64,000 nt of DNA from an uncultured Sphingorhabdus sp. (GTDB lineage Bacteria > Pseudomonadota > Alphaproteobacteria > Sphingomonadales > Sphingomonadaceae), in contig CANMXN010000002.1 in the NCBI GenBank assembly GCA_947501885.1, positions 1 through 64,000 of the forward strand, written 5' to 3'. The notes beneath the pieces were generated by a model, which saw only the letters and a list, made by a program, of their open reading frames with translations, had not been told where the DNA came from and did not search any database. A program made the translations under genes and the position numbers. This document shows, one piece after another, positions 1-64,000 of this stretch. How positions within the stretch are numbered: the stretch's first letter is position 1; each line of letters begins with the position of its first letter.

Positions 1-1535
1 TCACCGCTCGCCAATGTCTTAGCGGTCACAAGGTCCGCTTCATTGCCAACGCTCACGCTCTCTTCTAAATCATCGCCTGTTGTATCATTATCGACGACAT
101 TGACAGCAGTAGCAGCGGTTGTGGTATTTGTAATAGTGTTGCCACCTTCACCTGTATCAACCGTTGTATTGATAGTAAGAGTGACACTTTCGCCCCCTTC
201 GAGCCGGCCAATATTCCAAACACCTGTGCTATCATCATAACTGGTCGCACCTGCGGCAGTGGTTCCACCGCTTACGCTGGAAAATGTTACGCCAGAAGGC
301 AGTTGATCAGTTATCGATACACCATCGACACCAAAGCTTTCGGTATTTGTAACAGTCAGATCGAAAGAAACAGGATCACCTTCATTAGGTGTAGAAGAAG
401 ACCCGCTGTTCAATGTTTTGGTAGTGGTCAGATTTGCATCACAAGCAGCAGCATTTAGAGGGGCATCTAAATCAGCATCCAAGAAAAAACCAGAGTTGTT
501 ACCAGAAGGAAGGTGTGTCAGCTGAAAAGAGGAACGACCTATTATAGCGAGTTCTAATGTATCTTCTGGTGCTGAACTGCGGTTACCATTAGCCGCAGTA
601 ACAGTTGTTACGCCAGCACTTTCGGAAACGGTAAGATTGCTTGGGTTATTTCTAATAATATTAGCAACCTCAGATGACAAAAAGCTAACTGCTTCATTCG
701 CATCAATATCTTGCAATCTGAGTCTAAGGTTAGCTGTGACAGGTGTGTTCGTGCCAGAACGTACAATAGTATAAGTTACAATACGATCAGCATTAGTATT
801 GAACAAGAAATCATCACCATTTATTTGTGGAGTATTACCACTCGAATTTGTAATAGGTGCATCAAATTCTGCTACTAAATCAACAATAACACCATTAATC
901 ACACCGGCTTGTGGCAGCCTGAATGTATTGCCTGTTGTTGGCGGAACAACTGAACCAAAGCTTAAAGCATGGAAAGTTAAGCCCGTTCCAGGACCACATA
1001 TTGGGGAAGATAATGTTGTGTCAGGAGGCACAGTCACCGTAATTGTCGCCGTAGCAGTTTCACAATTGGTCGTACTGCCATCTTCACATAATTGATAAGT
1101 AATCACATATGTACCCGCAGCAGTGCCAGCTGGTATATCGATAAATCCATCAGCAGGATCTAATACAGGTACAGGACTACCGCCAATCGATGTAGCTGGC
1201 GTGGTAACAATAATATCAGCATTTGCCGTGGTAGCATTAGAACTATTGACTAAATCATTCGTAAAAACGTTCAGAGCATCATCACTACCCGTGAAGCCAT
1301 TTATACCAGTAACACTGTCATTATTTGCAGTAAGAGACGCTATTATAGTATCACTATCAGTGGCACTATTATTACCCGATACTGTATCCACTGTTCCAGA
1401 AGGTACTGTAACAGTGGCAGTGTTAGAGGCAGATTGCGCATAAGCATTGGGAGCAAGAGCAAGCGCCATCATTGGTAATGCGCTGGTTAACATTCCTGTT
1501 TTAGAAATATATGCTGATTTCATTGTATTTTTCAT
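1..1535 (-). CDS. Exported DUF11-repeat surface protein, C-terminus cut by window edge
   Basis: The minus strand reads open from an ATG at 1535 to the left edge, giving about 511 codons with no stop. The N-terminus is a typical Sec signal peptide of about 35 residues, ending in a likely AYA|QSA cleavage site. The mature part is rich in Thr, Asn, Ser and Gly. From about residue 368 it carries a DUF11-type beta-sandwich repeat (TKTLNSG start, an NEGDPVSFDLTVTN strand, then an ITDQLPSGVTF strand), and a second repeat begins with VTAKTLASG at the edge. DUF11 proteins are large secreted or cell-surface proteins; the exact role is unknown. The start lies 2 bases after the stop of the upstream gene, so the two are probably co-transcribed. 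The C-terminus (further repeats or an anchor) lies outside the window. The frame is clear; the function is only a family assignment. Confidence 0.85.
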   Translation of the reverse strand, partial: MKNTMKSAYISKTGMLTSALPMMALALAPNAYAQSASNTATVTVPSGTVDTVSGNNSATDSDTIIASLTANNDSVTGINGFTGSDDALNVFTNDLVNSSNATTANADIIVTTPATSIGGSPVPVLDPADGFIDIPAGTAAGTYVITYQLCEDGSTTNCETATATITVTVPPDTTLSSPICGPGTGLTFHALSFGSVVPPTTGNTFRLPQAGVINGVIVDLVAEFDAPITNSSGNTPQINGDDFLFNTNADRIVTYTIVRSGTNTPVTANLRLRLQDIDANEAVSFLSSEVANIIRNNPSNLTVSESAGVTTVTAANGNRSSAPEDTLELAIIGRSSFQLTHLPSGNNSGFFLDADLDAPLNAAACDANLTTTKTLNSGSSSTPNEGDPVSFDLTVTNTESFGVDGVSITDQLPSGVTFSSVSGGTTAAGATSYDDSTGVWNIGRLEGGESVTLTINTTVDTGEGGNTITNTTTAATAVNVVDNDTTGDDLEESVSVGNEADLVTAKTLASG

Positions 1536-1537
1536 GA

Positions 1538-2734
1538 TTAATTCACCTGACAAGAATAGGTTAAGGTTGCGGCGTCGCCATTTTCTAACTCGCCCAAAGT
1601 GATGCCCGCACTGGTAAGGTCACCGATGGTAAAGCTGCCAGACGGAACACCATTGCCTGTGATGGTCACGGGGTCTGTTGCTGTGCAGGTTAACCCTGTA
1701 CCGACAGTGTCTCTAACAAGCGGACCCAAGGCTGGGTCCAGCCCATTGTTCTGTACGGTCAAAGTGTAGGTTGTGGTTGAACCAGTAGTCACACTATCAT
1801 TCGCCTGATCGACATCGCCGTTCACACCCGGCGTGTTGGTTTTGGTAACCGATAGATCAGCTTCGGGTGATAGAAAGTTTGGGTCCGTCGAGGTGAAGCA
1901 AGCAGCACCATCATGTTGAGAAGAGGGTGTTGCAGCAAGAATGCCCACAATAGATGGGGAGCCTGCTGGATCATCGATGATGTATAGATCACCGCTACTA
2001 TTCTCATTGATATATAAGCGTCCATCAGCAAGCCCCCACGCTGCACCGAAGCCGCCAGATGGCAAGCCAGGGACAGCAATAGATTCTGCTTGTGAGGTCG
2101 TTAGATTAAAGATTGATAGGCTGCCATTACCAGCGCCAATAATCAGATCTTGCCCACCAGACCGTACATAAGCAAAATCCAGTAAGTTCCCGACCGCTGG
2201 TGTTGCGCCTGCAGGCGTGGTAAAGGTTATATTGCCGGTAGTTTGGGTCGAAACGTCAATAAAATTCAGCCTGGTCGCATTGCCAGATATGAAGAGCCGA
2301 TTTGTGTTATCAAATGTACCACGCGGCACAGTGATGCCGACATCACCCAATGATTCAAAGGCACCATTGCTGCCGATGCGTATTAAGTGACCCCGCAATG
2401 GCCCTGTTTCTTGAACGAACCCGTACAGATAATTGTCTAATGTATTATAGCTTAAGCCATTATAGACAGGAGCTACTGGCCCAATCAGTGAATAATCACG
2501 AGCAGGGAAATCATAGACTGCCAGTTGACCTGAGATCACTTCATATAGAGAGTTATCGCAGGTAAATGCAGGAAGCGAGGATTGCGCCTGTGCAGGATTA
2601 GAAAATGCTGCCAACATCATGCATGATAAGATGCTAGACTTTATTCCAATCATTGGTTTGGATATCAAAGATGGTTTTCTAAACTTATGTCTAGAGAGGC
2701 ATAATGCTTCTTGTTTGTAATTATCTTGTGTCAT
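1538..2734 (-). CDS. Exported protein with DUF6923-like propeller region and C-terminal DUF11 repeat
   Basis: 398 residues. A GGGAC Shine-Dalgarno sequence 5 bases before the ATG at 2734 supports this start. It gives a long basic n-region followed by a hydrophobic stretch (residues about 28-48) ending in PAQAQ, so the protein is exported. Residues about 55-285 look like the propeller-type region seen in DUF6923 proteins (repeated short strands such as YDFPARDYSLIG and LYINENSSGDLYIIDD). Residues about 295-398 form one DUF11 repeat (SVTKTNTPGVNGD, TYTLTVQNNG). It is the first gene of a two-gene unit with the DUF11 protein that starts 2 bases downstream. Surface or outer-membrane-associated location is inferred; no enzymatic motif is visible. 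Confidence 0.8.
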   Translation of the reverse strand: MTQDNYKQEALCLSRHKFRKPSLISKPMIGIKSSILSCMMLAAFSNPAQAQSSLPAFTCDNSLYEVISGQLAVYDFPARDYSLIGPVAPVYNGLSYNTLDNYLYGFVQETGPLRGHLIRIGSNGAFESLGDVGITVPRGTFDNTNRLFISGNATRLNFIDVSTQTTGNITFTTPAGATPAVGNLLDFAYVRSGGQDLIIGAGNGSLSIFNLTTSQAESIAVPGLPSGGFGAAWGLADGRLYINENSSGDLYIIDDPAGSPSIVGILAATPSSQHDGAACFTSTDPNFLSPEADLSVTKTNTPGVNGDVDQANDSVTTGSTTTYTLTVQNNGLDPALGPLVRDTVGTGLTCTATDPVTITGNGVPSGSFTIGDLTSAGITLGELENGDAATLTYSCQVN

Positions 2735-3140
2735 ATCTGTCCCTTTAAGCTCAAAACGGTTTTCAAGCTGTGTCCGGAAACAAATATCTATGATAATGGT
2801 TAATAAAGCCTTTTAACTAGGCATTGAAACGCGCTATTTTATATAATTTTACAACTATAGGTGAATAATAAGCTTTATGTAAAATTAACAATATGAGTGT
2901 AAATTAAATAGAAAAACATTATTTAATATATGCTTATGACAATCCACCAATAGGAATATTGGTAATATTCATAGTTAATAAATAGTAAATATTACAGCCG
3001 AATAGGACATAGTAATATATGCTTGAAAGCATAATGCAGCTAAAATTTAGAGCTAATAAATTAACTATTTCGATTATCTATGAAGAAAATATTACGGTAT
3101 ATATCAATAAATCGAGTCATATGCACTTAGAGAGTTAAAC
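2735..3140. other. AT-rich intergenic region without a gene
   Basis: About 400 bases between the start of the DUF6923/DUF11 gene and the stop of the amidohydrolase gene, both on the minus strand. It is very AT-rich and full of stops in all frames. It must hold the promoter of the two surface-protein genes, but I see no convincing -35/-10 pair, operator or hairpin. Confidence 0.6.
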
Positions 3141-6100
3141 CTATCTTTCCCACCAATAAGGCAGTCTATCTGATGATCCAGTGGAAACCTCATTCATCGT
3201 TTTGGCATCATATAAACGCCCGCCAAGCATGATAGAATGGACTTTCTCACTATGCCTGATATTTTCGAGCGGATTAGCATCTAAGATCACCAAATCAGCA
3301 AGCTTACCGACCTCTAAGGACCCAATATCTTTTGCCATTCCCAATGATTTGGCTGAATTAATGGTACCAGTTTTTAAAGCTTCCAATGGGCTCATACCGC
3401 CGCGCACAAAGGACCATAGCTCCCAATGGCTCGCGATGCCTGCTTGTTGCCCATGCGCACCAATCGACACCAAAACGCCTTTATCGGCTAATTTCTTTGC
3501 TTCTCGCGCAGCATTATCATCGACAAAATTATCTTCAGGCGCTTTTGTACGGCGTACATTATCAGCAGCCAAACGTTTAGGCGGGGTATGAACAAGCAAA
3601 GGGTGGCTAAATACATCAGTTGCCTGACGCCAATAAGGGTCTCCTGCAAGGCCGCCATATGCCACAACTAATGTCGGTGTATAATTTGTTTGCGATTGCG
3701 AAAAATATTGCACAACATCATCATAAAAACGATCAAGCGGTATATTATGCTCTAAGGTTGAATTGCCATCAGCAATAAGCGCAATATCCATCCCAAAAAG
3801 CGAACCACCCTCTGCTACAACTAGCATATTTTCTTGACGCGCAGCTTCTACAACCTGCTGCCGTTGTTCACGGCGCGGTTGGTTATAATTTTTAACGCTG
3901 ATGCCGCCTTGTGATTTTAACCGACGCACATGAGCAAGTGCATCGTCCAAGCTATTGATTTCAGCATATATGGAGGGCAATTTGGCACCATAGACGATTT
4001 CACCCGTTGAAAAAATACGCGGCCCAAGTAATTGCCCAGCTTGCTGCATCTCGGATGCAACAAATATCTGGCTTGCTCGGCTCGATGGATCATGAATAGT
4101 AGTCGTTCCTAAGGCTAAGTTTTGCAGCAAAGACCAATTTTGTTGCGGGATGATATCCCCTGCCCCTTGCGCGCCATGCGCATGGGCATCAACCAAGCCA
4201 GGAATAATAGTCTTACCCGCAGAATCAATTTGTTTTGCATTTGCAGGAATAGCAACATCAGTAGCAGAGCCGATGGCAACGATCCGATCCCCCCTTACAA
4301 TAATCGTTCCATTTTCTATGACACCCCCTTCATCGGTAGCCATAGTGACGATGCGAGCGCCAGTTATCGCAACAATGGCTTGTGATTTATCAGCTTGCAC
4401 AGTTCGGGCTAGTGAATATCCATTTTGGGGCGGTGTAAATTTAGCAGCCCCTTTGCCAGCTGGCGCATCAGGAAAGAGCGCATCGACATTCGCACTATAA
4501 AGCGTTGGGCCAAGGCTCCAATGGATTTTTCGCCCTGCGTTAGACCAATGTACATAATCTGCACCATTGGCGCTTATTCTTGTAACGGGTAAGGACGTGC
4601 TATTTGGTCCAACTTCAACCGCTTGCATCCCTGGAAGCAACGGCATAACATAGGCTTCATAGCTCTCACGGAAAGCGAGATAGTCGCCCTTTGGCGAAAC
4701 TGAGAAATTGTTAATGAGCGCACCTTTGGCGTGAACCCGCTTTGCTTGACCGTTCAAATCCACGCTCATTAAGGCGCGTTTTCCGCCATCATTACCTACC
4801 ATGAAAATACGGGTGTTACTGGTGCCAAATTGCGGCTCGCCCATTCCCTTGGCCACAAGCTTTGGTGCACCGCCTGACACTGGCACTATATAAACGCCAC
4901 TATCTACCGAATAATCAGGCGATGTTAAATATCCGCCGCCGCCCATTTCAAACGCGATACTCTTACCATCAGGAGAGAATTGTGGGCGGCCATAATGACC
5001 AGGCCGATTGGTAACGCTACGTGCATTACCGCCCGCTGCTCCAATCATCTTTACTTGTCCTAAACTATCATCACTCCAGCTAACAAAAGCAATATTTTTG
5101 CCATCACGCGACCATGATGGATGCAACTCACGCTCTTTATCGTTATTGGTCAGACGCTTGATTTTATTATTTGTTAGCGATTTAATATATAATTTGCCTA
5201 AGCTCTCAAAAACGACTTGCTTGCCATCGGGCGATGTCGCGGCAAAACGCGGCATTTTGGTCGTAAAGCTATCGGGTGCAACTTCTATCTGCGGATGCGG
5301 GGCTTCGGCATAACCGCGTGTATCATCAATTTGAAATGGAATGATAGATGCGGCTTTGCTATTAACACTTACTTTGCGTATTTTACCACCCGCCCAGAAA
5401 ATGATATTTTTACTATCTGGGGTCCAATCCATATTGGGATATACGCCCGTAACAGCCCAAGTTTCTTGAACATCTTGATCAAGGTCATCATAGATTTTTT
5501 GTTCTTTGCCGCTTGCAAGGTCTTTTACATATAATTTAGACTTTATTCTCTCGCGCCGAACAAAAGCTATTTTTTTACCATCTGGTGATGGGTTAGCACG
5601 TACCGATCCACCGAAACCAGACACAGATGTGGTGATCTCGCCCGTTTCTAAATTATAATTTTCAATATTAAACAAATCAGCATTGGAATCTTGAGCATAG
5701 ATGAATGTACCGCCCGGCGTAATATTGCGGGTGAAATATACTGATTTTCCATCGGGTGCATAAATAGGTTCACCCAATTCTTTTTGATGCTGTTCATTGG
5801 GCCTTGCAACAAGTTTAACCCCGCCGCCGCCAGAGACATGATACACCCATATCTCGCCCGTTCCCAATGAACGCGCTGTAGTAAAATGCTTCTTAGCAAC
5901 AATATAATTACCATCAGGACTCCAGCTTGGTTGATTAAGCAAACGGAATTTTTCTTTGGTCACTTGCTTTTTATCGCTGCCATCGCGGTTCATAATCCAG
6001 ATATTATCACCACCTCCACGATCTGAGGTAAAGGCTATGCGGCTGCCATCGGGGGAAAATCTAGGCTGCACTTCCCATGCAAGCCCTTCCGATATGCGCG

Positions 6101-6362
6101 TGGGTGTACCGCCCGTCATCGGCATTGTATAAATATCGCCAAGCAAGGAGAAAGCAATGCTGCTACCATCAGGGCTTACATCAACATCGATCCAGCTTCC
6201 TTCATCCGTCTTAATCTGTGCTTGCTTAATAATAGCACCAGTTGGTGCATTGACATCCCATTCTTTTGCTGTGCTTTCTTTTGGATTCTCTTCACTTTCC
6301 TGAGCATAAGCTCCGTTAGAAAATAACGCGATCACTGCAGCAGACAAAAGATAGGTTTTCAT
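3141..6362 (-). CDS. Periplasmic amidohydrolase with N-terminal TolB-like beta-propeller
   Basis: About 1073 residues. The start is placed at the ATG at 6362 because a GGAGG lies 5 bases upstream; the in-frame TTG at 6389 has no spaced ribosome site. A signal peptide (about 20 residues, ending GAYAQ) sends it to the periplasm. Residues about 35-650 contain many PD40/WD40-like blades with the repeated pattern SPDGxxIAF, as in TolB and dipeptidyl-peptidase-like propellers. The C-terminal 380 residues are an amidohydrolase domain: HxH in VDAHAHG, a Lys in SVKNYNQ, later His residues in TLEHN and GAHGQ, and the family end motif GKLADLVILDANP. This fusion family is known in Alphaproteobacteria and Bacteroidetes; the substrate (cyclic amide or peptide) is not known. 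It stands alone. Confidence 0.88.
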   Translation of the reverse strand: MKTYLLSAAVIALFSNGAYAQESEENPKESTAKEWDVNAPTGAIIKQAQIKTDEGSWIDVDVSPDGSSIAFSLLGDIYTMPMTGGTPTRISEGLAWEVQPRFSPDGSRIAFTSDRGGGDNIWIMNRDGSDKKQVTKEKFRLLNQPSWSPDGNYIVAKKHFTTARSLGTGEIWVYHVSGGGGVKLVARPNEQHQKELGEPIYAPDGKSVYFTRNITPGGTFIYAQDSNADLFNIENYNLETGEITTSVSGFGGSVRANPSPDGKKIAFVRRERIKSKLYVKDLASGKEQKIYDDLDQDVQETWAVTGVYPNMDWTPDSKNIIFWAGGKIRKVSVNSKAASIIPFQIDDTRGYAEAPHPQIEVAPDSFTTKMPRFAATSPDGKQVVFESLGKLYIKSLTNNKIKRLTNNDKERELHPSWSRDGKNIAFVSWSDDSLGQVKMIGAAGGNARSVTNRPGHYGRPQFSPDGKSIAFEMGGGGYLTSPDYSVDSGVYIVPVSGGAPKLVAKGMGEPQFGTSNTRIFMVGNDGGKRALMSVDLNGQAKRVHAKGALINNFSVSPKGDYLAFRESYEAYVMPLLPGMQAVEVGPNSTSLPVTRISANGADYVHWSNAGRKIHWSLGPTLYSANVDALFPDAPAGKGAAKFTPPQNGYSLARTVQADKSQAIVAITGARIVTMATDEGGVIENGTIIVRGDRIVAIGSATDVAIPANAKQIDSAGKTIIPGLVDAHAHGAQGAGDIIPQQNWSLLQNLALGTTTIHDPSSRASQIFVASEMQQAGQLLGPRIFSTGEIVYGAKLPSIYAEINSLDDALAHVRRLKSQGGISVKNYNQPRREQRQQVVEAARQENMLVVAEGGSLFGMDIALIADGNSTLEHNIPLDRFYDDVVQYFSQSQTNYTPTLVVAYGGLAGDPYWRQATDVFSHPLLVHTPPKRLAADNVRRTKAPEDNFVDDNAAREAKKLADKGVLVSIGAHGQQAGIASHWELWSFVRGGMSPLEALKTGTINSAKSLGMAKDIGSLEVGKLADLVILDANPLENIRHSEKVHSIMLGGRLYDAKTMNEVSTGSSDRLPYWWER

Positions 6363-6545
6363 ATGATCCTCCATAAATAAGATGATCAACTCCTACCATA
6401 TTTTTATAAATGGTAACAATCAAAACTAAAATAGTGATATTATTTTTCTAGCTGGTGTAAAATATTTCCAGAACACAATTTAAAGCTATGGATGACCATT
6501 ATTGAACAGCTCATATTATTAGCTTGTACATATCATTGCGCCATT

Positions 6546-6587
6546 ACAAATAACATATTCCAAAGTACAAATAACATATTCCAAAGT
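6546..6587. repeat. Direct tandem duplication, 2 x 21 bp
   Basis: Two exact adjacent copies of a 21 bp unit (ACAAATAACATATTCCAAAGT) at 6546-6566 and 6567-6587, in the upstream region of the VOC gene and between divergent genes. It may be a slipped-strand duplication or a doubled operator; no regulator can be named. Confidence 0.85.
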
Positions 6588-6635
6588 TAGTAATAGTTTG
6601 TTACATAGGAAATGAACTAAGAATAGGAATAATCA

Positions 6636-7064
6636 ATGAGTGCAATATTACATCTCGCCATCCCCGCTGGCGACCTTAATAATACAGTAAAATTTTATAC
6701 GGATGTGCTGGGATGCACCCTTGGTAACAGTGAAAAAGGACGCTGGGTTGATGTTAATTTCTGGGGTAATGAATTGACTTTGCATCAGAGCGAAGAGCAG
6801 CTTCCCAATGTTCGTCATGATGTTGATATGGGCGCAGTGCTAGTACCTCACTTTGGTATTCACTTAACGCAAAAAGATTTTGACGGGGTAAAAGACCGTA
6901 TCGCTGGCGCAGGCCTCAGCTATATTGACGAGCCTTATCGCCGCTTTAAAGGCGACAAATATGAACAAGAAACATTCTTTATCGCTGATCCTAACAATAA
7001 TATTCTTGAGATAAAGACGATGATGAACCCTGAAGTTTTGTTCGAAGTAGATACCGTTAGTTAA
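6636..7064 (+). CDS. VOC (glyoxalase/dioxygenase-fold) family protein
   Basis: 142 residues, the usual size of a single-polypeptide VOC protein built of two beta-alpha-beta-beta-beta modules. The first module starts LHLAIPAGDLNNTVKFYTDV and holds a candidate metal ligand His at residue 6. The second holds VPHFGIHL and ends in FFIADPNNNILEIKTM, with the usual C-terminal Glu metal ligand. AGGA lies about 7 bases before the ATG. VOC proteins include glyoxalases, extradiol dioxygenases and antibiotic-binding proteins; nothing here or in the neighbourhood decides between them. It is transcribed in the same direction as the cytochrome P460 genes but separated from them by 120 bases. Confidence 0.85.
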   Translation: MSAILHLAIPAGDLNNTVKFYTDVLGCTLGNSEKGRWVDVNFWGNELTLHQSEEQLPNVRHDVDMGAVLVPHFGIHLTQKDFDGVKDRIAGAGLSYIDEPYRRFKGDKYEQETFFIADPNNNILEIKTMMNPEVLFEVDTVS

Positions 7065-7185
7065 ACAACATATTGTAAAACATATTCGATCAACTTGATT
7101 AATAACCAAAAGTCATAGAATATATAAATTTCCTAATCTTAAGATTTGTGGCAGAGATTCAAACTTCAAAGGAAGGGAAATCTTT

Positions 7186-7842
7186 ATGATTAAAAATACA
7201 TTATATCGTTTTAGAAACCTGAGCATAATTGCTGCAGGATCAGTTTTACTCGCGGCCTGTGGCCAATCAGGTGGGGAAGCTAACGCTTCTGGTGATGATG
7301 GTGCAGCAGCAGCTAGCACAGAATCAAGTGACATCGTTCGCGCTTCCTTTAACGATGATGGTTCTGTTAACATTCCTACAGGCTATCGCCAGTGGGTATT
7401 CATGGGTGCCCCATTGACACCAAATGCACTTAATGGCGGGGAAGCTCCATTCCCAGAATTCCACAATGTTTACATTGAACCAAGCGCTTTTGCAGCTTTT
7501 GAAGCAACAGGCGAATTTCCAGAAGGCACACAGATTGTTAAAGAATTAACTACTGTTCGCAGCAACAACAATGCTGATAATGGATCATCGCAAGAAGTTA
7601 GCGGCGTTGGTTATTTCCAAGGCGAATTTGTTGGTTTAGAATTGACTGTTAAAGACAATGACCGCTTCAAAGACGAGCCAGGTGGTTGGGCATATTTCAG
7701 CTTTGGCCACAAAGCTCCTCCATACGAAAAAACAGCGACTGCATTCCCAGCAGAATCATGTAATGCATGCCATGAAGCAAGCGCTGAAACTGATTTTGTC
7801 TTTACGCAATTCTACCCTGTATTGCGCGCAGCCAAAAAATAA
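7186..7842 (+). CDS. Cytochrome P460 family lipoprotein
   Basis: 218 residues. The N-terminus is a lipoprotein signal with lipobox LLAAC (Cys25), so the protein is probably anchored in the periplasm. The body matches the cytochrome P460 / c'-beta fold: an N-terminal strand region (NIPTGYRQWVFMG), a central WAYFSFG strand, and a c-type heme site CNACH at residues 192-196 followed by the family ending DFVFTQFYPVL. P460 family proteins bind one heme and either oxidise hydroxylamine to N2O or NO or bind NO; which applies depends on the heme crosslink and pocket residues, which cannot be judged here. AGGAAGGG precedes the ATG. It is directly followed, after 24 bases, by a second P460 gene, so the two probably form an operon. 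Confidence 0.88.
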   Translation: MIKNTLYRFRNLSIIAAGSVLLAACGQSGGEANASGDDGAAAASTESSDIVRASFNDDGSVNIPTGYRQWVFMGAPLTPNALNGGEAPFPEFHNVYIEPSAFAAFEATGEFPEGTQIVKELTTVRSNNNADNGSSQEVSGVGYFQGEFVGLELTVKDNDRFKDEPGGWAYFSFGHKAPPYEKTATAFPAESCNACHEASAETDFVFTQFYPVLRAAKK

Positions 7843-7866
7843 TTTCAGATAAAAGAGGAAATATCA

Positions 7867-8832
7867 GTGTTGGCAAAATCTAAAATTTTATGTGTAGTGG
7901 GCGCTCTGGCGCTTGCTGCTTGCTCTCCTTCTAATTCTAACGATGGCGGAACTGATGTTGGGGCTTGGCCTTCTGACATAGTTTCGGAAAATGGCGACAT
8001 TGCCTTTCCAGAAGGTTTTTTAGATTGGCCAACACTTGGTGCTTGGTCTACAGCTGATGAAAGTGGCACCGCCAACGGTATGCATCAGGTATATGCAACA
8101 CCTGGTACAGCCGCCGCTTACAGAGAAACAGGCGAGTTTCCTGATGGGACAGTATTAGTCAAAGAAGTAAGAGGCGCTGCTACGGCAAGTCTTAGCACTG
8201 GTGCTGCATCCTATGCGACCGATAAGGGCGTTTGGTTTGTCATGGTAAAGGACGCAAAAGGCCGTTTCCCAGATAATACACTTTGGGGTGATGGATGGGG
8301 TTGGGCGCTTTTCGAAGCCAAAGACCCAAGCAAGCAAGTTGCTACAGACTATAAAAAAGACTGCCTAGAATGTCATATCCCTGCAAAAGATACGGATTGG
8401 ATTTATATAGAAGCTTATCCTGTTTTGTGGAAAGATGGGAAACCACCTATTCCCAAATGGCTTGATGGAGTTAAGGCCGCCATTGATGGTGAAACAGATG
8501 ATGCTCCCGCTGCTATGAGTGCTACTGATGTTGAGGTAGAAAGACCCACGGCATTTGGCGTGTGCAGCAGTTGTCATTCTGTTGAAAAAGGTCGTAATGG
8601 CATTGGCCCATCCTTAGCAGGCGTTTTTGGACGCACAGCAGGAAGCGCCGATGGATATAATTATTCCGAAGAGATGAAATCTTCTGATGCTGTCTGGGAT
8701 GCTACAAATTTGGATAAGCATCTTACTGATCCCAAATCAGTGGTGCCAGGCAATAAGATGGTTCCGCTCTTTGAAGGTGTTGTGGATGCCAATGACCGCA
8801 AAGCAATTATCGATTATTTAGAATCAATTTAA
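7867..8832 (+). CDS. Cytochrome P460 - cytochrome c fusion lipoprotein
   Basis: 321 residues with a GTG start supported by AGAGGAA about 6 bases upstream. The lipobox is LAAC (Cys19). Residues about 35-190 are a P460-like domain with heme site CLECH (166-170) and the ending DWIYIEAYPVL. Residues about 225-321 are a class I cytochrome c with CSSCH (233-237), the IGPSLAGVFGR motif and an axial Met in GNKMV. A P460 catalytic or sensing heme joined to a one-electron carrier suggests electrons leave the P460 site through the c domain to the respiratory chain; this is inference. It follows the first P460 gene at short distance and precedes a LysR regulator. Confidence 0.88.
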   Translation: MLAKSKILCVVGALALAACSPSNSNDGGTDVGAWPSDIVSENGDIAFPEGFLDWPTLGAWSTADESGTANGMHQVYATPGTAAAYRETGEFPDGTVLVKEVRGAATASLSTGAASYATDKGVWFVMVKDAKGRFPDNTLWGDGWGWALFEAKDPSKQVATDYKKDCLECHIPAKDTDWIYIEAYPVLWKDGKPPIPKWLDGVKAAIDGETDDAPAAMSATDVEVERPTAFGVCSSCHSVEKGRNGIGPSLAGVFGRTAGSADGYNYSEEMKSSDAVWDATNLDKHLTDPKSVVPGNKMVPLFEGVVDANDRKAIIDYLESI

Positions 8833-8967
8833 CCTTACCTAATTGAATACTAATAATTTAAAAGATCTTGAATCGAGGGGGTTAGCTTCAAACGTAGTTT
8901 TGTTGGCTTTTGCAGTGTTTTCCTTTACTATTATGTAGCGAAATCTCTATAATGAAATAGGTGTACA

Positions 8968-9846
8968 TTGGATCTCAAACAGATCAAATATTTTTTGACA
9001 ATCGCTGAAACTCTTAATTTTACTGTGGCATCTGAGCAGAGTCATATTTCTCAACCTGCCTTAACAAAGTCCATACAAAAGCTCGAAGAAGAGTTTGGCG
9101 GTCTCTTGGTCATTCGTGATGGCAAGAACACACGCCTAACCGAATTAGGGCAGATTGTGCGCGAAGAGTTTGAGAATATTATCAAATCTCAAGCACGCGT
9201 TAAATCACTCGCAGACAATCATTTAAGAGCAGGTCACCACATGCTCAATATTGGCATAATTGACTCGCTCGGCCCTAATAAATTTATTGATTTTTTTACC
9301 GAATTTATGGGCAAAAACCCCAACACGCAAATCATTATGCATCGCATTGATGAATCACTCTCAGAAGAAGCCATATTATCAGGTGATTTGGATGCTTGTA
9401 TCTGCACCCAAGAAGGGACAAAAAACCATAAAATTAAAACGCTTCCATTGTTTGAAGAGCGCATATTATTAGCCTTTGGGAAAAATACAGCTTTGGCCGA
9501 TAAAGACGAAATAGCATTGGATGACATCTGTAAAGAAAATTATTTTGATAGGTTAAATTGTAATTTCCGATCTGATTTCCAAGCCATTATTGATGAACAA
9601 AAACTTGATATTAGACCTGTATTACAGAGCGACCGCGAAGAATGGATCCAATATTTAGTTGCCTCTGGAAAAGGCATTTGTATGCTAGGTGAATATTCGG
9701 CTATTGTTCCTGATATTATAATGCGGCCAATAAAAGGCGTGAATATTAAACGAACCACCTCTATCTCTATGGTATTTGGTTCTTCTGCATCAGAGGCAAT
9801 TATGACGCTGGAACGATTGGCTCAGAATTACAAATGGTGCTCTTAA
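8968..9846 (+). CDS. LysR-type transcriptional regulator
   Basis: 292 residues, normal LysR length. The start is a TTG (AGG about 6 bases upstream); no in-frame ATG fits because the only nearby ATG runs into a stop. Residues 1-60 are the winged helix-turn-helix (LKQIKYFLTIAETLNFTVAS, SQPALTKSIQKLEEEFG). Residues about 90-290 form the periplasmic-binding-like effector domain. The gene follows the P460 pair on the same strand after 135 bases; whether it regulates them is unproven, because LysR genes more often lie divergent from their targets. The ligand is unknown. Confidence 0.88.
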   Translation: MDLKQIKYFLTIAETLNFTVASEQSHISQPALTKSIQKLEEEFGGLLVIRDGKNTRLTELGQIVREEFENIIKSQARVKSLADNHLRAGHHMLNIGIIDSLGPNKFIDFFTEFMGKNPNTQIIMHRIDESLSEEAILSGDLDACICTQEGTKNHKIKTLPLFEERILLAFGKNTALADKDEIALDDICKENYFDRLNCNFRSDFQAIIDEQKLDIRPVLQSDREEWIQYLVASGKGICMLGEYSAIVPDIIMRPIKGVNIKRTTSISMVFGSSASEAIMTLERLAQNYKWCS

Positions 9847-9858
9847 AATAATCCAAAC

Positions 9859-9932
9859 TACCAAATCGATAACCTCCAAATCGCATAACCTCCAAATCGA
9901 TAACCTCCAAATCGCATAACCTCCAAATCTAT
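9859..9932. repeat. Short tandem repeat, alternating 16/15 bp units
   Basis: Units AACCTCCAAATCGCAT (16) and AACCTCCAAATCGAT (15) alternate, so the array is about two copies of a 31 bp unit (9871-9901 and 9902-9932) plus partial flanks. The array begins 13 bases after the LysR stop and abuts, by a few bases, the stop codon of the uxuA remnant. It has no spacer variation, so it is not a CRISPR array. Confidence 0.85.
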
Positions 9933-10213
9933 ACATCGCATGCCATCATCGCTTTAATTACGCCGCATATTTCGGCGAGTCCTTTCATCCTGCCAATTGC
10001 TGAATATCCTAGATTAATAATTTGTCTTACATCATTTGGTGACCATGATCTGGCCGTATAAAAGTTTCACGTTGCAAGACATGTTCATTACTCAGCAAAT
10101 TTCGAATAATCTGTACCATATCTATGCCACTTTCTAAATGGCCTGCCTCAAAGAAAGAGCGTGTTCATGAGTATCACATGCCACACCACGTAAGTGCGCA
10201 AAACAATATCAGA
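9929..10213 (-). pseudogene. uxuA: Remnant of mannonate dehydratase (UxuA), C-terminal end only
   Basis: The minus strand encodes broken but clear UxuA C-terminal pieces. In order they are FAHLRGVACDTHE (near 10205-10165), then in another frame SFFEAGHLESGIDMV, continuing through a segment ending TFIRPDHGHQMM and a stop near 10040, then after a further frame change LGYSAIGRMKGLAEICGV, ending at TAG 9931-9929. RPDHGH and the GYSxIGRxKGLAELRG-like ending are hallmarks of mannonate dehydratase, the D-mannonate to KDG step of glucuronate breakdown. At least two frame breaks and one stop are present, and all N-terminal sequence is missing: homology ends near 10213, just before the structured element at 10236. 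No other uronate genes lie nearby. Confidence 0.8.
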
Positions 10214-10235
10214 TTGTAAAGGCAGAGACCGAAAA

Positions 10236-10600
10236 GCCTATACCTTTTGAGCTATAGGCAGGGTTTAAGGCTTTACTGGGTTTGGCCGGACCAGTTAAAA
10301 CCCAGTAAAAGCGCGACCCCTTCTGTTTGCCCTACAATGGCTAAAAGCCGAGCAACTGGGCCATAATATCCGTTTCAGGCGTCTGAGGGTCACTCAGAGG
10401 AGTTTAACCTATAATTTACAGCGTTGCACAAATTCCAGCAGCGCGCTAGTAATGCCTTTGCAGCGGTCAAAACGCCGTTGTGGGGCTTTAGAACCTCAAA
10501 TCGTAACCGCCGGTCGAAGCTATTTCGGCCGGGTGGCCGCTACGTATGTCCAGGGTCCGCCTAAAGGTGGTGGCGCTCTGTGGTTACGCAGGGTTCTAAA
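10236..10600. other. Highly base-pairing element, possible structured RNA or mobile-element remnant
   Basis: This segment is richer in GC than its surroundings and is packed with inverted repeats. They are a 7 bp stem 10236-10242/10253-10259; a perfect 12 bp stem TTTACTGGGTTT/AAACCCAGTAAA (10272-10283/10298-10309); CTGAG/CTCAG (10383-10387/10393-10397); and a long closing stem TTTAGAACC/GGTTCTAAA (10487-10495/10592-10600). Inside the last lie GTAACC/GGTTAC (10503-10508/10582-10587) and a 9 bp hairpin CCGGUCGAA/UUCGGCCGG (10510-10518/10524-10532). It starts where uxuA homology stops and ends about 60 bases before the start of a small gene. I could not match it to tmRNA, RNase P, 6S, SRP RNA, group I or II introns, or a known riboswitch. 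The strand is undetermined. Confidence 0.5.
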
Positions 10601-10661
10601 CACCCGGCTTTGATCGCCATAAGATCAAGCTGGTTTGCTTCTTAATCATTAGGAGGCAGAT

Positions 10662-10865
10662 ATGAAATATCCCCATGACCATAGCAAAGATATTGCTAAG
10701 TATAGATATGTTGGCAACACAAAGCATGGGCGCAATTCAGTACAGCCAAAACGTAAAAACCGAAGTAACTTACTCACTTTGGTTGAAGCTTGGATCATTG
10801 GACTATTATTATATGGGTCAATGGCACTAGGGTTCTGGAATTTTATCATAGAATTTTTACAATAA
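10662..10865 (+). CDS. Small single-span membrane protein of unknown function
   Basis: 67 residues. A strong AGGAGG lies 7 bases before the ATG, which favours this frame over the antisense frame in the same place. The first 40 residues are polar and basic (PKRKNR), and residues about 41-62 form one hydrophobic helix (IIGLLLYGSMALGFWNFII), consistent with an N-in anchored protein. No family recognised. It follows the structured element at 10236-10600, which could form part of its 5' leader, and precedes tRNA-Thr on the opposite strand. Confidence 0.6.
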   Translation: MKYPHDHSKDIAKYRYVGNTKHGRNSVQPKRKNRSNLLTLVEAWIIGLLLYGSMALGFWNFIIEFLQ

Positions 10866-10876
10866 AACCAAACACA

Positions 10877-10952
10877 TGGTGCCGCTTAGAGGACTCGAAC
10901 CTCTGACCCCATCATTACGAATGATGTGCTCTACCACCTGAGCTAAAGCGGC
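10877..10952 (-). tRNA. tRNA-Thr (anticodon CGT)
   Basis: On the minus strand the sequence folds as a full cloverleaf: acceptor GCCGCTT/AAGCGGC, D stem GCTC/GAGC, anticodon stem CATCA/TGATG with loop TTCGTAA (anticodon CGT at 10919-10917), T arm AGAGG-TTCGAGT-CCTCT, discriminator A and an encoded CCA (10879-10877). It reads ACG threonine codons. Confidence 0.97.
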
Positions 10953-11175
10953 TAAACCTGCATAAACAGTTTAGATTATCGCCAATACCATAGTGTGTAT
11001 CAGTTTCAAGAGATAGTTATCTTTAACCATAATATGTCATCTTAGAATAATATCTATATTCTACTATGATGATAAATTCGCAGAGTTTTTACGAAAAATT
11101 AACCATATGATGTGCATGTACATAGCTGAATTTAAAATATTAAGCTTGGGTATCTCGCAAGAGTAGGATAAAATA

Positions 11176-12513
11176 ATGGACAACATACGCTCATCTGGGC
11201 CTTTTGGAAGCGAATTAGATGCAAATCTGCTAGATGCAGATTATGCCTCTTATGAGGACCAAGAAGAAGTAGAAATGGAAGCCCCCCCTGCTATTCAAGG
11301 TGATGAGCGGCGCTTGCAAGTGCGTGCTTATAATTTTTGGACCGAGCAATTAGGCGATAGAAATTATCCCAATATCGAAGATTTATATCCTGAAGAAAAT
11401 GAAGGCTTTGCTCCTTATGGCGTTTTGCTTGATTTCACTTCGGGTATTGAAAATCCATCGATTGCCTATGTTGGTGATGCAATCCGTGAAGAATGTAATT
11501 TAAGCGAAGAAGCAACCTATTTAGACCAAGTGCCTGCACGCTCGCTGCTATCAAGGATTACAGATCATTATTTGCAAATTATTGCTAATCGCGCACCGAT
11601 AGGCTTTGAAGCAGAATTTGTAAATGAGCGCAATATCAACATCATGTACCGCGGTATTTTGCTGCCCTATTCATCTGATGATGATACGATTGATTTTATT
11701 TATGGTTTAATCAATTGGAAAGAAGGTGCAAGCCAAGAACTTGCCGAAGAATTAGAATTGGAAGTCAGTAGCGCATTGGTTAACACACCCGCGCCGATTG
11801 ACACAAACCAAGTGTGGGCCGATGGACCAACAGCAGGCTTAATCGATACAAATGATGATGCTTCACAAATAAATAACGAAGCTTCATTTGCTATTGATGA
11901 AATAGAGCCTAGCGCAAATGATAGTCTGGCCGATTGGCTACACGCTGCACGATCAAGTGCCGATAATGCCAAAACAGCCGATGCACGCAGCCGCGAAACA
12001 TTATATAATGCTATCGGTAGAGCCTATGATTTTGCTTTAGTCGCGGAACAAAACCCAAGTGATTATCAGATGATCCTTGAGGATTCAGGTATGAAGGCAC
12101 AAGACCGTGCTCCCATGACTCCGATTGTGAAGCTTATTTTTGGCAGTAATTATGACAAAACACGCGTCACCGAAATTGCCACCGCCATGAGCTATGCAAA
12201 ACGCATTAACTTGGATATGGGCGCTTTATCGAAAGAGCTTTCATCGTTCGATGGCGGCTTAAAAGGTATGGTGAAAGCTGAACGCAAAGCCAAAAAGATC
12301 GAAAATGGTGAGCCAGAGGCCGTTATAGCCGTTGATCCGCGTGATGCATTGCGCGCAGCCCCCGTTCGTGCGCTTACAGAATTTGCAGGTGATGGTGATG
12401 AATTTATCGTACTTGTTGCGCGCCGCGACACTGATGGAGAGCTTGCCCTAGTTGGTCAAGTTGATGCTGATGCAGCCCTCACCGAGAAAGCATTGCGCAA
12501 AACAGTCCTGTAA
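11176..12513 (+). CDS. PAS_5-like domain protein of unknown function
   Basis: 445 residues, acidic (EEVEMEAPPA). Residues about 45-180 resemble the alphaproteobacterial PAS_5 family: an RAYNFWTEQLGDRNYP start, a GVLLDFTSG strand, a GDAIREEC segment and a final MYRGILLPYSSDDDTIDFIY strand pair ending in NWKE. Residues 180-445 are unlike any domain I recognise; they are helical and charged, with no HTH or kinase motif. AGGA stands about 7 bases before the ATG. No signal peptide or membrane segment is visible, so it is cytoplasmic. PAS_5 proteins are uncharacterised; a sensory role is inference. Confidence 0.75.
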   Translation: MDNIRSSGPFGSELDANLLDADYASYEDQEEVEMEAPPAIQGDERRLQVRAYNFWTEQLGDRNYPNIEDLYPEENEGFAPYGVLLDFTSGIENPSIAYVGDAIREECNLSEEATYLDQVPARSLLSRITDHYLQIIANRAPIGFEAEFVNERNINIMYRGILLPYSSDDDTIDFIYGLINWKEGASQELAEELELEVSSALVNTPAPIDTNQVWADGPTAGLIDTNDDASQINNEASFAIDEIEPSANDSLADWLHAARSSADNAKTADARSRETLYNAIGRAYDFALVAEQNPSDYQMILEDSGMKAQDRAPMTPIVKLIFGSNYDKTRVTEIATAMSYAKRINLDMGALSKELSSFDGGLKGMVKAERKAKKIENGEPEAVIAVDPRDALRAAPVRALTEFAGDGDEFIVLVARRDTDGELALVGQVDADAALTEKALRKTVL

Positions 12514-12552
12514 AAAGCGAATAAGGCAATTGTTATAGTACAGATATGCGCT

Positions 12553-14340
12553 TTAATGGAGCAATGCAATCATCATGCATGTGGTGAAACCAACGCCGAT
12601 CGTAAGCGGGATACCAGCTTTGAAAAAGTCGGTAAAACGATAATTACCAGCAGCATAAACTAGCGTATTGGTTTGATAACCAATGGGCGTTGCAAAGCTT
12701 GCAGATGCTGCAAACATTACAGCAATGACCAGCGATTCTGGCGGTACATTTAAATCTACTGCCAATGCAATCGCTATGGGCGTCACGATGATGGCAACCG
12801 CATTATTGGTTACCATTTCAGTCATAATGACGGAAAAGATATAAACCGCACCAATAAGCGCCCAAGGGGGGAGTTGTGCTAAAAATGGCGTTATTGCATT
12901 GACAATCAAACCGACGCTGCCCGCTTCTTCGAGACCAACGCCAACGGCAAGCATGGCAAATACCAGAACTAAGACATTACCATCGATTGAACTCCAAGCT
13001 TCTTCCGCATCGATACAGCGAGCAAACAAAATAGCACCAACGGCCAAAATTGCAGCAACCGCAAGCGGCAATATTGCCATGGCCGATAATATCACCACCA
13101 AAACCAAAGCGCCAATAGCAATGGGCGCGCGGTCTCGGCGAAACGCTTGTGCTTTGGTATTACCTACACCAAAAAGATTAGGGTTTTCATACATAGCATT
13201 AATATCGCTATTACTGCCCGTTACGATTAAACGGTCCGCAGCATGGATGCGGGCATTGGGCAAATCACTACGCGGTATATTACGATAACGGGTCAAACCC
13301 AATATTCGTACATTAAGGCTTGATAAAAACGGGATATCAATCAAACGGTTTCCAATAGCGGGATGATTGGGCGCCACTGTCGCCTCTACCAATGCCTCGC
13401 CCATCGCACCAGCATCGCCTTTGCGGATGATACCGATTTTAAAGTCTTCAGAGGACCGAAAGGACAGTAGCTCCGTTATATCAAGCTGCACCACCACCTT
13501 ATCGCCAGCCTTTAATATATAATCCTCAAGTTCATGACGGGTGAATTTATTATCACATTTTACTGCGGTTACACGAATTTTTGGCCGTTTCAGAGCTGCA
13601 ACATCTCCCAACTTCTTGCCAATATCATTGGATGCATTACGCACCTCTAGCTCGGTCAGGAAGGTTGCTTCATCATCATTTTTAAAATCTAAACCAACAT
13701 CATCTTTGGGCAAAAGCCAGCTAGAAAATAATATCATCACGATTGTACCCGCAATGGCCGCCGCAAGACCATAAGGTGTGATATCAAATATACCAAAGCC
13801 ATCAAGACCGCTATCACGCGCAACGCTATCCACAATCAGATTTGTCGATGTCCCGATTAAGGTGGTAGTACCGCCCAAAATACAGATAAAGCTTAGCGGA
13901 ATAAGCAGTTTCTTAGCTGATATTCCAGTTACCCGTGCTAGCCTCAATATGATCGGGATCATCACCACGACAACGGGCGTATTGTTCATAAAGGCCGATG
14001 CCACAAAGCCGCCCAAAAACATTTCCGCCACAGCAAGTTTCGGGTTTTTCTTGGCGCGCCGAATGATAAAACCTGCCACCGCATCAATCGTGCCCGTACG
14101 CAGCAAAGCGCCCGATAATATGAACATAGCGCCGATAGTGATAGGCGCTGTGTTTGAAAATACGCCAAACATCGCATCGCTATCAATGATGCCCAAAAAT
14201 AAAAATGCGCAGGCTCCCAAAATCGCGACAACTGCCGCTGGGAAACGCTCCATAATAAAGCCCGTAAATAGTAGCACCAATATAGCAAGGCCAATATAGG
14301 CTTGATATTCGGCAATGATCGCGCGGATAAACTCAAGCAT
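12553..14340 (-). CDS. SLC13/DASS family permease with internal RCK_C (TrkA-C) domains
   Basis: About 595 residues. The ATG at 14340 has GGG about 8 bases upstream; an in-frame TTG one codon earlier is possible. Residues about 15-210 contain hydrophobic spans typical of the CitMHS/DASS fold, including the FMNNTPVVVVMIPI and GTSTNLIVDS motifs. A soluble insert (about 215-390) carries two TrkA-C-like domains (LEDYILKAGDKVVVQ, IHAADRLIVTGS). The second transporter half follows, with TEMVTNNAVAIIVTPIA and ASFATPIGYQTN. Such carriers move sulfate, dicarboxylates or other anions with Na+; the substrate cannot be read from sequence. It stands alone, 29 bases from the aroC stop. Confidence 0.85.
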   Translation of the reverse strand: MLEFIRAIIAEYQAYIGLAILVLLFTGFIMERFPAAVVAILGACAFLFLGIIDSDAMFGVFSNTAPITIGAMFILSGALLRTGTIDAVAGFIIRRAKKNPKLAVAEMFLGGFVASAFMNNTPVVVVMIPIILRLARVTGISAKKLLIPLSFICILGGTTTLIGTSTNLIVDSVARDSGLDGFGIFDITPYGLAAAIAGTIVMILFSSWLLPKDDVGLDFKNDDEATFLTELEVRNASNDIGKKLGDVAALKRPKIRVTAVKCDNKFTRHELEDYILKAGDKVVVQLDITELLSFRSSEDFKIGIIRKGDAGAMGEALVEATVAPNHPAIGNRLIDIPFLSSLNVRILGLTRYRNIPRSDLPNARIHAADRLIVTGSNSDINAMYENPNLFGVGNTKAQAFRRDRAPIAIGALVLVVILSAMAILPLAVAAILAVGAILFARCIDAEEAWSSIDGNVLVLVFAMLAVGVGLEEAGSVGLIVNAITPFLAQLPPWALIGAVYIFSVIMTEMVTNNAVAIIVTPIAIALAVDLNVPPESLVIAVMFAASASFATPIGYQTNTLVYAAGNYRFTDFFKAGIPLTIGVGFTTCMMIALLH

Positions 14341-14369
14341 CAATCATACCCTTTGCTATCACTTTCCTA

Positions 14370-15443
14370 TCACCCACATTGCGCACGGTGCATTAATTTT
14401 TGGTCAGCCATGACGATCGCCATCATCGCCTCAACAACGGGTGTACCTCTTATGCCAACACAAGGATCATGGCGGCCTTTCGTACTGATTTGCGCAGCAT
14501 TACCATCGCTATCTATTGTATCAACTGGCTTTAAGATACTGCTTGTTGGTTTAAAGGCAACGCGGCAAATTACGGGTTGCCCTGTGGAAATACCGCCCGC
14601 AATACCGCCAGCATTATTGGACATAAATTCAGGATTATCAGTATCATCAGATGGGCGCATCGGATCAGCATTGCTCTCACCGCTTAATCGAGCAGCCTCA
14701 AAACCAGCGCCAATTTCAAAAGCTTTTACCGCATTAATGCTCATCATCGCCGATGCCAATTCGCTGTCCAATTTGGCATAGAGCGGTGCGCCCCATCCAG
14801 CGGGCACACCAACAGCACGGCATTCTACAATAGCTCCCAATGAACTGCCTGCTTTGCGCGCATCATCCACCAATGTTTCCCAGCGCTTTGCGGCCTGAGC
14901 ATCAGGGCAGAAAAATGGGTTTTGCGTAATCTGCGCTGCATCAAAATTGGCAGGATCAATTCTATCACCACCAAGTTCGCAAACATAAGCAATAACATCA
15001 ACCTCAGGAATAATTAACCGCGCCACAGCGCCAGCCGCCACCCGCGATGCCGTCTCGCGTGCACTGGAACGTCCGCCTCCACGATAATCACGAAAACCAT
15101 ATTTGGCATCATAGCTATAATCCGCATGACCCGGACGATAGGATTTCGCAACCTCGCTATAATCCTTACTACGCTGGTCGACATTTTCAATCATCAGAGA
15201 AATGGGCGTACCTGTGGTTTTACCTTCAAAAATACCCGATAAGATTTTTACCTGATCGGGTTCTTTGCGCTGCGTTGTATATTTGGATTGCCCAGGTTTG
15301 CGCGCATCCATAAAGGGTTGGATATAGGCTTCGCTAATGTCTAATCCGGGCGGTGTGCCATCAACCATCGCCCCTATAGCTGGGCCGTGACTCTCTCCCC
15401 ATGTTGAGAAACGAAACATATGGCCAAAACTATTATAACTCAT
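14370..15443 (-). CDS. aroC: Chorismate synthase
   Basis: 357 residues, full family length. Converts 5-enolpyruvylshikimate 3-phosphate to chorismate with reduced FMN, the last step of the shikimate pathway. Signatures seen are [14 protein letters not shown] near the N-terminus and [20 protein letters not shown] around residue 105, followed by [18 protein letters not shown]; these hold the catalytic His and FMN-contact residues. AGGATG precedes the ATG. It lies 105 bases after fabI on the same strand and could be co-transcribed with it. Confidence 0.97.
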
Positions 15444-15548
15444 TCATCATCCTATATTTGCATGCACAGATGGAGCGAAAATCACTCTAATAATATGTGA
15501 TTGCGCTTATTCACGGATTCGTCAAGCATTAGAGCTTAGTTGCAGAGT

Positions 15549-16358
15549 TTAGTTGTTAGTCAGGCCAATATCAGGCGCATCTTCTTGTTTCATACCAACC
15601 GTATGATAACCCGCATCAACATGATGCGTTTCACCCGTCACACCACTAGACATATCGCTACAGAAATAAAGCCCTGCCCCGCCAACATCCTCAATCGTCA
15701 CATTACGCCGAAGAGGCGAATTAAGCTCATTCCATTTCATAATATAGCGAAAATCACCGATACCCGAGGCCGCCAATGTTTTAATCGGTCCCGCTGAAAT
15801 AGCATTTACACGAATATTGTCAGGGCCCAAATCATTGGCCAAATATTGCACACTTGTTTCCAATGCTGCTTTGGCAACACCCATAACATTATAATGCGGA
15901 ATGACTTTCTCAGCTCCATAATAGGTAAGGGTTACAATGCTGCCGCCATTCGGCATCATTTTAGCGGCACGTCTTGAAACCGCGACCAAACTATAAGCAG
16001 AAATATTCATCGTCATGAGAAAATTGTCGAGGCTAGTATCAACATATTTACCGCGTAGTTCATTTTTATCTGAAAAACCAATAGCATGAACGACAAAATC
16101 AATCATATCCCAACGCGATGCCAATGTCTCAAATGCTGCATCAAGAGCCGCCATATCAGAGACATCACAATCAATCAGAAAATCACTTCCTAATTCAGCA
16201 GCAAGCGGTGCAACGCGCTTTGCCAATGCTTCACCTTGATAAGAAAAAGCAAGCTCCGCTCCCTGCTCACGGAGCTGCTTTGCGATCCCCCAAGCCAATG
16301 ATTTATTATTGGCAAGCCCCATGATTAAGCCTCTTTTTCCTGCCATTAATTGTGTCAT
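15549..16358 (-). CDS. fabI: Enoyl-[acyl-carrier-protein] reductase (NADH)
   Basis: 269 residues. Reduces trans-2-enoyl-ACP in the last step of each fatty acid elongation cycle in the cytoplasm. Atypical SDR with the FabI cofactor loop GLIMGLANNKSLAWGIA and the catalytic Tyr156 and Lys163 in HYNVMGVAKAALE, preceded by TYYGAEKV; the C-terminus has the GVTGETHHVDAGYH motif. It overlaps the upstream BrkB-like gene by 4 bases, so the two are translationally coupled in the order dnaJ-like, brkB-like, fabI. Confidence 0.96.
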   Translation of the reverse strand: MTQLMAGKRGLIMGLANNKSLAWGIAKQLREQGAELAFSYQGEALAKRVAPLAAELGSDFLIDCDVSDMAALDAAFETLASRWDMIDFVVHAIGFSDKNELRGKYVDTSLDNFLMTMNISAYSLVAVSRRAAKMMPNGGSIVTLTYYGAEKVIPHYNVMGVAKAALETSVQYLANDLGPDNIRVNAISAGPIKTLAASGIGDFRYIMKWNELNSPLRRNVTIEDVGGAGLYFCSDMSSGVTGETHHVDAGYHTVGMKQEDAPDIGLTNN

Positions 16359-17311
16359 GTCATTTCCTTTTCAATATTTTCATTCGCGGTATTGGCCAGT
16401 GCTGCATTTAATTGCGCGCCTGTCACCATACCCAATCCAATCAAATAAAAGAAGATAAGCGCCACCATTACGCCCGCTAAACTTCCGTAGGTTAAATCAT
16501 ATGAAGCCATATTAGAGAGAAATATTGGCAATAAAGTGGTACAAATAAGCCACCAACCACTTACCAGCACAGCCCCAGGCCATTTGGGATATTTTTTGAT
16601 GTTATATTTTGTCGGTGTCAATATTCTGAAAATTATAAATATCATAACAAATAGGAGTAAAAATGGAATGAGAGAGCCTAAAGATAAAATGCCTGGCAAG
16701 GATAAATCTCCTAGAGAAAACTCACTCCAAAATCTATCTAATGTGCTAAAAAAGACTTGCGCGCTAAACGCCAGCATCGTGATAATTACTGCTATAATTA
16801 CCAATGCTATAGAGCCCAAACGATAGTGCCAAAAGGGACGATGCGCTTGCGTGCCGTAAGATTTGTTCAATATGTCTCTTATAGTTTCAATCAAGCTTGT
16901 TGTAGTCCAAAGACCGACCGCTGCACTCAACCAAAGCACGGGTCCGCTGCGGGCGGTCATTGCACTTTCAATCGGTTCCCGTAATGCATTGGCAACACGC
17001 GGCGGCACTGTTTGGAAAAAGGCATTTATTAGCTCTAAACCAGACTGCGTTTGTCCAAACAAACCTGCAATTGCGGCGGCTACAATGAAAAAGGCAAAGA
17101 GAGCGAGCAATGAAAGATAAGCAAAGTTTCCTGCATGAACAAAACCTTCATTATAAACACCTATGCTAACGCGGCGGGTAACTTCTATAATTTGCTGGCG
17201 TGTTTTTAGTCTATGAAACCATTTATCTTCGCTCTCGCCAAGTGTATTAGCGTTTCTTTGTTCCGCTAATTTGGCTCTTGCCTCTGGAGATAGGGGCGAT
17301 TGTTCAGACAC
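16355..17311 (-). CDS. YihY/BrkB family inner membrane protein
   Basis: 318 residues with about six hydrophobic spans and the YihY/BrkB family layout: an amphipathic N-terminal region, a first span around 60-85, the segment VGLWTTTSLIETIRDILNKS, a later ILTPTKYNIKKYPKWPGAV loop, and a terminal LTYGSLAGVMVALIFFYLIG span. The old label ribonuclease BN is not valid for this family; its role is unknown. It sits between a DnaJ-like gene (overlap 8 bases) and fabI (overlap 4 bases). Confidence 0.9.
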   Translation of the reverse strand: MSEQSPLSPEARAKLAEQRNANTLGESEDKWFHRLKTRQQIIEVTRRVSIGVYNEGFVHAGNFAYLSLLALFAFFIVAAAIAGLFGQTQSGLELINAFFQTVPPRVANALREPIESAMTARSGPVLWLSAAVGLWTTTSLIETIRDILNKSYGTQAHRPFWHYRLGSIALVIIAVIITMLAFSAQVFFSTLDRFWSEFSLGDLSLPGILSLGSLIPFLLLFVMIFIIFRILTPTKYNIKKYPKWPGAVLVSGWWLICTTLLPIFLSNMASYDLTYGSLAGVMVALIFFYLIGLGMVTGAQLNAALANTANENIEKEMT

Positions 17312-18218
17312 CCAGATCCAATCTTACGTCATGGTCATCTGGCATATCAGCAACAAAAGATTTGAGCGCCTCATCATCAGCAGAAATATGAATCATAATC
17401 GTTACTAGCTGATCACCGCGCTTATCAGCGCTGCCTTTTTTGGAAAAACCTTTGCCTTTCAAACGCATCTTTGTACCGCCATTTGTGCCTGCTGGTAGAG
17501 TAAGCAAAACAGCACCATCCACAGTCGGCACTTTTACCTTTGCGCCATTGACAGCTTCTTTGAGCGTTATCGGCAAATCAAGCAGGATATTATCACCTTC
17601 TCGTTCAAAAAAAGGATGTTTCCCAATAGAAATCGACACCATAGCATCGCCATTGCCGCCAGGCCCAGGATGCCCTTTACCTTTAAGGCGAATTTGCGTT
17701 CCTTTTACAACACCTGCGGGTAATTTCACTTCAATCGTTTTACCATCATTTAAGGTAATACGCTGCGGTAGCAATTTGGCGGCATCGGTAAAGGAAACCA
17801 AATGTTGATAAGCAATATTCGCGCCTTTTGCGGGCGGTCTTGCATGTGATTGTGGACGCTGCGCTTGTGCCCCGCCACCGCCAAAAAGCCCATCAAACAT
17901 ATCACCCAAATCTATACCACCGCCAAAATCAAAACTGCCTGCCCCTGCTCCGCCTGGGTTGCCGCTAAAACCGCCAAATCCGGCTGGTGTACGCGGATTA
18001 CCATCACTATCAATCTCACCACGGTCATATTGGCCACGTTTTACTTTATCCGACAATATATCATAGGCTTGCGTAACTTTATTAAACCTGTCCGCAGCTT
18101 TGGGATTATCTTTATTTTTATCAGGGTGTAATTCTTTGGCAAGTTTACGATAGGCTGATTTGATAGTTTTTTCATCTGCGCTTTTCGATACGCCTAATAG
18201 AGAATAGAGGTCCGACAT
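17304..18218 (-). CDS. DnaJ-like co-chaperone (J domain plus DnaJ C-terminal domain, no zinc finger)
   Basis: 304 residues. The J domain occupies residues 3-68 (LYSLLGVSKSADEKTIKSAY) with the HPD tripeptide needed to stimulate Hsp70. Then comes a Gly/Phe-rich linker (about 75-125) and two C-terminal substrate-binding subdomains (about 130-300) with the KLPAGVVKGTQIRLKGKG motif. The four CxxCxGxG zinc motifs of true DnaJ are missing, so this is a CbpA-like type. It heads the operon with the BrkB-like gene and fabI. Confidence 0.92.
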   Translation of the reverse strand: MSDLYSLLGVSKSADEKTIKSAYRKLAKELHPDKNKDNPKAADRFNKVTQAYDILSDKVKRGQYDRGEIDSDGNPRTPAGFGGFSGNPGGAGAGSFDFGGGIDLGDMFDGLFGGGGAQAQRPQSHARPPAKGANIAYQHLVSFTDAAKLLPQRITLNDGKTIEVKLPAGVVKGTQIRLKGKGHPGPGGNGDAMVSISIGKHPFFEREGDNILLDLPITLKEAVNGAKVKVPTVDGAVLLTLPAGTNGGTKMRLKGKGFSKKGSADKRGDQLVTIMIHISADDEALKSFVADMPDDHDVRLDLGV

Positions 18219-18548
18219 ATATGTTCCGTTTTACCTTGTTAATACACTAATATGATTATCGGTACAGATGTTTTCAATCAGGCATTGGCGAATATTGTTA
18301 AAAGTGGATGATCGCAAGCAAAAAATAGAGCTTGCACTATGGTCAGCTTGGGTATTTCAACAATATGACAGGGTGAAAATCATATTTCTTCGACAAATGT
18401 GCATAAAAATACGACATTATATCACATGATAAGGCTTCTAAGTATTGATAATATAATCTATGATCCATTAATATAGACTCTAAATCAGCCTCATAATATA
18501 GCGAAATATCATCTCCAATATCAATCTAACATTAGAATTGAGCCTATA
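18219..18548. other. Divergent intergenic region
   Basis: About 330 AT-rich bases between the divergent dnaJ-like and pdxH genes. It should contain both promoters. I see no gene remnant, hairpin or known operator. Confidence 0.6.
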
Positions 18549-19136
18549 ATGAACATGAATGATGCAGATCCTTTTGCACTATTTTCTCAATGGCTTAGCG
18601 ACGCTGAGCAATCCGAACCTAATGATCCCAATTCGATGGCGCTCACTACCGTTGCAGCGAATGGGCAGCCTTCAAGCCGCATGGTCCTATTAAAAGGGCA
18701 TAGCAAAGATGGCTTCATATTTTACACCAATTTGGGGAGTAGAAAAGCCAATGAAATCAACGAAACGGCAAAGGTATCAACACTTTTCCATTGGAAAAGT
18801 CTACGCCGACAAATCCGCATTGAAGGCTCTATAAATCCTGTTGATGATTTGACCGCCGACGCCTATTTCGCTAGCCGTTCACGCAGTTCGCAGTTGGGGG
18901 CATGGGCATCTGATCAATCAAAACCGCTTAATGACCGCCAGATATTCGAAGATCGCTTCAAGGAATATGAAGAAAAATTCGCAGGACTTGAAGTTCCTCG
19001 CCCACCAAATTGGTCAGGTTATTGCATAACGCCCCATAAGATAGAATTTTGGATGGACCGCGAATTTCGTTTGCATGAACGCTGGTTATTTGAACGCAAG
19101 GGCAAAGAATGGCAGCGCGGAATGCTCTATCCATAA
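18549..19136 (+). CDS. pdxH: Pyridoxamine 5'-phosphate oxidase
   Basis: 195 residues. FMN enzyme that oxidises pyridoxamine or pyridoxine 5'-phosphate to pyridoxal 5'-phosphate. Motifs include SSRMVLLKGHSKDGFIFYTN, RRQIRIEG and SRSRSSQLGAWAS, the C-terminal FWMDREFRLHERW segment and the terminal RGMLYP, all standard for PdxH. No strong ribosome site is visible; ATG at 18549 and ATG at 18555 are both possible. A PhzF-like gene follows 34 bases downstream. Confidence 0.95.
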   Translation: MNMNDADPFALFSQWLSDAEQSEPNDPNSMALTTVAANGQPSSRMVLLKGHSKDGFIFYTNLGSRKANEINETAKVSTLFHWKSLRRQIRIEGSINPVDDLTADAYFASRSRSSQLGAWASDQSKPLNDRQIFEDRFKEYEEKFAGLEVPRPPNWSGYCITPHKIEFWMDREFRLHERWLFERKGKEWQRGMLYP

Positions 19137-19170
19137 ATATTTTTAATCAATAGTTTAAAAGAAGATTATT

Positions 19171-19992
19171 ATGAAAACTCAGCTTCCTTATTGCCATATT
19201 AATGCCTTTGGTGATGGCCCTTTTCGGGGCAATCAAGCCGCCGTTATACCGCTGGAAACATGGCTCGATAATGATATTTTACAGGCTATTGGTGAGGAAA
19301 ATAATTTTGCTGAGACCGCTTTCTTCATTCCCGATAGGAGCGGCAAAGCCGATTATGAATTACGCTGGTTCACACCAGAACTTGAAATTGCACTATGCGG
19401 CCATGCAACATTGGCGAGCGGTTTTTATTTGCTCAATCATTATCATGAAAAAGAGAGCATTACATTTCATACCCGCAAAGCAGGAATATTAGAGGTGAAA
19501 CGAGCAGCAGATGATGAATATTCGGTCGCTCTTCCAGCCTATCCGCCCAGACAAGAAGAAATGCCAAACTGGGCACCAGCACTCGACATAAATGGAATAT
19601 TGCCAAAAGAGCATCATTTCCATGAAGGGCGTTACCACATTTTTCTCTTTGAAAATACAGAACAAATTTTATCGCTTGAACCGCATTTTGCTGGGCTCAT
19701 AGATGCCGCTGGCGATAGTCAATTTATCTGCACAGCACCAGCCGATGAACAAACAGATTATGATGTCATCAGCCGCGTTTTTGTACCCGGTGCTGGCGTC
19801 AACGAAGACAGCGTAACGGGCAGCGCTCATGCAGTTTTAACACCTTTTTGGACAAATAAATTAGGCCATGATAGTTTTACAGCCCATCAAGCCAGCAAAA
19901 GAGGCGGCACTTTAAAATGTTCCATTGCTGGCGACAAGGTTTGGCTCGGCGGTAAATGCGCTAAGGTCGTAGAAGGCGTATTTACCTTATAA
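19171..19992 (+). CDS. PhzF family isomerase/epimerase-like protein
   Basis: 273 residues, close to the usual PhzF length. Two diaminopimelate-epimerase-like halves. The conserved Glu of the active site is in NNFAETAFF (about residue 46), the first-half motif is ALCGHATLAS, and the second-half motif NEDSVTGSAHAVL is the family signature. PhzF itself isomerises a phenazine precursor, but most members act in other, unknown pathways, and no phenazine genes are present here. Probably co-transcribed with pdxH. Confidence 0.9.
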   Translation: MKTQLPYCHINAFGDGPFRGNQAAVIPLETWLDNDILQAIGEENNFAETAFFIPDRSGKADYELRWFTPELEIALCGHATLASGFYLLNHYHEKESITFHTRKAGILEVKRAADDEYSVALPAYPPRQEEMPNWAPALDINGILPKEHHFHEGRYHIFLFENTEQILSLEPHFAGLIDAAGDSQFICTAPADEQTDYDVISRVFVPGAGVNEDSVTGSAHAVLTPFWTNKLGHDSFTAHQASKRGGTLKCSIAGDKVWLGGKCAKVVEGVFTL

Positions 19993-20009
19993 AATTTTAA
20001 ATGATAAAG

Positions 20010-20333
20010 TTAGATAAAATATCGCTCATCATTGTCACCACCCTCTAAACAAACCTCTAAATCACTCGCACTGCGGCAAGAGACTTTTTTTAGTGCATCT
20101 AATGAGGGGTAAACCAGCATCATAAGTAGTATTACGACTGTAATCCCTATCGCCCATAATTTCCATGAAGGAACATCATATTGTATGAAGCTACCTTGCT
20201 TTTTTCTTTTAACCTCACTTTTTCTGTATTTCTCAGAAACCCAATAACCCGCAAAAATAACGCCAAGGCCAAGCATTGTATACAATATAGTTGCAGTTAT
20301 TGAGGTTACGATTTCATATAAATTCTCTATCAT
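20010..20333 (-). CDS. Small two-span membrane protein, unknown
   Basis: 107 residues. Hydrophobic spans at about 12-31 (SITATILYTMLGLGVIFAGY) and 58-77 (LWAIGITVVILLMMLVYP) flank a basic cytoplasmic loop (KYRKSEVKRKKQG); the C-terminal tail has two Cys (SCRSASDLEVC). It starts 14 bases after the serine hydrolase gene, so probably the same transcript. No family recognised. Confidence 0.6.
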   Translation of the reverse strand: MIENLYEIVTSITATILYTMLGLGVIFAGYWVSEKYRKSEVKRKKQGSFIQYDVPSWKLWAIGITVVILLMMLVYPSLDALKKVSCRSASDLEVCLEGGDNDERYFI

Positions 20334-20347
20334 ATTTATTTCTTAAT

Positions 20348-21547
20348 TCAACTCTCTGGAAATTTATTCATCACAATTTCTAACTGATCAAAAACAGGGC
20401 GCAATTTGCTATCTTCGGTCTTTCCCATACGCACAATTGTAACTTTATGATTGGGTGAAGAAATTACGCTTTGCCCCAGATGCCCAAGCATCCCAAAGAT
20501 ATTTTCACGACCCCTTCCATCAAATAATATGGGATTACGGCCATCAGGACGCGGTTTATTAAGCCATGTTTGACCACCATAAGCAGGATCATTCGGGCTA
20601 GATGTGCGCATAAAGCGGGTCCAGCTTGTCGGTAGAAGCTGCGCTCCCTTAACCGAACCATTGTTGCGCAAAAATTCACCCAATTTCGCCCAATCACGCG
20701 CACTACCATGTATCATTGAACCACCAAGCATTGTGCCATTACGGTCAAATTCAGGTACCATAGTGGTGATACCCAATGGATCGAATAAGCGCCCTTTAGC
20801 AAATTCTAACATAGCATTACGGCGCACCACGGGGTCTTTACTATCCGTCAATATATTGGTCATGATGTCAGCAAGTATATGCGTGGTCGCACTACTATAT
20901 TCAAATTTTTCACCAGGATTTGCTTCTAATTGACGAGCTTGCGCATATTGAGCAACATTTTCGCGCCCATCAAGAAATAGCATGCGCGTTGTATCAGCAT
21001 CATAGATAGCCTTACCCTGTTCTGGAACAGGCCCTTCACTATGATCTAAGCCCGATGACATTTGTAGTAAGTGACGCAACGTTATTTTACTGCGAGGGTC
21101 AGCAGGACTGCTCCAAGTCTCAACGGGTGCTGGATCATCCAAAACCAAGCGGCCATCAGCAACCATCAAGCCCACCAATGTCGCAGTCATAGTTTTTGCC
21201 ATAGACCAACTGATTAAAGGTGTGCTTTCATTATAACCTGGCGCATAACGTTCCGCAACCACACGACCTTTATACATGATTACCATCGCACGTGTTTCGG
21301 CCAAATCACGGCGTTCAAAAAAAGGCCTCATTGCATCATATAGATCATTTTGAGAAACATCTGCATCATCGACAATATTGATAATCGAATTATCTGCTAA
21401 TTCTTGCGATTGCTCATCAGGTAATAATGGTTCAGGGCCTTTTATCTCATCTGAGCAAGCAGATAATGAAAGATATAGTCCTAATGCTATGATTTTGGCA
21501 CTTCTTGAAAAAGCTGTTGCCTTTGCCATGATTTTGTCTTTACCCAT
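20348..21547 (-). CDS. Serine hydrolase of the beta-lactamase (class C / penicillin-binding-like) family, lipoprotein
   Basis: About 399 residues if the ATG at 21547 is used; the ATG at 21529 is equally possible, and the in-frame TTG at 21598 would run into the divergent gene. The N-terminus is a lipoprotein signal with lipobox LSAC. The active-site SxxK is in SWSMAKTMTATLVG, the second motif is YSS (KFEYSSATTH), and a C-terminal GHLGQ takes the place of KTG, as in esterase-type family VIII members. Likely role: periplasmic esterase, amidase or DD-peptidase; true beta-lactamase activity is not indicated. A divergent small gene begins 40 bases away. Confidence 0.88.
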   Translation of the reverse strand: MGKDKIMAKATAFSRSAKIIALGLYLSLSACSDEIKGPEPLLPDEQSQELADNSIINIVDDADVSQNDLYDAMRPFFERRDLAETRAMVIMYKGRVVAERYAPGYNESTPLISWSMAKTMTATLVGLMVADGRLVLDDPAPVETWSSPADPRSKITLRHLLQMSSGLDHSEGPVPEQGKAIYDADTTRMLFLDGRENVAQYAQARQLEANPGEKFEYSSATTHILADIMTNILTDSKDPVVRRNAMLEFAKGRLFDPLGITTMVPEFDRNGTMLGGSMIHGSARDWAKLGEFLRNNGSVKGAQLLPTSWTRFMRTSSPNDPAYGGQTWLNKPRPDGRNPILFDGRGRENIFGMLGHLGQSVISSPNHKVTIVRMGKTEDSKLRPVFDQLEIVMNKFPES

Positions 21548-21587
21548 TATGATTACTATCGAACGACTATCACCTCGGGAAGTTAAT

Positions 21588-21947
21588 ATGGCAACCAAAA
21601 CTTTAAAGCCGCTAAGAAAATTACATATATTTGGTTATATCATTCTCTTAATATTGGTTCTTATCATTGCAATTTTTATTTATAATTTTGCATCTTTAAA
21701 GGGTAACGCACAATTGGGGGCTTCTTATGCTGCGCATGTGACATGTTCGTGCCGTTATATTGAAGGACGTTCGCTCGAAGATTGTCAAAAAGATTTTGAA
21801 GCTGGTATGGAAATTGTTAGCCTATCTGATGATCCAGATAATAAGCGTATGACGGCTTATGTCCCTTTCCTAGCCGAAGCTATAGCAGAAAGACGCGGTG
21901 AATTTGGTTGTATTCAATTAAATGAAGAAGAAATAGACGCGCTTTAA
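21588..21947 (+). CDS. Small membrane-anchored protein with cysteine-rich segment, unknown
   Basis: 119 residues from the ATG at 21588, preceded by GGAAG at good spacing; the open frame extends further upstream but only as antisense to the serine hydrolase. One N-terminal span (about 13-35, [19 protein letters not shown]), then an exported domain with three Cys in [17 protein letters not shown] and a fourth near the C-terminus (FGCIQL), suitable for disulfides. Divergent from the serine hydrolase, so the two may share a promoter region. It overlaps the mnmA stop end-to-end by 4 bases. Confidence 0.7.
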
Positions 21948-23086
21948 GCTGCCATCATAGCATCATAAGCACCAACAGTGGACTCTATCCAGCCGCCGCC
22001 AACAACGCGCTCGCCAGCATAAAGCACCGCCGCCTGACCAGGGGCCACACCCAATTCATCATTGATGAAGGATAGCGTTGCATCACCATTTGTATCTTTT
22101 TCAAGCCGAACAGGAACCGGGCGAGACATAGAGCGTACTTTTGCCATTAGCGGTCCGTCATAGTCACCGCCAATCCAATTCATATCTCTTAAATTTGCAC
22201 TATACACAGCCAAAGCTTCTTTTGGGCCGACAATAACATGGCTTTTGCTTGCATCAAGGCGCACCACATATAATGGATCCGCATGACCGCCAATATCAAG
22301 TCCGCGCCTTTGCCCTACTGTATAGTGGATTAAACCTTTATGCTGCCCCATTATAGAGCCATTAATATGTACAATATCGCCGCCTGTTTCTGCATCAGGG
22401 CGTACTTTGCGCACGACAGAGGCATAATCACCATTGGGAACAAAACAAATATCTTGGCTATCGGGTTTTGCTGCGACAATTAGGCCAAGCTCAGTTGCAA
22501 TTTCACGCACCTGCGCTTTGGGCATAGCACCCAGTGGGAAGCGTAAATAGTCTAATTGCTCTTGCGATGTTGCAAACAAAAAGTAGCTTTGATCACGGGC
22601 AGGATCAGCAGCGCGGTGCAGTTCAGATGAACAATCTCCTATTGCACGGCGCACATAATGGCCAGTAGCAAGGCAGTCAGCGCCCAAATCTTTTGCTATC
22701 TTAAATAAATCTGTAAATTTAACCCCCATATTGCATTGTACGCAAGGGATTGGGGTTCGGCCCGCCATATATTCATTAGCAAATTGATCTATCACCGATT
22801 CTTTAAAGCGACTCTCATGGTCAAATACATAATGCGCTATGCCCAAACTATCGCACACTGCCCTTGCATCACGAATATCGCGGCCAGCACAACAACTGCC
22901 TGCACGATTCACGGCTTCGCCATGATCATAGAGCTGTAAAGTGATTCCTATTGTTTCCGCTCCAGTGGTTGCTGCAAGGGCCGCCACGACCGAAGAATCG
23001 ACGCCTCCAGACATGGCAACAACGATTCTTTTGTCCGTTAAATCGCCTTCAAGCTGAAAATCGACATTATTATATTTATTTTTCAT
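21944..23086 (-). CDS. mnmA: tRNA-specific 2-thiouridylase
   Basis: 380 residues. Thiolates U34 of tRNA-Lys, -Glu and -Gln using ATP and sulfur relayed from a cysteine desulfurase. P-loop-like PP motif [17 protein letters not shown] near residue 23; catalytic Cys in [12 protein letters not shown] (about 120); second Cys in [11 protein letters not shown] (about 217); [12 protein letters not shown] near 270. Length and motifs are those of an intact enzyme. Start ATG 23086 has only a weak ribosome site. Confidence 0.96.
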
Positions 23087-23246
23087 AGCTGCTTTTATTT
23101 ATATCTTTATCGTGAAAAGGCTAGTTTTACGTCATATTTTCTCATTTTGGAACATAATCCATTAGGAATATATAACATAATTTAACTTTACCTAATGGCT
23201 TCTAAAAGAGGCTTTTACCAGAATTTATAACCTTTGTCCTATCTCA

Positions 23247-23681
23247 ATGTTCATGGACATGAATTTCCCTCACGACACACTCCAAGAAGAGTCGCAAAAT
23301 GACATGATTGATTTGAACATTATACGTTCATCTATCATTGCATGTGCTAGCGCACGTCAAGCAGGATGCGAAACTGTGAGGATATTACAAAAGTCCAACG
23401 AGAATATATCATATTCTAAAATGGCAGATTCTGTATCGCCACTTAAATCAAGAATAATTTTTTTCGCAAAAACAAATAAATTAAAGCATGATAATTTTAT
23501 ACAAAATATTGTAAAAGGGTCATTTCTTCCAAAGAAGAAACCAATGGGTAGTAATAATTCTAATTATGAATCTGTTGTTAACCTTAAGAATTCAAATTCT
23601 GTAAAATCATCATCTGTAGAACAAAAAATGACAGCAAACAGATTGTCACAAAATAATATATCACAAAGTAATCGAGGGTAA
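23247..23681 (+). CDS. Unknown protein upstream of sciP
   Basis: 144 codons open in very AT-rich DNA, where random stops should be frequent, so it is probably real. There are three in-frame ATGs (23247, 23253, 23259) and no clear ribosome site. The protein is polar, Asn/Ser/Lys-rich, with no signal peptide or membrane span; the N-terminal half (DLNIIRSSIIACASARQAGC) could be helical and the C-terminal half looks disordered. It ends 1 base before the sciP start. No family recognised. Confidence 0.45.
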   Translation: MFMDMNFPHDTLQEESQNDMIDLNIIRSSIIACASARQAGCETVRILQKSNENISYSKMADSVSPLKSRIIFFAKTNKLKHDNFIQNIVKGSFLPKKKPMGSNNSNYESVVNLKNSNSVKSSSVEQKMTANRLSQNNISQSNRG

Positions 23682-23682
23682 T

Positions 23683-23982
23683 ATGATTGAGAATCAAAAA
23701 ATAAAACCAGGGCAAGTCGTTGGCCCATTGGGAGAACCCCTCACAATTGATTCGCTTCCTCCTCCAGAAACTCGTCGCTGGGTTGTGCGGCGCAAAGCCG
23801 AAGTAGTAGCCGCTGTTAATGGCGGATTATTGACGATTGATGAAGTATGCGAACGCTATACGCTCACTCTTGAAGAATTTGCATCATGGCAACGCGCCGT
23901 AGATCGTTCTGGCATGCCAGGTCTTCGCGTTACACGTATCCAACATTACCGTGATTTATATGAGCGTCAGCAGAAATATTAA
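23683..23982 (+). CDS. sciP: CtrA inhibitor SciP (DUF1153)
   Basis: 99 residues. Matches the DUF1153 family: GPLGEPLTIDSLPPPETRRW at the N-terminus, a helix-turn-helix core VVRRKAEVVAAVNGGLLTID / EVCERYTLTLEEFASWQRAV, and RVTRIQHYRDLYERQQKY at the end. In Caulobacter SciP binds CtrA at promoters and blocks transcription activation in G1/swarmer cells, helping to time the cell cycle. GAGGGTAAT precedes the ATG. A strong terminator follows, so the transcript ends here. Confidence 0.95.
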   Translation: MIENQKIKPGQVVGPLGEPLTIDSLPPPETRRWVVRRKAEVVAAVNGGLLTIDEVCERYTLTLEEFASWQRAVDRSGMPGLRVTRIQHYRDLYERQQKY

Positions 23983-24011
23983 TAACTAACTCAATTAAAT
24001 ATTATAAGAAG

Positions 24012-24034
24012 CCCCGCTCCATGCGGGGTTTTTT
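24012..24034 (+). terminator. Rho-independent terminator of sciP
   Basis: Stem CCCCGC (24012-24017) / GCGGGG (24023-24028) with a TCCAT loop and six T residues (24029-24034), 30 bases after the sciP stop. The remaining AT-rich DNA up to 24295 holds no gene that I can see. Confidence 0.93.
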
Positions 24035-24295
24035 GTGCAAAATATCCATAATTATATATAGTTTCAGCGAATGTGATTATATAATACATTCATCCAAGAA
24101 ATTAGTCCTTTAATCGAACTGAAAGCCCATCATCACAAATTAGTATATATGGGCCATAATAAGAAATAGCTATATTGGAACTGTCATTGCTACAATGATT
24201 TATCCTCTACAATATGTTAGTTTTATGTTGCGTTTAGCGTGTAATCTCACATTTTTAATAGTGCTAATCAGCATAGAATATTATTTGGACTAAAT

Positions 24296-25480
24296 ATGAA
24301 CAAACAAACGTTTCAAGATCAAACCACAGTAGATTTGGGCCAACGTCCGACAATGTATGATGGAAATTCATCATCAAACTCTCGAGTAATCATCATATTA
24401 ATCGTGATAACGCTCATTATTGCAGCGGCAGTCACGGCATATTTTTATAGCGCAGCCCCTACCGCTGTACCTGCCGATGAGAATACAGAGGGCCAAGCAC
24501 AGAGTGTGACCGTGATTACACCAAAAATTGAACCTGTTGTTTCTTCTATTAATGCAACAGGCTCTCTTGCTGCACGTAACGAAGTGCCGATTGGCGTCAC
24601 AGGCGAAGGCGGGCGCGTTGCCCGTGTATATGTTGATGCAGGTGACTGGGTTAAGGCGGGGCAAACATTAATCAGTATAGAGCGGTCCGTTCAGACCCAA
24701 CAATTGGCAGCACAGCAAGCGCAAATTAGCATTGCTCAAGCAGATTTAAAATTAGCACAAAGCGAATTAGACCGTGCTGAGCAATTAATTGAGCGAGGCT
24801 TTATATCAAAGGCAGATGTAGATCGCAGAATAGCAACGCGCGATTCGGCGCAAGCACGCGTTAGAGCAGCTCAAGCACAGGCCAATGAACTGCGCGCTCG
24901 TGCTGCGCGTCTTGATATTCGTGCACCTTCATCAGGATATATATTGGAACGCAATGTTGAAACGGGGCAAACCGTATCACAAGGCAATAATAATTTATTC
25001 CGCATGGCACAAAATGGTCAATTAGAATTGCGGGCATCATTGAGCGAAGCGGACTTAGCTGCTATTAAAGTCGGTGAAAGTGCAACAATAACACCTGTTG
25101 GTTCTGAACAACAATTTGAAGGTAATATTTGGGCAATAGCTCCCACTATTAATGCACAAACACGCCAAGGCATGGCGCGTATAGCTGTGCCTTTTGATCC
25201 CGCATTAAGGCCTGGCGGTTTTGCCAGTGCAGCGATAACTACCGCCATACAAAACGCCCCTGTATTACCAACCTCTGCTGTACAAAATGATGGAGTTGAG
25301 AGCTTTGTATATGTTGTTGACAAAGAAAATACGGTTACAAAGCGTATTGTCAAAATTGGCTCTGTTACGGCCAATGGACTTATCATCTCATCAGGATTAA
25401 ACGGCAACGAAAAAGTTGTGCTACGCGCCGGCGGTTTTTTAAGCGAAGGTGTAACTGTTAACCCTGTGACAGAGAATTAA
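24296..25480 (+). CDS. RND efflux periplasmic adaptor (membrane fusion protein)
   Basis: 394 residues. One N-terminal span (about 31-51) anchors it in the inner membrane. Then come a first beta-barrel/lipoyl half (VPIGVTGEGGRVARVYVDAG, DWVKAGQTLISIE), a coiled-coil hairpin (about 130-205) rich in AQA and RAA repeats, and the second lipoyl half with IRAPSSGYILERNVETGQTV-type sequence (the visible start is DIRAPSSGYILE). The beta-barrel domain contains GGFASAAI. Links the RND pump to an outer membrane channel. The pump gene follows after 60 bases; no TolC-type gene is in the window. Confidence 0.93.
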   Translation: MNKQTFQDQTTVDLGQRPTMYDGNSSSNSRVIIILIVITLIIAAAVTAYFYSAAPTAVPADENTEGQAQSVTVITPKIEPVVSSINATGSLAARNEVPIGVTGEGGRVARVYVDAGDWVKAGQTLISIERSVQTQQLAAQQAQISIAQADLKLAQSELDRAEQLIERGFISKADVDRRIATRDSAQARVRAAQAQANELRARAARLDIRAPSSGYILERNVETGQTVSQGNNNLFRMAQNGQLELRASLSEADLAAIKVGESATITPVGSEQQFEGNIWAIAPTINAQTRQGMARIAVPFDPALRPGGFASAAITTAIQNAPVLPTSAVQNDGVESFVYVVDKENTVTKRIVKIGSVTANGLIISSGLNGNEKVVLRAGGFLSEGVTVNPVTEN

Positions 25481-25540
25481 TCATATTATGAATATTTTAC
25501 AATTATATATGAATATATCAGCCCATAGATTGGCAACCTC

Positions 25541-28500
25541 ATGAATCTTCAAAATATCTCTGCTTGGTCCATCCGCAACCCTGTTATTCCGCTCGTATTT
25601 TTTATCGCTGTCTTATTGGCAGGGATATTAAGCTTTCAACGTATGGATATTGTGAATAATCCTGATGTAGACTTTCCAGGTGTTAGTGTTTCAATATCAC
25701 AGCCAGGTGCTGCACCATCAGAAATTATCAATCAAATTACGGACCGTGTAGAGGCCTCTATTCGTTCCATCAATGGCGTGAAAAACATTAGTTCAACCGC
25801 CAGAGAAGGCAATAGCAATACTTTTGTCGAATTTGAAATCGGCGTCGACCCTGACCAAGGCGTAACCGATGTCAAAAATGCTATCGATCAAGTAAGAGGC
25901 AGCCTCCCCAATGGAATTTTGGAACCACGCGTTTCCAAGGTCAATATTGCTGGTGGAGCATTCCTTGGTATTTATTCTGCGCAAGCAACAGACATGACCA
26001 TTGAGCAATTAAGCTGGTTTGTTGATGATATTGTTGCAAAACGATTACTCAGCATCGATGGTATGGCAGAAGTTAACCGTCAAGGCGGCGTTGATAGAGA
26101 AATAAGGGTTATTTTAGACCCAAGCAAAATGCAGGCTCTTGGTGTCTCTGCGAGCCAAGTAAATAATATATTGCGGCAAATTAATATCAACGCGGCTGGT
26201 GGTCGCTCTGAAGTTGGAGGCACACGCCAATCGGTTCGGGTGCTTGGCAATAGTTCAACCGCTTATGAATTGTCGCAAGCCAGTATCCCACTAGCAGGCG
26301 GCAACACCATCAAATTAACGGATATTGCGACCGTTAATGATGCCTTTGGCGAACGTAGCTCAATCAACACATTAAAAGGTCAAGAGGTTGTAAACTTCAG
26401 TTTTTCCAGAGCAAAAGGCGCATCCGATGTAACGGCTTATGACAATGCAGTTGAAATATTAGCGGAAATAGAAGCCGAAAACCCTGGCGTTGAATTTACC
26501 GAATTATTCACAACGGTTACCTATACCAAAGAACAATATAGCAGTTCTATGAAAGCCATGTTGGAAGGTGCCTTACTCGCCGTCATCGTGGTATTTTTCT
26601 TCTTACGCGATTGGCGCGCTACCATCATATCAGCCATTGCTATTCCTTTATCCGCTATTCCAACCTTTTGGTTTATGGATCTTCTTGGGTTTAACCTAAA
26701 TTTCCTATCATTATTGGCATTAAGCTTGGTGGCCGGGGTGCTGGTGGATGATGCCATTGTGGAAATTGAAAATATCGTGCGGCATATGCGAATGGGCAAA
26801 TCCGCCTATCAGGCATCGATCGATGCCGCCGATGAAATTGGATTGGCTGTTGTTGCGACATCATTCTGTATCGTAGCCGTCTTCTTACCCGTTGGTTTAA
26901 TGCCAGGTATCTCTGGGCAATTCTTTAAAAACTTTGGTATCACTGTAGTGATTTCCGTGCTCATGAGCTTGGCGGTCGCTAGGATGATAACACCGCTAAT
27001 GGCCGCATATTTCTTAAAAGCCAAAGGCCATGCTGACCATGGCAAAGGCCCAATGATTGAACGCTATACAAAGATATTGCAATGGACATTGGACAAAAGC
27101 GAAATGCAACGCAGAAGGACAAATTTAAAGCCTTGGCGTAGTCGTTTTTTATATTTTATAGCATCATTATTATTCCTTCTCATATTAACAGCTATAACTA
27201 TTTTTGCTTCGTTCCAAACGTACCAACTAATAGAAACTTTGAATATACCAAGAACTATAAGCACGGCAATATTTGGTGATGCAAGCACCTCGTTCGGATT
27301 TGTGCTTAGTCAATTATTATTGGTAATCCAGTTGCTCTTTATATTGCTAGTCGGCTTCATTGTAATGTTCTTCACCTTTAAGATTTTTGCATTCATCGCA
27401 GGAATGATGGGTGATAATACCGCACAAGGTTGGTCTTACCTTACTGCGCGCTATCAAGACCGCCGTGTCTGGATGATGGGTTTAGGTGCAACCGCATTCG
27501 CAATAACAATTACATTATTTGCTTCAACGCCAGGGCAATTTCAACCGACCATCAACGAAAATAATAGCCGCGTCCAAATAGAGATGGTGCCAGGTACAAC
27601 GCTTGCCGAGACGCAGATCGCGGCATCAAAAGTTACCGCATTAATGGAGCAACAACCCGAAGTGGAGACCGCCCTGCAAAATGTACGCGAGGGACAGGCA
27701 ACCATTTTCATGACGCTGACCAAAGAACGGGAAAAAACATCGGTAGAATTTGAAAAAGATTTGACACCAGAATTACAAAAAATACCCGATGCACGCATTC
27801 GTTTTCAGTCACAAAGCGGCGGAAATGGAACAGGACGTGATATTTCGGTCATGTTGACAGGTTCTGATTCCAAATTATTGGAAGAGACAGCTGTAAAAGT
27901 AGCTGAAGAAATGAAGACCCTTGATACCATAAAAGCACCACGTGTGAATGCTGATCTGCAACGCCCAGAGATTATTATCACACCGCGCGCGCAATTGGCA
28001 TCAGAATTGGGCGTAACGACGGCAGCCTTAAGCCAAACCATTCGTATCGCAACATTGGGTGAGATTGATCAAAATACAGCCAAATTCTCATTATCTGATC
28101 GACAAATACCTATCCGCGTTGTGCTGGATGAAAATTCGCGCCAAGATATTAGCACTATTAACAACCTTCCTGTGCAAATGAGCAATGGCGGTTCCGTCCC
28201 ATTGGGAAGCGTTGCTGATATTGGTTTTGGTTCTGGCCCCACCACCATTCAGCGATATAATCAAAGCCGCCGTATATTCATTGGTGCAGACCGTGCTGAC
28301 GGTGTTGCGGCTGGCACCACCAAAGAGCAGATTGATAATTTGCCCACTATGAAAAATCTGCCCACAGGTGTTTCTACGCGCCCCTTCGGTGACGAAGAAT
28401 GGCAGGCTGAATTGTTTGAGAATTTTGTCATTGCTCTTGTAGCAGGCATATTGAGCGTTTTTGCTGTACTCGTGCTTCTCTATAAGCGCCTTATGTCCCC

Positions 28501-29014
28501 GCTGGTAAATATGTGTTCGCTCGCGCTCGCACCACTTGGAGGCATTGCGCTTATATGGGCCGTTGGACAACCTGTATCAATGCCCGTGTTAATCGGTGTG
28601 CTCATGCTGCTTGGTATTGTGAGTAAAAACTCGATTCTACTAATTGATTTTGCCATCGAAGAAATGGCGCGCGGCACCGAAAAATACGCTGCCATTATCG
28701 AGGCAGGGAAAAAACGTGCGCAGCCCATTGTTATGACAACCGTCGCAATGACCGCAGGTATGGTGCCAACCGCTATATCATTATCGGGCGATGGTGCATG
28801 GCGTTCTCCAATGGGCATCGTTGTGATTGGTGGCTTGATCGTTTCAACCTTGCTAACCTTATTAATCGTGCCTGCGGGTTTTAGTCTGGCCGATGGCGTA
28901 GAAAAGCGCACAGGGCCTTGGCTGCGCAGAAAACTACTTACCTATACTCCAGATGATCAAGACTCGAGCAACCAAAAACCAGATGTGGGCGGTACTATTC
29001 AACCAGCCGAATAA
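25541..29014 (+). CDS. RND family efflux pump inner membrane subunit with extra membrane insert
   Basis: 1157 residues, about 100 longer than typical AcrB-like pumps. First half: TM1 near 15-35 (NPVIPLVFFIAVLLAGIL), porter domain, then TM2-6 including VDDAIVEIENIVRHM with the acidic proton-relay residues of TM4. Between TM6 and TM7 (about residues 515-640) lies an unusual insert with two additional hydrophobic segments (FLYFIASLLFLLILTAITIF and LLLVIQLLFILLVGFIVMFF). The second porter half begins after FQPTINENNSRVQIEMVPGT; TM8-12 with GIVSKNSILLIDFAIE follow. HAE-1-like drug or hydrophobic compound export is the likely job. Operon with the adaptor upstream. Confidence 0.93.
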   Translation: MNLQNISAWSIRNPVIPLVFFIAVLLAGILSFQRMDIVNNPDVDFPGVSVSISQPGAAPSEIINQITDRVEASIRSINGVKNISSTAREGNSNTFVEFEIGVDPDQGVTDVKNAIDQVRGSLPNGILEPRVSKVNIAGGAFLGIYSAQATDMTIEQLSWFVDDIVAKRLLSIDGMAEVNRQGGVDREIRVILDPSKMQALGVSASQVNNILRQININAAGGRSEVGGTRQSVRVLGNSSTAYELSQASIPLAGGNTIKLTDIATVNDAFGERSSINTLKGQEVVNFSFSRAKGASDVTAYDNAVEILAEIEAENPGVEFTELFTTVTYTKEQYSSSMKAMLEGALLAVIVVFFFLRDWRATIISAIAIPLSAIPTFWFMDLLGFNLNFLSLLALSLVAGVLVDDAIVEIENIVRHMRMGKSAYQASIDAADEIGLAVVATSFCIVAVFLPVGLMPGISGQFFKNFGITVVISVLMSLAVARMITPLMAAYFLKAKGHADHGKGPMIERYTKILQWTLDKSEMQRRRTNLKPWRSRFLYFIASLLFLLILTAITIFASFQTYQLIETLNIPRTISTAIFGDASTSFGFVLSQLLLVIQLLFILLVGFIVMFFTFKIFAFIAGMMGDNTAQGWSYLTARYQDRRVWMMGLGATAFAITITLFASTPGQFQPTINENNSRVQIEMVPGTTLAETQIAASKVTALMEQQPEVETALQNVREGQATIFMTLTKEREKTSVEFEKDLTPELQKIPDARIRFQSQSGGNGTGRDISVMLTGSDSKLLEETAVKVAEEMKTLDTIKAPRVNADLQRPEIIITPRAQLASELGVTTAALSQTIRIATLGEIDQNTAKFSLSDRQIPIRVVLDENSRQDISTINNLPVQMSNGGSVPLGSVADIGFGSGPTTIQRYNQSRRIFIGADRADGVAAGTTKEQIDNLPTMKNLPTGVSTRPFGDEEWQAELFENFVIALVAGILSVFAVLVLLYKRLMSPLVNMCSLALAPLGGIALIWAVGQPVSMPVLIGVLMLLGIVSKNSILLIDFAIEEMARGTEKYAAIIEAGKKRAQPIVMTTVAMTAGMVPTAISLSGDGAWRSPMGIVVIGGLIVSTLLTLLIVPAGFSLADGVEKRTGPWLRRKLLTYTPDDQDSSNQKPDVGGTIQPAE

Positions 29015-29056
29015 GAAGCTTGGCAACAAGCGTATTATTATAGTATAACAGCGATA

Positions 29057-30349
29057 GTGACCGAAAAACAAACATCATTATCGCATAAAGAGCTTGCTGC
29101 CATTCGCTATCAAGAGCGCGATGCTGAGCTTAAAAAAATGCGTATAATCGCAACTGCCCTGCTGCTGCTCATGGCCGCTATCTTCATATTCGGCAATCAT
29201 ATGGAGAAAAATTATGCTGGTTATTGGGGTTTCGTTAGGGCTTTTGCCGAAGCAGGTATGGTTGGCGGCTTAGCCGATTGGTTTGCCGTTACCGCTCTAT
29301 TTCGCCATCCCCTTTCTATTCCTATCCCCCACACGGCGATTATCCCCAAAAATAAAGACCGTATTGGCGAAACGCTGGCAGGGTTTTTACGGCGTAATTT
29401 TCTCACGACAAAATTGGTAGCCCGCAAGGTCCGCAACATGGATGTAGCAGGAGCGGCCGGTAAATTTTTATCCCGACCTGATGGCGGCGAAGGGCGAATG
29501 CGCATGGGTGCATCGCGCCTAATGGGCGATATTATTGCATCACTTGATGATGAACGGCTCGGCAAAGTTGCCAAAGATGCCATGCGCGGGCAGCTAGAGA
29601 ATATTAATCTTGCACCATTATTAGGGCAATTGCTCGAAGCAATGATTAGAGAGGGCCGACACCGTCCCATATTAGATGGCGTCATCAAATGGGCTTCTAA
29701 AACGCTTGATAGCAATGAAGAAATCATCCGCAATATGGTGCAAGAGCGGGCCAACACTATTATGCGTTGGACGGGCTTAGATGACCGCTTGGCTGATGCT
29801 ATTGTTAGTGGTTTAACAAAATTACTAACCGATATGGCCAATGACCCTGACCATCCTCTGCGCGAAAAAGGCGAAGAAGGCATCACCAAATTGGCCCATG
29901 ATCTACAACATCAAAAAAAGATGCAGAAAAAGGTTGATGCTTGGAAGAAGGAATTATTGGCCAACCCCGCGATGAGTAAGTGGATGGACAGTCTATGGCA
30001 AAATGGACGGCAAGGTTTGCTAAATGCCGCACGCCAGCCCGATGCCGCTATGGCAGGGAAATTTGGTGAGGCGCTAACAAAATTAGGGTCAAGTCTACAA
30101 GAAGATAAGCAACTTAAAAAACAAATTAACCGTTTTGCACGGCGCGCAATTGTCGGCACCACTGAAAATTACGGCGATAAAATTGTGACATTAGTGTCTG
30201 ATACAATGAAAGGTTGGGACAGCAATACACTCACTGACCGCGTTGAAAATGTTGTCGGTAGCGATCTACAATTTATTCGCATTAATGGCACTTTGGTTGG
30301 AGGCCTAGTTGGCCTTATCATCCATGCGATTGGGCGTTTCTTACCTTAA
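29057..30349 (+). CDS. DUF445 family inner membrane protein
   Basis: 430 residues, GTG start. N-terminal span (about 29-46, IIATALLLLMAAIFIFG), the DUF445 signature FAEAGMVGGLADWFAVTALF, then HPLSIPIPHTAIIPKNKDRI; a long helical and coiled region; and a C-terminal span with INGTLVGGLVGLIIHAI. The family is widespread and uncharacterised. It follows the RND pump gene by 42 bases and may share its transcript. Confidence 0.92.
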   Translation: MTEKQTSLSHKELAAIRYQERDAELKKMRIIATALLLLMAAIFIFGNHMEKNYAGYWGFVRAFAEAGMVGGLADWFAVTALFRHPLSIPIPHTAIIPKNKDRIGETLAGFLRRNFLTTKLVARKVRNMDVAGAAGKFLSRPDGGEGRMRMGASRLMGDIIASLDDERLGKVAKDAMRGQLENINLAPLLGQLLEAMIREGRHRPILDGVIKWASKTLDSNEEIIRNMVQERANTIMRWTGLDDRLADAIVSGLTKLLTDMANDPDHPLREKGEEGITKLAHDLQHQKKMQKKVDAWKKELLANPAMSKWMDSLWQNGRQGLLNAARQPDAAMAGKFGEALTKLGSSLQEDKQLKKQINRFARRAIVGTTENYGDKIVTLVSDTMKGWDSNTLTDRVENVVGSDLQFIRINGTLVGGLVGLIIHAIGRFLP

Positions 30350-30438
30350 TAGCTACATATAAAATATAAGCATAGCATTTTGATTGCGCTTAAAATTATT
30401 ATCGCATAGCATCGCTCAAAATATCGGAAGAGAGATTC

Positions 30439-31677
30439 ATGCTAGCATTTTGGTTTAAAATTCCCCTTTGGCAGCGCGTTATAGCCGCCCTTATTCTTGG
30501 TGTTATACTGGGTTTATGGTGGGGTCCAGATGCAGAGCAGATTAAATGGATCGGTGATTTCTTTATCAAGTCCATCAAAATGCTGGTCGTACCGCTTATA
30601 TTTTTCTCCTTAGTTTCAGGTGTTGCCGCCATTGGTGATTTACGCAAATTAGGCCGCGTTGGTGGACGTGCTATGATATTATTCATCATAACAGGGCAAA
30701 TTGCAGCATGGTTAGGATTATTTCTGGGTACTATATTCAAACCTGGTAGCGGTCTCGCCAAAGACGCAATTAATAAGGGGGAAACGCCTGTTCCTAATGA
30801 GACAACCGCCGTTGATATGATATTATCCATCATACCAGAAAGTCCCGTACAAGTGATGGCGGATGCACGTGTATTGCCGCTCATCGTTTTTGCACTGCTT
30901 GTTGGTATTGGTATATTGATGGCCAAAGAAGACGGGAAACCACTTATCAAAATATTCGATAGTGGTGCTATTGTTATGCAGAAGATCACTATGATCGTTA
31001 TGGAGCTAACACCTTTTGGTGTCTTTGCACTCATGGCTTGGGTCGCGGGTACATTGGGCGTTGATGCGCTGCAAGCACTCGGTAAATTGGTATTCTTAAA
31101 CTATCTTGGTTGTCTGTTAATCATTGGTATCATCTATAGTGCAATGCTTAAATTTATCGGCAAAGTTCCCGTCATTGATTTCTTCCGCGGCATTATTGAT
31201 GCTATCGCAGTTAGCTATTCTACTGCATCATCCAATGCTACCCTGCCCGTTACATTGCGATGTGCGCAGAGAAACCTTGGTGTATCAAAAAGCGTATCAA
31301 GCTTTGTCATATCATTGGGTGCAACCATCAATATGAATGGTACCGCCATGTATTTAGGGCTTGCTACCTTATTTGGCGCGCAAATCTTTGGTGTTGAATT
31401 ATCATGGGGTCAATATGGGTTGATCGCTATTCTCTCGACCTTGGGCGCTATTGGCGCTGCTGGTATACCAGGCGCGGGCCTTATCATGATGGCATTGGTG
31501 TTTGGCGCAGTGGGTGTTCCGCTTGAAACAATCGCTTTTGTTGCTGGTGTGGACCGCATTATGGATATGATGCGTACCACCACCAATGTATCAGGTGATG
31601 CGGCTGTTGCCGTAACCGTTGCATCAATGACTGGGGAATTGGACAAAGAAGAGCTTATCAGTGCTGATGATGTATGA
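30439..31677 (+). CDS. Dicarboxylate/amino acid:cation symporter (SDF/DAACS family)
   Basis: 412 residues. GltPh/DctA fold: N-terminal spans, hairpin 1 with YSTASSNATLPVTLRCA (serine-rich motif), TM7 with NMNGTAMYLG (cation site, NMDGT-like), hairpin 2 with GAAGIPGAGLIMMALVFG, and TM8 with DRIMDMMRTTTNVSGD (substrate-binding Asp and Asn). GGAAGAGAG precedes the ATG. Glutamate, aspartate or C4-dicarboxylate uptake; the NMNGT and DRIMDMMRTTTN combination is typical of the broad family and does not fix the substrate. Confidence 0.93.
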   Translation: MLAFWFKIPLWQRVIAALILGVILGLWWGPDAEQIKWIGDFFIKSIKMLVVPLIFFSLVSGVAAIGDLRKLGRVGGRAMILFIITGQIAAWLGLFLGTIFKPGSGLAKDAINKGETPVPNETTAVDMILSIIPESPVQVMADARVLPLIVFALLVGIGILMAKEDGKPLIKIFDSGAIVMQKITMIVMELTPFGVFALMAWVAGTLGVDALQALGKLVFLNYLGCLLIIGIIYSAMLKFIGKVPVIDFFRGIIDAIAVSYSTASSNATLPVTLRCAQRNLGVSKSVSSFVISLGATINMNGTAMYLGLATLFGAQIFGVELSWGQYGLIAILSTLGAIGAAGIPGAGLIMMALVFGAVGVPLETIAFVAGVDRIMDMMRTTTNVSGDAAVAVTVASMTGELDKEELISADDV

Positions 31678-31686
31678 TCATATCAC

Positions 31687-32304
31687 ATGATCGACATCAC
31701 TCTTCCAGAGACTATAAGAAAAGCCAATATAAGTGATTGGCGACTATTGGCTAATATTACCGCCGAGGCTTTTGCTGATGATCCCGTGAATCGATGGATA
31801 TTCGGTAACCATCGCGCCATATTATCAGCTTTTAGGGTGCTGATGCGCAACATCTATACTCCAAATGGAATATGCCATATTATTGGCAATAATGCAGCGG
31901 CAGTCTGGACGGATTATTCTGCGGAAAATGTTCAAGATAAACTAAGCTGGAGAGGACAATTACATTTTATTCTGGGGCAATTGCATCATGGTAGTAAAGG
32001 TTCGCTAGCACGCGCTATGAAAGCAGAAGCTGCAATGGAGCAACACCATCCCACTGTGCCGCACCTCTATCTCTTTACAATCGGCACACGGCTCTCAGCA
32101 CGCGGAACTGGGTTGGGCAAAGCATTGTTGAAACCTATGTTAGCCGAAGCCGATAGGCGCACCCTACCCTGTTATTTAGAAAACTCCAATCCTATCAATA
32201 CTGGATTCTACAATGCGCATGGATTTCGAACTATCGAAAAATTTTCATGTGGTGAAGGCGCTCCACCCTTGGAAGCCATGTGGCGTGATTCACTAAAGAC
32301 ATAG
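31687..32304 (+). CDS. GNAT family N-acetyltransferase
   Basis: 205 residues. The acetyl-CoA loop is LSARGTGLGKALLKPML (motif A, RGxGxG/A-like) at about residue 138, followed by PCYLENSNPINTGFYNAHGF (motif B). The acceptor substrate is unknown. It begins 9 bases after the SDF symporter stop, so the two are probably co-transcribed. Confidence 0.88.
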   Translation: MIDITLPETIRKANISDWRLLANITAEAFADDPVNRWIFGNHRAILSAFRVLMRNIYTPNGICHIIGNNAAAVWTDYSAENVQDKLSWRGQLHFILGQLHHGSKGSLARAMKAEAAMEQHHPTVPHLYLFTIGTRLSARGTGLGKALLKPMLAEADRRTLPCYLENSNPINTGFYNAHGFRTIEKFSCGEGAPPLEAMWRDSLKT

Positions 32305-32352
32305 TGTGGCGCAAGCCACCGAGGATATAGTGCGGCGTAAACCACTTTGATA
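32301..32352. repeat. Imperfect tandem repeat, 2 x 26 bp
   Basis: ATAGTGTGGCGCAAGCCAC at 32301 recurs 26 bases later as ATAGTGCGGCGTAAACCAC, with a few substitutions. The first copy overlaps the GNAT stop codon. Each unit can form a small GTGG/CCAC hairpin. Probably a local duplication; the rest of the gap up to 32511 shows nothing. Confidence 0.5.
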
Positions 32353-32511
32353 TAATTTGGCTAGGGCCATTACTTAGGTAAGATGACGAGAGCCACTCTA
32401 TACAAAGTAAGGTGAACCACAGTCTGGATAATTTGATTAGAAGTTTTCATAAGCAATGATATCACCAGATGGTTCCATAGATTATATGATTCTAAGAAAC
32501 AAAGGGTAAGC

Positions 32512-34206
32512 ATGTCATTACGCACCATAATTATAACCGCGATCCTATCATCGATTGCTATTATGCTCGCCTTCAAATTATATAGTGATCCCGTTGCAGC
32601 TCAAAATTCTGAACAACCTTCTAATAAAGACAGCAAATCTGCTATCATCACAAAGGCCGAAGAACCGCTCACCCTCCATGTCCTTGCGCGCACGGGGCCA
32701 TGGCCTTATGCGTCACGTTTAATTGGCTATCGCGGCCGTTTATGGTTTGCAAATTCAGTAAAATATAAAAACCATAATTCGGCTGATATATGGAGCTTAA
32801 ACCCGCAAACATTAGAAAAACGCCTAGAACGCAATTTATTCAGCCAAGATGCTGGTACACCAATTATTTCCAATAATATACTCTATTGGCCGCTCGAAGA
32901 TGCATTGCTTGCTAATGGCAATGGCGTGATTGCCTCTACTAATGGTGATGATTGGCAAAACCATATTATCGATACAGCACTTATCTATCACACCAGCGAA
33001 GTACATGAATGGCGCGATGGTTTGCTGGCGGTTACGGGGGCGCGCAATGCTGGCTTACATTACACACAGAATGGCGGACAAAATTGGCAAGAAATATATG
33101 ATCATGAAACACCGCACACTCACATCAGCCGCATCCGCAATGTCACCCTTTGGAATGATGCGCTCTACGCAACCTTGCGTGATGAAAAAACCCAGCGTTT
33201 GGTGAAATGGACAGGAACATCCTTTGAAACCGTAAAGGCATGGCCGCTCAATCGAACTGTTCGCGGATTAACGCTCCATAGAAATGCACTTTTTGCAATT
33301 ATTGGGCGCGGCAAAAATGCTGAAATTTGGCGCTATGATGGAGACAGCGCACAGAATTTAAACCATAAAGCCCATTTTATCGATCTCACCACCGATGGCA
33401 CATCATTATGGGCCGTTACCCGCGATGGAGACTTATTCTCCATCACAGAGAAACTACAGTGGCGTCAACATGCGCGCATTACAGGCGGTATACCCTATGA
33501 GATAACAGCCATTGATGGCGCCATTTATGTCGCTGGAGCGGGCAATGATAAGCGCTCAATCATATGGGGTCCTAAACAACACGTGATTTCTAATGCTCCA
33601 AAACCCTCTCTACCTAATCCATATCCGATCACACAAACAGACATAAATTGGGATATATTAGGCGCTGAAATTGATGCGATCATTTCCGATAAGCAATTGT
33701 ACACAAGCCGTAGAAACCCCAAATTAAGCGCCTTGATTGAGCGCGCTATTAAAGGCGGCGCACCCAATGGTTTTTTTGCCAAACGCTTAAAAACCAATAT
33801 TCCCGACATTAATGTCTCCACTTTTGGTGGTAATGCACAAACCAAAGCCTCTGATATTATTCATAATCTAATACTAAGAAGCATGGCGCAAAGCGGACAT
33901 GCCAATGTCCCTATAAAATTCCTTAAAACTCCGTGGAGCGCACCGCAAAATAGCTATGAAAAATATTTGGCGCTACCACTATCTGCACTCAAAGCAATTG
34001 CCGATACGGGGCAAAATGATAAGGCCACTATCGCAGCCTTGATCGCTAGACTAGATTATGACGACCCCGATTGGTTTCGTTCGCAAGTGATTGGAACATT
34101 AATAGCGGTTACGGGCAAGCATTATGGATATAATGTTGAGTCTTGGAGAGCATTGGGCAAAAATACAGCTTCTAATAAAGATGATAATCGCACATCACGG
34201 CCATAA
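32512..34206 (+). CDS. Membrane-anchored or exported protein with sialidase/BNR-like propeller region, unknown
   Basis: 564 residues. N-terminal hydrophobic segment (about 4-22, IIITAILSSIAIMLAFKLYS) as signal or anchor. Residues about 50-370 have propeller-like strands with BNR/Asp-box-like turns (STNGDDWQNHI, TQNGGQNWQEIYD) and repeated WxxxLYA patterns. The C-terminal 190 residues are helical with no known motif (LSALIERAIKGGAP, LPLSALKAIADTG). GGGTAA precedes the ATG. The end overlaps the convergent L,D-transpeptidase gene by 85 bases. No precise family recognised. Confidence 0.72.
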   Translation: MSLRTIIITAILSSIAIMLAFKLYSDPVAAQNSEQPSNKDSKSAIITKAEEPLTLHVLARTGPWPYASRLIGYRGRLWFANSVKYKNHNSADIWSLNPQTLEKRLERNLFSQDAGTPIISNNILYWPLEDALLANGNGVIASTNGDDWQNHIIDTALIYHTSEVHEWRDGLLAVTGARNAGLHYTQNGGQNWQEIYDHETPHTHISRIRNVTLWNDALYATLRDEKTQRLVKWTGTSFETVKAWPLNRTVRGLTLHRNALFAIIGRGKNAEIWRYDGDSAQNLNHKAHFIDLTTDGTSLWAVTRDGDLFSITEKLQWRQHARITGGIPYEITAIDGAIYVAGAGNDKRSIIWGPKQHVISNAPKPSLPNPYPITQTDINWDILGAEIDAIISDKQLYTSRRNPKLSALIERAIKGGAPNGFFAKRLKTNIPDINVSTFGGNAQTKASDIIHNLILRSMAQSGHANVPIKFLKTPWSAPQNSYEKYLALPLSALKAIADTGQNDKATIAALIARLDYDDPDWFRSQVIGTLIAVTGKHYGYNVESWRALGKNTASNKDDNRTSRP

Positions 34207-35378
34207 ATATCCTCACGAAAAGAAAAGCCCTCTGCTATTGGTACGGCAGTGAAATAGCTAATGTAAACAGGAACCTTTGTTTCCAAATTGATAATTTGCT
34301 CGGGATCATTGCTGTCAGTCTTGGGCCGTTCACCGTGTAACCACTGCGCCAACAACCACGGTTTTTCAAGACGCACGCAACCTGCACTTATTGCTCGCTT
34401 ATCTAACGCAAAAGATTCTTCATTATGCGTATCATGAAGATATACACCAAAACGATTGGGAAACATAAATTTAATATCCCCCATACCATTGCCAGGCCCT
34501 GGTCTTTGCCGAAACCGTAATTTTTGTTCACCAGATTTAACCGCATTCCAATTTACATCATCATAGGACAGCCTTTGCGCATCTTCTCCCCAACCAGAGA
34601 AAAGGTCAAAACCGCGCGTTTTTATATAATTTTCACCACCATCGATAGCGCGCTGTGCATATCTATCGCGCACCAAATCGCTTGGTACATTCCAATAAGG
34701 ATTAAGCACCGAGAAACGCATATAACCAGCTAGCATGGGCGTGGGGTCATCAGCCGTTCCAACGATTACACGCATTTGTGCTTTCAGCTGATCATCTTCA
34801 TACATATAAAGCATTTGATTAGCGGCATCGACAAGTATAAATTTTTCACCCAAATCAGATGGCAACTCTGCCGCACGATATTTATTGAGTGATATTTTAC
34901 GCACATAATATTGCGAACCGCGATTAAGCGATTCTATCAATATATTATCTGCAAATGCACCTGCTTGAAGGCTATGCGCACGCCTATATTGCGTTATTTT
35001 TTTAGCCAAAGCCCTATCAAAGACCCTACCCTCCAAACCAAACCGTTGGTTGAGAGCAGACACGCGGTCACCGCGATCACCCAAAGACAATGGGGCACCT
35101 TCACTAATAATATTCTGGGGCAATGCTCCCCAAGAAAGCTGATATTTACGAAGCGCTATATCATAGCTTTTTTCGATAAAATTAGGTTCAGCCTCTTGGA
35201 AACTAGCATCAAAATTACCTGCAATAATGGCATCATGCTTCGCCGCATCAGGATGCAACTGCGCATCCACATAATGCATCTGCGTATCACCATCCCCTTG
35301 TGCATAAGAGGCACCAATTTGCAGGTTAATAGAGCATAATATCAATATAGTTTTAAATATAAAATTTCTATATATCAT
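34122..35378 (-). CDS. L,D-transpeptidase (YkuD/YcbB type)
   Basis: 418 residues with a signal peptide (about 1-26, ending ASYAQ). A peptidoglycan-binding-like segment lies at about residues 95-150 (LGDRGDRVSALNQRFGL, ITQYRRAHSL). The YkuD catalytic domain is about 180-360: ILVDAANQMLYMYEDD, FGVYLHDTHNEE with the catalytic His, and RAISAGCVRLEKP with the nucleophilic Cys. It makes 3-3 crosslinks or attaches proteins to peptidoglycan. The 85-base overlap with the convergent propeller gene covers its last 27 codons, which contain no catalytic residue. Confidence 0.92.
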   Translation of the reverse strand: MIYRNFIFKTILILCSINLQIGASYAQGDGDTQMHYVDAQLHPDAAKHDAIIAGNFDASFQEAEPNFIEKSYDIALRKYQLSWGALPQNIISEGAPLSLGDRGDRVSALNQRFGLEGRVFDRALAKKITQYRRAHSLQAGAFADNILIESLNRGSQYYVRKISLNKYRAAELPSDLGEKFILVDAANQMLYMYEDDQLKAQMRVIVGTADDPTPMLAGYMRFSVLNPYWNVPSDLVRDRYAQRAIDGGENYIKTRGFDLFSGWGEDAQRLSYDDVNWNAVKSGEQKLRFRQRPGPGNGMGDIKFMFPNRFGVYLHDTHNEESFALDKRAISAGCVRLEKPWLLAQWLHGERPKTDSNDPEQIINLETKVPVYISYFTAVPIAEGFSFREDIYGRDVRLSSLLEAVFLPNALQDSTLYP

Positions 35379-35396
35379 ATTATGATAACGCAGATA

Positions 35397-35801
35397 TTAC
35401 CCGCGCTCGCCTTGTTCAGCTGGAGGAGGCGGAGCAACTGGAGCAGGGTTAACAGATCTTGCCGTCCATTGTGATGTCATATTACAGCTGCTCTCCATTG
35501 TAAAAGAACGGCCCGCAACAAAGCGTTGATTATAGCCCCAACATTCAGACACACTACCAGTTTGCAGACAAAGCTGATTATCTCTAACAAACCAACTCGC
35601 GTTAGAAAGAGTACCATCAGCGCTTGTAATACGTGCTTGACCACTGGGTCCAAATGCAACGATATTACGCACACCGCTTGCAAATTGCACATCAACAGTA
35701 TTGCCAATCAATTCTTGACCATTTTGCGCTTGAGCATAAGCAGGATTCGCCGCAAGTATTGATGCACCAATAACAGTTAAACTTCCTAATATATATTTCA
35801 T
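35397..35801 (-). CDS. Small periplasmic protein, unknown
   Basis: 134 residues from the ATG at 35801, chosen because AGGTGG lies 5 bases upstream; longer in-frame starts lack this and would hide the signal peptide. Signal peptide about 1-24 (LTVIGASILAANPAYA). The mature protein has three Cys, strands such as IVAFGPSGQARITSADG, a central LCLQTGSVSECWGY, and a Pro-rich C-terminus (PAPVAPPPPAEQ). No family recognised with confidence. It lies upstream of, and on the same strand as, the L,D-transpeptidase gene, with a gap of 18 bases, so both may act on the envelope. Confidence 0.7.
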   Translation of the reverse strand: MKYILGSLTVIGASILAANPAYAQAQNGQELIGNTVDVQFASGVRNIVAFGPSGQARITSADGTLSNASWFVRDNQLCLQTGSVSECWGYNQRFVAGRSFTMESSCNMTSQWTARSVNPAPVAPPPPAEQGERG

Positions 35802-36079
35802 ATTCCACCTATCTTTTATATGTGATTCTATTGTAAAAATATTTTCGATTAACCATATTAGCAAATAAAATATAAATCGGGTGTAAAAACTAGTATATAG
35901 AATATGACTTCATTTTACATATATAAAAAAGTGTCGATTTACTTTTGTTTACTTTGTATATTTCCAGTCATTACCCATAAGAGCATGGTTAATAAATTTA
36001 ACGATTCACATTCAGTATGAATATCGTGCTGATAACTATGTGACATTAAAACGTTAGAATAATATATAAGGAAATAAAT

Positions 36080-36394
36080 ATGGGGATAAAGATTAAAGCA
36101 ACTGCGGCGATCACATCTATGTTGATTGTAGCGAATACAGTTGGCGTTCAAGCGAATACGTCGATAACTTCACAAGCTAGTACAATATGTGCCAGCGGCT
36201 TTGGCGGATGTGTTCTTCCTGGTAAAACAGCTCCTGCTAAAACAGAAGCACCGGCACCTAAAGCTGCTCCAGTAGCAGAAGAAAAAGGTGGAACAGGTGG
36301 TTTGTTAATCGGAGCTCTTGCAGCTGCAGCAGTAGTAGCAGGCATCCTAATAGCATCAGGAGATGATGATGACGACACACCCGCATCTCCTTAA
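36080..36394 (+). CDS. Small exported protein with C-terminal membrane span, unknown
   Basis: 104 residues; AGGAAATAAAT precedes the ATG. Signal peptide about 1-25 (ending GVQAN), a short segment with two Cys (TICASGFGGCVLPG), an Ala/Pro/Lys linker (KTEAPAPKAAPVAEEK), one hydrophobic span (GGLLIGALAAAAVVAGILIA) and an acidic tail (GDDDDDTPASP). This layout occurs in many uncharacterised sphingomonad proteins. A terminator follows, so it is monocistronic. Confidence 0.72.
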   Translation: MGIKIKATAAITSMLIVANTVGVQANTSITSQASTICASGFGGCVLPGKTAPAKTEAPAPKAAPVAEEKGGTGGLLIGALAAAAVVAGILIASGDDDDDTPASP

Positions 36395-36422
36395 ATAAAT
36401 ATAGCAGAATATTATAATCTAT

Positions 36423-36481
36423 GGGCGGAAAACATGATATTGCTTACCGATGCGCTATCAATTTTCTGCCCTATATTTTTT
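36423..36481 (+). terminator. Probable Rho-independent terminator between convergent genes
   Basis: Stem GGGCGGAAAA (36423-36432) / TTTTCTGCCC (36462-36471), with one G-U pair, followed by TATATTTTTT on the plus strand. The loop is long (29 bases), which weakens the call. It would end the small exported-protein transcript and also lies at the end of purA on the other strand. Confidence 0.6.
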
Positions 36482-37770
36482 CAATCAGAAAATGGATCAC
36501 GTACCAGAATCGTATCATCGCGCTGTGGGGATGTCGAAACCAATGATACAGGGCATTCGATAAGCTCTTCGATCCGCCTTACATATTTGATCGCTTGCGC
36601 TGGCAGATCAGCCCAAGATTTCGCACCCGCAGTCGTGCCCTCCCAACCCTGTATTTCTTCATAAATAGGTTCGACCTTTGCCTGATCGGCAGCATGGGGC
36701 GGTAGATAATCATAATCACGGCCATCAACGCGATAGCCTGTACAGATTTTGATTGTATCAAATCCATCAAGCACATCAATCTTGGTCAAAGCTATTCCAG
36801 ATACACCTGACACCGCGCAACTTTGACGTACCAAGACAGCATCAAACCAACCACAGCGGCGTTGACGCCCTGTTACAACGCCAAATTCATGACCACGCTC
36901 GCCAAGTGTTTGCCCTACTTCGTTAAGCTGCTCGGTTGGAAATGGCCCGCTACCAACTCGCGTTGTATAAGCCTTTACTATGCCTAAAACAAAACCAACG
37001 CTTGATGGGCCAACGCCGCTCCCTCCTGATGCTGTCCCCGCAATAACATTGGATGATGTCACGAAAGGATATGTACCATGATCAATATCGAGCAATACGC
37101 CTTGCGCACCTTCGAACAATATCCTCTTACCATCACGTTTTGCTTCGTTGAGCGTGCGCCAAACTGGTTTTGCGAATGGAAGAACATAGGCCGCTATATC
37201 GGTCAAATCATCGATCAATCGCTTTCGATCAATCGGACCTTCACCAAAGCCCTTACGCAGCGCATCGTGATGCGCGCAAATACGATCAAGCTGTGCTTCC
37301 AAATCATCTAAATGTGCCAAATCACATATTCTGATTGCACGGCGCCCGACCTTATCTTCATAAGCAGGACCAATGCCGCGGCGCGTTGTACCAATCTTGC
37401 CAGAACCACTGGCATCCTCGCGCAAACCATCAAGATCACGGTGGAATGGCAAAATGATCGGACATGTCTCTGCAACCATCAAATTTTGTGGATTAATATC
37501 AACGCCCTGCCCTTTAAGTTTCGCAACTTCATCACGGAAATGCCAAGGATCAAAGACTACACCATTACCGATGGCCGACAATGTACCGCGCACAATGCCT
37601 GATGGTAGTAAAGAAAGCTTGTAGACATTCTCACCAACCACCAGAGTATGACCTGCGTTATGACCACCTTGGAAGCGAACAACAACATCAGCGCGGCTTG
37701 CCAGCCAATCAACAATTTTGCCCTTGCCTTCATCGCCCCATTGAGCGCCAATCACGGTTACATTTGCCAC
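36481..37770 (-). CDS. purA: Adenylosuccinate synthetase
   Basis: 429 residues, normal length. Joins IMP and aspartate with GTP hydrolysis, the first committed step to AMP. N-terminal GTP-binding [17 protein letters not shown] with the catalytic Asp, [14 protein letters not shown] with the catalytic His, [20 protein letters not shown] around residue 130, and [14 protein letters not shown] in the C-terminal half. The start is GTG 37770 with AGGAAGG 7 bases upstream. Confidence 0.97.
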
Positions 37771-37925
37771 GCTATGACCTTCCTAATATTTATTACCAAG
37801 ATGCACTAAGCAATATGCGCGCTTAGGTCCAGCGCAACTATGCTCATTTTCTGGTTTTCAGATAATATCCCGTTGATAAGTTATGGATGAAATGATGCAG
37901 TCCAATATATATTATTATTTATATC

Positions 37926-39029
37926 TTAGAGAGCAATAATATCTTTGCCTTCTAAGATATGTGAGCAACCCAAAATATTAGCATCATCTTTATCAGTAAG
38001 AGCTGCTATTGTTATCCAACCTTCAGCGCGCAACTGATGGGCCAATGCACTATCATGAGCTAGCGGTAAAAATAAGGATTTATGACACTCAAATGATAGC
38101 AATTTATTGAGCATATCGGGATAGAGTGAAAAGCCTGTGGCAACCTCGCCATTATCCAGTGCATATGTCCCACCACGGCCGATAGCGCCACTAATATCGT
38201 CAGCAAATAATGTGAAACCGAACCAACTTTGATATTCAAAACCATGCCGCTCGGTTGGGTCTAATGTGATATGAATATCATCAGCAATATTCTGTGCAAT
38301 TTCATCGAGCCCTTTGATCCGTGTAGACAGAGCTCCGCCAGCATCAATAGCGCATAATTTCTCACGCGCTTGATCAAATTCACCCGTTGCAGAAAGTAAT
38401 GGTAAATAGTCATCTGCACCCAAGGCTTTGAGGCTGCTGGCATCTTTCATATCCAACTGCTCGCGTACTTGCGATAAAATATCACCATCTAGTGGAAATG
38501 TTTTAAGTGCTAATTGTTCCACCAAATCGGGCAAGGTAAAGTCAATCGTAATGCCTTTAACACCCACAGACTTTAGAGCTTCAATAGCCAATGCAACAAT
38601 TTCACAGGCGGCTTGAACGCTGTCAGAGCCTATTAATTCAGCACCCAATTGCGTCATCTCACGATCAGGGTTCAGCGGATCTGTGTTTAACTTAGCCACA
38701 GTACCATGATAGGATAAGCGCAAAGGGCGCGGTAAATCAGCAAGACGAGTGGTCGCAATACGGCCAATTTGCATTGTCATATCGCTTCTAATCGCCAACG
38801 TACGACCCGAAATAGGATCAGTAAAACGCAGCAGATGATTGCGCTCTAGTCCCTGATACCGCCTAACAAAGCTCGATTCATATTCGGCCATTGCAGGCAT
38901 GATGCGCCGATAGCCATAATGCGTTAAAATATCAGTCATCACGCGAGCATTGCTGCTGACGGCGGCAGCTTCATCAAACAGACGGTCCCGAAAACCTTCG
39001 GGTAAAAGATCAATATTTTTTGGCATCAT
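37926..39029 (-). CDS. hisZ: ATP phosphoribosyltransferase regulatory subunit
   Basis: About 367 residues. Class II aminoacyl-tRNA synthetase-like paralogue of HisRS without tRNA-binding function. It pairs with the short form of HisG to start histidine synthesis. Motifs: LLPEGFRDRLFDEAA at the N-terminus, HYGYRRIMPAMAEYES, LLRFTDPISGRTLAIRSDMT (motif 2) and GRGGTYAL-type motif 3 region near residue 285. No hisG is adjacent; the rest of the pathway present in the window is at 55.5-58.3 kb. AGGA lies 4 bases before the ATG at 39029; the ATG at 39026 is possible. Confidence 0.88.
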   Translation of the reverse strand: MMPKNIDLLPEGFRDRLFDEAAAVSSNARVMTDILTHYGYRRIMPAMAEYESSFVRRYQGLERNHLLRFTDPISGRTLAIRSDMTMQIGRIATTRLADLPRPLRLSYHGTVAKLNTDPLNPDREMTQLGAELIGSDSVQAACEIVALAIEALKSVGVKGITIDFTLPDLVEQLALKTFPLDGDILSQVREQLDMKDASSLKALGADDYLPLLSATGEFDQAREKLCAIDAGGALSTRIKGLDEIAQNIADDIHITLDPTERHGFEYQSWFGFTLFADDISGAIGRGGTYALDNGEVATGFSLYPDMLNKLLSFECHKSLFLPLAHDSALAHQLRAEGWITIAALTDKDDANILGCSHILEGKDIIAL

Positions 39030-39080
39030 CAATTCCTGATGGTTGAAGAATCTTGCGCTCTTTTACCGAAAATATGCAGC

Positions 39081-39108
39081 GGGGGAACCATAGTTTTATA
39101 ATTCCCCC
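39081..39108 (-). terminator. Stem-loop after serA, possible terminator without U-tract
   Basis: GGGGGAA (39081-39087) pairs with TTCCCCC (39102-39108), located 19 bases after the serA stop and before hisZ on the same strand. No T run follows in either direction, so it may be a weak terminator, an mRNA-stabilising hairpin or a processing site. Confidence 0.4.
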
Positions 39109-39126
39109 AATAGCATCAGTCTAAAC

Positions 39127-40713
39127 TTATGAAAATTGCAGCGGTTTTACGGTCTTAACGCCTTCCAAATTTTGCACAGATGCAAGCGCATCAGCATCTA
39201 TAGAATCATCAATTGAAAGCAATAATACTGCTTCCCCACCAGCTTGGCGGCGACCCAAATGAAAGGTTCCGATATTCAGACCCGCTTCACCCAATGCCGT
39301 ACCAACACGGCCAATAAAACCAGGCGTATCCTCATTCACAATATAGAGCATATGGCCATCAAGATCAGCTTCAACCTTAATACCAAACATCTCAACCAAG
39401 CGCGGTACATTATTACCAAATAACGTACCCGCAACGCTGCGATCACCTTGTGAGGTCTGCACCGTTACGCGCACCAATGTTAAATATGTACCATCGCGTT
39501 CATGGCGAATTTCGCTCACATCTAAGCCACGTTCTTTTGCCAAATAAGGTGCATTGACCATATTTACCGTATCGCTGTAACGGCGCATAAAACCAGAAAG
39601 AACAGCACCGGTAATAGGCTTGATATTAAGTTCCGCAGCAGCGCCTTCCACCTCAATCGAAATATTATGCAAATCATCAGAAGAAAGTTGTCCAACCAAG
39701 CTACCCAATTTTTCGGCCAATGCCATATAAGGTTTTAATTTTGGCGCTTCCTCTGCTGAGAGGCTTGGCATATTCAGCGCATTTGTAACACCGCCATTTA
39801 CCAGATAGTCCGCCATTTGCTCAGCCACTTGGATTGCAACATTAACCTGCGCTTCGCTGGTTGATGCCCCAAGATGCGGGGTGCAAATAAAATTCTCTGT
39901 ACCAAATAATGGTGAATCTTTGGCTGGTTCGGTTTCAAACACATCTAGAGCAGCCCCTGCCACATGGCCGCTATCAAGCGCTTCTTTGAGCGCTGCTTCA
40001 TCTATTAAACCGCCGCGCGCGCAATTTATAATGCGCACACCTTTTTTGGTTTTGGCAAGATTTTCAGCTGATAAAATATTACGTGTTTGATCGGTTAAGG
40101 GAGTATGAAGCGTAATAAAATCGGCTTTGGCTAAAACGCCATCCAACTCAGCTTTTTCCACACCAATTTCAACCGCGCGTTCAGCTGTCAAGAAAGGGTC
40201 AAAAGCAATCACTTTCATCTTCAGACCAAGAGCGCGGCTCGCAACTATAGAACCAATATTACCCGCGCCAATAAGACCCAATGTCTTACCCGTAAGTTCA
40301 ACACCCATGAAACGGCTCTTTTCCCATTTGCCTTCTTGTGTGGAGGCATCCGCTACGGGCAATTGCCGTGCCAGAGCAAACATCATTGCAATCGCATGTT
40401 CTGCGGTAGTGATACTGTTACCAAAAGGCGTATTCATAACCACAACGCCCTTGGACGATGCAGCTGGAATATCGACATTATCCACACCTATACCCGCACG
40501 GCCAATCACTTTTAAATTGGTTGCAGCTTCTAATATTTCAGGAGTAACTTTGGTGGATGAACGAATAGCAAGACCATCATAGTCCCCTATAATAGCTTTT
40601 AATTCTTCGGGAGTTTTCCCCGTTATAACATCAACATCACAGCCGCGTTCGGCAAATATTTCAGCTGCTTTTGGGTCCATTTTATCGGAGATTAATACTT
40701 TGGGTTTACTCAT
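39127..40713 (-). CDS. serA: D-3-phosphoglycerate dehydrogenase
   Basis: 528 residues, the long form. First enzyme of serine synthesis, oxidising 3-phosphoglycerate with NAD+. NAD-binding GLIGAGNIGSIVASRALGLK near residue 147; catalytic Arg in NCARGGLIDEAAL; catalytic His in CTPHLGASTSEAQ; then an allosteric substrate-binding domain (about 315-450) and a C-terminal ACT domain (about 455-528; NEDTPGFIGRVGTALGEAGL) that usually senses serine. It lies 121 bases downstream of serC on the same strand, likely one transcript. Confidence 0.97.
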   Translation of the reverse strand: MSKPKVLISDKMDPKAAEIFAERGCDVDVITGKTPEELKAIIGDYDGLAIRSSTKVTPEILEAATNLKVIGRAGIGVDNVDIPAASSKGVVVMNTPFGNSITTAEHAIAMMFALARQLPVADASTQEGKWEKSRFMGVELTGKTLGLIGAGNIGSIVASRALGLKMKVIAFDPFLTAERAVEIGVEKAELDGVLAKADFITLHTPLTDQTRNILSAENLAKTKKGVRIINCARGGLIDEAALKEALDSGHVAGAALDVFETEPAKDSPLFGTENFICTPHLGASTSEAQVNVAIQVAEQMADYLVNGGVTNALNMPSLSAEEAPKLKPYMALAEKLGSLVGQLSSDDLHNISIEVEGAAAELNIKPITGAVLSGFMRRYSDTVNMVNAPYLAKERGLDVSEIRHERDGTYLTLVRVTVQTSQGDRSVAGTLFGNNVPRLVEMFGIKVEADLDGHMLYIVNEDTPGFIGRVGTALGEAGLNIGTFHLGRRQAGGEAVLLLSIDDSIDADALASVQNLEGVKTVKPLQFS

Positions 40714-40834
40714 AAATAATTCTCTTTCGTCTCTATCTCATGTGATGGCGCTATAAGGGGGTGTGTATATTGAAAACGCCAGATTATTTGATGATATTAT
40801 TCCGCAACATGGAGGAATAAATTATATTTGGAAT

Positions 40835-41965
40835 TTAAGCCGCTTTGACCGTTGCATAGGCCCAATCGAGCCAAGGTCCGAGTGCTTCAATGTCAGCAGT
40901 ATCAACGGTTGCACCGCACCAAATACGCAATCCGGCGGGAGCATCTCGATAGCCAGCAATATCATAAGCTGCATCTTGCTCTTCGAGTAGAGAAGCCATT
41001 GATTTAATGAAAGTCATATCCGCGCCCTCAACTGTTAAACAAACCGATGTGGTTGATCGCGTTGCAGGGTCTGCCGCTAAATGGCCAAGCCAATCACGTT
41101 TTTGTACAATGGCATCTAGGGCTGCTGCATTTGCATCACTGCGCGCAATCATACCCGATAAACCGCCCAGAGATTGCGCCCACTCAAGAGCGAAAATCAC
41201 ATCTTCAACCGCCAACATAGAGGGCGTGTTGATTGTCTCGCCTTTAAAAATACCAGCGATTAATTCGCCGCCTTTGGTCATACGGAAAATTTTGGGAAGT
41301 GGCCAAGCAGGTGTATAAGTTTCGAGGCGTTCAACCGCGCGAGGGCCAAGAATGATAACACCATGCGCACCTTCGCCGCCCAATACTTTTTGCCAGCTAA
41401 ATGTGGTGACATCCAACTTGTCCCACGGCATATCATAAGCAAAAACAGCCGATGTCGCATCATTAAAAGTTAATCCAGCGCGTTCATCATTGATCCAATC
41501 ACCATCAGGAACGCGAGCGCCCGAGGTTGTTCCATTCCATGTAAATACAACGTCTTGATTAAAATCTACAGTAGATAAATCAGGGATTTCGCCATATTCA
41601 GCGCTCATCACGGTGGCGTCTAATTTAAGTTGTTTGTTCACATCAGTGACCCAACCAGCGCCAAAGCTTTCCCACGCCATCACCGTAACAGGGCGAGCAC
41701 CCAGCATAGACCACATCGCCATTTCGATAGCCCCTGTGTCGCTGCCAGGGACAATGCCGATATGGTGTGTATCAGGAACTTTTAAAACATCACGTAACAA
41801 ATCAATTGCCAGTGCAAGACGTGACTTGCCAATTTTTGCGCGATGTGAACGCCCTAATGCAGATGTTGGTAATTTAGAGGATTCCCACGTGGGCGGCTTT
41901 GCGCATGGCCCAGAGGAAAAATGTGGACGTGCAGGACGCACGTCGGGTGTCGGTAACTTCTTCAT
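40835..41965 (-). CDS. serC: Phosphoserine aminotransferase
   Basis: 376 residues. PLP enzyme converting 3-phosphohydroxypyruvate to phosphoserine with glutamate. Alphaproteobacterial-type SerC: RPHFSSGPCAKPPTW at the N-terminus, IGIVPGSDTGAIEMAMW, DVVFTWNGTTSGARVPDG, and PLP Lys in TFSWQKVLGGEGAHG. GGAG lies 8 bases before the ATG at 41965. A GC-rich leader hairpin stands just upstream and serA just downstream; together they supply phosphoserine from glycolysis. Confidence 0.96.
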   Translation of the reverse strand: MKKLPTPDVRPARPHFSSGPCAKPPTWESSKLPTSALGRSHRAKIGKSRLALAIDLLRDVLKVPDTHHIGIVPGSDTGAIEMAMWSMLGARPVTVMAWESFGAGWVTDVNKQLKLDATVMSAEYGEIPDLSTVDFNQDVVFTWNGTTSGARVPDGDWINDERAGLTFNDATSAVFAYDMPWDKLDVTTFSWQKVLGGEGAHGVIILGPRAVERLETYTPAWPLPKIFRMTKGGELIAGIFKGETINTPSMLAVEDVIFALEWAQSLGGLSGMIARSDANAAALDAIVQKRDWLGHLAADPATRSTTSVCLTVEGADMTFIKSMASLLEEQDAAYDIAGYRDAPAGLRIWCGATVDTADIEALGPWLDWAYATVKAA

Positions 41966-41994
41966 ATTCGCTTCTCCTTACAGAGAGCTCGCGC

Positions 41995-42024
41995 GGCGTT
42001 GGGACCGCGTGGCCCGTTGACGCC
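41995..42024 (-). promoter_or_regulatory. Leader hairpin upstream of serC, candidate serC RNA motif
   Basis: Within the first 60 bases before serC, the minus strand forms GGCGT (42024-42020) pairing with ACGCC (41999-41995), enclosing CAAC, then GGG...CCC around a CCACGCGGT loop. The leader is strikingly GC-rich compared with its surroundings. A conserved RNA element, the serC motif, has been described in 5' leaders of alphaproteobacterial serC genes; position and hairpin style fit, but I compared from memory only. Its ligand or mechanism is not established to my knowledge. Confidence 0.5.
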
Positions 42025-42101
42025 TCTATGTGCAGTGCAGCAATCGGTCAACAAAATAATAGTTTCCAATGATTATTAATTGGAGAGCGATAGGATTTAT
42101 A

Positions 42102-43037
42102 ATGAAGAATATGCTCCTAACCACAATAATATGTGGTAAAGTTTTCACAGCATCCTATGATAATAGCATGACAGAAAAAAACCTTAAAGACCGCCGTTTT
42201 TACAAAGCCGAACAAGAGATTGACTTTGTCGAAAAACAACTCTCAACGCCGCAAACTGAAGATCCAGCCTATAAGCTGGCTTTTCAAGATAATGAGTTCA
42301 TGCTCCGCGAAGAATTACGCCCTATTCGTTTTCAATTAGAGCTGCTCAAGCCCGAAATGCTCCTCGATGAAGCCAATATCGAATCAACATTTGTCATTTA
42401 TGGTTCGGCCCGTATTGGTGATAAAGAGAGCGCTCAAAAGAAAATTGACGCAGCCAAGACTGAACGCGATGTAGAAATTGCCAACCGCCTGATGAAAAAA
42501 GCGCGCTATTATGATGAAGCACGCAAATTAGCACAACTGGCGAGCGAATGCGGTATTAGCGAGCCTGACGGCAAACGTCATTTTGTAGTATGCTCTGGCG
42601 GTGGTCCAGCTATCATGGAAGCAGCAAACCGAGGCGCGCATGATGTAGGCAAAGAATCTATCGGTCTCAATATCGTACTGCCTTTTGAGCAAGCTCCCAA
42701 TAAATATGTAACACCGCAGCTTTCCTTTCAATTTCACTACTTTGCGCTTCGCAAAATGCATTTTCTTATCCGCGCTCGTGCTGTGGCTGTATTCCCGGGA
42801 GGGTTTGGTACGTTCGATGAGTTTTTTGAGCTACTAACATTGGTTCAAACAAGAAAAATGGAAGCTGTACCAATTTTCCTCTTTGGCAGTGATTTTTGGA
42901 ATCGCGTTATTAATTTTGAGGAATTGGCGCTTGAAGGAACGATCAGCACCAAAGATTTAGACCTTTTCCAAATTGTTGATGATGCTGATGAAGCATGGCA
43001 AAAAACATTGGCATTTTATAATTTAGAAGATTGCTAA
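42102..43037 (+). CDS. LOG family protein (TIGR00730-like)
   Basis: About 311 residues from the ATG at 42102, which has AGGA 6 bases upstream. The first 22 residues look unlike the family, so the ATG at 42168 (MTEKNLKDRRFYKAEQ, 289 residues) may be the true start. The Rossmann-like core has a VVCSGGGPAIMEAANRGA motif and the hallmark VFPGGFGTFDEFFELLTL (PGGxGTxxE), as in cytokinin riboside 5'-monophosphate phosphoribohydrolases. Members hydrolyse nucleoside monophosphates; the substrate here is unknown. Divergent from serC. Confidence 0.9.
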   Translation: MKNMLLTTIICGKVFTASYDNSMTEKNLKDRRFYKAEQEIDFVEKQLSTPQTEDPAYKLAFQDNEFMLREELRPIRFQLELLKPEMLLDEANIESTFVIYGSARIGDKESAQKKIDAAKTERDVEIANRLMKKARYYDEARKLAQLASECGISEPDGKRHFVVCSGGGPAIMEAANRGAHDVGKESIGLNIVLPFEQAPNKYVTPQLSFQFHYFALRKMHFLIRARAVAVFPGGFGTFDEFFELLTLVQTRKMEAVPIFLFGSDFWNRVINFEELALEGTISTKDLDLFQIVDDADEAWQKTLAFYNLEDC

Positions 43038-43056
43038 AAAATCTTAACTCACTCTA

Positions 43057-43266
43057 TCAATCTCTATTTTTAATAGCATCATAGCGCCAGATTAGCAGTG
43101 CTATAACAGTACCAAGTGCAAAACCACTTAAGGCACCGATAGAAACTTCACCATTAAGTGCACCAACAAAAAATCCTATCAACCCGAATAAGGCGATAAA
43201 AAACCCGCCCGCCATTGCTGTGGAACCACTGCTTTGTTCATCGCCATTATCATGATTATTTTGCAT
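43057..43266 (-). CDS. Small two-span membrane protein, unknown
   Basis: 69 residues. A polar N-terminus (NNHDNGDEQSSGST) is followed by two hydrophobic spans (GGFFIALFGLIGFFVGAL and GALSGFALGTVIALLIW) and a short basic tail. It converges on the LOG gene with a 19-base gap. No clear ribosome site and no recognised family; the composition argues that it is a real gene. Confidence 0.55.
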   Translation of the reverse strand: MQNNHDNGDEQSSGSTAMAGGFFIALFGLIGFFVGALNGEVSIGALSGFALGTVIALLIWRYDAIKNRD

Positions 43267-43440
43267 GTGCAGTTCATGCTCTTATTTGGTAGTAATCACA
43301 AGATATTTTCATCGTTAATGCTTCATCAACCACAAGTTTTGACGGAAACTCCATTATCAATATGTAAAACAATGTTTATCGAAGCGCTTATTGATTCATA
43401 TGCACTTCATATTCTCTCAAACCGCTTTTGCGGATAAAAA

Positions 43441-43665
43441 ATGGACACACATCATATGCACATGCCGCTTTATGTTGAAAATCGTGACGTAAATGAAGCC
43501 CAAGAATTAATGAGTAAATATGGACAAGAAGCAGGATTAGAAGCAGCAGAACGTGCAGAACATAGCCGTAATATCGGCAACCATATTCAATTTGCACGCT
43601 GGCGCCAGATTGAACGTTTGATCATGACGCTCTCACTTAAAACCGTTGCTGGAACAATCCATTAA
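43441..43665 (+). CDS. Small conserved-looking cytoplasmic protein, unknown
   Basis: 74 residues: His-rich start (MDTHHMHMPLYVENRD), then amphipathic helices (AQELMSKYGQEAGLEAAERA, RWRQIERLIMTLS). The pattern of a short helical protein with HIQFARWRQIERLI near the end is one I associate with small alphaproteobacterial hypothetical proteins, but no function is known. An opposing frame exists on the other strand and is judged to be its shadow. Confidence 0.6.
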   Translation: MDTHHMHMPLYVENRDVNEAQELMSKYGQEAGLEAAERAEHSRNIGNHIQFARWRQIERLIMTLSLKTVAGTIH

Positions 43666-43698
43666 ATAGGCAATAAAATTGAGCATGCACACATAAGT

Positions 43699-45075
43699 TT
43701 AGCATTCGACCAAATTCACCGCGAGACCGCCTTGCGATGTTTCCTTATAACGCTCGCTCATATCTAACCCCGTTTTGCGCATGGTTTCAATCACCTCATC
43801 GAGACTAACACGGTGCGTGCCATCTCCCATAATTGCAAGACGTGCAGCCTCTATCGCTTTTACGGCTCCTACCGCATTGCGCTCGATGCAGGGTACTTGG
43901 ACCAAGCCTGCTACAGGATCACAGGTTAATCCTAAATTATGCTCCATGCCAATTTCAGCCGCATTTTCAATTTGCAAGCTGCTGCCGCCCCATGCTGCGG
44001 TCAAACCAGCTGCCGCCATTGAGCAAGCAACACCGACTTCGCCTTGGCAACCAACCTCTGCTCCTGAGATAGAGGCATTTTCTTTAAACAATGATCCGAT
44101 AGCCGCAGCGGTAAGCAAAAATGTCTCTTTGCCCTGCCAATCACTATTGGGCGTAAAACGATCATAAAACCGCAATACAGAAGGTATAATACCAGCAGCA
44201 CCATTGGTTGGCGCCGTTACCACCTTACCGCCCGCTGCATTTTCCTCATTCACTGCTAAGGCCCAGAGGTTGAGCCAATCTAAAACCGTAAGCGGATCAG
44301 ACAAAGAGCGTTCTTGACGCTCCATCAACTGTTTAAATATCTCTGGTGCTCGTCGTTTCACTTTCAGGCCACCAGGTAATATACCGCCTTGTGCAATACC
44401 GCGATCGATACAATTTTCCATCACTTCAACAATAGATTGCAGTTTTTTCGCAATTTGCTCATCATCGCGCAATATACGCTCATTCTCGCGCATAATATCG
44501 GCAATGCTTAAATTTGTATCTTGCGATATTTGTAGCAAAGCTGCACCTGACTTAAAATTATAAGGAATATCCCATAACCCTTCATCAATAGGGGCATTTT
44601 GGCCTATCGCTTCCTCACCAATTATCGCCCCGCCGCCGACAGAATAATATGTCTTTTCTGATACTTTCATATCATCCTTATAAGCAGTAAAGATCATCCC
44701 GTTGGAATGATAGTCGAGCCTTTTACGTTGATTAAAGATCAAGTCCCGACCTTCATCAAAGCTTATATGCTGCTGTTCATTATGTGCAGTTTTAATCGCA
44801 ATAATACCGCTTGATCGGATTTGTGTGATTTGTTCATCTGCTTCATCAGGAATCAGAGTATTAGGTCTATTGCCTGCAAGTCCTAATATAATCGCGCGAT
44901 CTGTAGCATGACCTTTACCTGTAAGGGCAAGCGAGCCATATAATGTGATTTGAATAGTATCAAAGTCACAGACCAATTCTTCTACAAATGTTGCCGCAGC
45001 GAGCATAGGTCCCATCGTGTGCGAACTTGATGGGCCTACGCCAATTTTAAATAGCTCAAAAACACTTGCAACCAT
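43699..45075 (-). CDS. sdaA: L-serine ammonia-lyase (single-chain, iron-sulfur)
   Basis: 458 residues. Deaminates serine to pyruvate using a 4Fe-4S cluster. N-terminal domain with [20 protein letters not shown]; catalytic domain with [20 protein letters not shown], then Cys residues in [14 protein letters not shown] and [12 protein letters not shown] that ligate the cluster. It sits within 2 kb of serC, so synthesis and breakdown of serine are encoded close together but on separate transcripts. A DUF885 gene precedes it on the same strand with a 68-base gap. Confidence 0.95.
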
Positions 45076-45143
45076 ATCTTCTCCAATATTTGCAATCCAG
45101 GATAAGAAATATGGTTACAAATAAAACCCTCTAAAAGAGTAAT

Positions 45144-46973
45144 CTACTTATTTTTAGCAATCCATTGATCAACCCGTTTTTCCAAAATATCAAGTGGAAC
45201 AGAACCACCGCCCAATACCGTGTCATGGAAACCTCTTATATCAAATTTCTCACCCAGCGTGTCTTCTGCTTTTTTGCGAAGTTCCAATATTCTCAGCATT
45301 CCAATCTTATAGCTAGTCGCTTGTCCTGGTAATACCAAATAGCGCTGTACTTCGCTGCGCACTGCGGTTTCTGGAATGGGAGAATTTGCTAAGAAATAAG
45401 CTACAGCTTTTTCTTCATCCCATCCTTTGACATGTAGCCCCGTATCAACCACCAAGCGAATGGAGCGCCACATTTCAGTCGTAAGGCGTCCAAAATCAGA
45501 ATAGGGGTTTTCATAAGCACCCATCTCTTTGGCAAGTAATTCCGAATAAAGCCCCCATCCCTCGCTAAAGGCCGAAATAGAACCGCCCGTCGAGCGGAAT
45601 TTCGGAACACCCTCTAGCTCTTGAGCAATAGAAATTTGCATATGATGCCCAGGCAAACCTTCATGATAAGCAATCACCTCAAGCGGCGGAATAGCCATCG
45701 CCCGCATATCAGATAAATGTGCATAATAGGTACCTGGGCGTGATCCATCGGGCGTTCCTGCACGGTAATGCTGTGCGGCACCATCTTGTTCACGAAAGGG
45801 TTCAACGCGCTTTACAACCAAATCAGCTTTGGGAAGTACCCCAAAATAATCGGGTAATTTCTCTTTTAAATCATCAATATATTTGGTGGCTGCATCGATA
45901 TAATCTTGTGCGCCCTTATCATCATTAGAAAAATAAAATTGATCATCCTCTCGCATAAATTTAAAGAAGGCATCCAAATCTCCTTCAAACTTTACTTGCT
46001 CTTTAATGGCCTCCATCTCACCTCTGATCCGCGCAACCTCGGACAGGCCAATTTCATGAATTTCATCCGCCGTTAAATCGGTGGTGGTAAAATTATAAAG
46101 GCGAGCATTATAAAAATCTTTGCCATTAGGCAGCGCTGATGCACCAAATGATGGCGCTGGCAGATTGTTCATATCTTGCTTATACCAAGCAATGATTTTC
46201 TCATATGCTGGCTTTAACTTTTCTACCATCGTGCTGCGTGCTTCTTCTTTCAACGCATCACTGCGCTCTTGATCGATTGCGCCATCCTCAACAAGTTTAG
46301 CAAGCTTACCTTCTGTTGCATCCCAAAGGGCTGAATTCTCACCATCGGTAAAGGGAGCACCCGTGATAATTTTGCTCGATTGATCGATCACCCCTTCATA
46401 AGCAAATTTTGGTGGGCGCGTTCCCGCTTTCGCATTGGCTTTTGCGCGGTCTAATAATTGACCCAAAGCACGCGCACTCTCATTCAAGCGCGAAACAAAA
46501 GCACGCATATCTTCTTCGCTCTCAACGCTATGATTATTAATCAAAAACGTAGGTAAAAAGCTCTGTACACCATTAAATTGGTGCATGACATAGCCATTAT
46601 CGCGGAATTTTGCTTCGGCCTCGGCTTGTTTGAGGCGGAATAACCACATATCCCATGATATTTTGCCATCATCCGATAATTTATCATAATCAAAACTATC
46701 CTGCATCTCTTGCGCAGCAGCGCGGCGCCATTCAAGCTGCTTCATATCAGCCTCAAGGCTCATATCATCAATTTTACCATAGTCGGTTTTGATACCTAAA
46801 AATGTTTGGCGGATCGGGCTAAAAGCCAATTCTTCTTCAAACTTTTCTGCGAACCAAGCATTTAATGCGGCGGTTTCTTCATTCTCGCTTTGACTGGCCT
46901 CTGGATTATCACCAACAGGCTTGCAGCCCACAACGGCGGCTGATGCCAATAAAATAGCCAATAAATGCTTCAT
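45144..46973 (-). CDS. DUF885 family lipoprotein (putative metallohydrolase)
   Basis: 609 residues. Lipobox VVGC (Cys17) marks a lipoprotein. Body matches DUF885: SPIRQTFLGIKTDYG near the N-terminus, YYAHLSDMRAMAIPPLEVIA, then the His motif AYHEGLPGHHMQISIAQEL, followed by AFSEGWGLYSELLAKEMG. His and Glu residues of the two motifs suggest a zinc-dependent peptidase-like site; activity is unproven for most of the family. Alone or co-transcribed with sdaA. Confidence 0.88.
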   Translation of the reverse strand: MKHLLAILLASAAVVGCKPVGDNPEASQSENEETAALNAWFAEKFEEELAFSPIRQTFLGIKTDYGKIDDMSLEADMKQLEWRRAAAQEMQDSFDYDKLSDDGKISWDMWLFRLKQAEAEAKFRDNGYVMHQFNGVQSFLPTFLINNHSVESEEDMRAFVSRLNESARALGQLLDRAKANAKAGTRPPKFAYEGVIDQSSKIITGAPFTDGENSALWDATEGKLAKLVEDGAIDQERSDALKEEARSTMVEKLKPAYEKIIAWYKQDMNNLPAPSFGASALPNGKDFYNARLYNFTTTDLTADEIHEIGLSEVARIRGEMEAIKEQVKFEGDLDAFFKFMREDDQFYFSNDDKGAQDYIDAATKYIDDLKEKLPDYFGVLPKADLVVKRVEPFREQDGAAQHYRAGTPDGSRPGTYYAHLSDMRAMAIPPLEVIAYHEGLPGHHMQISIAQELEGVPKFRSTGGSISAFSEGWGLYSELLAKEMGAYENPYSDFGRLTTEMWRSIRLVVDTGLHVKGWDEEKAVAYFLANSPIPETAVRSEVQRYLVLPGQATSYKIGMLRILELRKKAEDTLGEKFDIRGFHDTVLGGGSVPLDILEKRVDQWIAKNK

Positions 46974-47228
46974 CTCTCACTCCTCTATATCCGCATGTGC
47001 GAATGATTCTTTCAATGATGCGATATAATCATACAAAGAGAGGAAAAGAAAGAGCGATCATTGCCGAATAAGATATGCTATAAACAGATGAAGCAATGTA
47101 AGCCAATAAGTAGTGAATAAACTCTTTTATTAGAAGGTCGCAAGGTGTAAATCATGCTTTAGAGAATTATAGATATAATTAATATATTTCTATATTGGAA
47201 GTTTCTACAAATTATGAGTGAATAGTAT

Positions 47229-47660
47229 ATGAAAAAATTTTTGATATTTATAGCGATATTCATAACGCTGTCATCTCTTATTACATATGCATCATGGTAT
47301 TATTATTTTGGTTATTTGGTGGGTAAGGATGCTCGAGAGGCTACTGATATATTAAAACTTCGTGAACATAAGGTAATTCATCCAATAACGCGCACTTATC
47401 CAGGTAATCACAATGAAATATATGAGACATGTAATACTGTCGAAGATATCGCTTTTTTGAATAATGGCATTCATATCGTAACACTATTTGATGTAAGTGA
47501 TCAATGCATTGTAACAAGAGTTTATCATAAATTTGTATGGTGATACAAGATATATGGCATTTTATCAATATTTTATGATAAAAACCATAAAATAGAAATT
47601 GATACTGCTACATTATCTAGCCCAGATTGTGATAGAATTATAGCTGAAGTTAAATCTTGA
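47229..47660 (+). pseudogene. Small exported protein gene interrupted by an in-frame TGA
   Basis: An ATG at 47229 opens a frame encoding an N-terminal span (KKFLIFIAIFITLSSLITYA) and a polar domain; it meets TGA at 47541-47543 after FVW. The same frame then continues as YKIYGILSIFYDKNHKIEID...DCDRIIAEVKS to a TGA at 47658-47660, giving 143 sense codons plus one stop. The downstream part has protein-like composition and two further acidic segments, so a nonsense mutation in a once longer gene is the simplest reading. A 104-residue truncated product remains possible. No family recognised. It lies in an AT-rich island of small genes. Confidence 0.55.
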
Positions 47661-47681
47661 ACTTCATTTTCTCATTAACTT

Positions 47682-47866
47682 AAGGTTTTTTCTTCAATAG
47701 CATTCGCATTTATGATCTTGTCTGGTTTCTTTATTCTAATTGTCTATTCTTGTATCAAAGACCAATATAAGATTTTTTACAAATCTATAGTTTTTATGAG
47801 CATTTCTTTTAACCTCTGTTGTACTTTATTTTATTCTTTGATAGCTTTGATAATAAAGTTTTGAGC
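47682..47866 (+). pseudogene. Degraded partial duplicate of the membrane protein gene at 48311
   Basis: The segment is about 90 percent identical by eye to 48424-48610, inside the four-span membrane protein gene 700 bases downstream (for example, both contain CTTCAATAGCATTCGCATTT and ATAAGATTTTTTACAAATCT). The copy lacks the first 38 codons, has a 7-base deletion in its T-rich stretch that shifts the frame, and ends at TGA. It has no start codon of its own in a good position. Confidence 0.8.
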
Positions 47867-47886
47867 TGCCATAGGAAATAAATTAC

Positions 47887-48249
47887 ATGTTAAATAAGAT
47901 AAAATTCTTATATGTAACAATTATATTGTTTTTGTCTTTTTCACTATTTTACTGTTATTTATGGAAATCAGATTTATCTTATATTGATTATTCAGTATTA
48001 GACATTGAAAAAATAGAATATATAGAAGTAAAAGATAAAGTCAAAATATCTGGACGCATGAGATATAGTTTTGAACATCCTGGTAGCTTTAAATATTATA
48101 GAGGTGAAAAAAAGATTATAATTCTAATGGAAAGCTCTATTTATTCACTTCCAATAGATTATTGGAAAGGTCCTGATTTTTCTGTCACAATAGATGTTAA
48201 CGGATATAATGAATTATATTATGGGGATCAATTAATCTGGAAACGGTAA
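47887..48249 (+). CDS. Small membrane-anchored protein, unknown
   Basis: 120 residues; very AT-rich. One N-terminal span (FLYVTIILFLSFSLFYCYLW), then an exported beta-rich domain (IEKIEYIEVKDKVKISGRM, FSVTIDVNGYNELYYGD). It lies directly after the degraded duplicate and before the four-span protein gene. No family recognised; it may be an immunity-type or lineage-specific protein. Confidence 0.55.
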   Translation: MLNKIKFLYVTIILFLSFSLFYCYLWKSDLSYIDYSVLDIEKIEYIEVKDKVKISGRMRYSFEHPGSFKYYRGEKKIIILMESSIYSLPIDYWKGPDFSVTIDVNGYNELYYGDQLIWKR

Positions 48250-48310
48250 AAGATTGTTTTAAGTAAAAACATATGCCTATCAGTTTATTGTATGGCAAAT
48301 AGGGTAGCAA

Positions 48311-48700
48311 ATGAACAACCTCATTAAGATAATAACAAAATTTATTTTGTATATCTCTTGTGCTTTACTAATATTAACCTTTTTAAGAGAGCAACCACTT
48401 ACTAACATTAAGCTAATAGAATTTAAAGTTTTTTCTTCAATAGCATTCGCATTTATGATCTTATCTGGTTTCTTTATTCCAATTATCTATTCTTGTATCA
48501 AGGATCAGTATAAGATTTTTTACAAATCTATAATTTTTATGAGTATCTCTTTTACTCTTTGTTTTACTTTATTTTATTTTTTATTCTTTGATAGTTTTGA
48601 TAATGAAATTTTAATAATATTAACTTTTGGTCTCGCAGGTGTTTTATTTTGTGAACTTACCTATTGGCTAATGTTTAATAAACAATCGTCAAAAGTATAG
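48311..48700 (+). CDS. Four-span membrane protein, unknown
   Basis: 129 residues with about four hydrophobic spans (residues about 8-25, 38-60, 70-92 and 100-122), Phe/Ile-rich and strongly AT-biased in codons. GGGTAGCAA precedes the ATG. Part of its sequence is duplicated in broken form at 47682-47866. No family recognised. Confidence 0.6.
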   Translation: MNNLIKIITKFILYISCALLILTFLREQPLTNIKLIEFKVFSSIAFAFMILSGFFIPIIYSCIKDQYKIFYKSIIFMSISFTLCFTLFYFLFFDSFDNEILIILTFGLAGVLFCELTYWLMFNKQSSKV

Positions 48701-48780
48701 AATATAAAGACTAACAGGCATTGAACTATTAGATATAAAAATTGCCACATAACTATTCTGCTGCAGATAGGGGGCGTTAA

Positions 48781-49191
48781 TTGTCAAAAACCACTAAAGA
48801 AGATGATATAGAATGGCCCAGTAAATGGCATGAACTTTCCGTGGTAGCAAGTGCGAGGGGCAGCCTATGCTCTTATATTGATGAAGTTGCTAATTGGCCA
48901 AATAATTATAGTAAAGCCGAACGCGAAATTAATTTTGACTTTATAGTCGAATTTGTAGTCGAAGATTATGAGTTTGATTGCGCTTCTGAATATATCGGGG
49001 TCATAATATTTGAGAATGAAGCGGAGATCATAAAAAAACTCCATCATTCTTTAGATATTGACTGGGATAAACGATTGCAGGATGAGAGTATCATTGACTT
49101 TTCACCAAAATCTCAAGAGTTGGCAAAACTTGCAATGATAGAAATTAAGAAAAATGGTATTCCAATATTTAACGGTAAGTCAAGATATTAA
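48781..49191 (+). CDS. SCO4402-like family protein
   Basis: 136 residues, TTG start with GGGGG about 6 bases upstream. Begins EWPSKWHELSVVASARGSLC and has a later segment EYIGVIIFENEAEIIKKLHH, a layout that resembles the SCO4402-type small cytoplasmic proteins (WPS start, IGxIL strand then helix). Acidic, with no signal peptide. Such proteins have been found among genes of polymorphic toxin immunity type, but there is no toxin gene here. Family assignment is from memory and moderate. Confidence 0.55.
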   Translation: MSKTTKEDDIEWPSKWHELSVVASARGSLCSYIDEVANWPNNYSKAEREINFDFIVEFVVEDYEFDCASEYIGVIIFENEAEIIKKLHHSLDIDWDKRLQDESIIDFSPKSQELAKLAMIEIKKNGIPIFNGKSRY

Positions 49192-49278
49192 AGATTTATA
49201 ACTGAATCGAATTACTATTTTACGCTATAATATTTATCTCAACCTTCTTACACAGAAATTAACACCATAACTCCCAAT

Positions 49279-49310
49279 AAAAAAGGCCAGTGCATCGCTG
49301 CACCGGCCCT
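49279..49310 (-). terminator. Rho-independent terminator of groESL
   Basis: On the minus strand GGCCGGTGCA (49308-49299), loop GCGA, TGCACTGGCC (49294-49285), then TTTTTTATT. One mismatch in the 10 bp stem. It lies 28 bases after the groEL stop. Confidence 0.9.
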
Positions 49311-49337
49311 GTTTGTTTTGCGATTAAGCCTCTGAGT

Positions 49338-51017
<1,680 letters not shown>

Positions 51018-51059
51018 TTAATGTAAATATTATTGTGAAAGTTAAATTTTGGAGCCGAA

Positions 51060-51347
51060 TTATTCGACAATGCCCAAAATATCGCTTTCTTTCATAATCA
51101 ATAGGTCTTCACCATCGACTTTAACTTCGGTGCCAGACCATTTGCCGAACAAAATTTTGTCGCCAGCTTTTACGTCAAGCGGGGTTACTTTGCCGCTGTC
51201 ATCTTTTGCACCAGCACCCGCTGCGACAACTTCACCTTCGGATGGTTTTTCTTGTGCGCTGTCTGGAATGATGATTCCACCAGCTGTTTTTTCTTCAGCC
51301 TCTACGCGGCGAACAAGTACACGATCATGCAATGGACGAAATTTCAT
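51060..51347 (-). CDS. groES: Co-chaperonin GroES (Hsp10)
   Basis: 95 residues. [20 protein letters not shown] at the N-terminus, mobile loop [13 protein letters not shown] and [20 protein letters not shown] are the family signature. AGGAAG precedes the ATG. First gene of the groESL operon, controlled by a CIRCE element upstream. Confidence 0.98.
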
Positions 51348-51405
51348 ACCTTGCTTCCTCTTATCTGTTAAAAATTATGCTCTTATTAGAGCCATAGAAT
51401 CATTA

Positions 51406-51432
51406 TTAGCACTTGATATATGTGAGTGCTAA
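51406..51432 (-). promoter_or_regulatory. CIRCE operator of groESL
   Basis: TTAGCACTT-N9-GAGTGCTAA matches the CIRCE consensus TTAGCACTC-N9-GAGTGCTAA at 17 of 18 positions. It lies 59 bases before the groES start, where HrcA represses the operon until heat shock. hrcA is not in the window. Confidence 0.92.
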
Positions 51433-51646
51433 CGCAGCCTATATGATTATTACCAAGCAAATTTCAAGGGATAATTTTAAGAGCAACTTTACATAAATTT
51501 GAATATCTGATTAAGCTTAGCGAAAGATAATATTATGTATGTAGATCATGTCAGCATCACTTAAGTTGGTTACCTTAGAATGCTGAGACATATTTATTTT
51601 GAGAAACATATAATTATATAATGTTTGTCAAAAAATATGTTCAATT

Positions 51647-51672
51647 GTAACCAAAGAGAAGGATCAGACGAA
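51647..51672 (+). promoter_or_regulatory. SigF-type ECF promoter of the bufferin operon
   Basis: GTAACC (51647-51652), exactly 16 bases, then CGAA (51669-51672). This equals the GTAACC-N16-CGAA form known for Caulobacter SigF-dependent promoters. It lies 76 bases before the precursor gene start, on the same strand, and the operon itself encodes a sigma factor of that group. The intergenic stretch from 51433 to 51646 shows nothing else. Confidence 0.85.
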
Positions 51673-51748
51673 ACCAATTATGAAACCAAAATCTTAGATG
51701 GTTCTCGATCAAAATTTATTATTACTATATCAAATGAAGGATATTATT

Positions 51749-52033
51749 ATGAACAATGTAATTAAAGCAACCGCAGCAGCAGCAGCTTTGGCAGCAGCAG
51801 CAGGCATGGTATCTAGTCCAGCAGTAGCACAAAGCTCTAAAGAAAAATGCTATGGCATTTCTTTAAAAGGCAAAAATGATTGTGCAGCAGGTCCAGGTAC
51901 AAGCTGTGCTGGTACATCAACTGTTGATTATCAAGGCAATGCTTGGAAATATGTTGCTAAAGGCACATGCGTTAAAAAAGGTGGTTCTTTGAAAGCACGC
52001 AAAGGTAACAAAAAACCAGTTGCAAAAAAATAA
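51749..52033 (+). CDS. bufA: Bufferin-type RiPP precursor (DUF2282)
   Basis: 94 residues from the ATG at 51749, which has AAGGA 7 bases upstream; in-frame codons upstream to 51698 would mask the signal peptide. Signal peptide about 1-28 ([20 protein letters not shown]) for export after modification. The core has four Cys at 34, 45, 53 and 74 in the family pattern [26 protein letters not shown], and a Lys-rich tail. In known DUF2282 bufferins, some Cys are oxidised to heterocycles by the MNIO partner and the periplasmic product binds copper. Caulobacter GigA in the SigF regulon is the closest described case. First gene of a six-gene operon. Confidence 0.92.
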
Positions 52034-52060
52034 ATTGCTTTTGAGTTGATATTCTAACCG

Positions 52061-52076
52061 CCCAATTTAATTTGGG
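52061..52076 (+). promoter_or_regulatory. Small hairpin between precursor and MNIO gene
   Basis: CCCAA (52061-52065) and TTGGG (52072-52076) with a six-base loop, in the 73-base gap after the precursor gene. There is no T-tract, so it is not a full terminator; it may protect the 3' end of the precursor mRNA and raise its amount over the enzyme genes. This is inference. Confidence 0.35.
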
Positions 52077-52106
52077 ATCAGATAATGTTCATGCTATATT
52101 AGTCCG

Positions 52107-53003
52107 ATGTTAAACTCCCTTCCCCCTCAAGTTGGCATTGGATGTAAGCCTGAACATTATCAAAGCATAATCGATGATCGTGAAAATGAGAATCGTGCAG
52201 CTTGGCTAGAAGTTCATCCTCAAAATTATTTTGGCGATGGCGGTCCTCCACATAGGTGGTTGAGCGCCATCGCTGAATTTTATCCGCTCAGTTTTCATTC
52301 TGTCGGATTATCGCTGGGTAGTGCAGATGGTCTCAACCAGCATGACCTAGAAAAAATTGCAATCCTGTGTGAGCGTTATGAAGCCGCTAGTGTTTCCGAT
52401 CACCTGAGTTTCAGCGGCAATGCGCATGACCGTTTTGCTGACTTATTACCTGTTTCTTATACATATGAATCGCTCGATCATTTTTGTTCGCAAATTGATA
52501 AGGTACAAACACGCCTAAAGCGTAAGATGTTAATTGAAAATCCATCGCGTTATTTGGAATATCGGGGCAATGAAATGAGCGAGATTGAATTTATCGAACG
52601 CATGGTCACAAAGACAGGCTGCGGCATTATTTTTGATGTCAACAATGTCGAAGTATCGTGCAAAAATCTAGGCGAAAATTGCGAAGATTATGTCGATGCT
52701 ATTCACCCTGATTGGGTAGGCGAGATGCATCTGGCGGGTCATGCAACCGAAGATCATGAGAGCGGCATATTGCGCATTGACGATCATGGTAGTCCGATAA
52801 CAGATTATACTTGGACCTTGTTTCAGCGTTTCATTGCACGTGCTGGCGAGAAACCAATCCTCATTGAATGGGATACTAATATTCCATCTTATGATATTTT
52901 GATGGCTGAAGTACAAAAGACTAGAGAAATCATCAACGCCGTCCACGATGCCAATAAAGTGACATCAACAGAAGCTGAGCCGCAACATGTCATCTCAGCA
53001 TAA
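52107..53003 (+). CDS. bufB: Multinuclear non-heme iron oxidase (MNIO, DUF692) of the bufferin system
   Basis: 298 residues. TIM-barrel DUF692 protein related to MbnB. Candidate iron ligands visible in order: His64 (LSFHSVGLSLGS), His99 (SDHLSF), Glu144 (LIENPSRYL), Asp178 (DVNN), His208 (EMHLAGH), Asp226/His227 (DDHGSP) and Glu254 (LIEWDTN). Family members use a di- or tri-iron site and O2 to convert precursor Cys into heterocycles or related groups. The DUF2282 gene upstream is the expected substrate and the DUF2063 gene, overlapping by 17 bases, the expected partner. Confidence 0.94.
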   Translation: MLNSLPPQVGIGCKPEHYQSIIDDRENENRAAWLEVHPQNYFGDGGPPHRWLSAIAEFYPLSFHSVGLSLGSADGLNQHDLEKIAILCERYEAASVSDHLSFSGNAHDRFADLLPVSYTYESLDHFCSQIDKVQTRLKRKMLIENPSRYLEYRGNEMSEIEFIERMVTKTGCGIIFDVNNVEVSCKNLGENCEDYVDAIHPDWVGEMHLAGHATEDHESGILRIDDHGSPITDYTWTLFQRFIARAGEKPILIEWDTNIPSYDILMAEVQKTREIINAVHDANKVTSTEAEPQHVISA

Positions 53004-53727
53004 CAAATTAAGCAAAGTCCAAGAAAATTTCATCGCAACATTGAATGAAGGCCCGCAAATTCTAGACCCAGATGTGTTCGAAGGACCGATAGACCGCATC
53101 ATGCTTGGTCTCAAAGCTCATGCCAATACCATATCCCATGCTCGTTTGATCGCTCTGGAAGAGAGTTTCCCTATGACACGCGAGGAACTTGGACATGATA
53201 TATTTAACGCAATTAGCCGCGACTATATAGAATTAGATCATGTAAAAGCCCATGATAATGCACAATTAGGCCTTCATTTCGAACAATATATACGCCCCAA
53301 ATATGAAGCTCATATCGCCGATCTGGCCGCAATTGAATGGGCTTGGCTCGAAAGCTATAACGCAGCCGAAGCAAATTCCCTGTCGCTAGAACAGCTATCA
53401 GAATTTGATGAAGACACATTAATTTCTCAACATGTCATATGGCACCCATCGTTGCGTGTTATCCCGTTAAGCGCACCCATTGCGCAGCCTTTGGCTGAGC
53501 TGCGTGATATATGTATTGACCCGCATAGCATATTGGTTACACGTGACAATGTAGAGGTAAGACTTTTGCCTATTAATGATGTCACGGCCAAAATAGTCTG
53601 GGAAGCAAAATATAAAACACCCATGGGTAACCTTTTAGAGATTGCCACCGAATTGGGTGATATGGATAATCCATTGCAACCATTATTGTCTATCATTGGT
53701 GCTGGCGCGTTAATTTGCATCGGATAA
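52987..53727 (+). CDS. bufC: DUF2063 partner protein, precursor recognition
   Basis: 246 residues. N-terminal putative DNA-binding-annotated DUF2063 domain (about 5-100) with VQENFIATLNEG, LKAHANTISHARLIALEESFP and an HFEQYIRP helix, followed by a C-terminal RiPP recognition-like region (about 150-246; RDNVEVRLLPINDVTAKIVW). In bufferin and methanobactin-like systems this partner holds the precursor while the MNIO acts. It overlaps bufB by 17 bases, so the two are translationally coupled. Confidence 0.9.
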   Translation: MSSQHNKLSKVQENFIATLNEGPQILDPDVFEGPIDRIMLGLKAHANTISHARLIALEESFPMTREELGHDIFNAISRDYIELDHVKAHDNAQLGLHFEQYIRPKYEAHIADLAAIEWAWLESYNAAEANSLSLEQLSEFDEDTLISQHVIWHPSLRVIPLSAPIAQPLAELRDICIDPHSILVTRDNVEVRLLPINDVTAKIVWEAKYKTPMGNLLEIATELGDMDNPLQPLLSIIGAGALICIG

Positions 53728-53749
53728 TCAGAATTTTAAGGACTATTAA

Positions 53750-54199
53750 ATGCAAAAAATACTAAATTTATACGATAAAGCGATTGCAATGGTTTCAGGA
53801 AAATTCCCAGAAGCACTTGCATTATTATTTGTTCGTGTATCACTAGCAGGAATATTTTGGCGCTCAGCACGCACCAAAGTTGAAGAAGGCACTTGGCTCA
53901 CGATGAGTGATACAACAGTTTTCTTATTCGAAGAAGAATATGGTATGCCGTTCCCTGAGGTTACTGGTTTAATAGCGACCTACGCAGAACATTTTTTACC
54001 CATTTTGGTTGTGCTAGGGCTTTTCACCCGTATTGGTGCAACGGGACTATTTGTTATAACTATGGTCATTCAACTATTTGTTTATCCTGACGCATGGTGG
54101 GTAACACATATTATATGGGTTGCACTTGCGTTAATATTAATGACGCGCGGCGGCGGTATGTTGAGCTTAGACACGATTTTAGCAAGTAAACGCAAATGA
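53750..54199 (+). CDS. bufD: DoxX family membrane protein of the bufferin operon
   Basis: 149 residues with four hydrophobic spans. DoxX features include LLFVRVSLAGIFWRSARTKV near the N-terminus, AEHFLPILVVLGLFTRIGAT and a third-fourth span pair ending MTRGGGMLSLD. The equivalent gene in Caulobacter is gigD. Its role is unknown: a redox or quinone-linked electron donor has been suggested for DoxX proteins generally. AAGGA precedes the ATG; the end overlaps the sigma factor gene by 4 bases. Confidence 0.9.
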   Translation: MQKILNLYDKAIAMVSGKFPEALALLFVRVSLAGIFWRSARTKVEEGTWLTMSDTTVFLFEEEYGMPFPEVTGLIATYAEHFLPILVVLGLFTRIGATGLFVITMVIQLFVYPDAWWVTHIIWVALALILMTRGGGMLSLDTILASKRK

Positions 54200-54720
54200 T
54201 TGCAAATGAAGAAACTTTAAAGAATCTTATGGTTCGATCGCAGGGCGGGGACAAACAATCCTATTCTGTTTTGCTTGAACAGACAGGTCGTTGGCTTGGT
54301 CGTTATTTTTCTAATAAAATATCGAGTGATGCTATTGATGATCTTATTCAAGAGACTTTGATTTCTCTTCATCGCAAACGTGACAGCTTCGATCCATCAC
54401 GGGCATATTTGCCATGGATCGCAGCAATTGCAAGATATCGTTGGGTCGATAGATTGCGGCAAACATATAAACATCAAGCCAGTACGCTGGACTTTGATGT
54501 TGCAGAAGATGGACATGAAGATGTCGTCGGCGCGAAAATCAGTATTGACCGCTTATTAACTATGTTGCCCGATAAACAGGCAGAAGCGATCCAGTTAGTA
54601 AAAGTAGAAGGCTACAGCATAGCCGAGGCAAGCAATCAGACAGGTCAGTCTGAATCGCTTGTTAAAGTGAATATCCACAGAGGATTGAAAAAATTGGCCA
54701 CATTGATTGAAAGTGAGTAG
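54196..54720 (+). CDS. sigF: ECF RNA polymerase sigma factor, SigF-like
   Basis: 174 residues. Region 2 (about 15-90): LIQETLISLHRKRDSF and WIAAIARYRWVDRLRQ; region 4 (about 120-170): LPDKQAEAIQLVKVEGYSIA then the HTH helix QSESLVKVNIHRGLKKL. Members next to NrsF (DUF1109) form the SigF-type ECF group, which responds to heavy metals and oxidants in Caulobacter. Its ATG overlaps the doxX stop by 4 bases, so it is part of the operon it presumably activates from the promoter at 51647. Confidence 0.92.
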   Translation: MIANEETLKNLMVRSQGGDKQSYSVLLEQTGRWLGRYFSNKISSDAIDDLIQETLISLHRKRDSFDPSRAYLPWIAAIARYRWVDRLRQTYKHQASTLDFDVAEDGHEDVVGAKISIDRLLTMLPDKQAEAIQLVKVEGYSIAEASNQTGQSESLVKVNIHRGLKKLATLIESE

Positions 54721-54721
54721 A

Positions 54722-55375
54722 GTGAAAGTGAGTAAAGAAATGCATAATAATTTTAGTATAGATGATCTGGTGAATGATTTAACGCCAGTTAAACCTATGA
54801 ACATCAATAGAGGCCTGCTTCTTCCTGCAATAATGGTCGTGGCCTTTGCAACATTGTTCGTGACCCAGTTAGGACTTCGTGCAGACTTAGCGGCAGGTAT
54901 TCCATCAATGGTTACATTGATGCGCGGCGGCGTGTTGATATTGCTAGGCCTAGCAACCGCGCATGCGGTATTGCGTATGGCGCAACCATCAGTTGGCAAT
55001 GGTAGCCAAGGATGGGCATGGGCCGTTGGAGCCGCTTTATTGTTCCCACTTTCAGCACTCATCATCACCATATCAAACATATCATCCGATATGCCCGTTA
55101 ATGTGAACAATGGTTGGTATTGCTTTAAAATGTGTTTGTCGGCTTCAGCAGCAACCGCTATTCCGATGATTTTATGGCTTCGTAAAGGCGCGCCAACATC
55201 TCTGGAACGCGCAGGCTGGTTAACAGGCTTAGCTGCTGGTGGATTAGGTGCTTTTGCTTATTCATTCCATTGCCCCTTTACCAGCGTTATCGACATTAGT
55301 GTATGGTATAGCGGTGCCATTGGCACATCCGCAATTATTGGACGCTTAGTCGTACCGCATCTTATCCGCTGGTAA
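54722..55375 (+). CDS. nrsF: NrsF-type membrane anti-sigma factor (DUF1109)
   Basis: 217 residues from the GTG at 54722; a TTG at 54707 and an ATG at 54740 are also in frame and no ribosome site decides. N-terminal cytoplasmic helix (FSIDDLVNDLTPVKP) that would bind the sigma factor, then six hydrophobic spans. Two Cys typical of metal sensing in NrsF are present (WYCFKMCLS, near residue 134), and a third in YSFHCPFTS. Inactivation by metals releases SigF in Caulobacter. The junction with sigF contains a short duplicated GAAAGTGAGTA(G/A)A. Confidence 0.9.
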   Translation: MKVSKEMHNNFSIDDLVNDLTPVKPMNINRGLLLPAIMVVAFATLFVTQLGLRADLAAGIPSMVTLMRGGVLILLGLATAHAVLRMAQPSVGNGSQGWAWAVGAALLFPLSALIITISNISSDMPVNVNNGWYCFKMCLSASAATAIPMILWLRKGAPTSLERAGWLTGLAAGGLGAFAYSFHCPFTSVIDISVWYSGAIGTSAIIGRLVVPHLIRW

Positions 55376-55420
55376 TTACCATAATAACCCTATCATCTGA
55401 TAGGCAGCATAAAATATAAA

Positions 55421-55457
55421 CGGGGCTTAAGTTTCACTCTCTTAGCCTCGTTTTTTT
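55421..55457 (+). terminator. Rho-independent terminator of the bufferin/sigF/nrsF operon
   Basis: CGGGGCTTAAG (55421-55431) pairs with CTTAGCCTCG (55441-55450), including one G-U pair, followed by seven T. It lies 46 bases after the nrsF stop and closes the operon before convergent hisF. Confidence 0.88.
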
Positions 55458-55491
55458 ATGCCCAAATGAAACCTGTAAATATGGGTATGTA

Positions 55492-56292
55492 TCAGCGTAT
55501 TGAACGAGCAGGTAATCCAGCAGCTCTCAGCGCTTCATGCGCATCTGATATACTCGCTTCGCCAAAATGAAATATTGATGCAGCCAATACAGCACTGGCA
55601 TGGCCTTGCGTTACTCCTTTAACCAAATCATCAACATGCCCCACACCGCCGCTTGCAATAACTGGGATAGAAACATTATCCGCAATAGTGCGAATTAGGT
55701 CATTATCGAAACCAATCCTCGTGCCATCACGGTCCATCGATGTCACGAGCAATTCACCAGCCCCTAGCCGCTCCATATTTTGCGCATGTTCCAGCGCATC
55801 AATACCCGTTGGGCGTCGTCCGCCATGGGTATATATTTCCCACTTACTAAGGGCTTCATCATTGGCGACACGGTCATTATCATCAGAACGGCGCTTAGCA
55901 TCCACTGATGCAACAACGCATTGGCTACCAAATCGCTGTGCAATATCAGCAATAAGCTGCGGATTTGATACAGCCGCACTATTTACAGCAACCTTATCGG
56001 CGCCCGCTAATAATAAAGCGCGTGCATCTTCAGCGCTGCGCACACCGCCGCCCACAGTAAGCGGCATGAAGCATACTTCTGCCGTTCGCCGCACTACATC
56101 GATTATCGTGTCGCGTTCTTCACTACTGGCCGTAATATCAAGAAAACATAGTTCATCCGCGCCTGCCGCATCATAAGCTTTGGCTTGTTCTACAGGATCC
56201 CCTGCATCTACTAGATCAACAAAGTTGACGCCTTTTACCACGCGGCCACACGCAACATCAAGACAAGGTATAACGCGAATACACACACTCAT
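55492..56292 (-). CDS. hisF: Imidazole glycerol phosphate synthase, cyclase subunit
   Basis: 266 residues, (beta/alpha)8 barrel. Takes ammonia from HisH and PRFAR to give IGP and AICAR. Catalytic Asp in [16 protein letters not shown] (about residue 11) and second Asp in [13 protein letters not shown]; phosphate-binding LTVGGGVRS and IASGGVGH. The start ATG overlaps hisA by 4 bases. Last gene of hisBHAF; hisE and hisI are not adjacent. Confidence 0.97.
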
Positions 56293-57020
56293 ATCGCTTT
56301 ATCACCTATGGCAATTGCCGTTGCTAAGTCTAATTTGCCTTCAAATAAAGCTCGTCCTGTAATCACGCCCTCAATACCATCCGCAGCATACAGGCTTAAT
56401 ATATGGATATCATCAATACCTTTCACACCGCCGCTCGCAATAATAGGTAAATCAACTTGCCGCGCTAAATCTACGGTAGCCTCTACATTGCACCCTTTAA
56501 GCATCCCATCACGGCCTACATCGGTAAATAATATACTGGCAACGCCCGCATCTTCAAACCGCTTGGCAAGCTCGGCCACGCTTACATCAGATGTCTCTGC
56601 CCAACCCTCTGTGGCTACATATCCATCACGCGCATCGACGGCAACGACAATACCGCCAGGAAATTCCTTGGCCATATCTTTAACAAATATAGGGTCTTTG
56701 AGCGCAGCAGTTCCAATCACAAGGCGCGATACACCCAGCCCAAACCAGCGCTCGACCGTTGCACGGTTTCTAATACCCCCGCCCAATTGAATATGCCCTT
56801 TAAATGAACCGATAATATTTTCCACGGCAGCGGCATTTTCAGGTTTTCCAGCAAAAGCCCCATCAAGATCAACGACATGTAAAAATTCAGCTCCTGCCTC
56901 GGCAAAGCGCTGCGCCTGCCCCGCTGGATCATCTGCATAGATAGTCGCCCTATCCATATCACCCTCAGACAAGCGTACCACTTGGCCAGATTTTAGATCA
57001 ATTGCTGGGAAAATTATCAT
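56289..57020 (-). CDS. hisA: Phosphoribosylformimino-AICAR phosphate isomerase
   Basis: 243 residues, (beta/alpha)8 barrel homologous to HisF. Opens the ring of ProFAR to PRFAR. Catalytic Asp8 in [14 protein letters not shown] and second Asp in [23 protein letters not shown] and IASGGVKG bind phosphate. Start ATG 57020, 12 bases after the hisH stop; overlaps hisF by 4 bases. Confidence 0.97.
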
Positions 57021-57032
57021 GCCAAAATCCTT

Positions 57033-57650
57033 TTAAGGAGACCAGTCCAAAAATCGTGAAAGAAGCGATAGGCCATAATGCTGACTTTTTTCTGGATGGA
57101 ATTGCACCCCGAGAATATTATCACGGCCGATAGCAGCTGTCACATCCCCGCCATGATCAGTCATTGCTATCACCTCATCATTATCGGTTGCATCAAATTT
57201 ATAGCCATGCAGGAAATAAGCTTCTCCAGTCTCAAGTAGAGCATGATCATATTTTATGTGCACTTGATTCCAACCCATATGCGGAATTTTAATAGTATTG
57301 CTAGGTTCAAAAGCACGAACAGTACCACCAATCCAACCAAGGCCTTGGTGCGTGCCATGTTCAACGCCCTCATCCGCAAGCAATTGCATACCCACACAAA
57401 TACCCAAAAATGGAATGGCCTCATCGCGCGCACGTTTGTCCATTGCAGCAATCATACCATCAATAGCGCTTAAGGCATTTTTACAAGCCCCAAAAGCACC
57501 CACGCCGGGTAATATGATACGATCTGCTTTTGCGACATATTCGGGGTCAGCTGTGACCTCAACAGAAGAAGCCCCCGCAGCTTTCAATGCATTATAAACA
57601 CTATGTAAATTACCAGCGCCATAATCAATTAACGCTATATTCTCAGCCAC
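57033..57650 (-). CDS. hisH: Imidazole glycerol phosphate synthase, glutamine amidotransferase subunit
   Basis: 205 residues with a GTG start at 57650. Class I glutamine amidotransferase: catalytic Cys in GICVGMQLLADEG and His/Glu in VQFHPEKSQHYG. Makes ammonia for HisF within the HisHF complex. Two bases separate it from hisB. Confidence 0.97.
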   Translation of the reverse strand: MAENIALIDYGAGNLHSVYNALKAAGASSVEVTADPEYVAKADRIILPGVGAFGACKNALSAIDGMIAAMDKRARDEAIPFLGICVGMQLLADEGVEHGTHQGLGWIGGTVRAFEPSNTIKIPHMGWNQVHIKYDHALLETGEAYFLHGYKFDATDNDEVIAMTDHGGDVTAAIGRDNILGVQFHPEKSQHYGLSLLSRFLDWSP

Positions 57651-57652
57651 AC

Positions 57653-58255
57653 TTATGCGCCTTTGCTCGCGAGCATACCTTTTGTCGAAGGCACGGCACC
57701 CTGCTTGCGCTCATCAATAGCAATGGCTTGACGCATAGCTCGCGCAAACCCTTTGAATATGCTCTCCGCTATATGATGGTTATTACGGCCATGAATCAAA
57801 TCAATATGAAGTGTCAGCCCCGCATTATCGGCCACGCTATGGAACCAATGGTCAAACAATTCTGTATCCATTTCACCCAGTCTTGGTTGTGAAAAGGCTG
57901 CATTCCAGACCATGAAAGGACGCCCAGATATGTCAACGGCGACACGGCTTAACGTTTCGTCCATTGGTGAATACGCGCTGCCATAGCGCATTATACCTGC
58001 TTTATCACCCAATGCCTGTGATATAGCCTGTCCAATGGCAATGCCGCTATCTTCGCACGTGTGATGTTGATCGACATGCAAATCGCCATCAATTTTGCAT
58101 GTTAAATCTATAAGCGAATGACGAGAGAATTGTTCGATCATATGATCCAAAAACCCTATACCCGTGCTCACTTCATATTCACCCGTTCCATCAAGGTTTA
58201 GCTCGACGAAAATATCGGTTTCTTTGGTTTTTCTTTCTATCCGTGACTGTCGCAT
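57653..58255 (-). CDS. hisB: Imidazoleglycerol-phosphate dehydratase
   Basis: 200 residues, the monofunctional form without the phosphatase domain found in Escherichia coli. Metal-binding motifs [15 protein letters not shown] and [14 protein letters not shown] in the first half and [33 protein letters not shown] in the second. First gene of the leftward hisBHAF cluster. Divergent from sspB, 112 bases apart. Confidence 0.97.
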
Positions 58256-58367
58256 AATTGCCCGTATAATGCCGCATGCGAATTAGGCAAGGCAATGCCG
58301 ATAAAATATATATCTTTCTTCAACTTTGCGTCTTGATTTACGGCGCAAGCCAGTTCAATTACAAAAT

Positions 58368-58853
58368 ATGAGTGAAGAAATAACAGATAGCCTAATTCCT
58401 TATGATGACATTGTTCAAGAAGTGCTGCGTGCCGTCGTTGGCCGCGTTTTGCGCAACATTGAACAAGAAGGCCTACCCGGCGAGCATCATTTCTATATTA
58501 CATTTAAGACAAAGGCAGCAGGCGTATCGATACCTGATGCCCTCATAGAGCGGTTTCCTGACGAGATGACCATTGTTTTACAACATAAATATTGGGATTT
58601 AAAAATTGGCGATGAGCATTTTGAAGTCGGCCTATCTTTCAACCAAGTTCCTTCGCATCTTGTCATTCCTTATGCCGCTATTACGGCATTTGTCGATCCT
58701 GCGGTTAACTTTGCGCTGCAATTCACGGTCGATGAAGATAATGATCTCATTGCAGTCGCAGAAAAATGTGCAGCCAAAGGCAAAGAAATAGCAACCGAGC
58801 AAGAAGATGGTTCAAATGTGGTGAGCGTGGATTTCGGTAAAAAATCAGATTGA
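58368..58853 (+). CDS. sspB: SspB family ClpXP adaptor protein
   Basis: 161 residues from the ATG at 58368; the upstream TTG at 58326 would add an unrelated 14 residues. Alphaproteobacterial SspB: IPYDDIVQEVLRAVVGRVL, FYITFKTKAAGVSIPDALIE and FEVGLSFNQVPSHLVIPYAA, then an acidic flexible tail with the C-terminal ClpX-binding segment (SNVVSVDFGKKSD). Delivers ssrA-tagged proteins to ClpXP. Ends on the start codon of the DinB-like gene. Confidence 0.9.
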   Translation: MSEEITDSLIPYDDIVQEVLRAVVGRVLRNIEQEGLPGEHHFYITFKTKAAGVSIPDALIERFPDEMTIVLQHKYWDLKIGDEHFEVGLSFNQVPSHLVIPYAAITAFVDPAVNFALQFTVDEDNDLIAVAEKCAAKGKEIATEQEDGSNVVSVDFGKKSD

Positions 58854-59365
58854 TGATAACCAACGAATATCTTCAAACTTTATCGCGCTATAACCAATGG
58901 CAAAATAATGAGATATTCAAAACTGCCGATACGCTAAGCGATAATCAACGTAATGAATGTCATGGTGCTTTTTGGGGGAGTATAATAGGCACTTTATCGC
59001 ATATTTATTGGGCTGATCAAATCTGGTTATCACGTTTCGATATTATCGAAGCACCAGAAGTTGGTATAAAAGAGAGTTCTATTTACCTATCAGACTGGAA
59101 TATATTAAAGTCTAAAAGGGAAGCATTAGATCAGCAATTGATAGATTGGTGCGATAATTTTGATGAAGGAATCATAAAAGGCAATCTAGAGTTTTTCAGC
59201 GGTGTTTTGCAAAAAACTGTAGAAATTCCTATCTCGACTGTGTTTACGCATTTCTTTAATCATCAAACCCATCATCGCGGACAAGTGAACGCATTATTAT
59301 CCTTACATAGCAAAAAAACTGGCGATACAGATTTATTTTTAATGCCCGAAAATCTCTGGCCATAA
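58853..59365 (+). CDS. DinB family protein
   Basis: 170 residues. Four-helix DinB/YfiT-type fold with the metal-binding His in SHIYWADQIWLSRF and the pair in FNHQTHHRGQVNALL near residue 140. Members act as metal-dependent thiol transferases or unknown enzymes. The ATG overlaps the sspB TGA by one base, so co-translation is likely. Confidence 0.88.
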   Translation: MITNEYLQTLSRYNQWQNNEIFKTADTLSDNQRNECHGAFWGSIIGTLSHIYWADQIWLSRFDIIEAPEVGIKESSIYLSDWNILKSKREALDQQLIDWCDNFDEGIIKGNLEFFSGVLQKTVEIPISTVFTHFFNHQTHHRGQVNALLSLHSKKTGDTDLFLMPENLWP

Positions 59366-59432
59366 TTACGTTTTCTTCAAACTCTCTTGTAAAATAGTTG
59401 ACGAGAAGCCCCTATTTACGGCACAGGCAAAT

Positions 59433-60086
59433 ATGGCCCAACAAAATAACCCATCCTCAATCCAACTTGATCGACGCGGATTATTGTTCGTATTATCCTC
59501 GCCATCAGGTGCAGGGAAATCAACATTAGCGCGCAAACTACTGACATCTGACCAGCAAATATCGCTCTCAGTTTCCGCAACCACACGGCCACCGCGCGCA
59601 GGCGAAGTTGACGGCAAAGATTATCATTTTGTTGATAAAGAAACATTCAAAGCCATGGTTGCTAATGGTGAATTTTTGGAATGGGCAAAAGTATTTGGCC
59701 ATCGCTATGGTACACCCAGAGGCCCCGTTGAGGATATGTTAGAAAATGGCCAAGATGTTTTGTTCGATATTGACTGGCAAGGCACACAGCAACTTTTTCA
59801 AGAAGCAGGCAATGATATTGTTCGTATCTTCATACTGCCGCCATCTATAACAGAATTAGAAGATCGGCTTCGCAATCGCGCTACCGATAGTGATGATGTT
59901 ATCAATGATCGCATGTCACGCGCCAAGTCTGAGATCGGTCATTGGGATGGCTATGATTATGTGCTTATTAATGATGATGTTGAGGCGTGTTTTGAAAAAA
60001 TCACTCATATTTTAGCAGCAGAACGCCTCAAACGAATGCGCCAGAAAGGGCTTATTGGTTTTGCCAGAAAATTGGTGGAAGGCTGA
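59433..60086 (+). CDS. gmk: Guanylate kinase
   Basis: 217 residues. Phosphorylates GMP with ATP. P-loop SSPSGAGKSTLARKLL near residue 25, GMP-binding SVSATTRPPRAGEVDGKDYH, FLEWAKVFGHRYGTP and a lid region RNRATDSDDVINDRMSRA. Standard length. AGGC precedes the ATG weakly. Possibly the third gene of sspB-dinB-gmk. Confidence 0.97.
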   Translation: MAQQNNPSSIQLDRRGLLFVLSSPSGAGKSTLARKLLTSDQQISLSVSATTRPPRAGEVDGKDYHFVDKETFKAMVANGEFLEWAKVFGHRYGTPRGPVEDMLENGQDVLFDIDWQGTQQLFQEAGNDIVRIFILPPSITELEDRLRNRATDSDDVINDRMSRAKSEIGHWDGYDYVLINDDVEACFEKITHILAAERLKRMRQKGLIGFARKLVEG

Positions 60087-60165
60087 AATAATATTCATTA
60101 TTCTGAACTCGGCTCAGTATCTCAGGCCCTATAAGTGCAATATAATAAGTGCAGTATATCATATG

Positions 60166-60186
60166 ATCCTGAAATAAATTCAGGAT
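60166..60186. terminator. Stem-loop between convergent gmk and ATP12 genes
   Basis: ATCCTGAA (60166-60173) pairs perfectly with TTCAGGAT (60179-60186) around a five-base loop. No T-tract follows, so termination is only a possibility. The 3' arm runs into the tandem repeat. Confidence 0.4.
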
Positions 60187-60283
60187 GACGAATGATTGTA
60201 AAAGATGATGAATCATTATGGAAGATGATGAATGATTATGGAAGATAACAAATGATTATGGAAGATGGTGAATGATTATAAAA
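60184..60283. repeat. Tandem repeat, 5 x 20 bp
   Basis: Five contiguous 20 bp units of the form GATGATGAATGATTATGGAA at 60184, 60204, 60224, 60244 and 60264, with one to five substitutions per unit (units 2 and 3 differ at one position). It fills the gap between convergent gmk and ATP12 genes. No spacers, so not a CRISPR. A minisatellite is likely. Confidence 0.92.
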
Positions 60284-60326
60284 AATGGGAGCAATATTGT
60301 AAGGTAACGCTTTCATTGATAAAAAT

Positions 60327-61016
60327 TCACACCAGTTTCAAGAAATTCACAGCTGCTTCAAAGTCGGTTCTTCGATCATTACGATGTTTTTCAGCAAAAC
60401 TATCACTGCCCCATTGCTCTTCTTGCCATAGCTCGTCCAAACATAAAGCATCCCAAATTATATCGACATTTGCCTGTCCTTCAAAAATAGCTAAGCTTGC
60501 TATCAAAGAACCAGAAATATGCGTCATTTTTGCCATAGCAGTTAGTTCAAAATTATCCATTTTTGTAACCACTTGCCGCAGATTAATGAGACTTTGTTCA
60601 GGTTGGTCTTTATGCATAATGCCCGCTACACAGATCAATGGCGCATCATAATATTGCTTGGCCCAATCGAGCCAAGGCTGCCATTCATTCATCTGACGCT
60701 GTACAAGCGGATCTGGGCCATCAGCTCGGTAACAAAATAAATCATTTTCTGCATAGGCCGCAATATTGCCTATAAAAACATCGCGTTCATCAGCCACACG
60801 GTCAATCGCTGCATTCGCAAATCCCGTCACCACCATAGATGCGGCATCAATTTCTTCGCCTTGCGCATCCCATTCATATTTTACCGCATCAGCCATTTGT
60901 GCGTTGGGCAGCGATAGTGCGCGGCGCATCGGTGTTTTAACGGGCTTACTATCCAGCAAGATGGCATAGCCATCATCACTTTTTTCTATCGTCACATTTT
61001 TATAAAAACGTTTCAT
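60327..61016 (-). CDS. ATP12 family F1-ATPase assembly chaperone
   Basis: 229 residues. Related to mitochondrial Atp12, which binds the F1 alpha subunit during assembly; common in Alphaproteobacteria. Motifs: KPVKTPMRRALSLPNAQMAD and EYEWDAQGEEID-like segment (visible as VKYEWDAQGEEIDAASM), NDLFCYRADGPDPLVQRQ and the C-terminal LDELWQEEQWGSDSFAEK. Overlaps the upstream membrane protein gene by 4 bases; last gene of the operon. Confidence 0.9.
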   Translation of the reverse strand: MKRFYKNVTIEKSDDGYAILLDSKPVKTPMRRALSLPNAQMADAVKYEWDAQGEEIDAASMVVTGFANAAIDRVADERDVFIGNIAAYAENDLFCYRADGPDPLVQRQMNEWQPWLDWAKQYYDAPLICVAGIMHKDQPEQSLINLRQVVTKMDNFELTAMAKMTHISGSLIASLAIFEGQANVDIIWDALCLDELWQEEQWGSDSFAEKHRNDRRTDFEAAVNFLKLV

Positions 61017-61288
61017 TCTTTGCGAGCACCAGAACCATCAGATATACCAGCATTTTTCTTATCTTGGCTTTTCCAGAGACGTCCCAAAATAAATGGCATA
61101 CCAATAGCTTGGAAAAAACCCAGAGCGATAAAGATATAACCAACAAAATCAGGCAGTCCGCCTAGATTATTGAGCAGCACCGCAAAACCAACCGCCATAA
61201 TCGCAATGCCCAAAACGCGGGTTAGTCCAATAATGATATATTTGGCTAGTACAGAACCACTTTCGGCCTTAAGGGGATTATCACTCAT
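61013..61288 (-). CDS. Small two-span inner membrane protein, unknown
   Basis: 91 residues: spans at about 15-39 (IIGLTRVLGIAIMAVGFAVL) and 47-68 (DFVGYIFIALGFFQAIGMPF), then a Lys-rich tail. Four-base overlaps with the HAD gene before and the ATP12 gene after show tight coupling. Sphingomonads carry similar small proteins next to ATP12 genes as far as I recall; function unknown. Confidence 0.75.
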   Translation of the reverse strand: MSDNPLKAESGSVLAKYIIIGLTRVLGIAIMAVGFAVLLNNLGGLPDFVGYIFIALGFFQAIGMPFILGRLWKSQDKKNAGISDGSGARKE

Positions 61289-61950
61289 GTCGTAAACCTT
61301 TCTAATGCAGCGCGTAACTCATCCATCGTGCGGACACAGACATCAGCCCCGCTAGATTCTAATATCGCAAGCGAATGATAGCCCCAGCTTACCCCTATCG
61401 TTTTGCAGCCAGCTGCCCTGCCCATTTCCATGTCAAAGCTGGTATCACCAATCATAACGGTGCTACCCGCATCGCTACCAGCATCAGCCATCGCTTGATG
61501 GATCATTGAAGGATGTGGTTTAGAAGGGTGCCGGTCCGCGGTTTGCAAAGAGACAAAATAATGTTTCATTTCATGTTCGCTCAAACATCGTTCTAACCCG
61601 CGATCAGATTTACCAGTTGCAACGCCAAGCATCCAACCTGCATCATCAAGCGTGCTAATCAATTCCTTGATACCATCATAAAGTGGTTCATGGACAAGGC
61701 CTTGGCCGCGCAAGTCATAAAAAGACTGCTTATAATGTTCAGCCAGCTCTTGATGCAACGCCTCATCTTCGCGTGGCAGGAGATGAGCTGCAGCCTCAAA
61801 TAGGCTAAGTCCCACAATATGACGAATTTCATGACGCGGCGGCGTCGGCATATTAATTTTACCAAAGGCCTGTTCCATCGCCATACAGATATTGGCTTGG
61901 CTATCGATCAACGTGCCGTCACAATCAAATAGGGCCAATCTATTGCTCAT
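61285..61950 (-). CDS. HAD family hydrolase, phosphoglycolate phosphatase-like
   Basis: 221 residues. HAD motif I LFDCDGTLIDSQ with the nucleophile Asp at 9, motif II ATGKS, motif III region with Lys in HPSKPHPSM, motif IV IGDTSFDMEMGRAAG. The alpha-helical C1 cap resembles Gph/PpaX. Substrate not defined. Overlaps both neighbours by 4 bases. Confidence 0.9.
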   Translation of the reverse strand: MSNRLALFDCDGTLIDSQANICMAMEQAFGKINMPTPPRHEIRHIVGLSLFEAAAHLLPREDEALHQELAEHYKQSFYDLRGQGLVHEPLYDGIKELISTLDDAGWMLGVATGKSDRGLERCLSEHEMKHYFVSLQTADRHPSKPHPSMIHQAMADAGSDAGSTVMIGDTSFDMEMGRAAGCKTIGVSWGYHSLAILESSGADVCVRTMDELRAALERFTT

Positions 61951-62564
61951 TTGGCAATATTCCGCATCAGATGCGCCATCGCTAATTGACCATTTTCTTC
62001 TAATGCATTTGCAACTGAGGTACGATCTGAATCGCTCTTATTTTGATTAAGTTTCAGCGTATCACGCCACGCCTTTACTTCCATTTCAAAACCCGTGATA
62101 GATTTGGTCATTTTTTGCAACAAAGATTGATCCATCTTGTCCATAGTCCATGGTTCTTTATCCGCTAATTTTTTTTCATTCACTCGGCTTAAATCATCCA
62201 AATGGGCCAGCAAACCCTCTTCATTCATTTTGCGAACAGGCCCTTCGAGTTCGAGCGCCAAATAATTCCATGTCGGCACTTGATTATCGCCATCATACCA
62301 ATCAGGGCTGATATAGCTATCGGGGCCATTAACCACGCATAAAGCATTCATCCCGCCAAGATATTTGGTAAGCGCATTACCATTAGCTAGATGAAATTGC
62401 AGCGCCCCATCACCCGTGTAAAATAGCGGAACATGCGCAACCCTTGGGCCATTAGCGGTGGCCGCGAATATCATCCCAAAGCCAATTTGCGCAATCATCG
62501 CTTCCATAGCAGCGCGTGCACTGCCATTTTTATCGGGCCAACGAAAATCAGAATTAGGATGCAT
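61947..62564 (-). CDS. FMN-binding negative transcriptional regulator / PaiB-like split-barrel protein
   Basis: 205 residues, the PaiB family length. Flavin split barrel with IGFGMIFAATANGPRVAHVP, QFHLANGNALTKYL, and the family segment VPTWNYLALELEGPVRKM; ends with ITGFEMEVKAWRDTLKLNQN. PaiB regulates degradative genes in Bacillus; in Proteobacteria it may be an oxidoreductase. GGAGGG precedes the ATG, which overlaps the rluC stop by one base. Confidence 0.9.
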   Translation of the reverse strand: MHPNSDFRWPDKNGSARAAMEAMIAQIGFGMIFAATANGPRVAHVPLFYTGDGALQFHLANGNALTKYLGGMNALCVVNGPDSYISPDWYDGDNQVPTWNYLALELEGPVRKMNEEGLLAHLDDLSRVNEKKLADKEPWTMDKMDQSLLQKMTKSITGFEMEVKAWRDTLKLNQNKSDSDRTSVANALEENGQLAMAHLMRNIAK

Positions 62565-63775
62565 TAACGCCCTCCCTTCTTTTTAAAAGACCCTTTGCCT
62601 TTGGTCGGACCAGATTTGCGTGCTGGTTTATAATCAGATGTTCCTGTTCTACCTTTAACTTTACCGGTGGCTTTTTTACCGCGCGGAATATCACCACGGG
62701 AGCGCCTCTCACCACGCTGTTCTTTACGCATTGATTTGCTATGGTTTTTGGCAATTTTCTTTTTAATGGCCTTGGTAACGGGGCCACGGCCTTCATCAAT
62801 CGGCAAATCGCCATCATTTGCATCTAACCCCAACGCATCCATTGTTGCGGCAAAATGTTCTGGCAAATCAGCCCGTACATCGAGCTTACCGCCCGCTGGG
62901 TTGGCAATACGAAGGCGCCGCGCATGCAGATGCATTTTTCGGCTAATTTCACCCGCAAGAAAACTCTCTTTGCCGCCATATTTTCCGTCCCCCACAATCG
63001 GATGACCTATCGCCGCCATATGTACGCGCAATTGATGCGTACGCCCCGTATAAGGAGTAAGCTCCACCCAAGCTGCGCGATTGCCAATGCGTTCAATGAT
63101 ACGATAGCGGCTTTTCGCGCTCTGACCATTTTCTTCATCAACATGCATTTTCTCGCCGCCCGATGATGGCTGTTTGGCAAGCGGTAAATCAATAATCCCA
63201 TCATCAATATTGGGGACACCCATCACGATAGCCCAATATATTTTGCGCGCACTGCGTCCAGAAAAATGCTTTGAGAAATGCGAAGCATTGCCTGCTGTTC
63301 GTGCAAGCAAAAGAACACCCGATGTATCTTTATCCAAACGATGCACCAATTTTGGCCGATGATCATTTTCATAGCACAGCGCATCAAGCAATCCATCGAC
63401 ATGCTGGGTCATTTTGGTACCGCCCTGCGTGGCAAGGCCAGGAGGCTTATTGATAATAACCGCTGATTTGTCTTTATAAATCACCATATCTTGCGCCATA
63501 GCAATTTGACTCTCGGTCAGCGGCATACGCTGCCTTGGCGGCGGACGATCATTTTGTTCCTCGATGGGCGGTACGCGAATAATCTGTCCAGCCTCTATAC
63601 GAAGTCCAGGGTCAGCCCGTTTGCCATCAACACGCAATTGCCCCGTGCGCGACCAGCGCGAGACCATAGCAAAAGAAACTTGCTGCATATGGCGTTTAAA
63701 CCAACGGTCTAGCCTGATACCTTCATCATCAGTATCTACGGTAAATTGCTGTACATCATCGCTAATCTTGCTCAT
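62564..63775 (-). CDS. rluC: RluA family pseudouridine synthase with basic C-terminal tail
   Basis: 403 residues from the ATG at 63775, which overlaps the crcB stop (ATGA); the open frame upstream lies inside crcB. S4 RNA-binding domain (about 15-75, IRLDRWFKRHMQQVSFAMVS), catalytic Asp in VHRLDKDTSGVLLLART, and ELTPYTGRTHQLRVHMAAIG. RluC-type enzymes modify positions 955, 2504 and 2580 of 23S rRNA; RluD-type assignment cannot be excluded. The last 65 or so residues are a disordered Lys/Arg/Gly tail (KKIAKNHSKSMRKEQRGERR) longer than usual, probably for RNA contact. Confidence 0.9.
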   Translation of the reverse strand: MSKISDDVQQFTVDTDDEGIRLDRWFKRHMQQVSFAMVSRWSRTGQLRVDGKRADPGLRIEAGQIIRVPPIEEQNDRPPPRQRMPLTESQIAMAQDMVIYKDKSAVIINKPPGLATQGGTKMTQHVDGLLDALCYENDHRPKLVHRLDKDTSGVLLLARTAGNASHFSKHFSGRSARKIYWAIVMGVPNIDDGIIDLPLAKQPSSGGEKMHVDEENGQSAKSRYRIIERIGNRAAWVELTPYTGRTHQLRVHMAAIGHPIVGDGKYGGKESFLAGEISRKMHLHARRLRIANPAGGKLDVRADLPEHFAATMDALGLDANDGDLPIDEGRGPVTKAIKKKIAKNHSKSMRKEQRGERRSRGDIPRGKKATGKVKGRTGTSDYKPARKSGPTKGKGSFKKKGGR

Positions 63776-64000
63776 AATGCCCACCGCATAAAGGTCATCC
63801 CAATAAATAGAGCCAAAACAACCGATAGCGCGGCATAGAGTATTGCAATACCCCATTGGCCGCGCTCGACCATCATTGCCATTTCTAAACTAAATGCAGA
63901 AAAGGTAGTAAAACCACCAAGCAAACCAACACCTAATAATAAGCGGTAATTCTCAGTATAAGATGATATTTCAGCTTGATCACGCAACAATATTGCCATC
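63772..64000 (-). CDS. crcB: Fluoride channel CrcB/Fluc, N-terminus cut by window edge
   Basis: The visible 76 codons hold the C-terminal two thirds: the signature GVGLLGGFTTFSAFSLEMAM (fluoride and Na+ site residues, FTTFS) and the last span (IAILYAALSVVLALFIGMTF). Full CrcB is about 125 residues, so about 50 residues and the start lie beyond 64000; the Met at 63999 is internal. Exports fluoride as a dual-topology dimer. First visible gene of the leftward operon, overlapping rluC by 4 bases. Confidence 0.93.
   Translation of the reverse strand, partial: MAILLRDQAEISSYTENYRLLLGVGLLGGFTTFSAFSLEMAMMVERGQWGIAILYAALSVVLALFIGMTFMRWAL

Follow-up and report, generated by a model that had tools for sequence, protein, structure and literature searches.

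Six genes lie in one direction between a predicted promoter and a predicted terminator, near the end of the window (the whole stretch of 64,000 nucleotides that was analysed). A second promoter-like box is embedded in the third gene. The features are as follows.

51647..51672, forward strand: P1, predicted sigma-F promoter GTAACC-N16-CGAA upstream of bufA
51749..52033, forward strand: bufA, DUF2282 (Buf1) precursor, 94 aa; Pfam DUF2282
52107..53003, forward strand: bufB, MNIO (DUF692) maturase, 298 aa; Pfam MbnB_TglH_ChrH
52987..53727, forward strand: bufC, DUF2063 partner protein, 246 aa; carries P2 within its 3' end
53627..53652, forward strand: P2, second exact GTAACC-N16-CGAA box, inside bufC, 97 nt upstream of the doxX start codon
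53750..54199, forward strand: doxX, DoxX-family membrane protein, 149 aa; Pfam DoxX, 55.7 bits
54196..54720, forward strand: sigF, ECF sigma factor, 174 aa; Pfam Sigma70_r2 and Sigma70_r4_2
54740..55375, forward strand: nrsF, anti-sigma factor NrsF; Pfam NrsF, 138.7 bits; start possibly already at 54707
55418..55453, forward strand: stem of a predicted rho-independent terminator, followed by a T stretch; folding energy -14.5 kcal/mol, z -6.1

The original prediction named these six same-strand genes, and all six products score above the curated Pfam cut-offs in a profile search. Overlapping or nearly overlapping junctions, which it also described, are confirmed: bufB and bufC share 17 nt, doxX and sigF share 4 nt, and sigF and nrsF either overlap by 14 nt (TTG start at 54707) or are separated by 19 nt (ATG start at 54740). 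The box ahead of the precursor gene and the closing terminator are likewise where it had placed them, and none of 200 shuffles folds as well as the terminator. A hairpin in the gap between bufA and bufB folds no better than shuffles.

BufA scores 84 bits with Pfam DUF2282 (cut-off 22.4) and, by eye, carries a Sec-type signal peptide ending AVA-Q, four Cys and a Lys-rich tail; with the NCBIfam BufA2 model it stays below cut-off (33 versus 60). BufB, the sole match to MbnB_TglH_ChrH (PF05114) genome-wide, exceeds the cut-offs of both that family (303.7 bits) and NCBIfam MNIO_BufB (324.5 versus 310), and its relatives in PDB are 3bww and MbnB. BufC passes DUF2063 (PF09836) weakly, with 29.7 bits versus 27.2, and lies far below the cut-off of NCBIfam HvfC (21.9 versus 142); a search of PDB by sequence returned no clear relative. 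SigF is above the cut-off of the general NCBIfam sigma70-ECF superfamily model and below that of its best subfamily model. All NCBIfam equivalog models matched by BufA, BufC, DoxX and NrsF score below their cut-offs, as with AntiSigF_NrsF for NrsF (67.3 versus 300 bits).

The locus thus combines the marks of a Buf1 cluster, a DUF2282 precursor with signal peptide and four Cys next to an MNIO maturase and a DUF2063 partner, with those of an ECF16 sigma/NrsF (DUF1109) pair, as judged by general sigma models: a sigma factor with no regions besides 2 and 4, and NrsF encoded behind it. As judged by sequence, P1 and P2 supply the GTAAC(C)-N16/17-CGAA promoters that ECF16 factors have at their targets and their own unit. 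Two Cys of NrsF are each conserved in 123 of 124 aligned NrsF proteins (the one from the window included) and presumably correspond to C131 and C181 of the Caulobacter protein. Very probably, this is an ordinary Buf1 bufferin operon, presumably copper-responsive, in a genome to which Sphingorhabdus is closest among named relatives; the ECF16-type sigma/anti-sigma pair that it encodes would control it from two predicted sigma-F promoters. The bufferin operon itself is already known, and sigma and NrsF genes have been reported in Buf1 clusters (PMC12452194). The same source gives four as the usual number of Cys in Buf1 precursors, and so the remark that this precursor has "only" four does not hold.

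Layout of the locus in the order

The survey of layouts covered 124 of 131 NrsF matches. The same-strand layout of the window was found in 34 of the 124; for 24 of the 124 the sequence had flanks of about 1.5 kb only (16 sigF-nrsF-bufA-bufB-bufC, seven sigF-nrsF alone and one other), so that their layouts may be incomplete. In a set of named loci, from which the best 80 of 134 by bufB similarity were taken, bufC is followed by doxX on one strand in 79 and by sigF too in 74; selected in this manner, the 80 loci lean to this layout. The same-strand bufferin layout is therefore common in the order, not peculiar, contrary to the original view of it as a special case.

P1 accompanies this layout. 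It is exact before bufA at 31 of the 34 same-layout NrsF loci and has one mismatch at two, bufA not being found at the last. Among the best 80 named loci it is exact in 68 and carries one mismatch in eight, with four unreadable.

The sigma-F box inside bufC

P2 is spelled by bufC codons GGT AAC CTT ... ACC GAA within the last sixth of the gene. When spacers of N15-17 are allowed, the window contains two boxes against a mean of 0.13, and two were reached in none of 100 shuffles; together with the conservation described below, this rules out a chance match. Of the ten boxes in the genome, nine are followed by an ORF within 100 bp, and P2 alone sits well inside one. A control pattern with each box reversed and their order kept gives 13 sites, four of them placed ahead of an ORF in this way and nine well inside. 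The plain motif is not over-represented in the genome (10 versus 27 for another, backwards control).

At the homologous bufC site, P2 is exact in 24 of the 34 same-layout NrsF loci, with one mismatch in one more, and in 76 of 79 named loci from the best 80 of 134, with one mismatch in two. The two sets have genomes partly in common. Merged, they comprise 113 sequences, 100 with exact P2 and three with one mismatch; at 90% identity they form 96 clusters of bufC followed by doxX, 83 of which carry exact P2, always in the same frame. A codon-choice model, in which kinship is ignored, predicts 1.5 boxes for these 83, which were picked for bearing the box. On a tree of the loci a single change explains P2, so that its copies are one inherited trait and not independent events; the branch joining the box-bearing loci is weak (SH-aLRT 47). 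A clade of nine same-layout loci, as well as the named locus L196, do without P2 at that site, so that it is not essential to the layout. Conversely, L178, L181, L185 and L186 keep exact P2 on contigs that continue past doxX with no sigF found there, and have an NrsF gene elsewhere in the genome. Autoregulation of sigF thus cannot be the sole use of P2. At a further locus, L154, the contig ends and is uninformative on sigF behind doxX.

It could be argued that P1 is the only sigma-F promoter of a single unit and that an amino-acid constraint at the end of BufC (G/C/R/S-N-L-...-E) spells the motif by accident. This reading would accommodate the nine loci that get by without the box, and Asn and Glu are indeed near-invariant at the site outside that clade. 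The wobble bases tell otherwise. Third-base conservation was computed over 236 bufC columns for all 96 clusters and again for the 87 sequences left without the nine-member clade. Across the 96 clusters the mean is 0.501, and the four P2 wobble sites (0.989, 0.977, 0.938 and 0.906) rank 2, 3, 5 and 7, with two Trp columns and an Ala column at the ranks between. In the 87 sequences the mean is 0.504 and the four sites reach 0.977-0.989, equalled only by those two Trp columns. Few third positions of bufC are thus as well conserved as the wobble bases of P2, and this holds even where the amino acid varies: the first codon specifies Gly in only 75% but ends in T in 86 of 87, and the column before Glu (Thr229 in the window) has no preferred amino acid (the commonest in 23%), yet 85 of 87 codons there end in C. 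The codons for Asn and Glu themselves end in C and A, respectively, in 86 of 87 each, whereas elsewhere in bufC, at columns where Asn or Glu is conserved, the main third base accounts for 53-84%, the set having been chosen for exact P2. Moreover, of the full-length bufC genes from other layouts, 36 in number and with no doxX-sigF behind (copies cut by a locus end were excluded), none has the exact motif, the best having two mismatches. On third-base conservation, the codon model and these 36 genes, we reject P2 as an amino-acid signature, and a unit with P1 alone appears improbable. We consider it very likely that the 3' end of bufC is dual-function, encoding the C-terminus and a predicted sigma-F promoter, the wobble bases of which are preserved throughout the layout's main clade; this would decouple the DoxX/SigF/NrsF module from the maturation genes inside one same-strand operon.

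The four loci with P2 and no sigF found behind doxX would also suit a reading in which the box is kept for DoxX, so that more of it than of the maturases can be made, and sigF-nrsF are just passengers. Against this, in other layouts a separate sigma-F box usually stands before sigF or the first gene of its unit, suggesting that the pair itself needs one; passengers only seems a tentative possibility, and the two uses of P2 can hold at once. A further reading would give the operon a role in methionine repair under oxidative or chlorine stress in general, with copper binding secondary. It draws on sigma-F boxes preceding a gene for MsrA and one for MsrB, both with export-like leaders, and the gene for the peroxide protein YaaA, and on ECF16 regulons of other bacteria, which have Msr among their members and react to ROS or HOCl (PMC8315932). 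However, precursor and maturase are of Buf1 type, bufferins bind copper (PMC12452194, PMC12668002), and in Caulobacter the SigF regulon is copper-induced and a sigF::Tn5 mutant copper-sensitive (PMC8224329), which makes a primary role in oxidative stress unlikely. The predicted regulon (MsrA, MsrB, YaaA and others) fits the ECF16 theme. In a weak test on 30 msrA and 30 msrB loci, taken from two lists of 48 and 44 matches and with paralogues mixed in, a box with at most one mismatch lies upstream of msrB in five of 11 loci of NrsF-positive genomes versus none of 19 of NrsF-negative ones (one unread), and upstream of msrA in three of 13 (two unread) versus one of 17. The few hundred bases searched upstream of the two orphan DUF2282 genes, the products of which are of lipoprotein type, hold no box with fewer than three mismatches.

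Proposed regulation and known systems

What the sequences show is the genes, the boxes and the conservation of P2 in the DNA; we infer that P2 is a transcription start and that the dual-function bufC end serves the following circuit. By our estimate, sigma-F dependent starts would fall some 7 nt downstream of each CGAA, near 51679 and 53659. At rest, membrane-bound NrsF would hold SigF. Excess copper, or another thiol-reactive signal, would hit the two conserved Cys of NrsF and free SigF, which would then direct a long bufA-bufB-bufC-doxX-sigF-nrsF mRNA from P1 and a short doxX-sigF-nrsF mRNA from P2, and additionally act elsewhere in the genome on msrA, msrB, yaaA and a few more. BufBC would convert the central Cys of BufA, the mature form of which would bind copper in the periplasm. 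P2 would place doxX and sigF-nrsF under sigma-F control independent of transcription across bufABC. Positive feedback of SigF on its own operon is plausible. As to metal and chemistry at this locus we infer by analogy, copper induction, the role of the NrsF Cys and thiooxazole chemistry being drawn from work on relatives.

The original prediction took the whole circuit for one transcription unit. The second conserved box was overlooked there, and an exact sigma-F box conserved in bufC speaks against a six-gene unit with no internal promoter. Bufferins, copper-binding modified peptides, have been recognised as a class only recently, and the dosing of their production has apparently received little study. 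If P2 is live, an operon map based on gene order alone would show the wrong wiring, and the regulator and DoxX could be produced in the absence of the peptide machinery. P2 would then also be a clean case of a regulatory site under selection in coding sequence, legible from wobble bases.

Among the literature matches listed, a promoter embedded in bufC was not found described. The Buf1 (DUF2282) clusters of PMC12452194 share with the window the bufA-bufB-bufC-doxX core, sigma and NrsF genes and four conserved Cys; the word "promoter" does not occur in its main text (figures outside this count), and thus no embedded box is described there. Brucella BcrS/AbcS (ECF16) resembles our system in its consensus promoter and two conserved Cys in the anti-sigma factor, and differs in the target operon, bcrXQP, and in its response to HOCl; "DUF692" is absent from the available text (PMC8315932). 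In Sinorhizobium meliloti, RpoE7/EcfR7 (ECF16) likewise adjoins DUF692 and DUF2063 genes and has GTAAC...CGAA promoters and apparent autoactivation, but four target genes are transcribed away from rpoE7-ecfR7, and each of these two units is reported with a promoter motif of its own; fusions of rpoE7 and its targets showed no response when H2O2, Cd or chromate was tested, which counts against our reading (PMC6180224).

Closest is Caulobacter, where sigF-nrsF and CC3254-CC3257 (gig/buf1) represent the same six gene families, with GTAACC-N16-CGAA promoters (PMC3511200). According to Kohler et al. in the same source, sigF is not strongly auto-regulated there under Cr or Cd, which counts against our reading of P2. 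The sigF-nrsF and buf genes of Caulobacter are described as separate transcription units with a promoter each, that of sigF having this very sequence, whereas in the window the six genes share one orientation and sigF has its nearest box within bufC; from there P2 would give doxX-sigF-nrsF a sigma-F promoter of their own, much as Caulobacter sigF has.

The operon and its borders

All six genes of the original prediction, bufA-bufB-bufC-doxX-sigF-nrsF, were found at the positions it had proposed, as were the sigma-F motif GTAACC-N16-CGAA (hereafter box) and the terminator. The unit and its surroundings are organized as follows (names of flanking genes by reading of sequence):

upstream, minus strand: groES and groEL
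51406-51432: CIRCE-type inverted repeat with one mismatch, upstream of groES (minus strand), presumably an HrcA operator
51647-55457, plus strand: the six-gene unit
51647-51672: P1, box before bufA
53627-53652, plus strand: P2, second exact box (N16) inside bufC
55418-55453: terminator, hairpin running into a T stretch (-14.5 kcal/mol, z -6.1)
downstream, minus strand: hisF

Since both flanks are encoded on the minus strand, the six-gene unit stands alone. HMM search, the family check suggested beforehand, returned DUF2282 (precursor), MbnB_TglH_ChrH (MNIO, formerly DUF692; maturase), DUF2063 (weak, yet above cut-off), DoxX, ECF sigma regions 2 and 4, and NrsF. The maturase also exceeds the cut-off of NCBIfam MNIO_BufB, and the other proteins fall below cut-offs of specific NCBIfam models. 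The closest named bufB match comes from uncultured Sphingorhabdus. The four cysteines of the precursor had been regarded as scant. They are in fact the rule, because Buf1 precursors are described as having four conserved cysteines (PMC12452194).

Frequency of the layout in related genomes

The operon itself is of a known type, and sigma factor and NrsF genes within Buf1 clusters have already been published (PMC12452194). Within the order, NrsF is present in 124 of 296 genomes; 124 NrsF loci, out of 131 matches, were classified, 24 of them viewed with short flanks only. The layout bufC-doxX-sigF-nrsF on one strand accounts for 34/124 loci, including nine with two successive bufA genes and one in which no bufA was found. 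Equally frequent are bufB and bufC divergent from bufA-doxX-sigF-nrsF (34/124, with a separate bufA beside bufB/bufC in 23) and sigF-nrsF alone (34/124). The order sigF-nrsF-bufA-bufB-bufC occurs in 16/124 loci, 12 of them with divergent bufA-doxX; six loci are arranged otherwise.

In a second set of named loci, doxX follows bufC on the same strand in 79/80 cases, and sigF as well in 74/80. This set leans to the layout because it was chosen as the best 80 of 134 by bufB similarity. Among its members are Sphingorhabdus, Parasphingorhabdus, Sphingopyxis, Blastomonas, Erythrobacter, Porphyrobacter, Novosphingobium and Sphingobium. The arrangement, previously taken as peculiar, is not special.

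A conserved box inside bufC

The original prediction treated the whole circuit as one transcription unit. Motif search of the window revealed P2, which had been overlooked. P2 is situated 97 nt upstream of the doxX start codon and is read in the bufC frame as xGT AAC CNN ... NNC GAA. At the homologous bufC site, it is exact in 24 of the 34 NrsF loci of this layout, with one mismatch in 1 more, and in 76 of 79 named loci, with one mismatch in two. Both sets overlap in genomes; merged, they give 113 sequences in 96 clusters at 90% protein identity, with exact P2 in 100/113 sequences and 83/96 clusters, all 83 in the identical reading frame. The motif is absent from all 36 full-length bufC genes that lack doxX-sigF behind them, the nearest having two mismatches.

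Such conservation might reflect constraint on BufC protein. A model that keeps the amino acids, samples their codons from the usage of these genes and ignores shared ancestry predicts the motif in 1.5 of the 83 clusters. Comparison of third bases within the gene is a fairer test. Across 236 bufC columns in 96 clusters, mean third-base conservation is 0.501, and the four wobble bases of P2 reach 0.989, 0.977, 0.938 and 0.906 (ranks 2, 3, 5 and 7). Exclusion of a nine-member clade lacking P2 leaves 87 sequences, in which the mean becomes 0.504 and all four P2 bases lie at 0.977-0.989, equalled only by two tryptophan columns, where no synonymous choice exists. At one P2 codon the top amino acid reaches just 23%, with third base C in 85/87 sequences; Gly occupies the first position in only 75%, with third base T in 86/87 (Gly 62, Cys 11, Arg 6 and Ser 4 in the 83 exact copies). 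Judged from these alignments, conservation of P2 looks like constraint on DNA rather than on protein.

A quick tree was built from 86 bufB proteins; if the locus with one mismatch is scored as P2-bearing, presence and absence of P2 require one change. Nine loci of this layout without P2 group together with good support (SH-aLRT 99), and the branch joining all P2-bearing loci is weak (SH-aLRT 47). The tree does not separate gain from loss. No description of a conserved sigma-F box embedded in bufC was found among the open-licence papers listed on bufferins, ECF16/NrsF, intragenic promoters and sphingomonad start sites; the embedded box appears to mark a variant of the known operon type.

One locus of the clade without P2 (L124) carries an exact box at another bufC site (position 5851, 247 nt before the doxX domain), possibly an independent gain or chance.

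Predicted regulon, proposed circuit and orphan DUF2282 genes

The window's genome contains 10 exact boxes. For nine of them, an ORF of at least 80 codons begins within the next 100 bp, versus 4/13 control-pattern sites; P2 alone is located well within an ORF of 150 codons or more, versus 9/13 control-pattern sites. Two boxes precede bufA and doxX, and the others are found at:

L002: before DUF2147 protein
L003: no ORF behind the box
L004: before radical SAM protein
L005: before small protein with signal-like start (by reading), no Pfam match
L006: before YaaA
L010: before cyclopropane-synthase-like methyltransferase
two further loci: before MsrA with N-terminal hydrophobic segment and MsrB with twin-arginine-like leader (leaders read from sequence)

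This putative gene set fits ECF16 regulons, which are reported to have Msr genes in common (PMC8315932). In 21 genomes of the genus, eight with NrsF, 30 loci per msr gene were compared (drawn from the 48 and 44 matches listed, paralogues mixed). A box with at most one mismatch before msrB accompanies NrsF, being present in 5/11 loci of NrsF-positive genomes versus 0/19 in negative ones (one unread). The signal is weaker for msrA: 3/13 (two unread) versus 1/17.

The window's NrsF retains a conserved pair of cysteines, each present in 123/124 aligned proteins; in Caulobacter, substitution of these cysteines is reported to disturb function (PMC3511200), the regulon is copper-induced and a sigF mutant is copper-sensitive (PMC8224329). 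In the circuit we propose, a signal would act at NrsF and set SigF free; P1 would then yield full-length mRNA and P2 a doxX-sigF-nrsF mRNA. BufBC would modify BufA, which would buffer copper in periplasm. If both P1 and P2 are live, positive feedback would be expected; the feedback reported for Caulobacter under Cr/Cd is weak (PMC3511200). P2 cannot serve sigF alone, and it may also contribute to the supply of DoxX, since four genomes (loci L178, L181, L185 and L186) keep exact P2 in bufABC-doxX with no sigF found behind, their NrsF gene lying elsewhere.

Beyond the window, the same genome carries two tandem DUF2282 genes (contig C1, about 996896-997627; 6897-7628 of fetched locus L044). Both proteins have lipoprotein-type signals by eye (LAAC, LVAC), and the core of the first is nearly identical to the window's BufA. 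No MNIO gene lies near the pair, and the genome has one only; the two proteins are possibly bufferins that are anchored in the membrane and receive their modification in trans. A similar pair occurs in another genome, G304 (L335/L339). In a further genome, tandem DUF2282 matches are preceded at about 200 nt by an exact box (G303:C88:2913-2938), which differs from the orphan pair of the window's genome.
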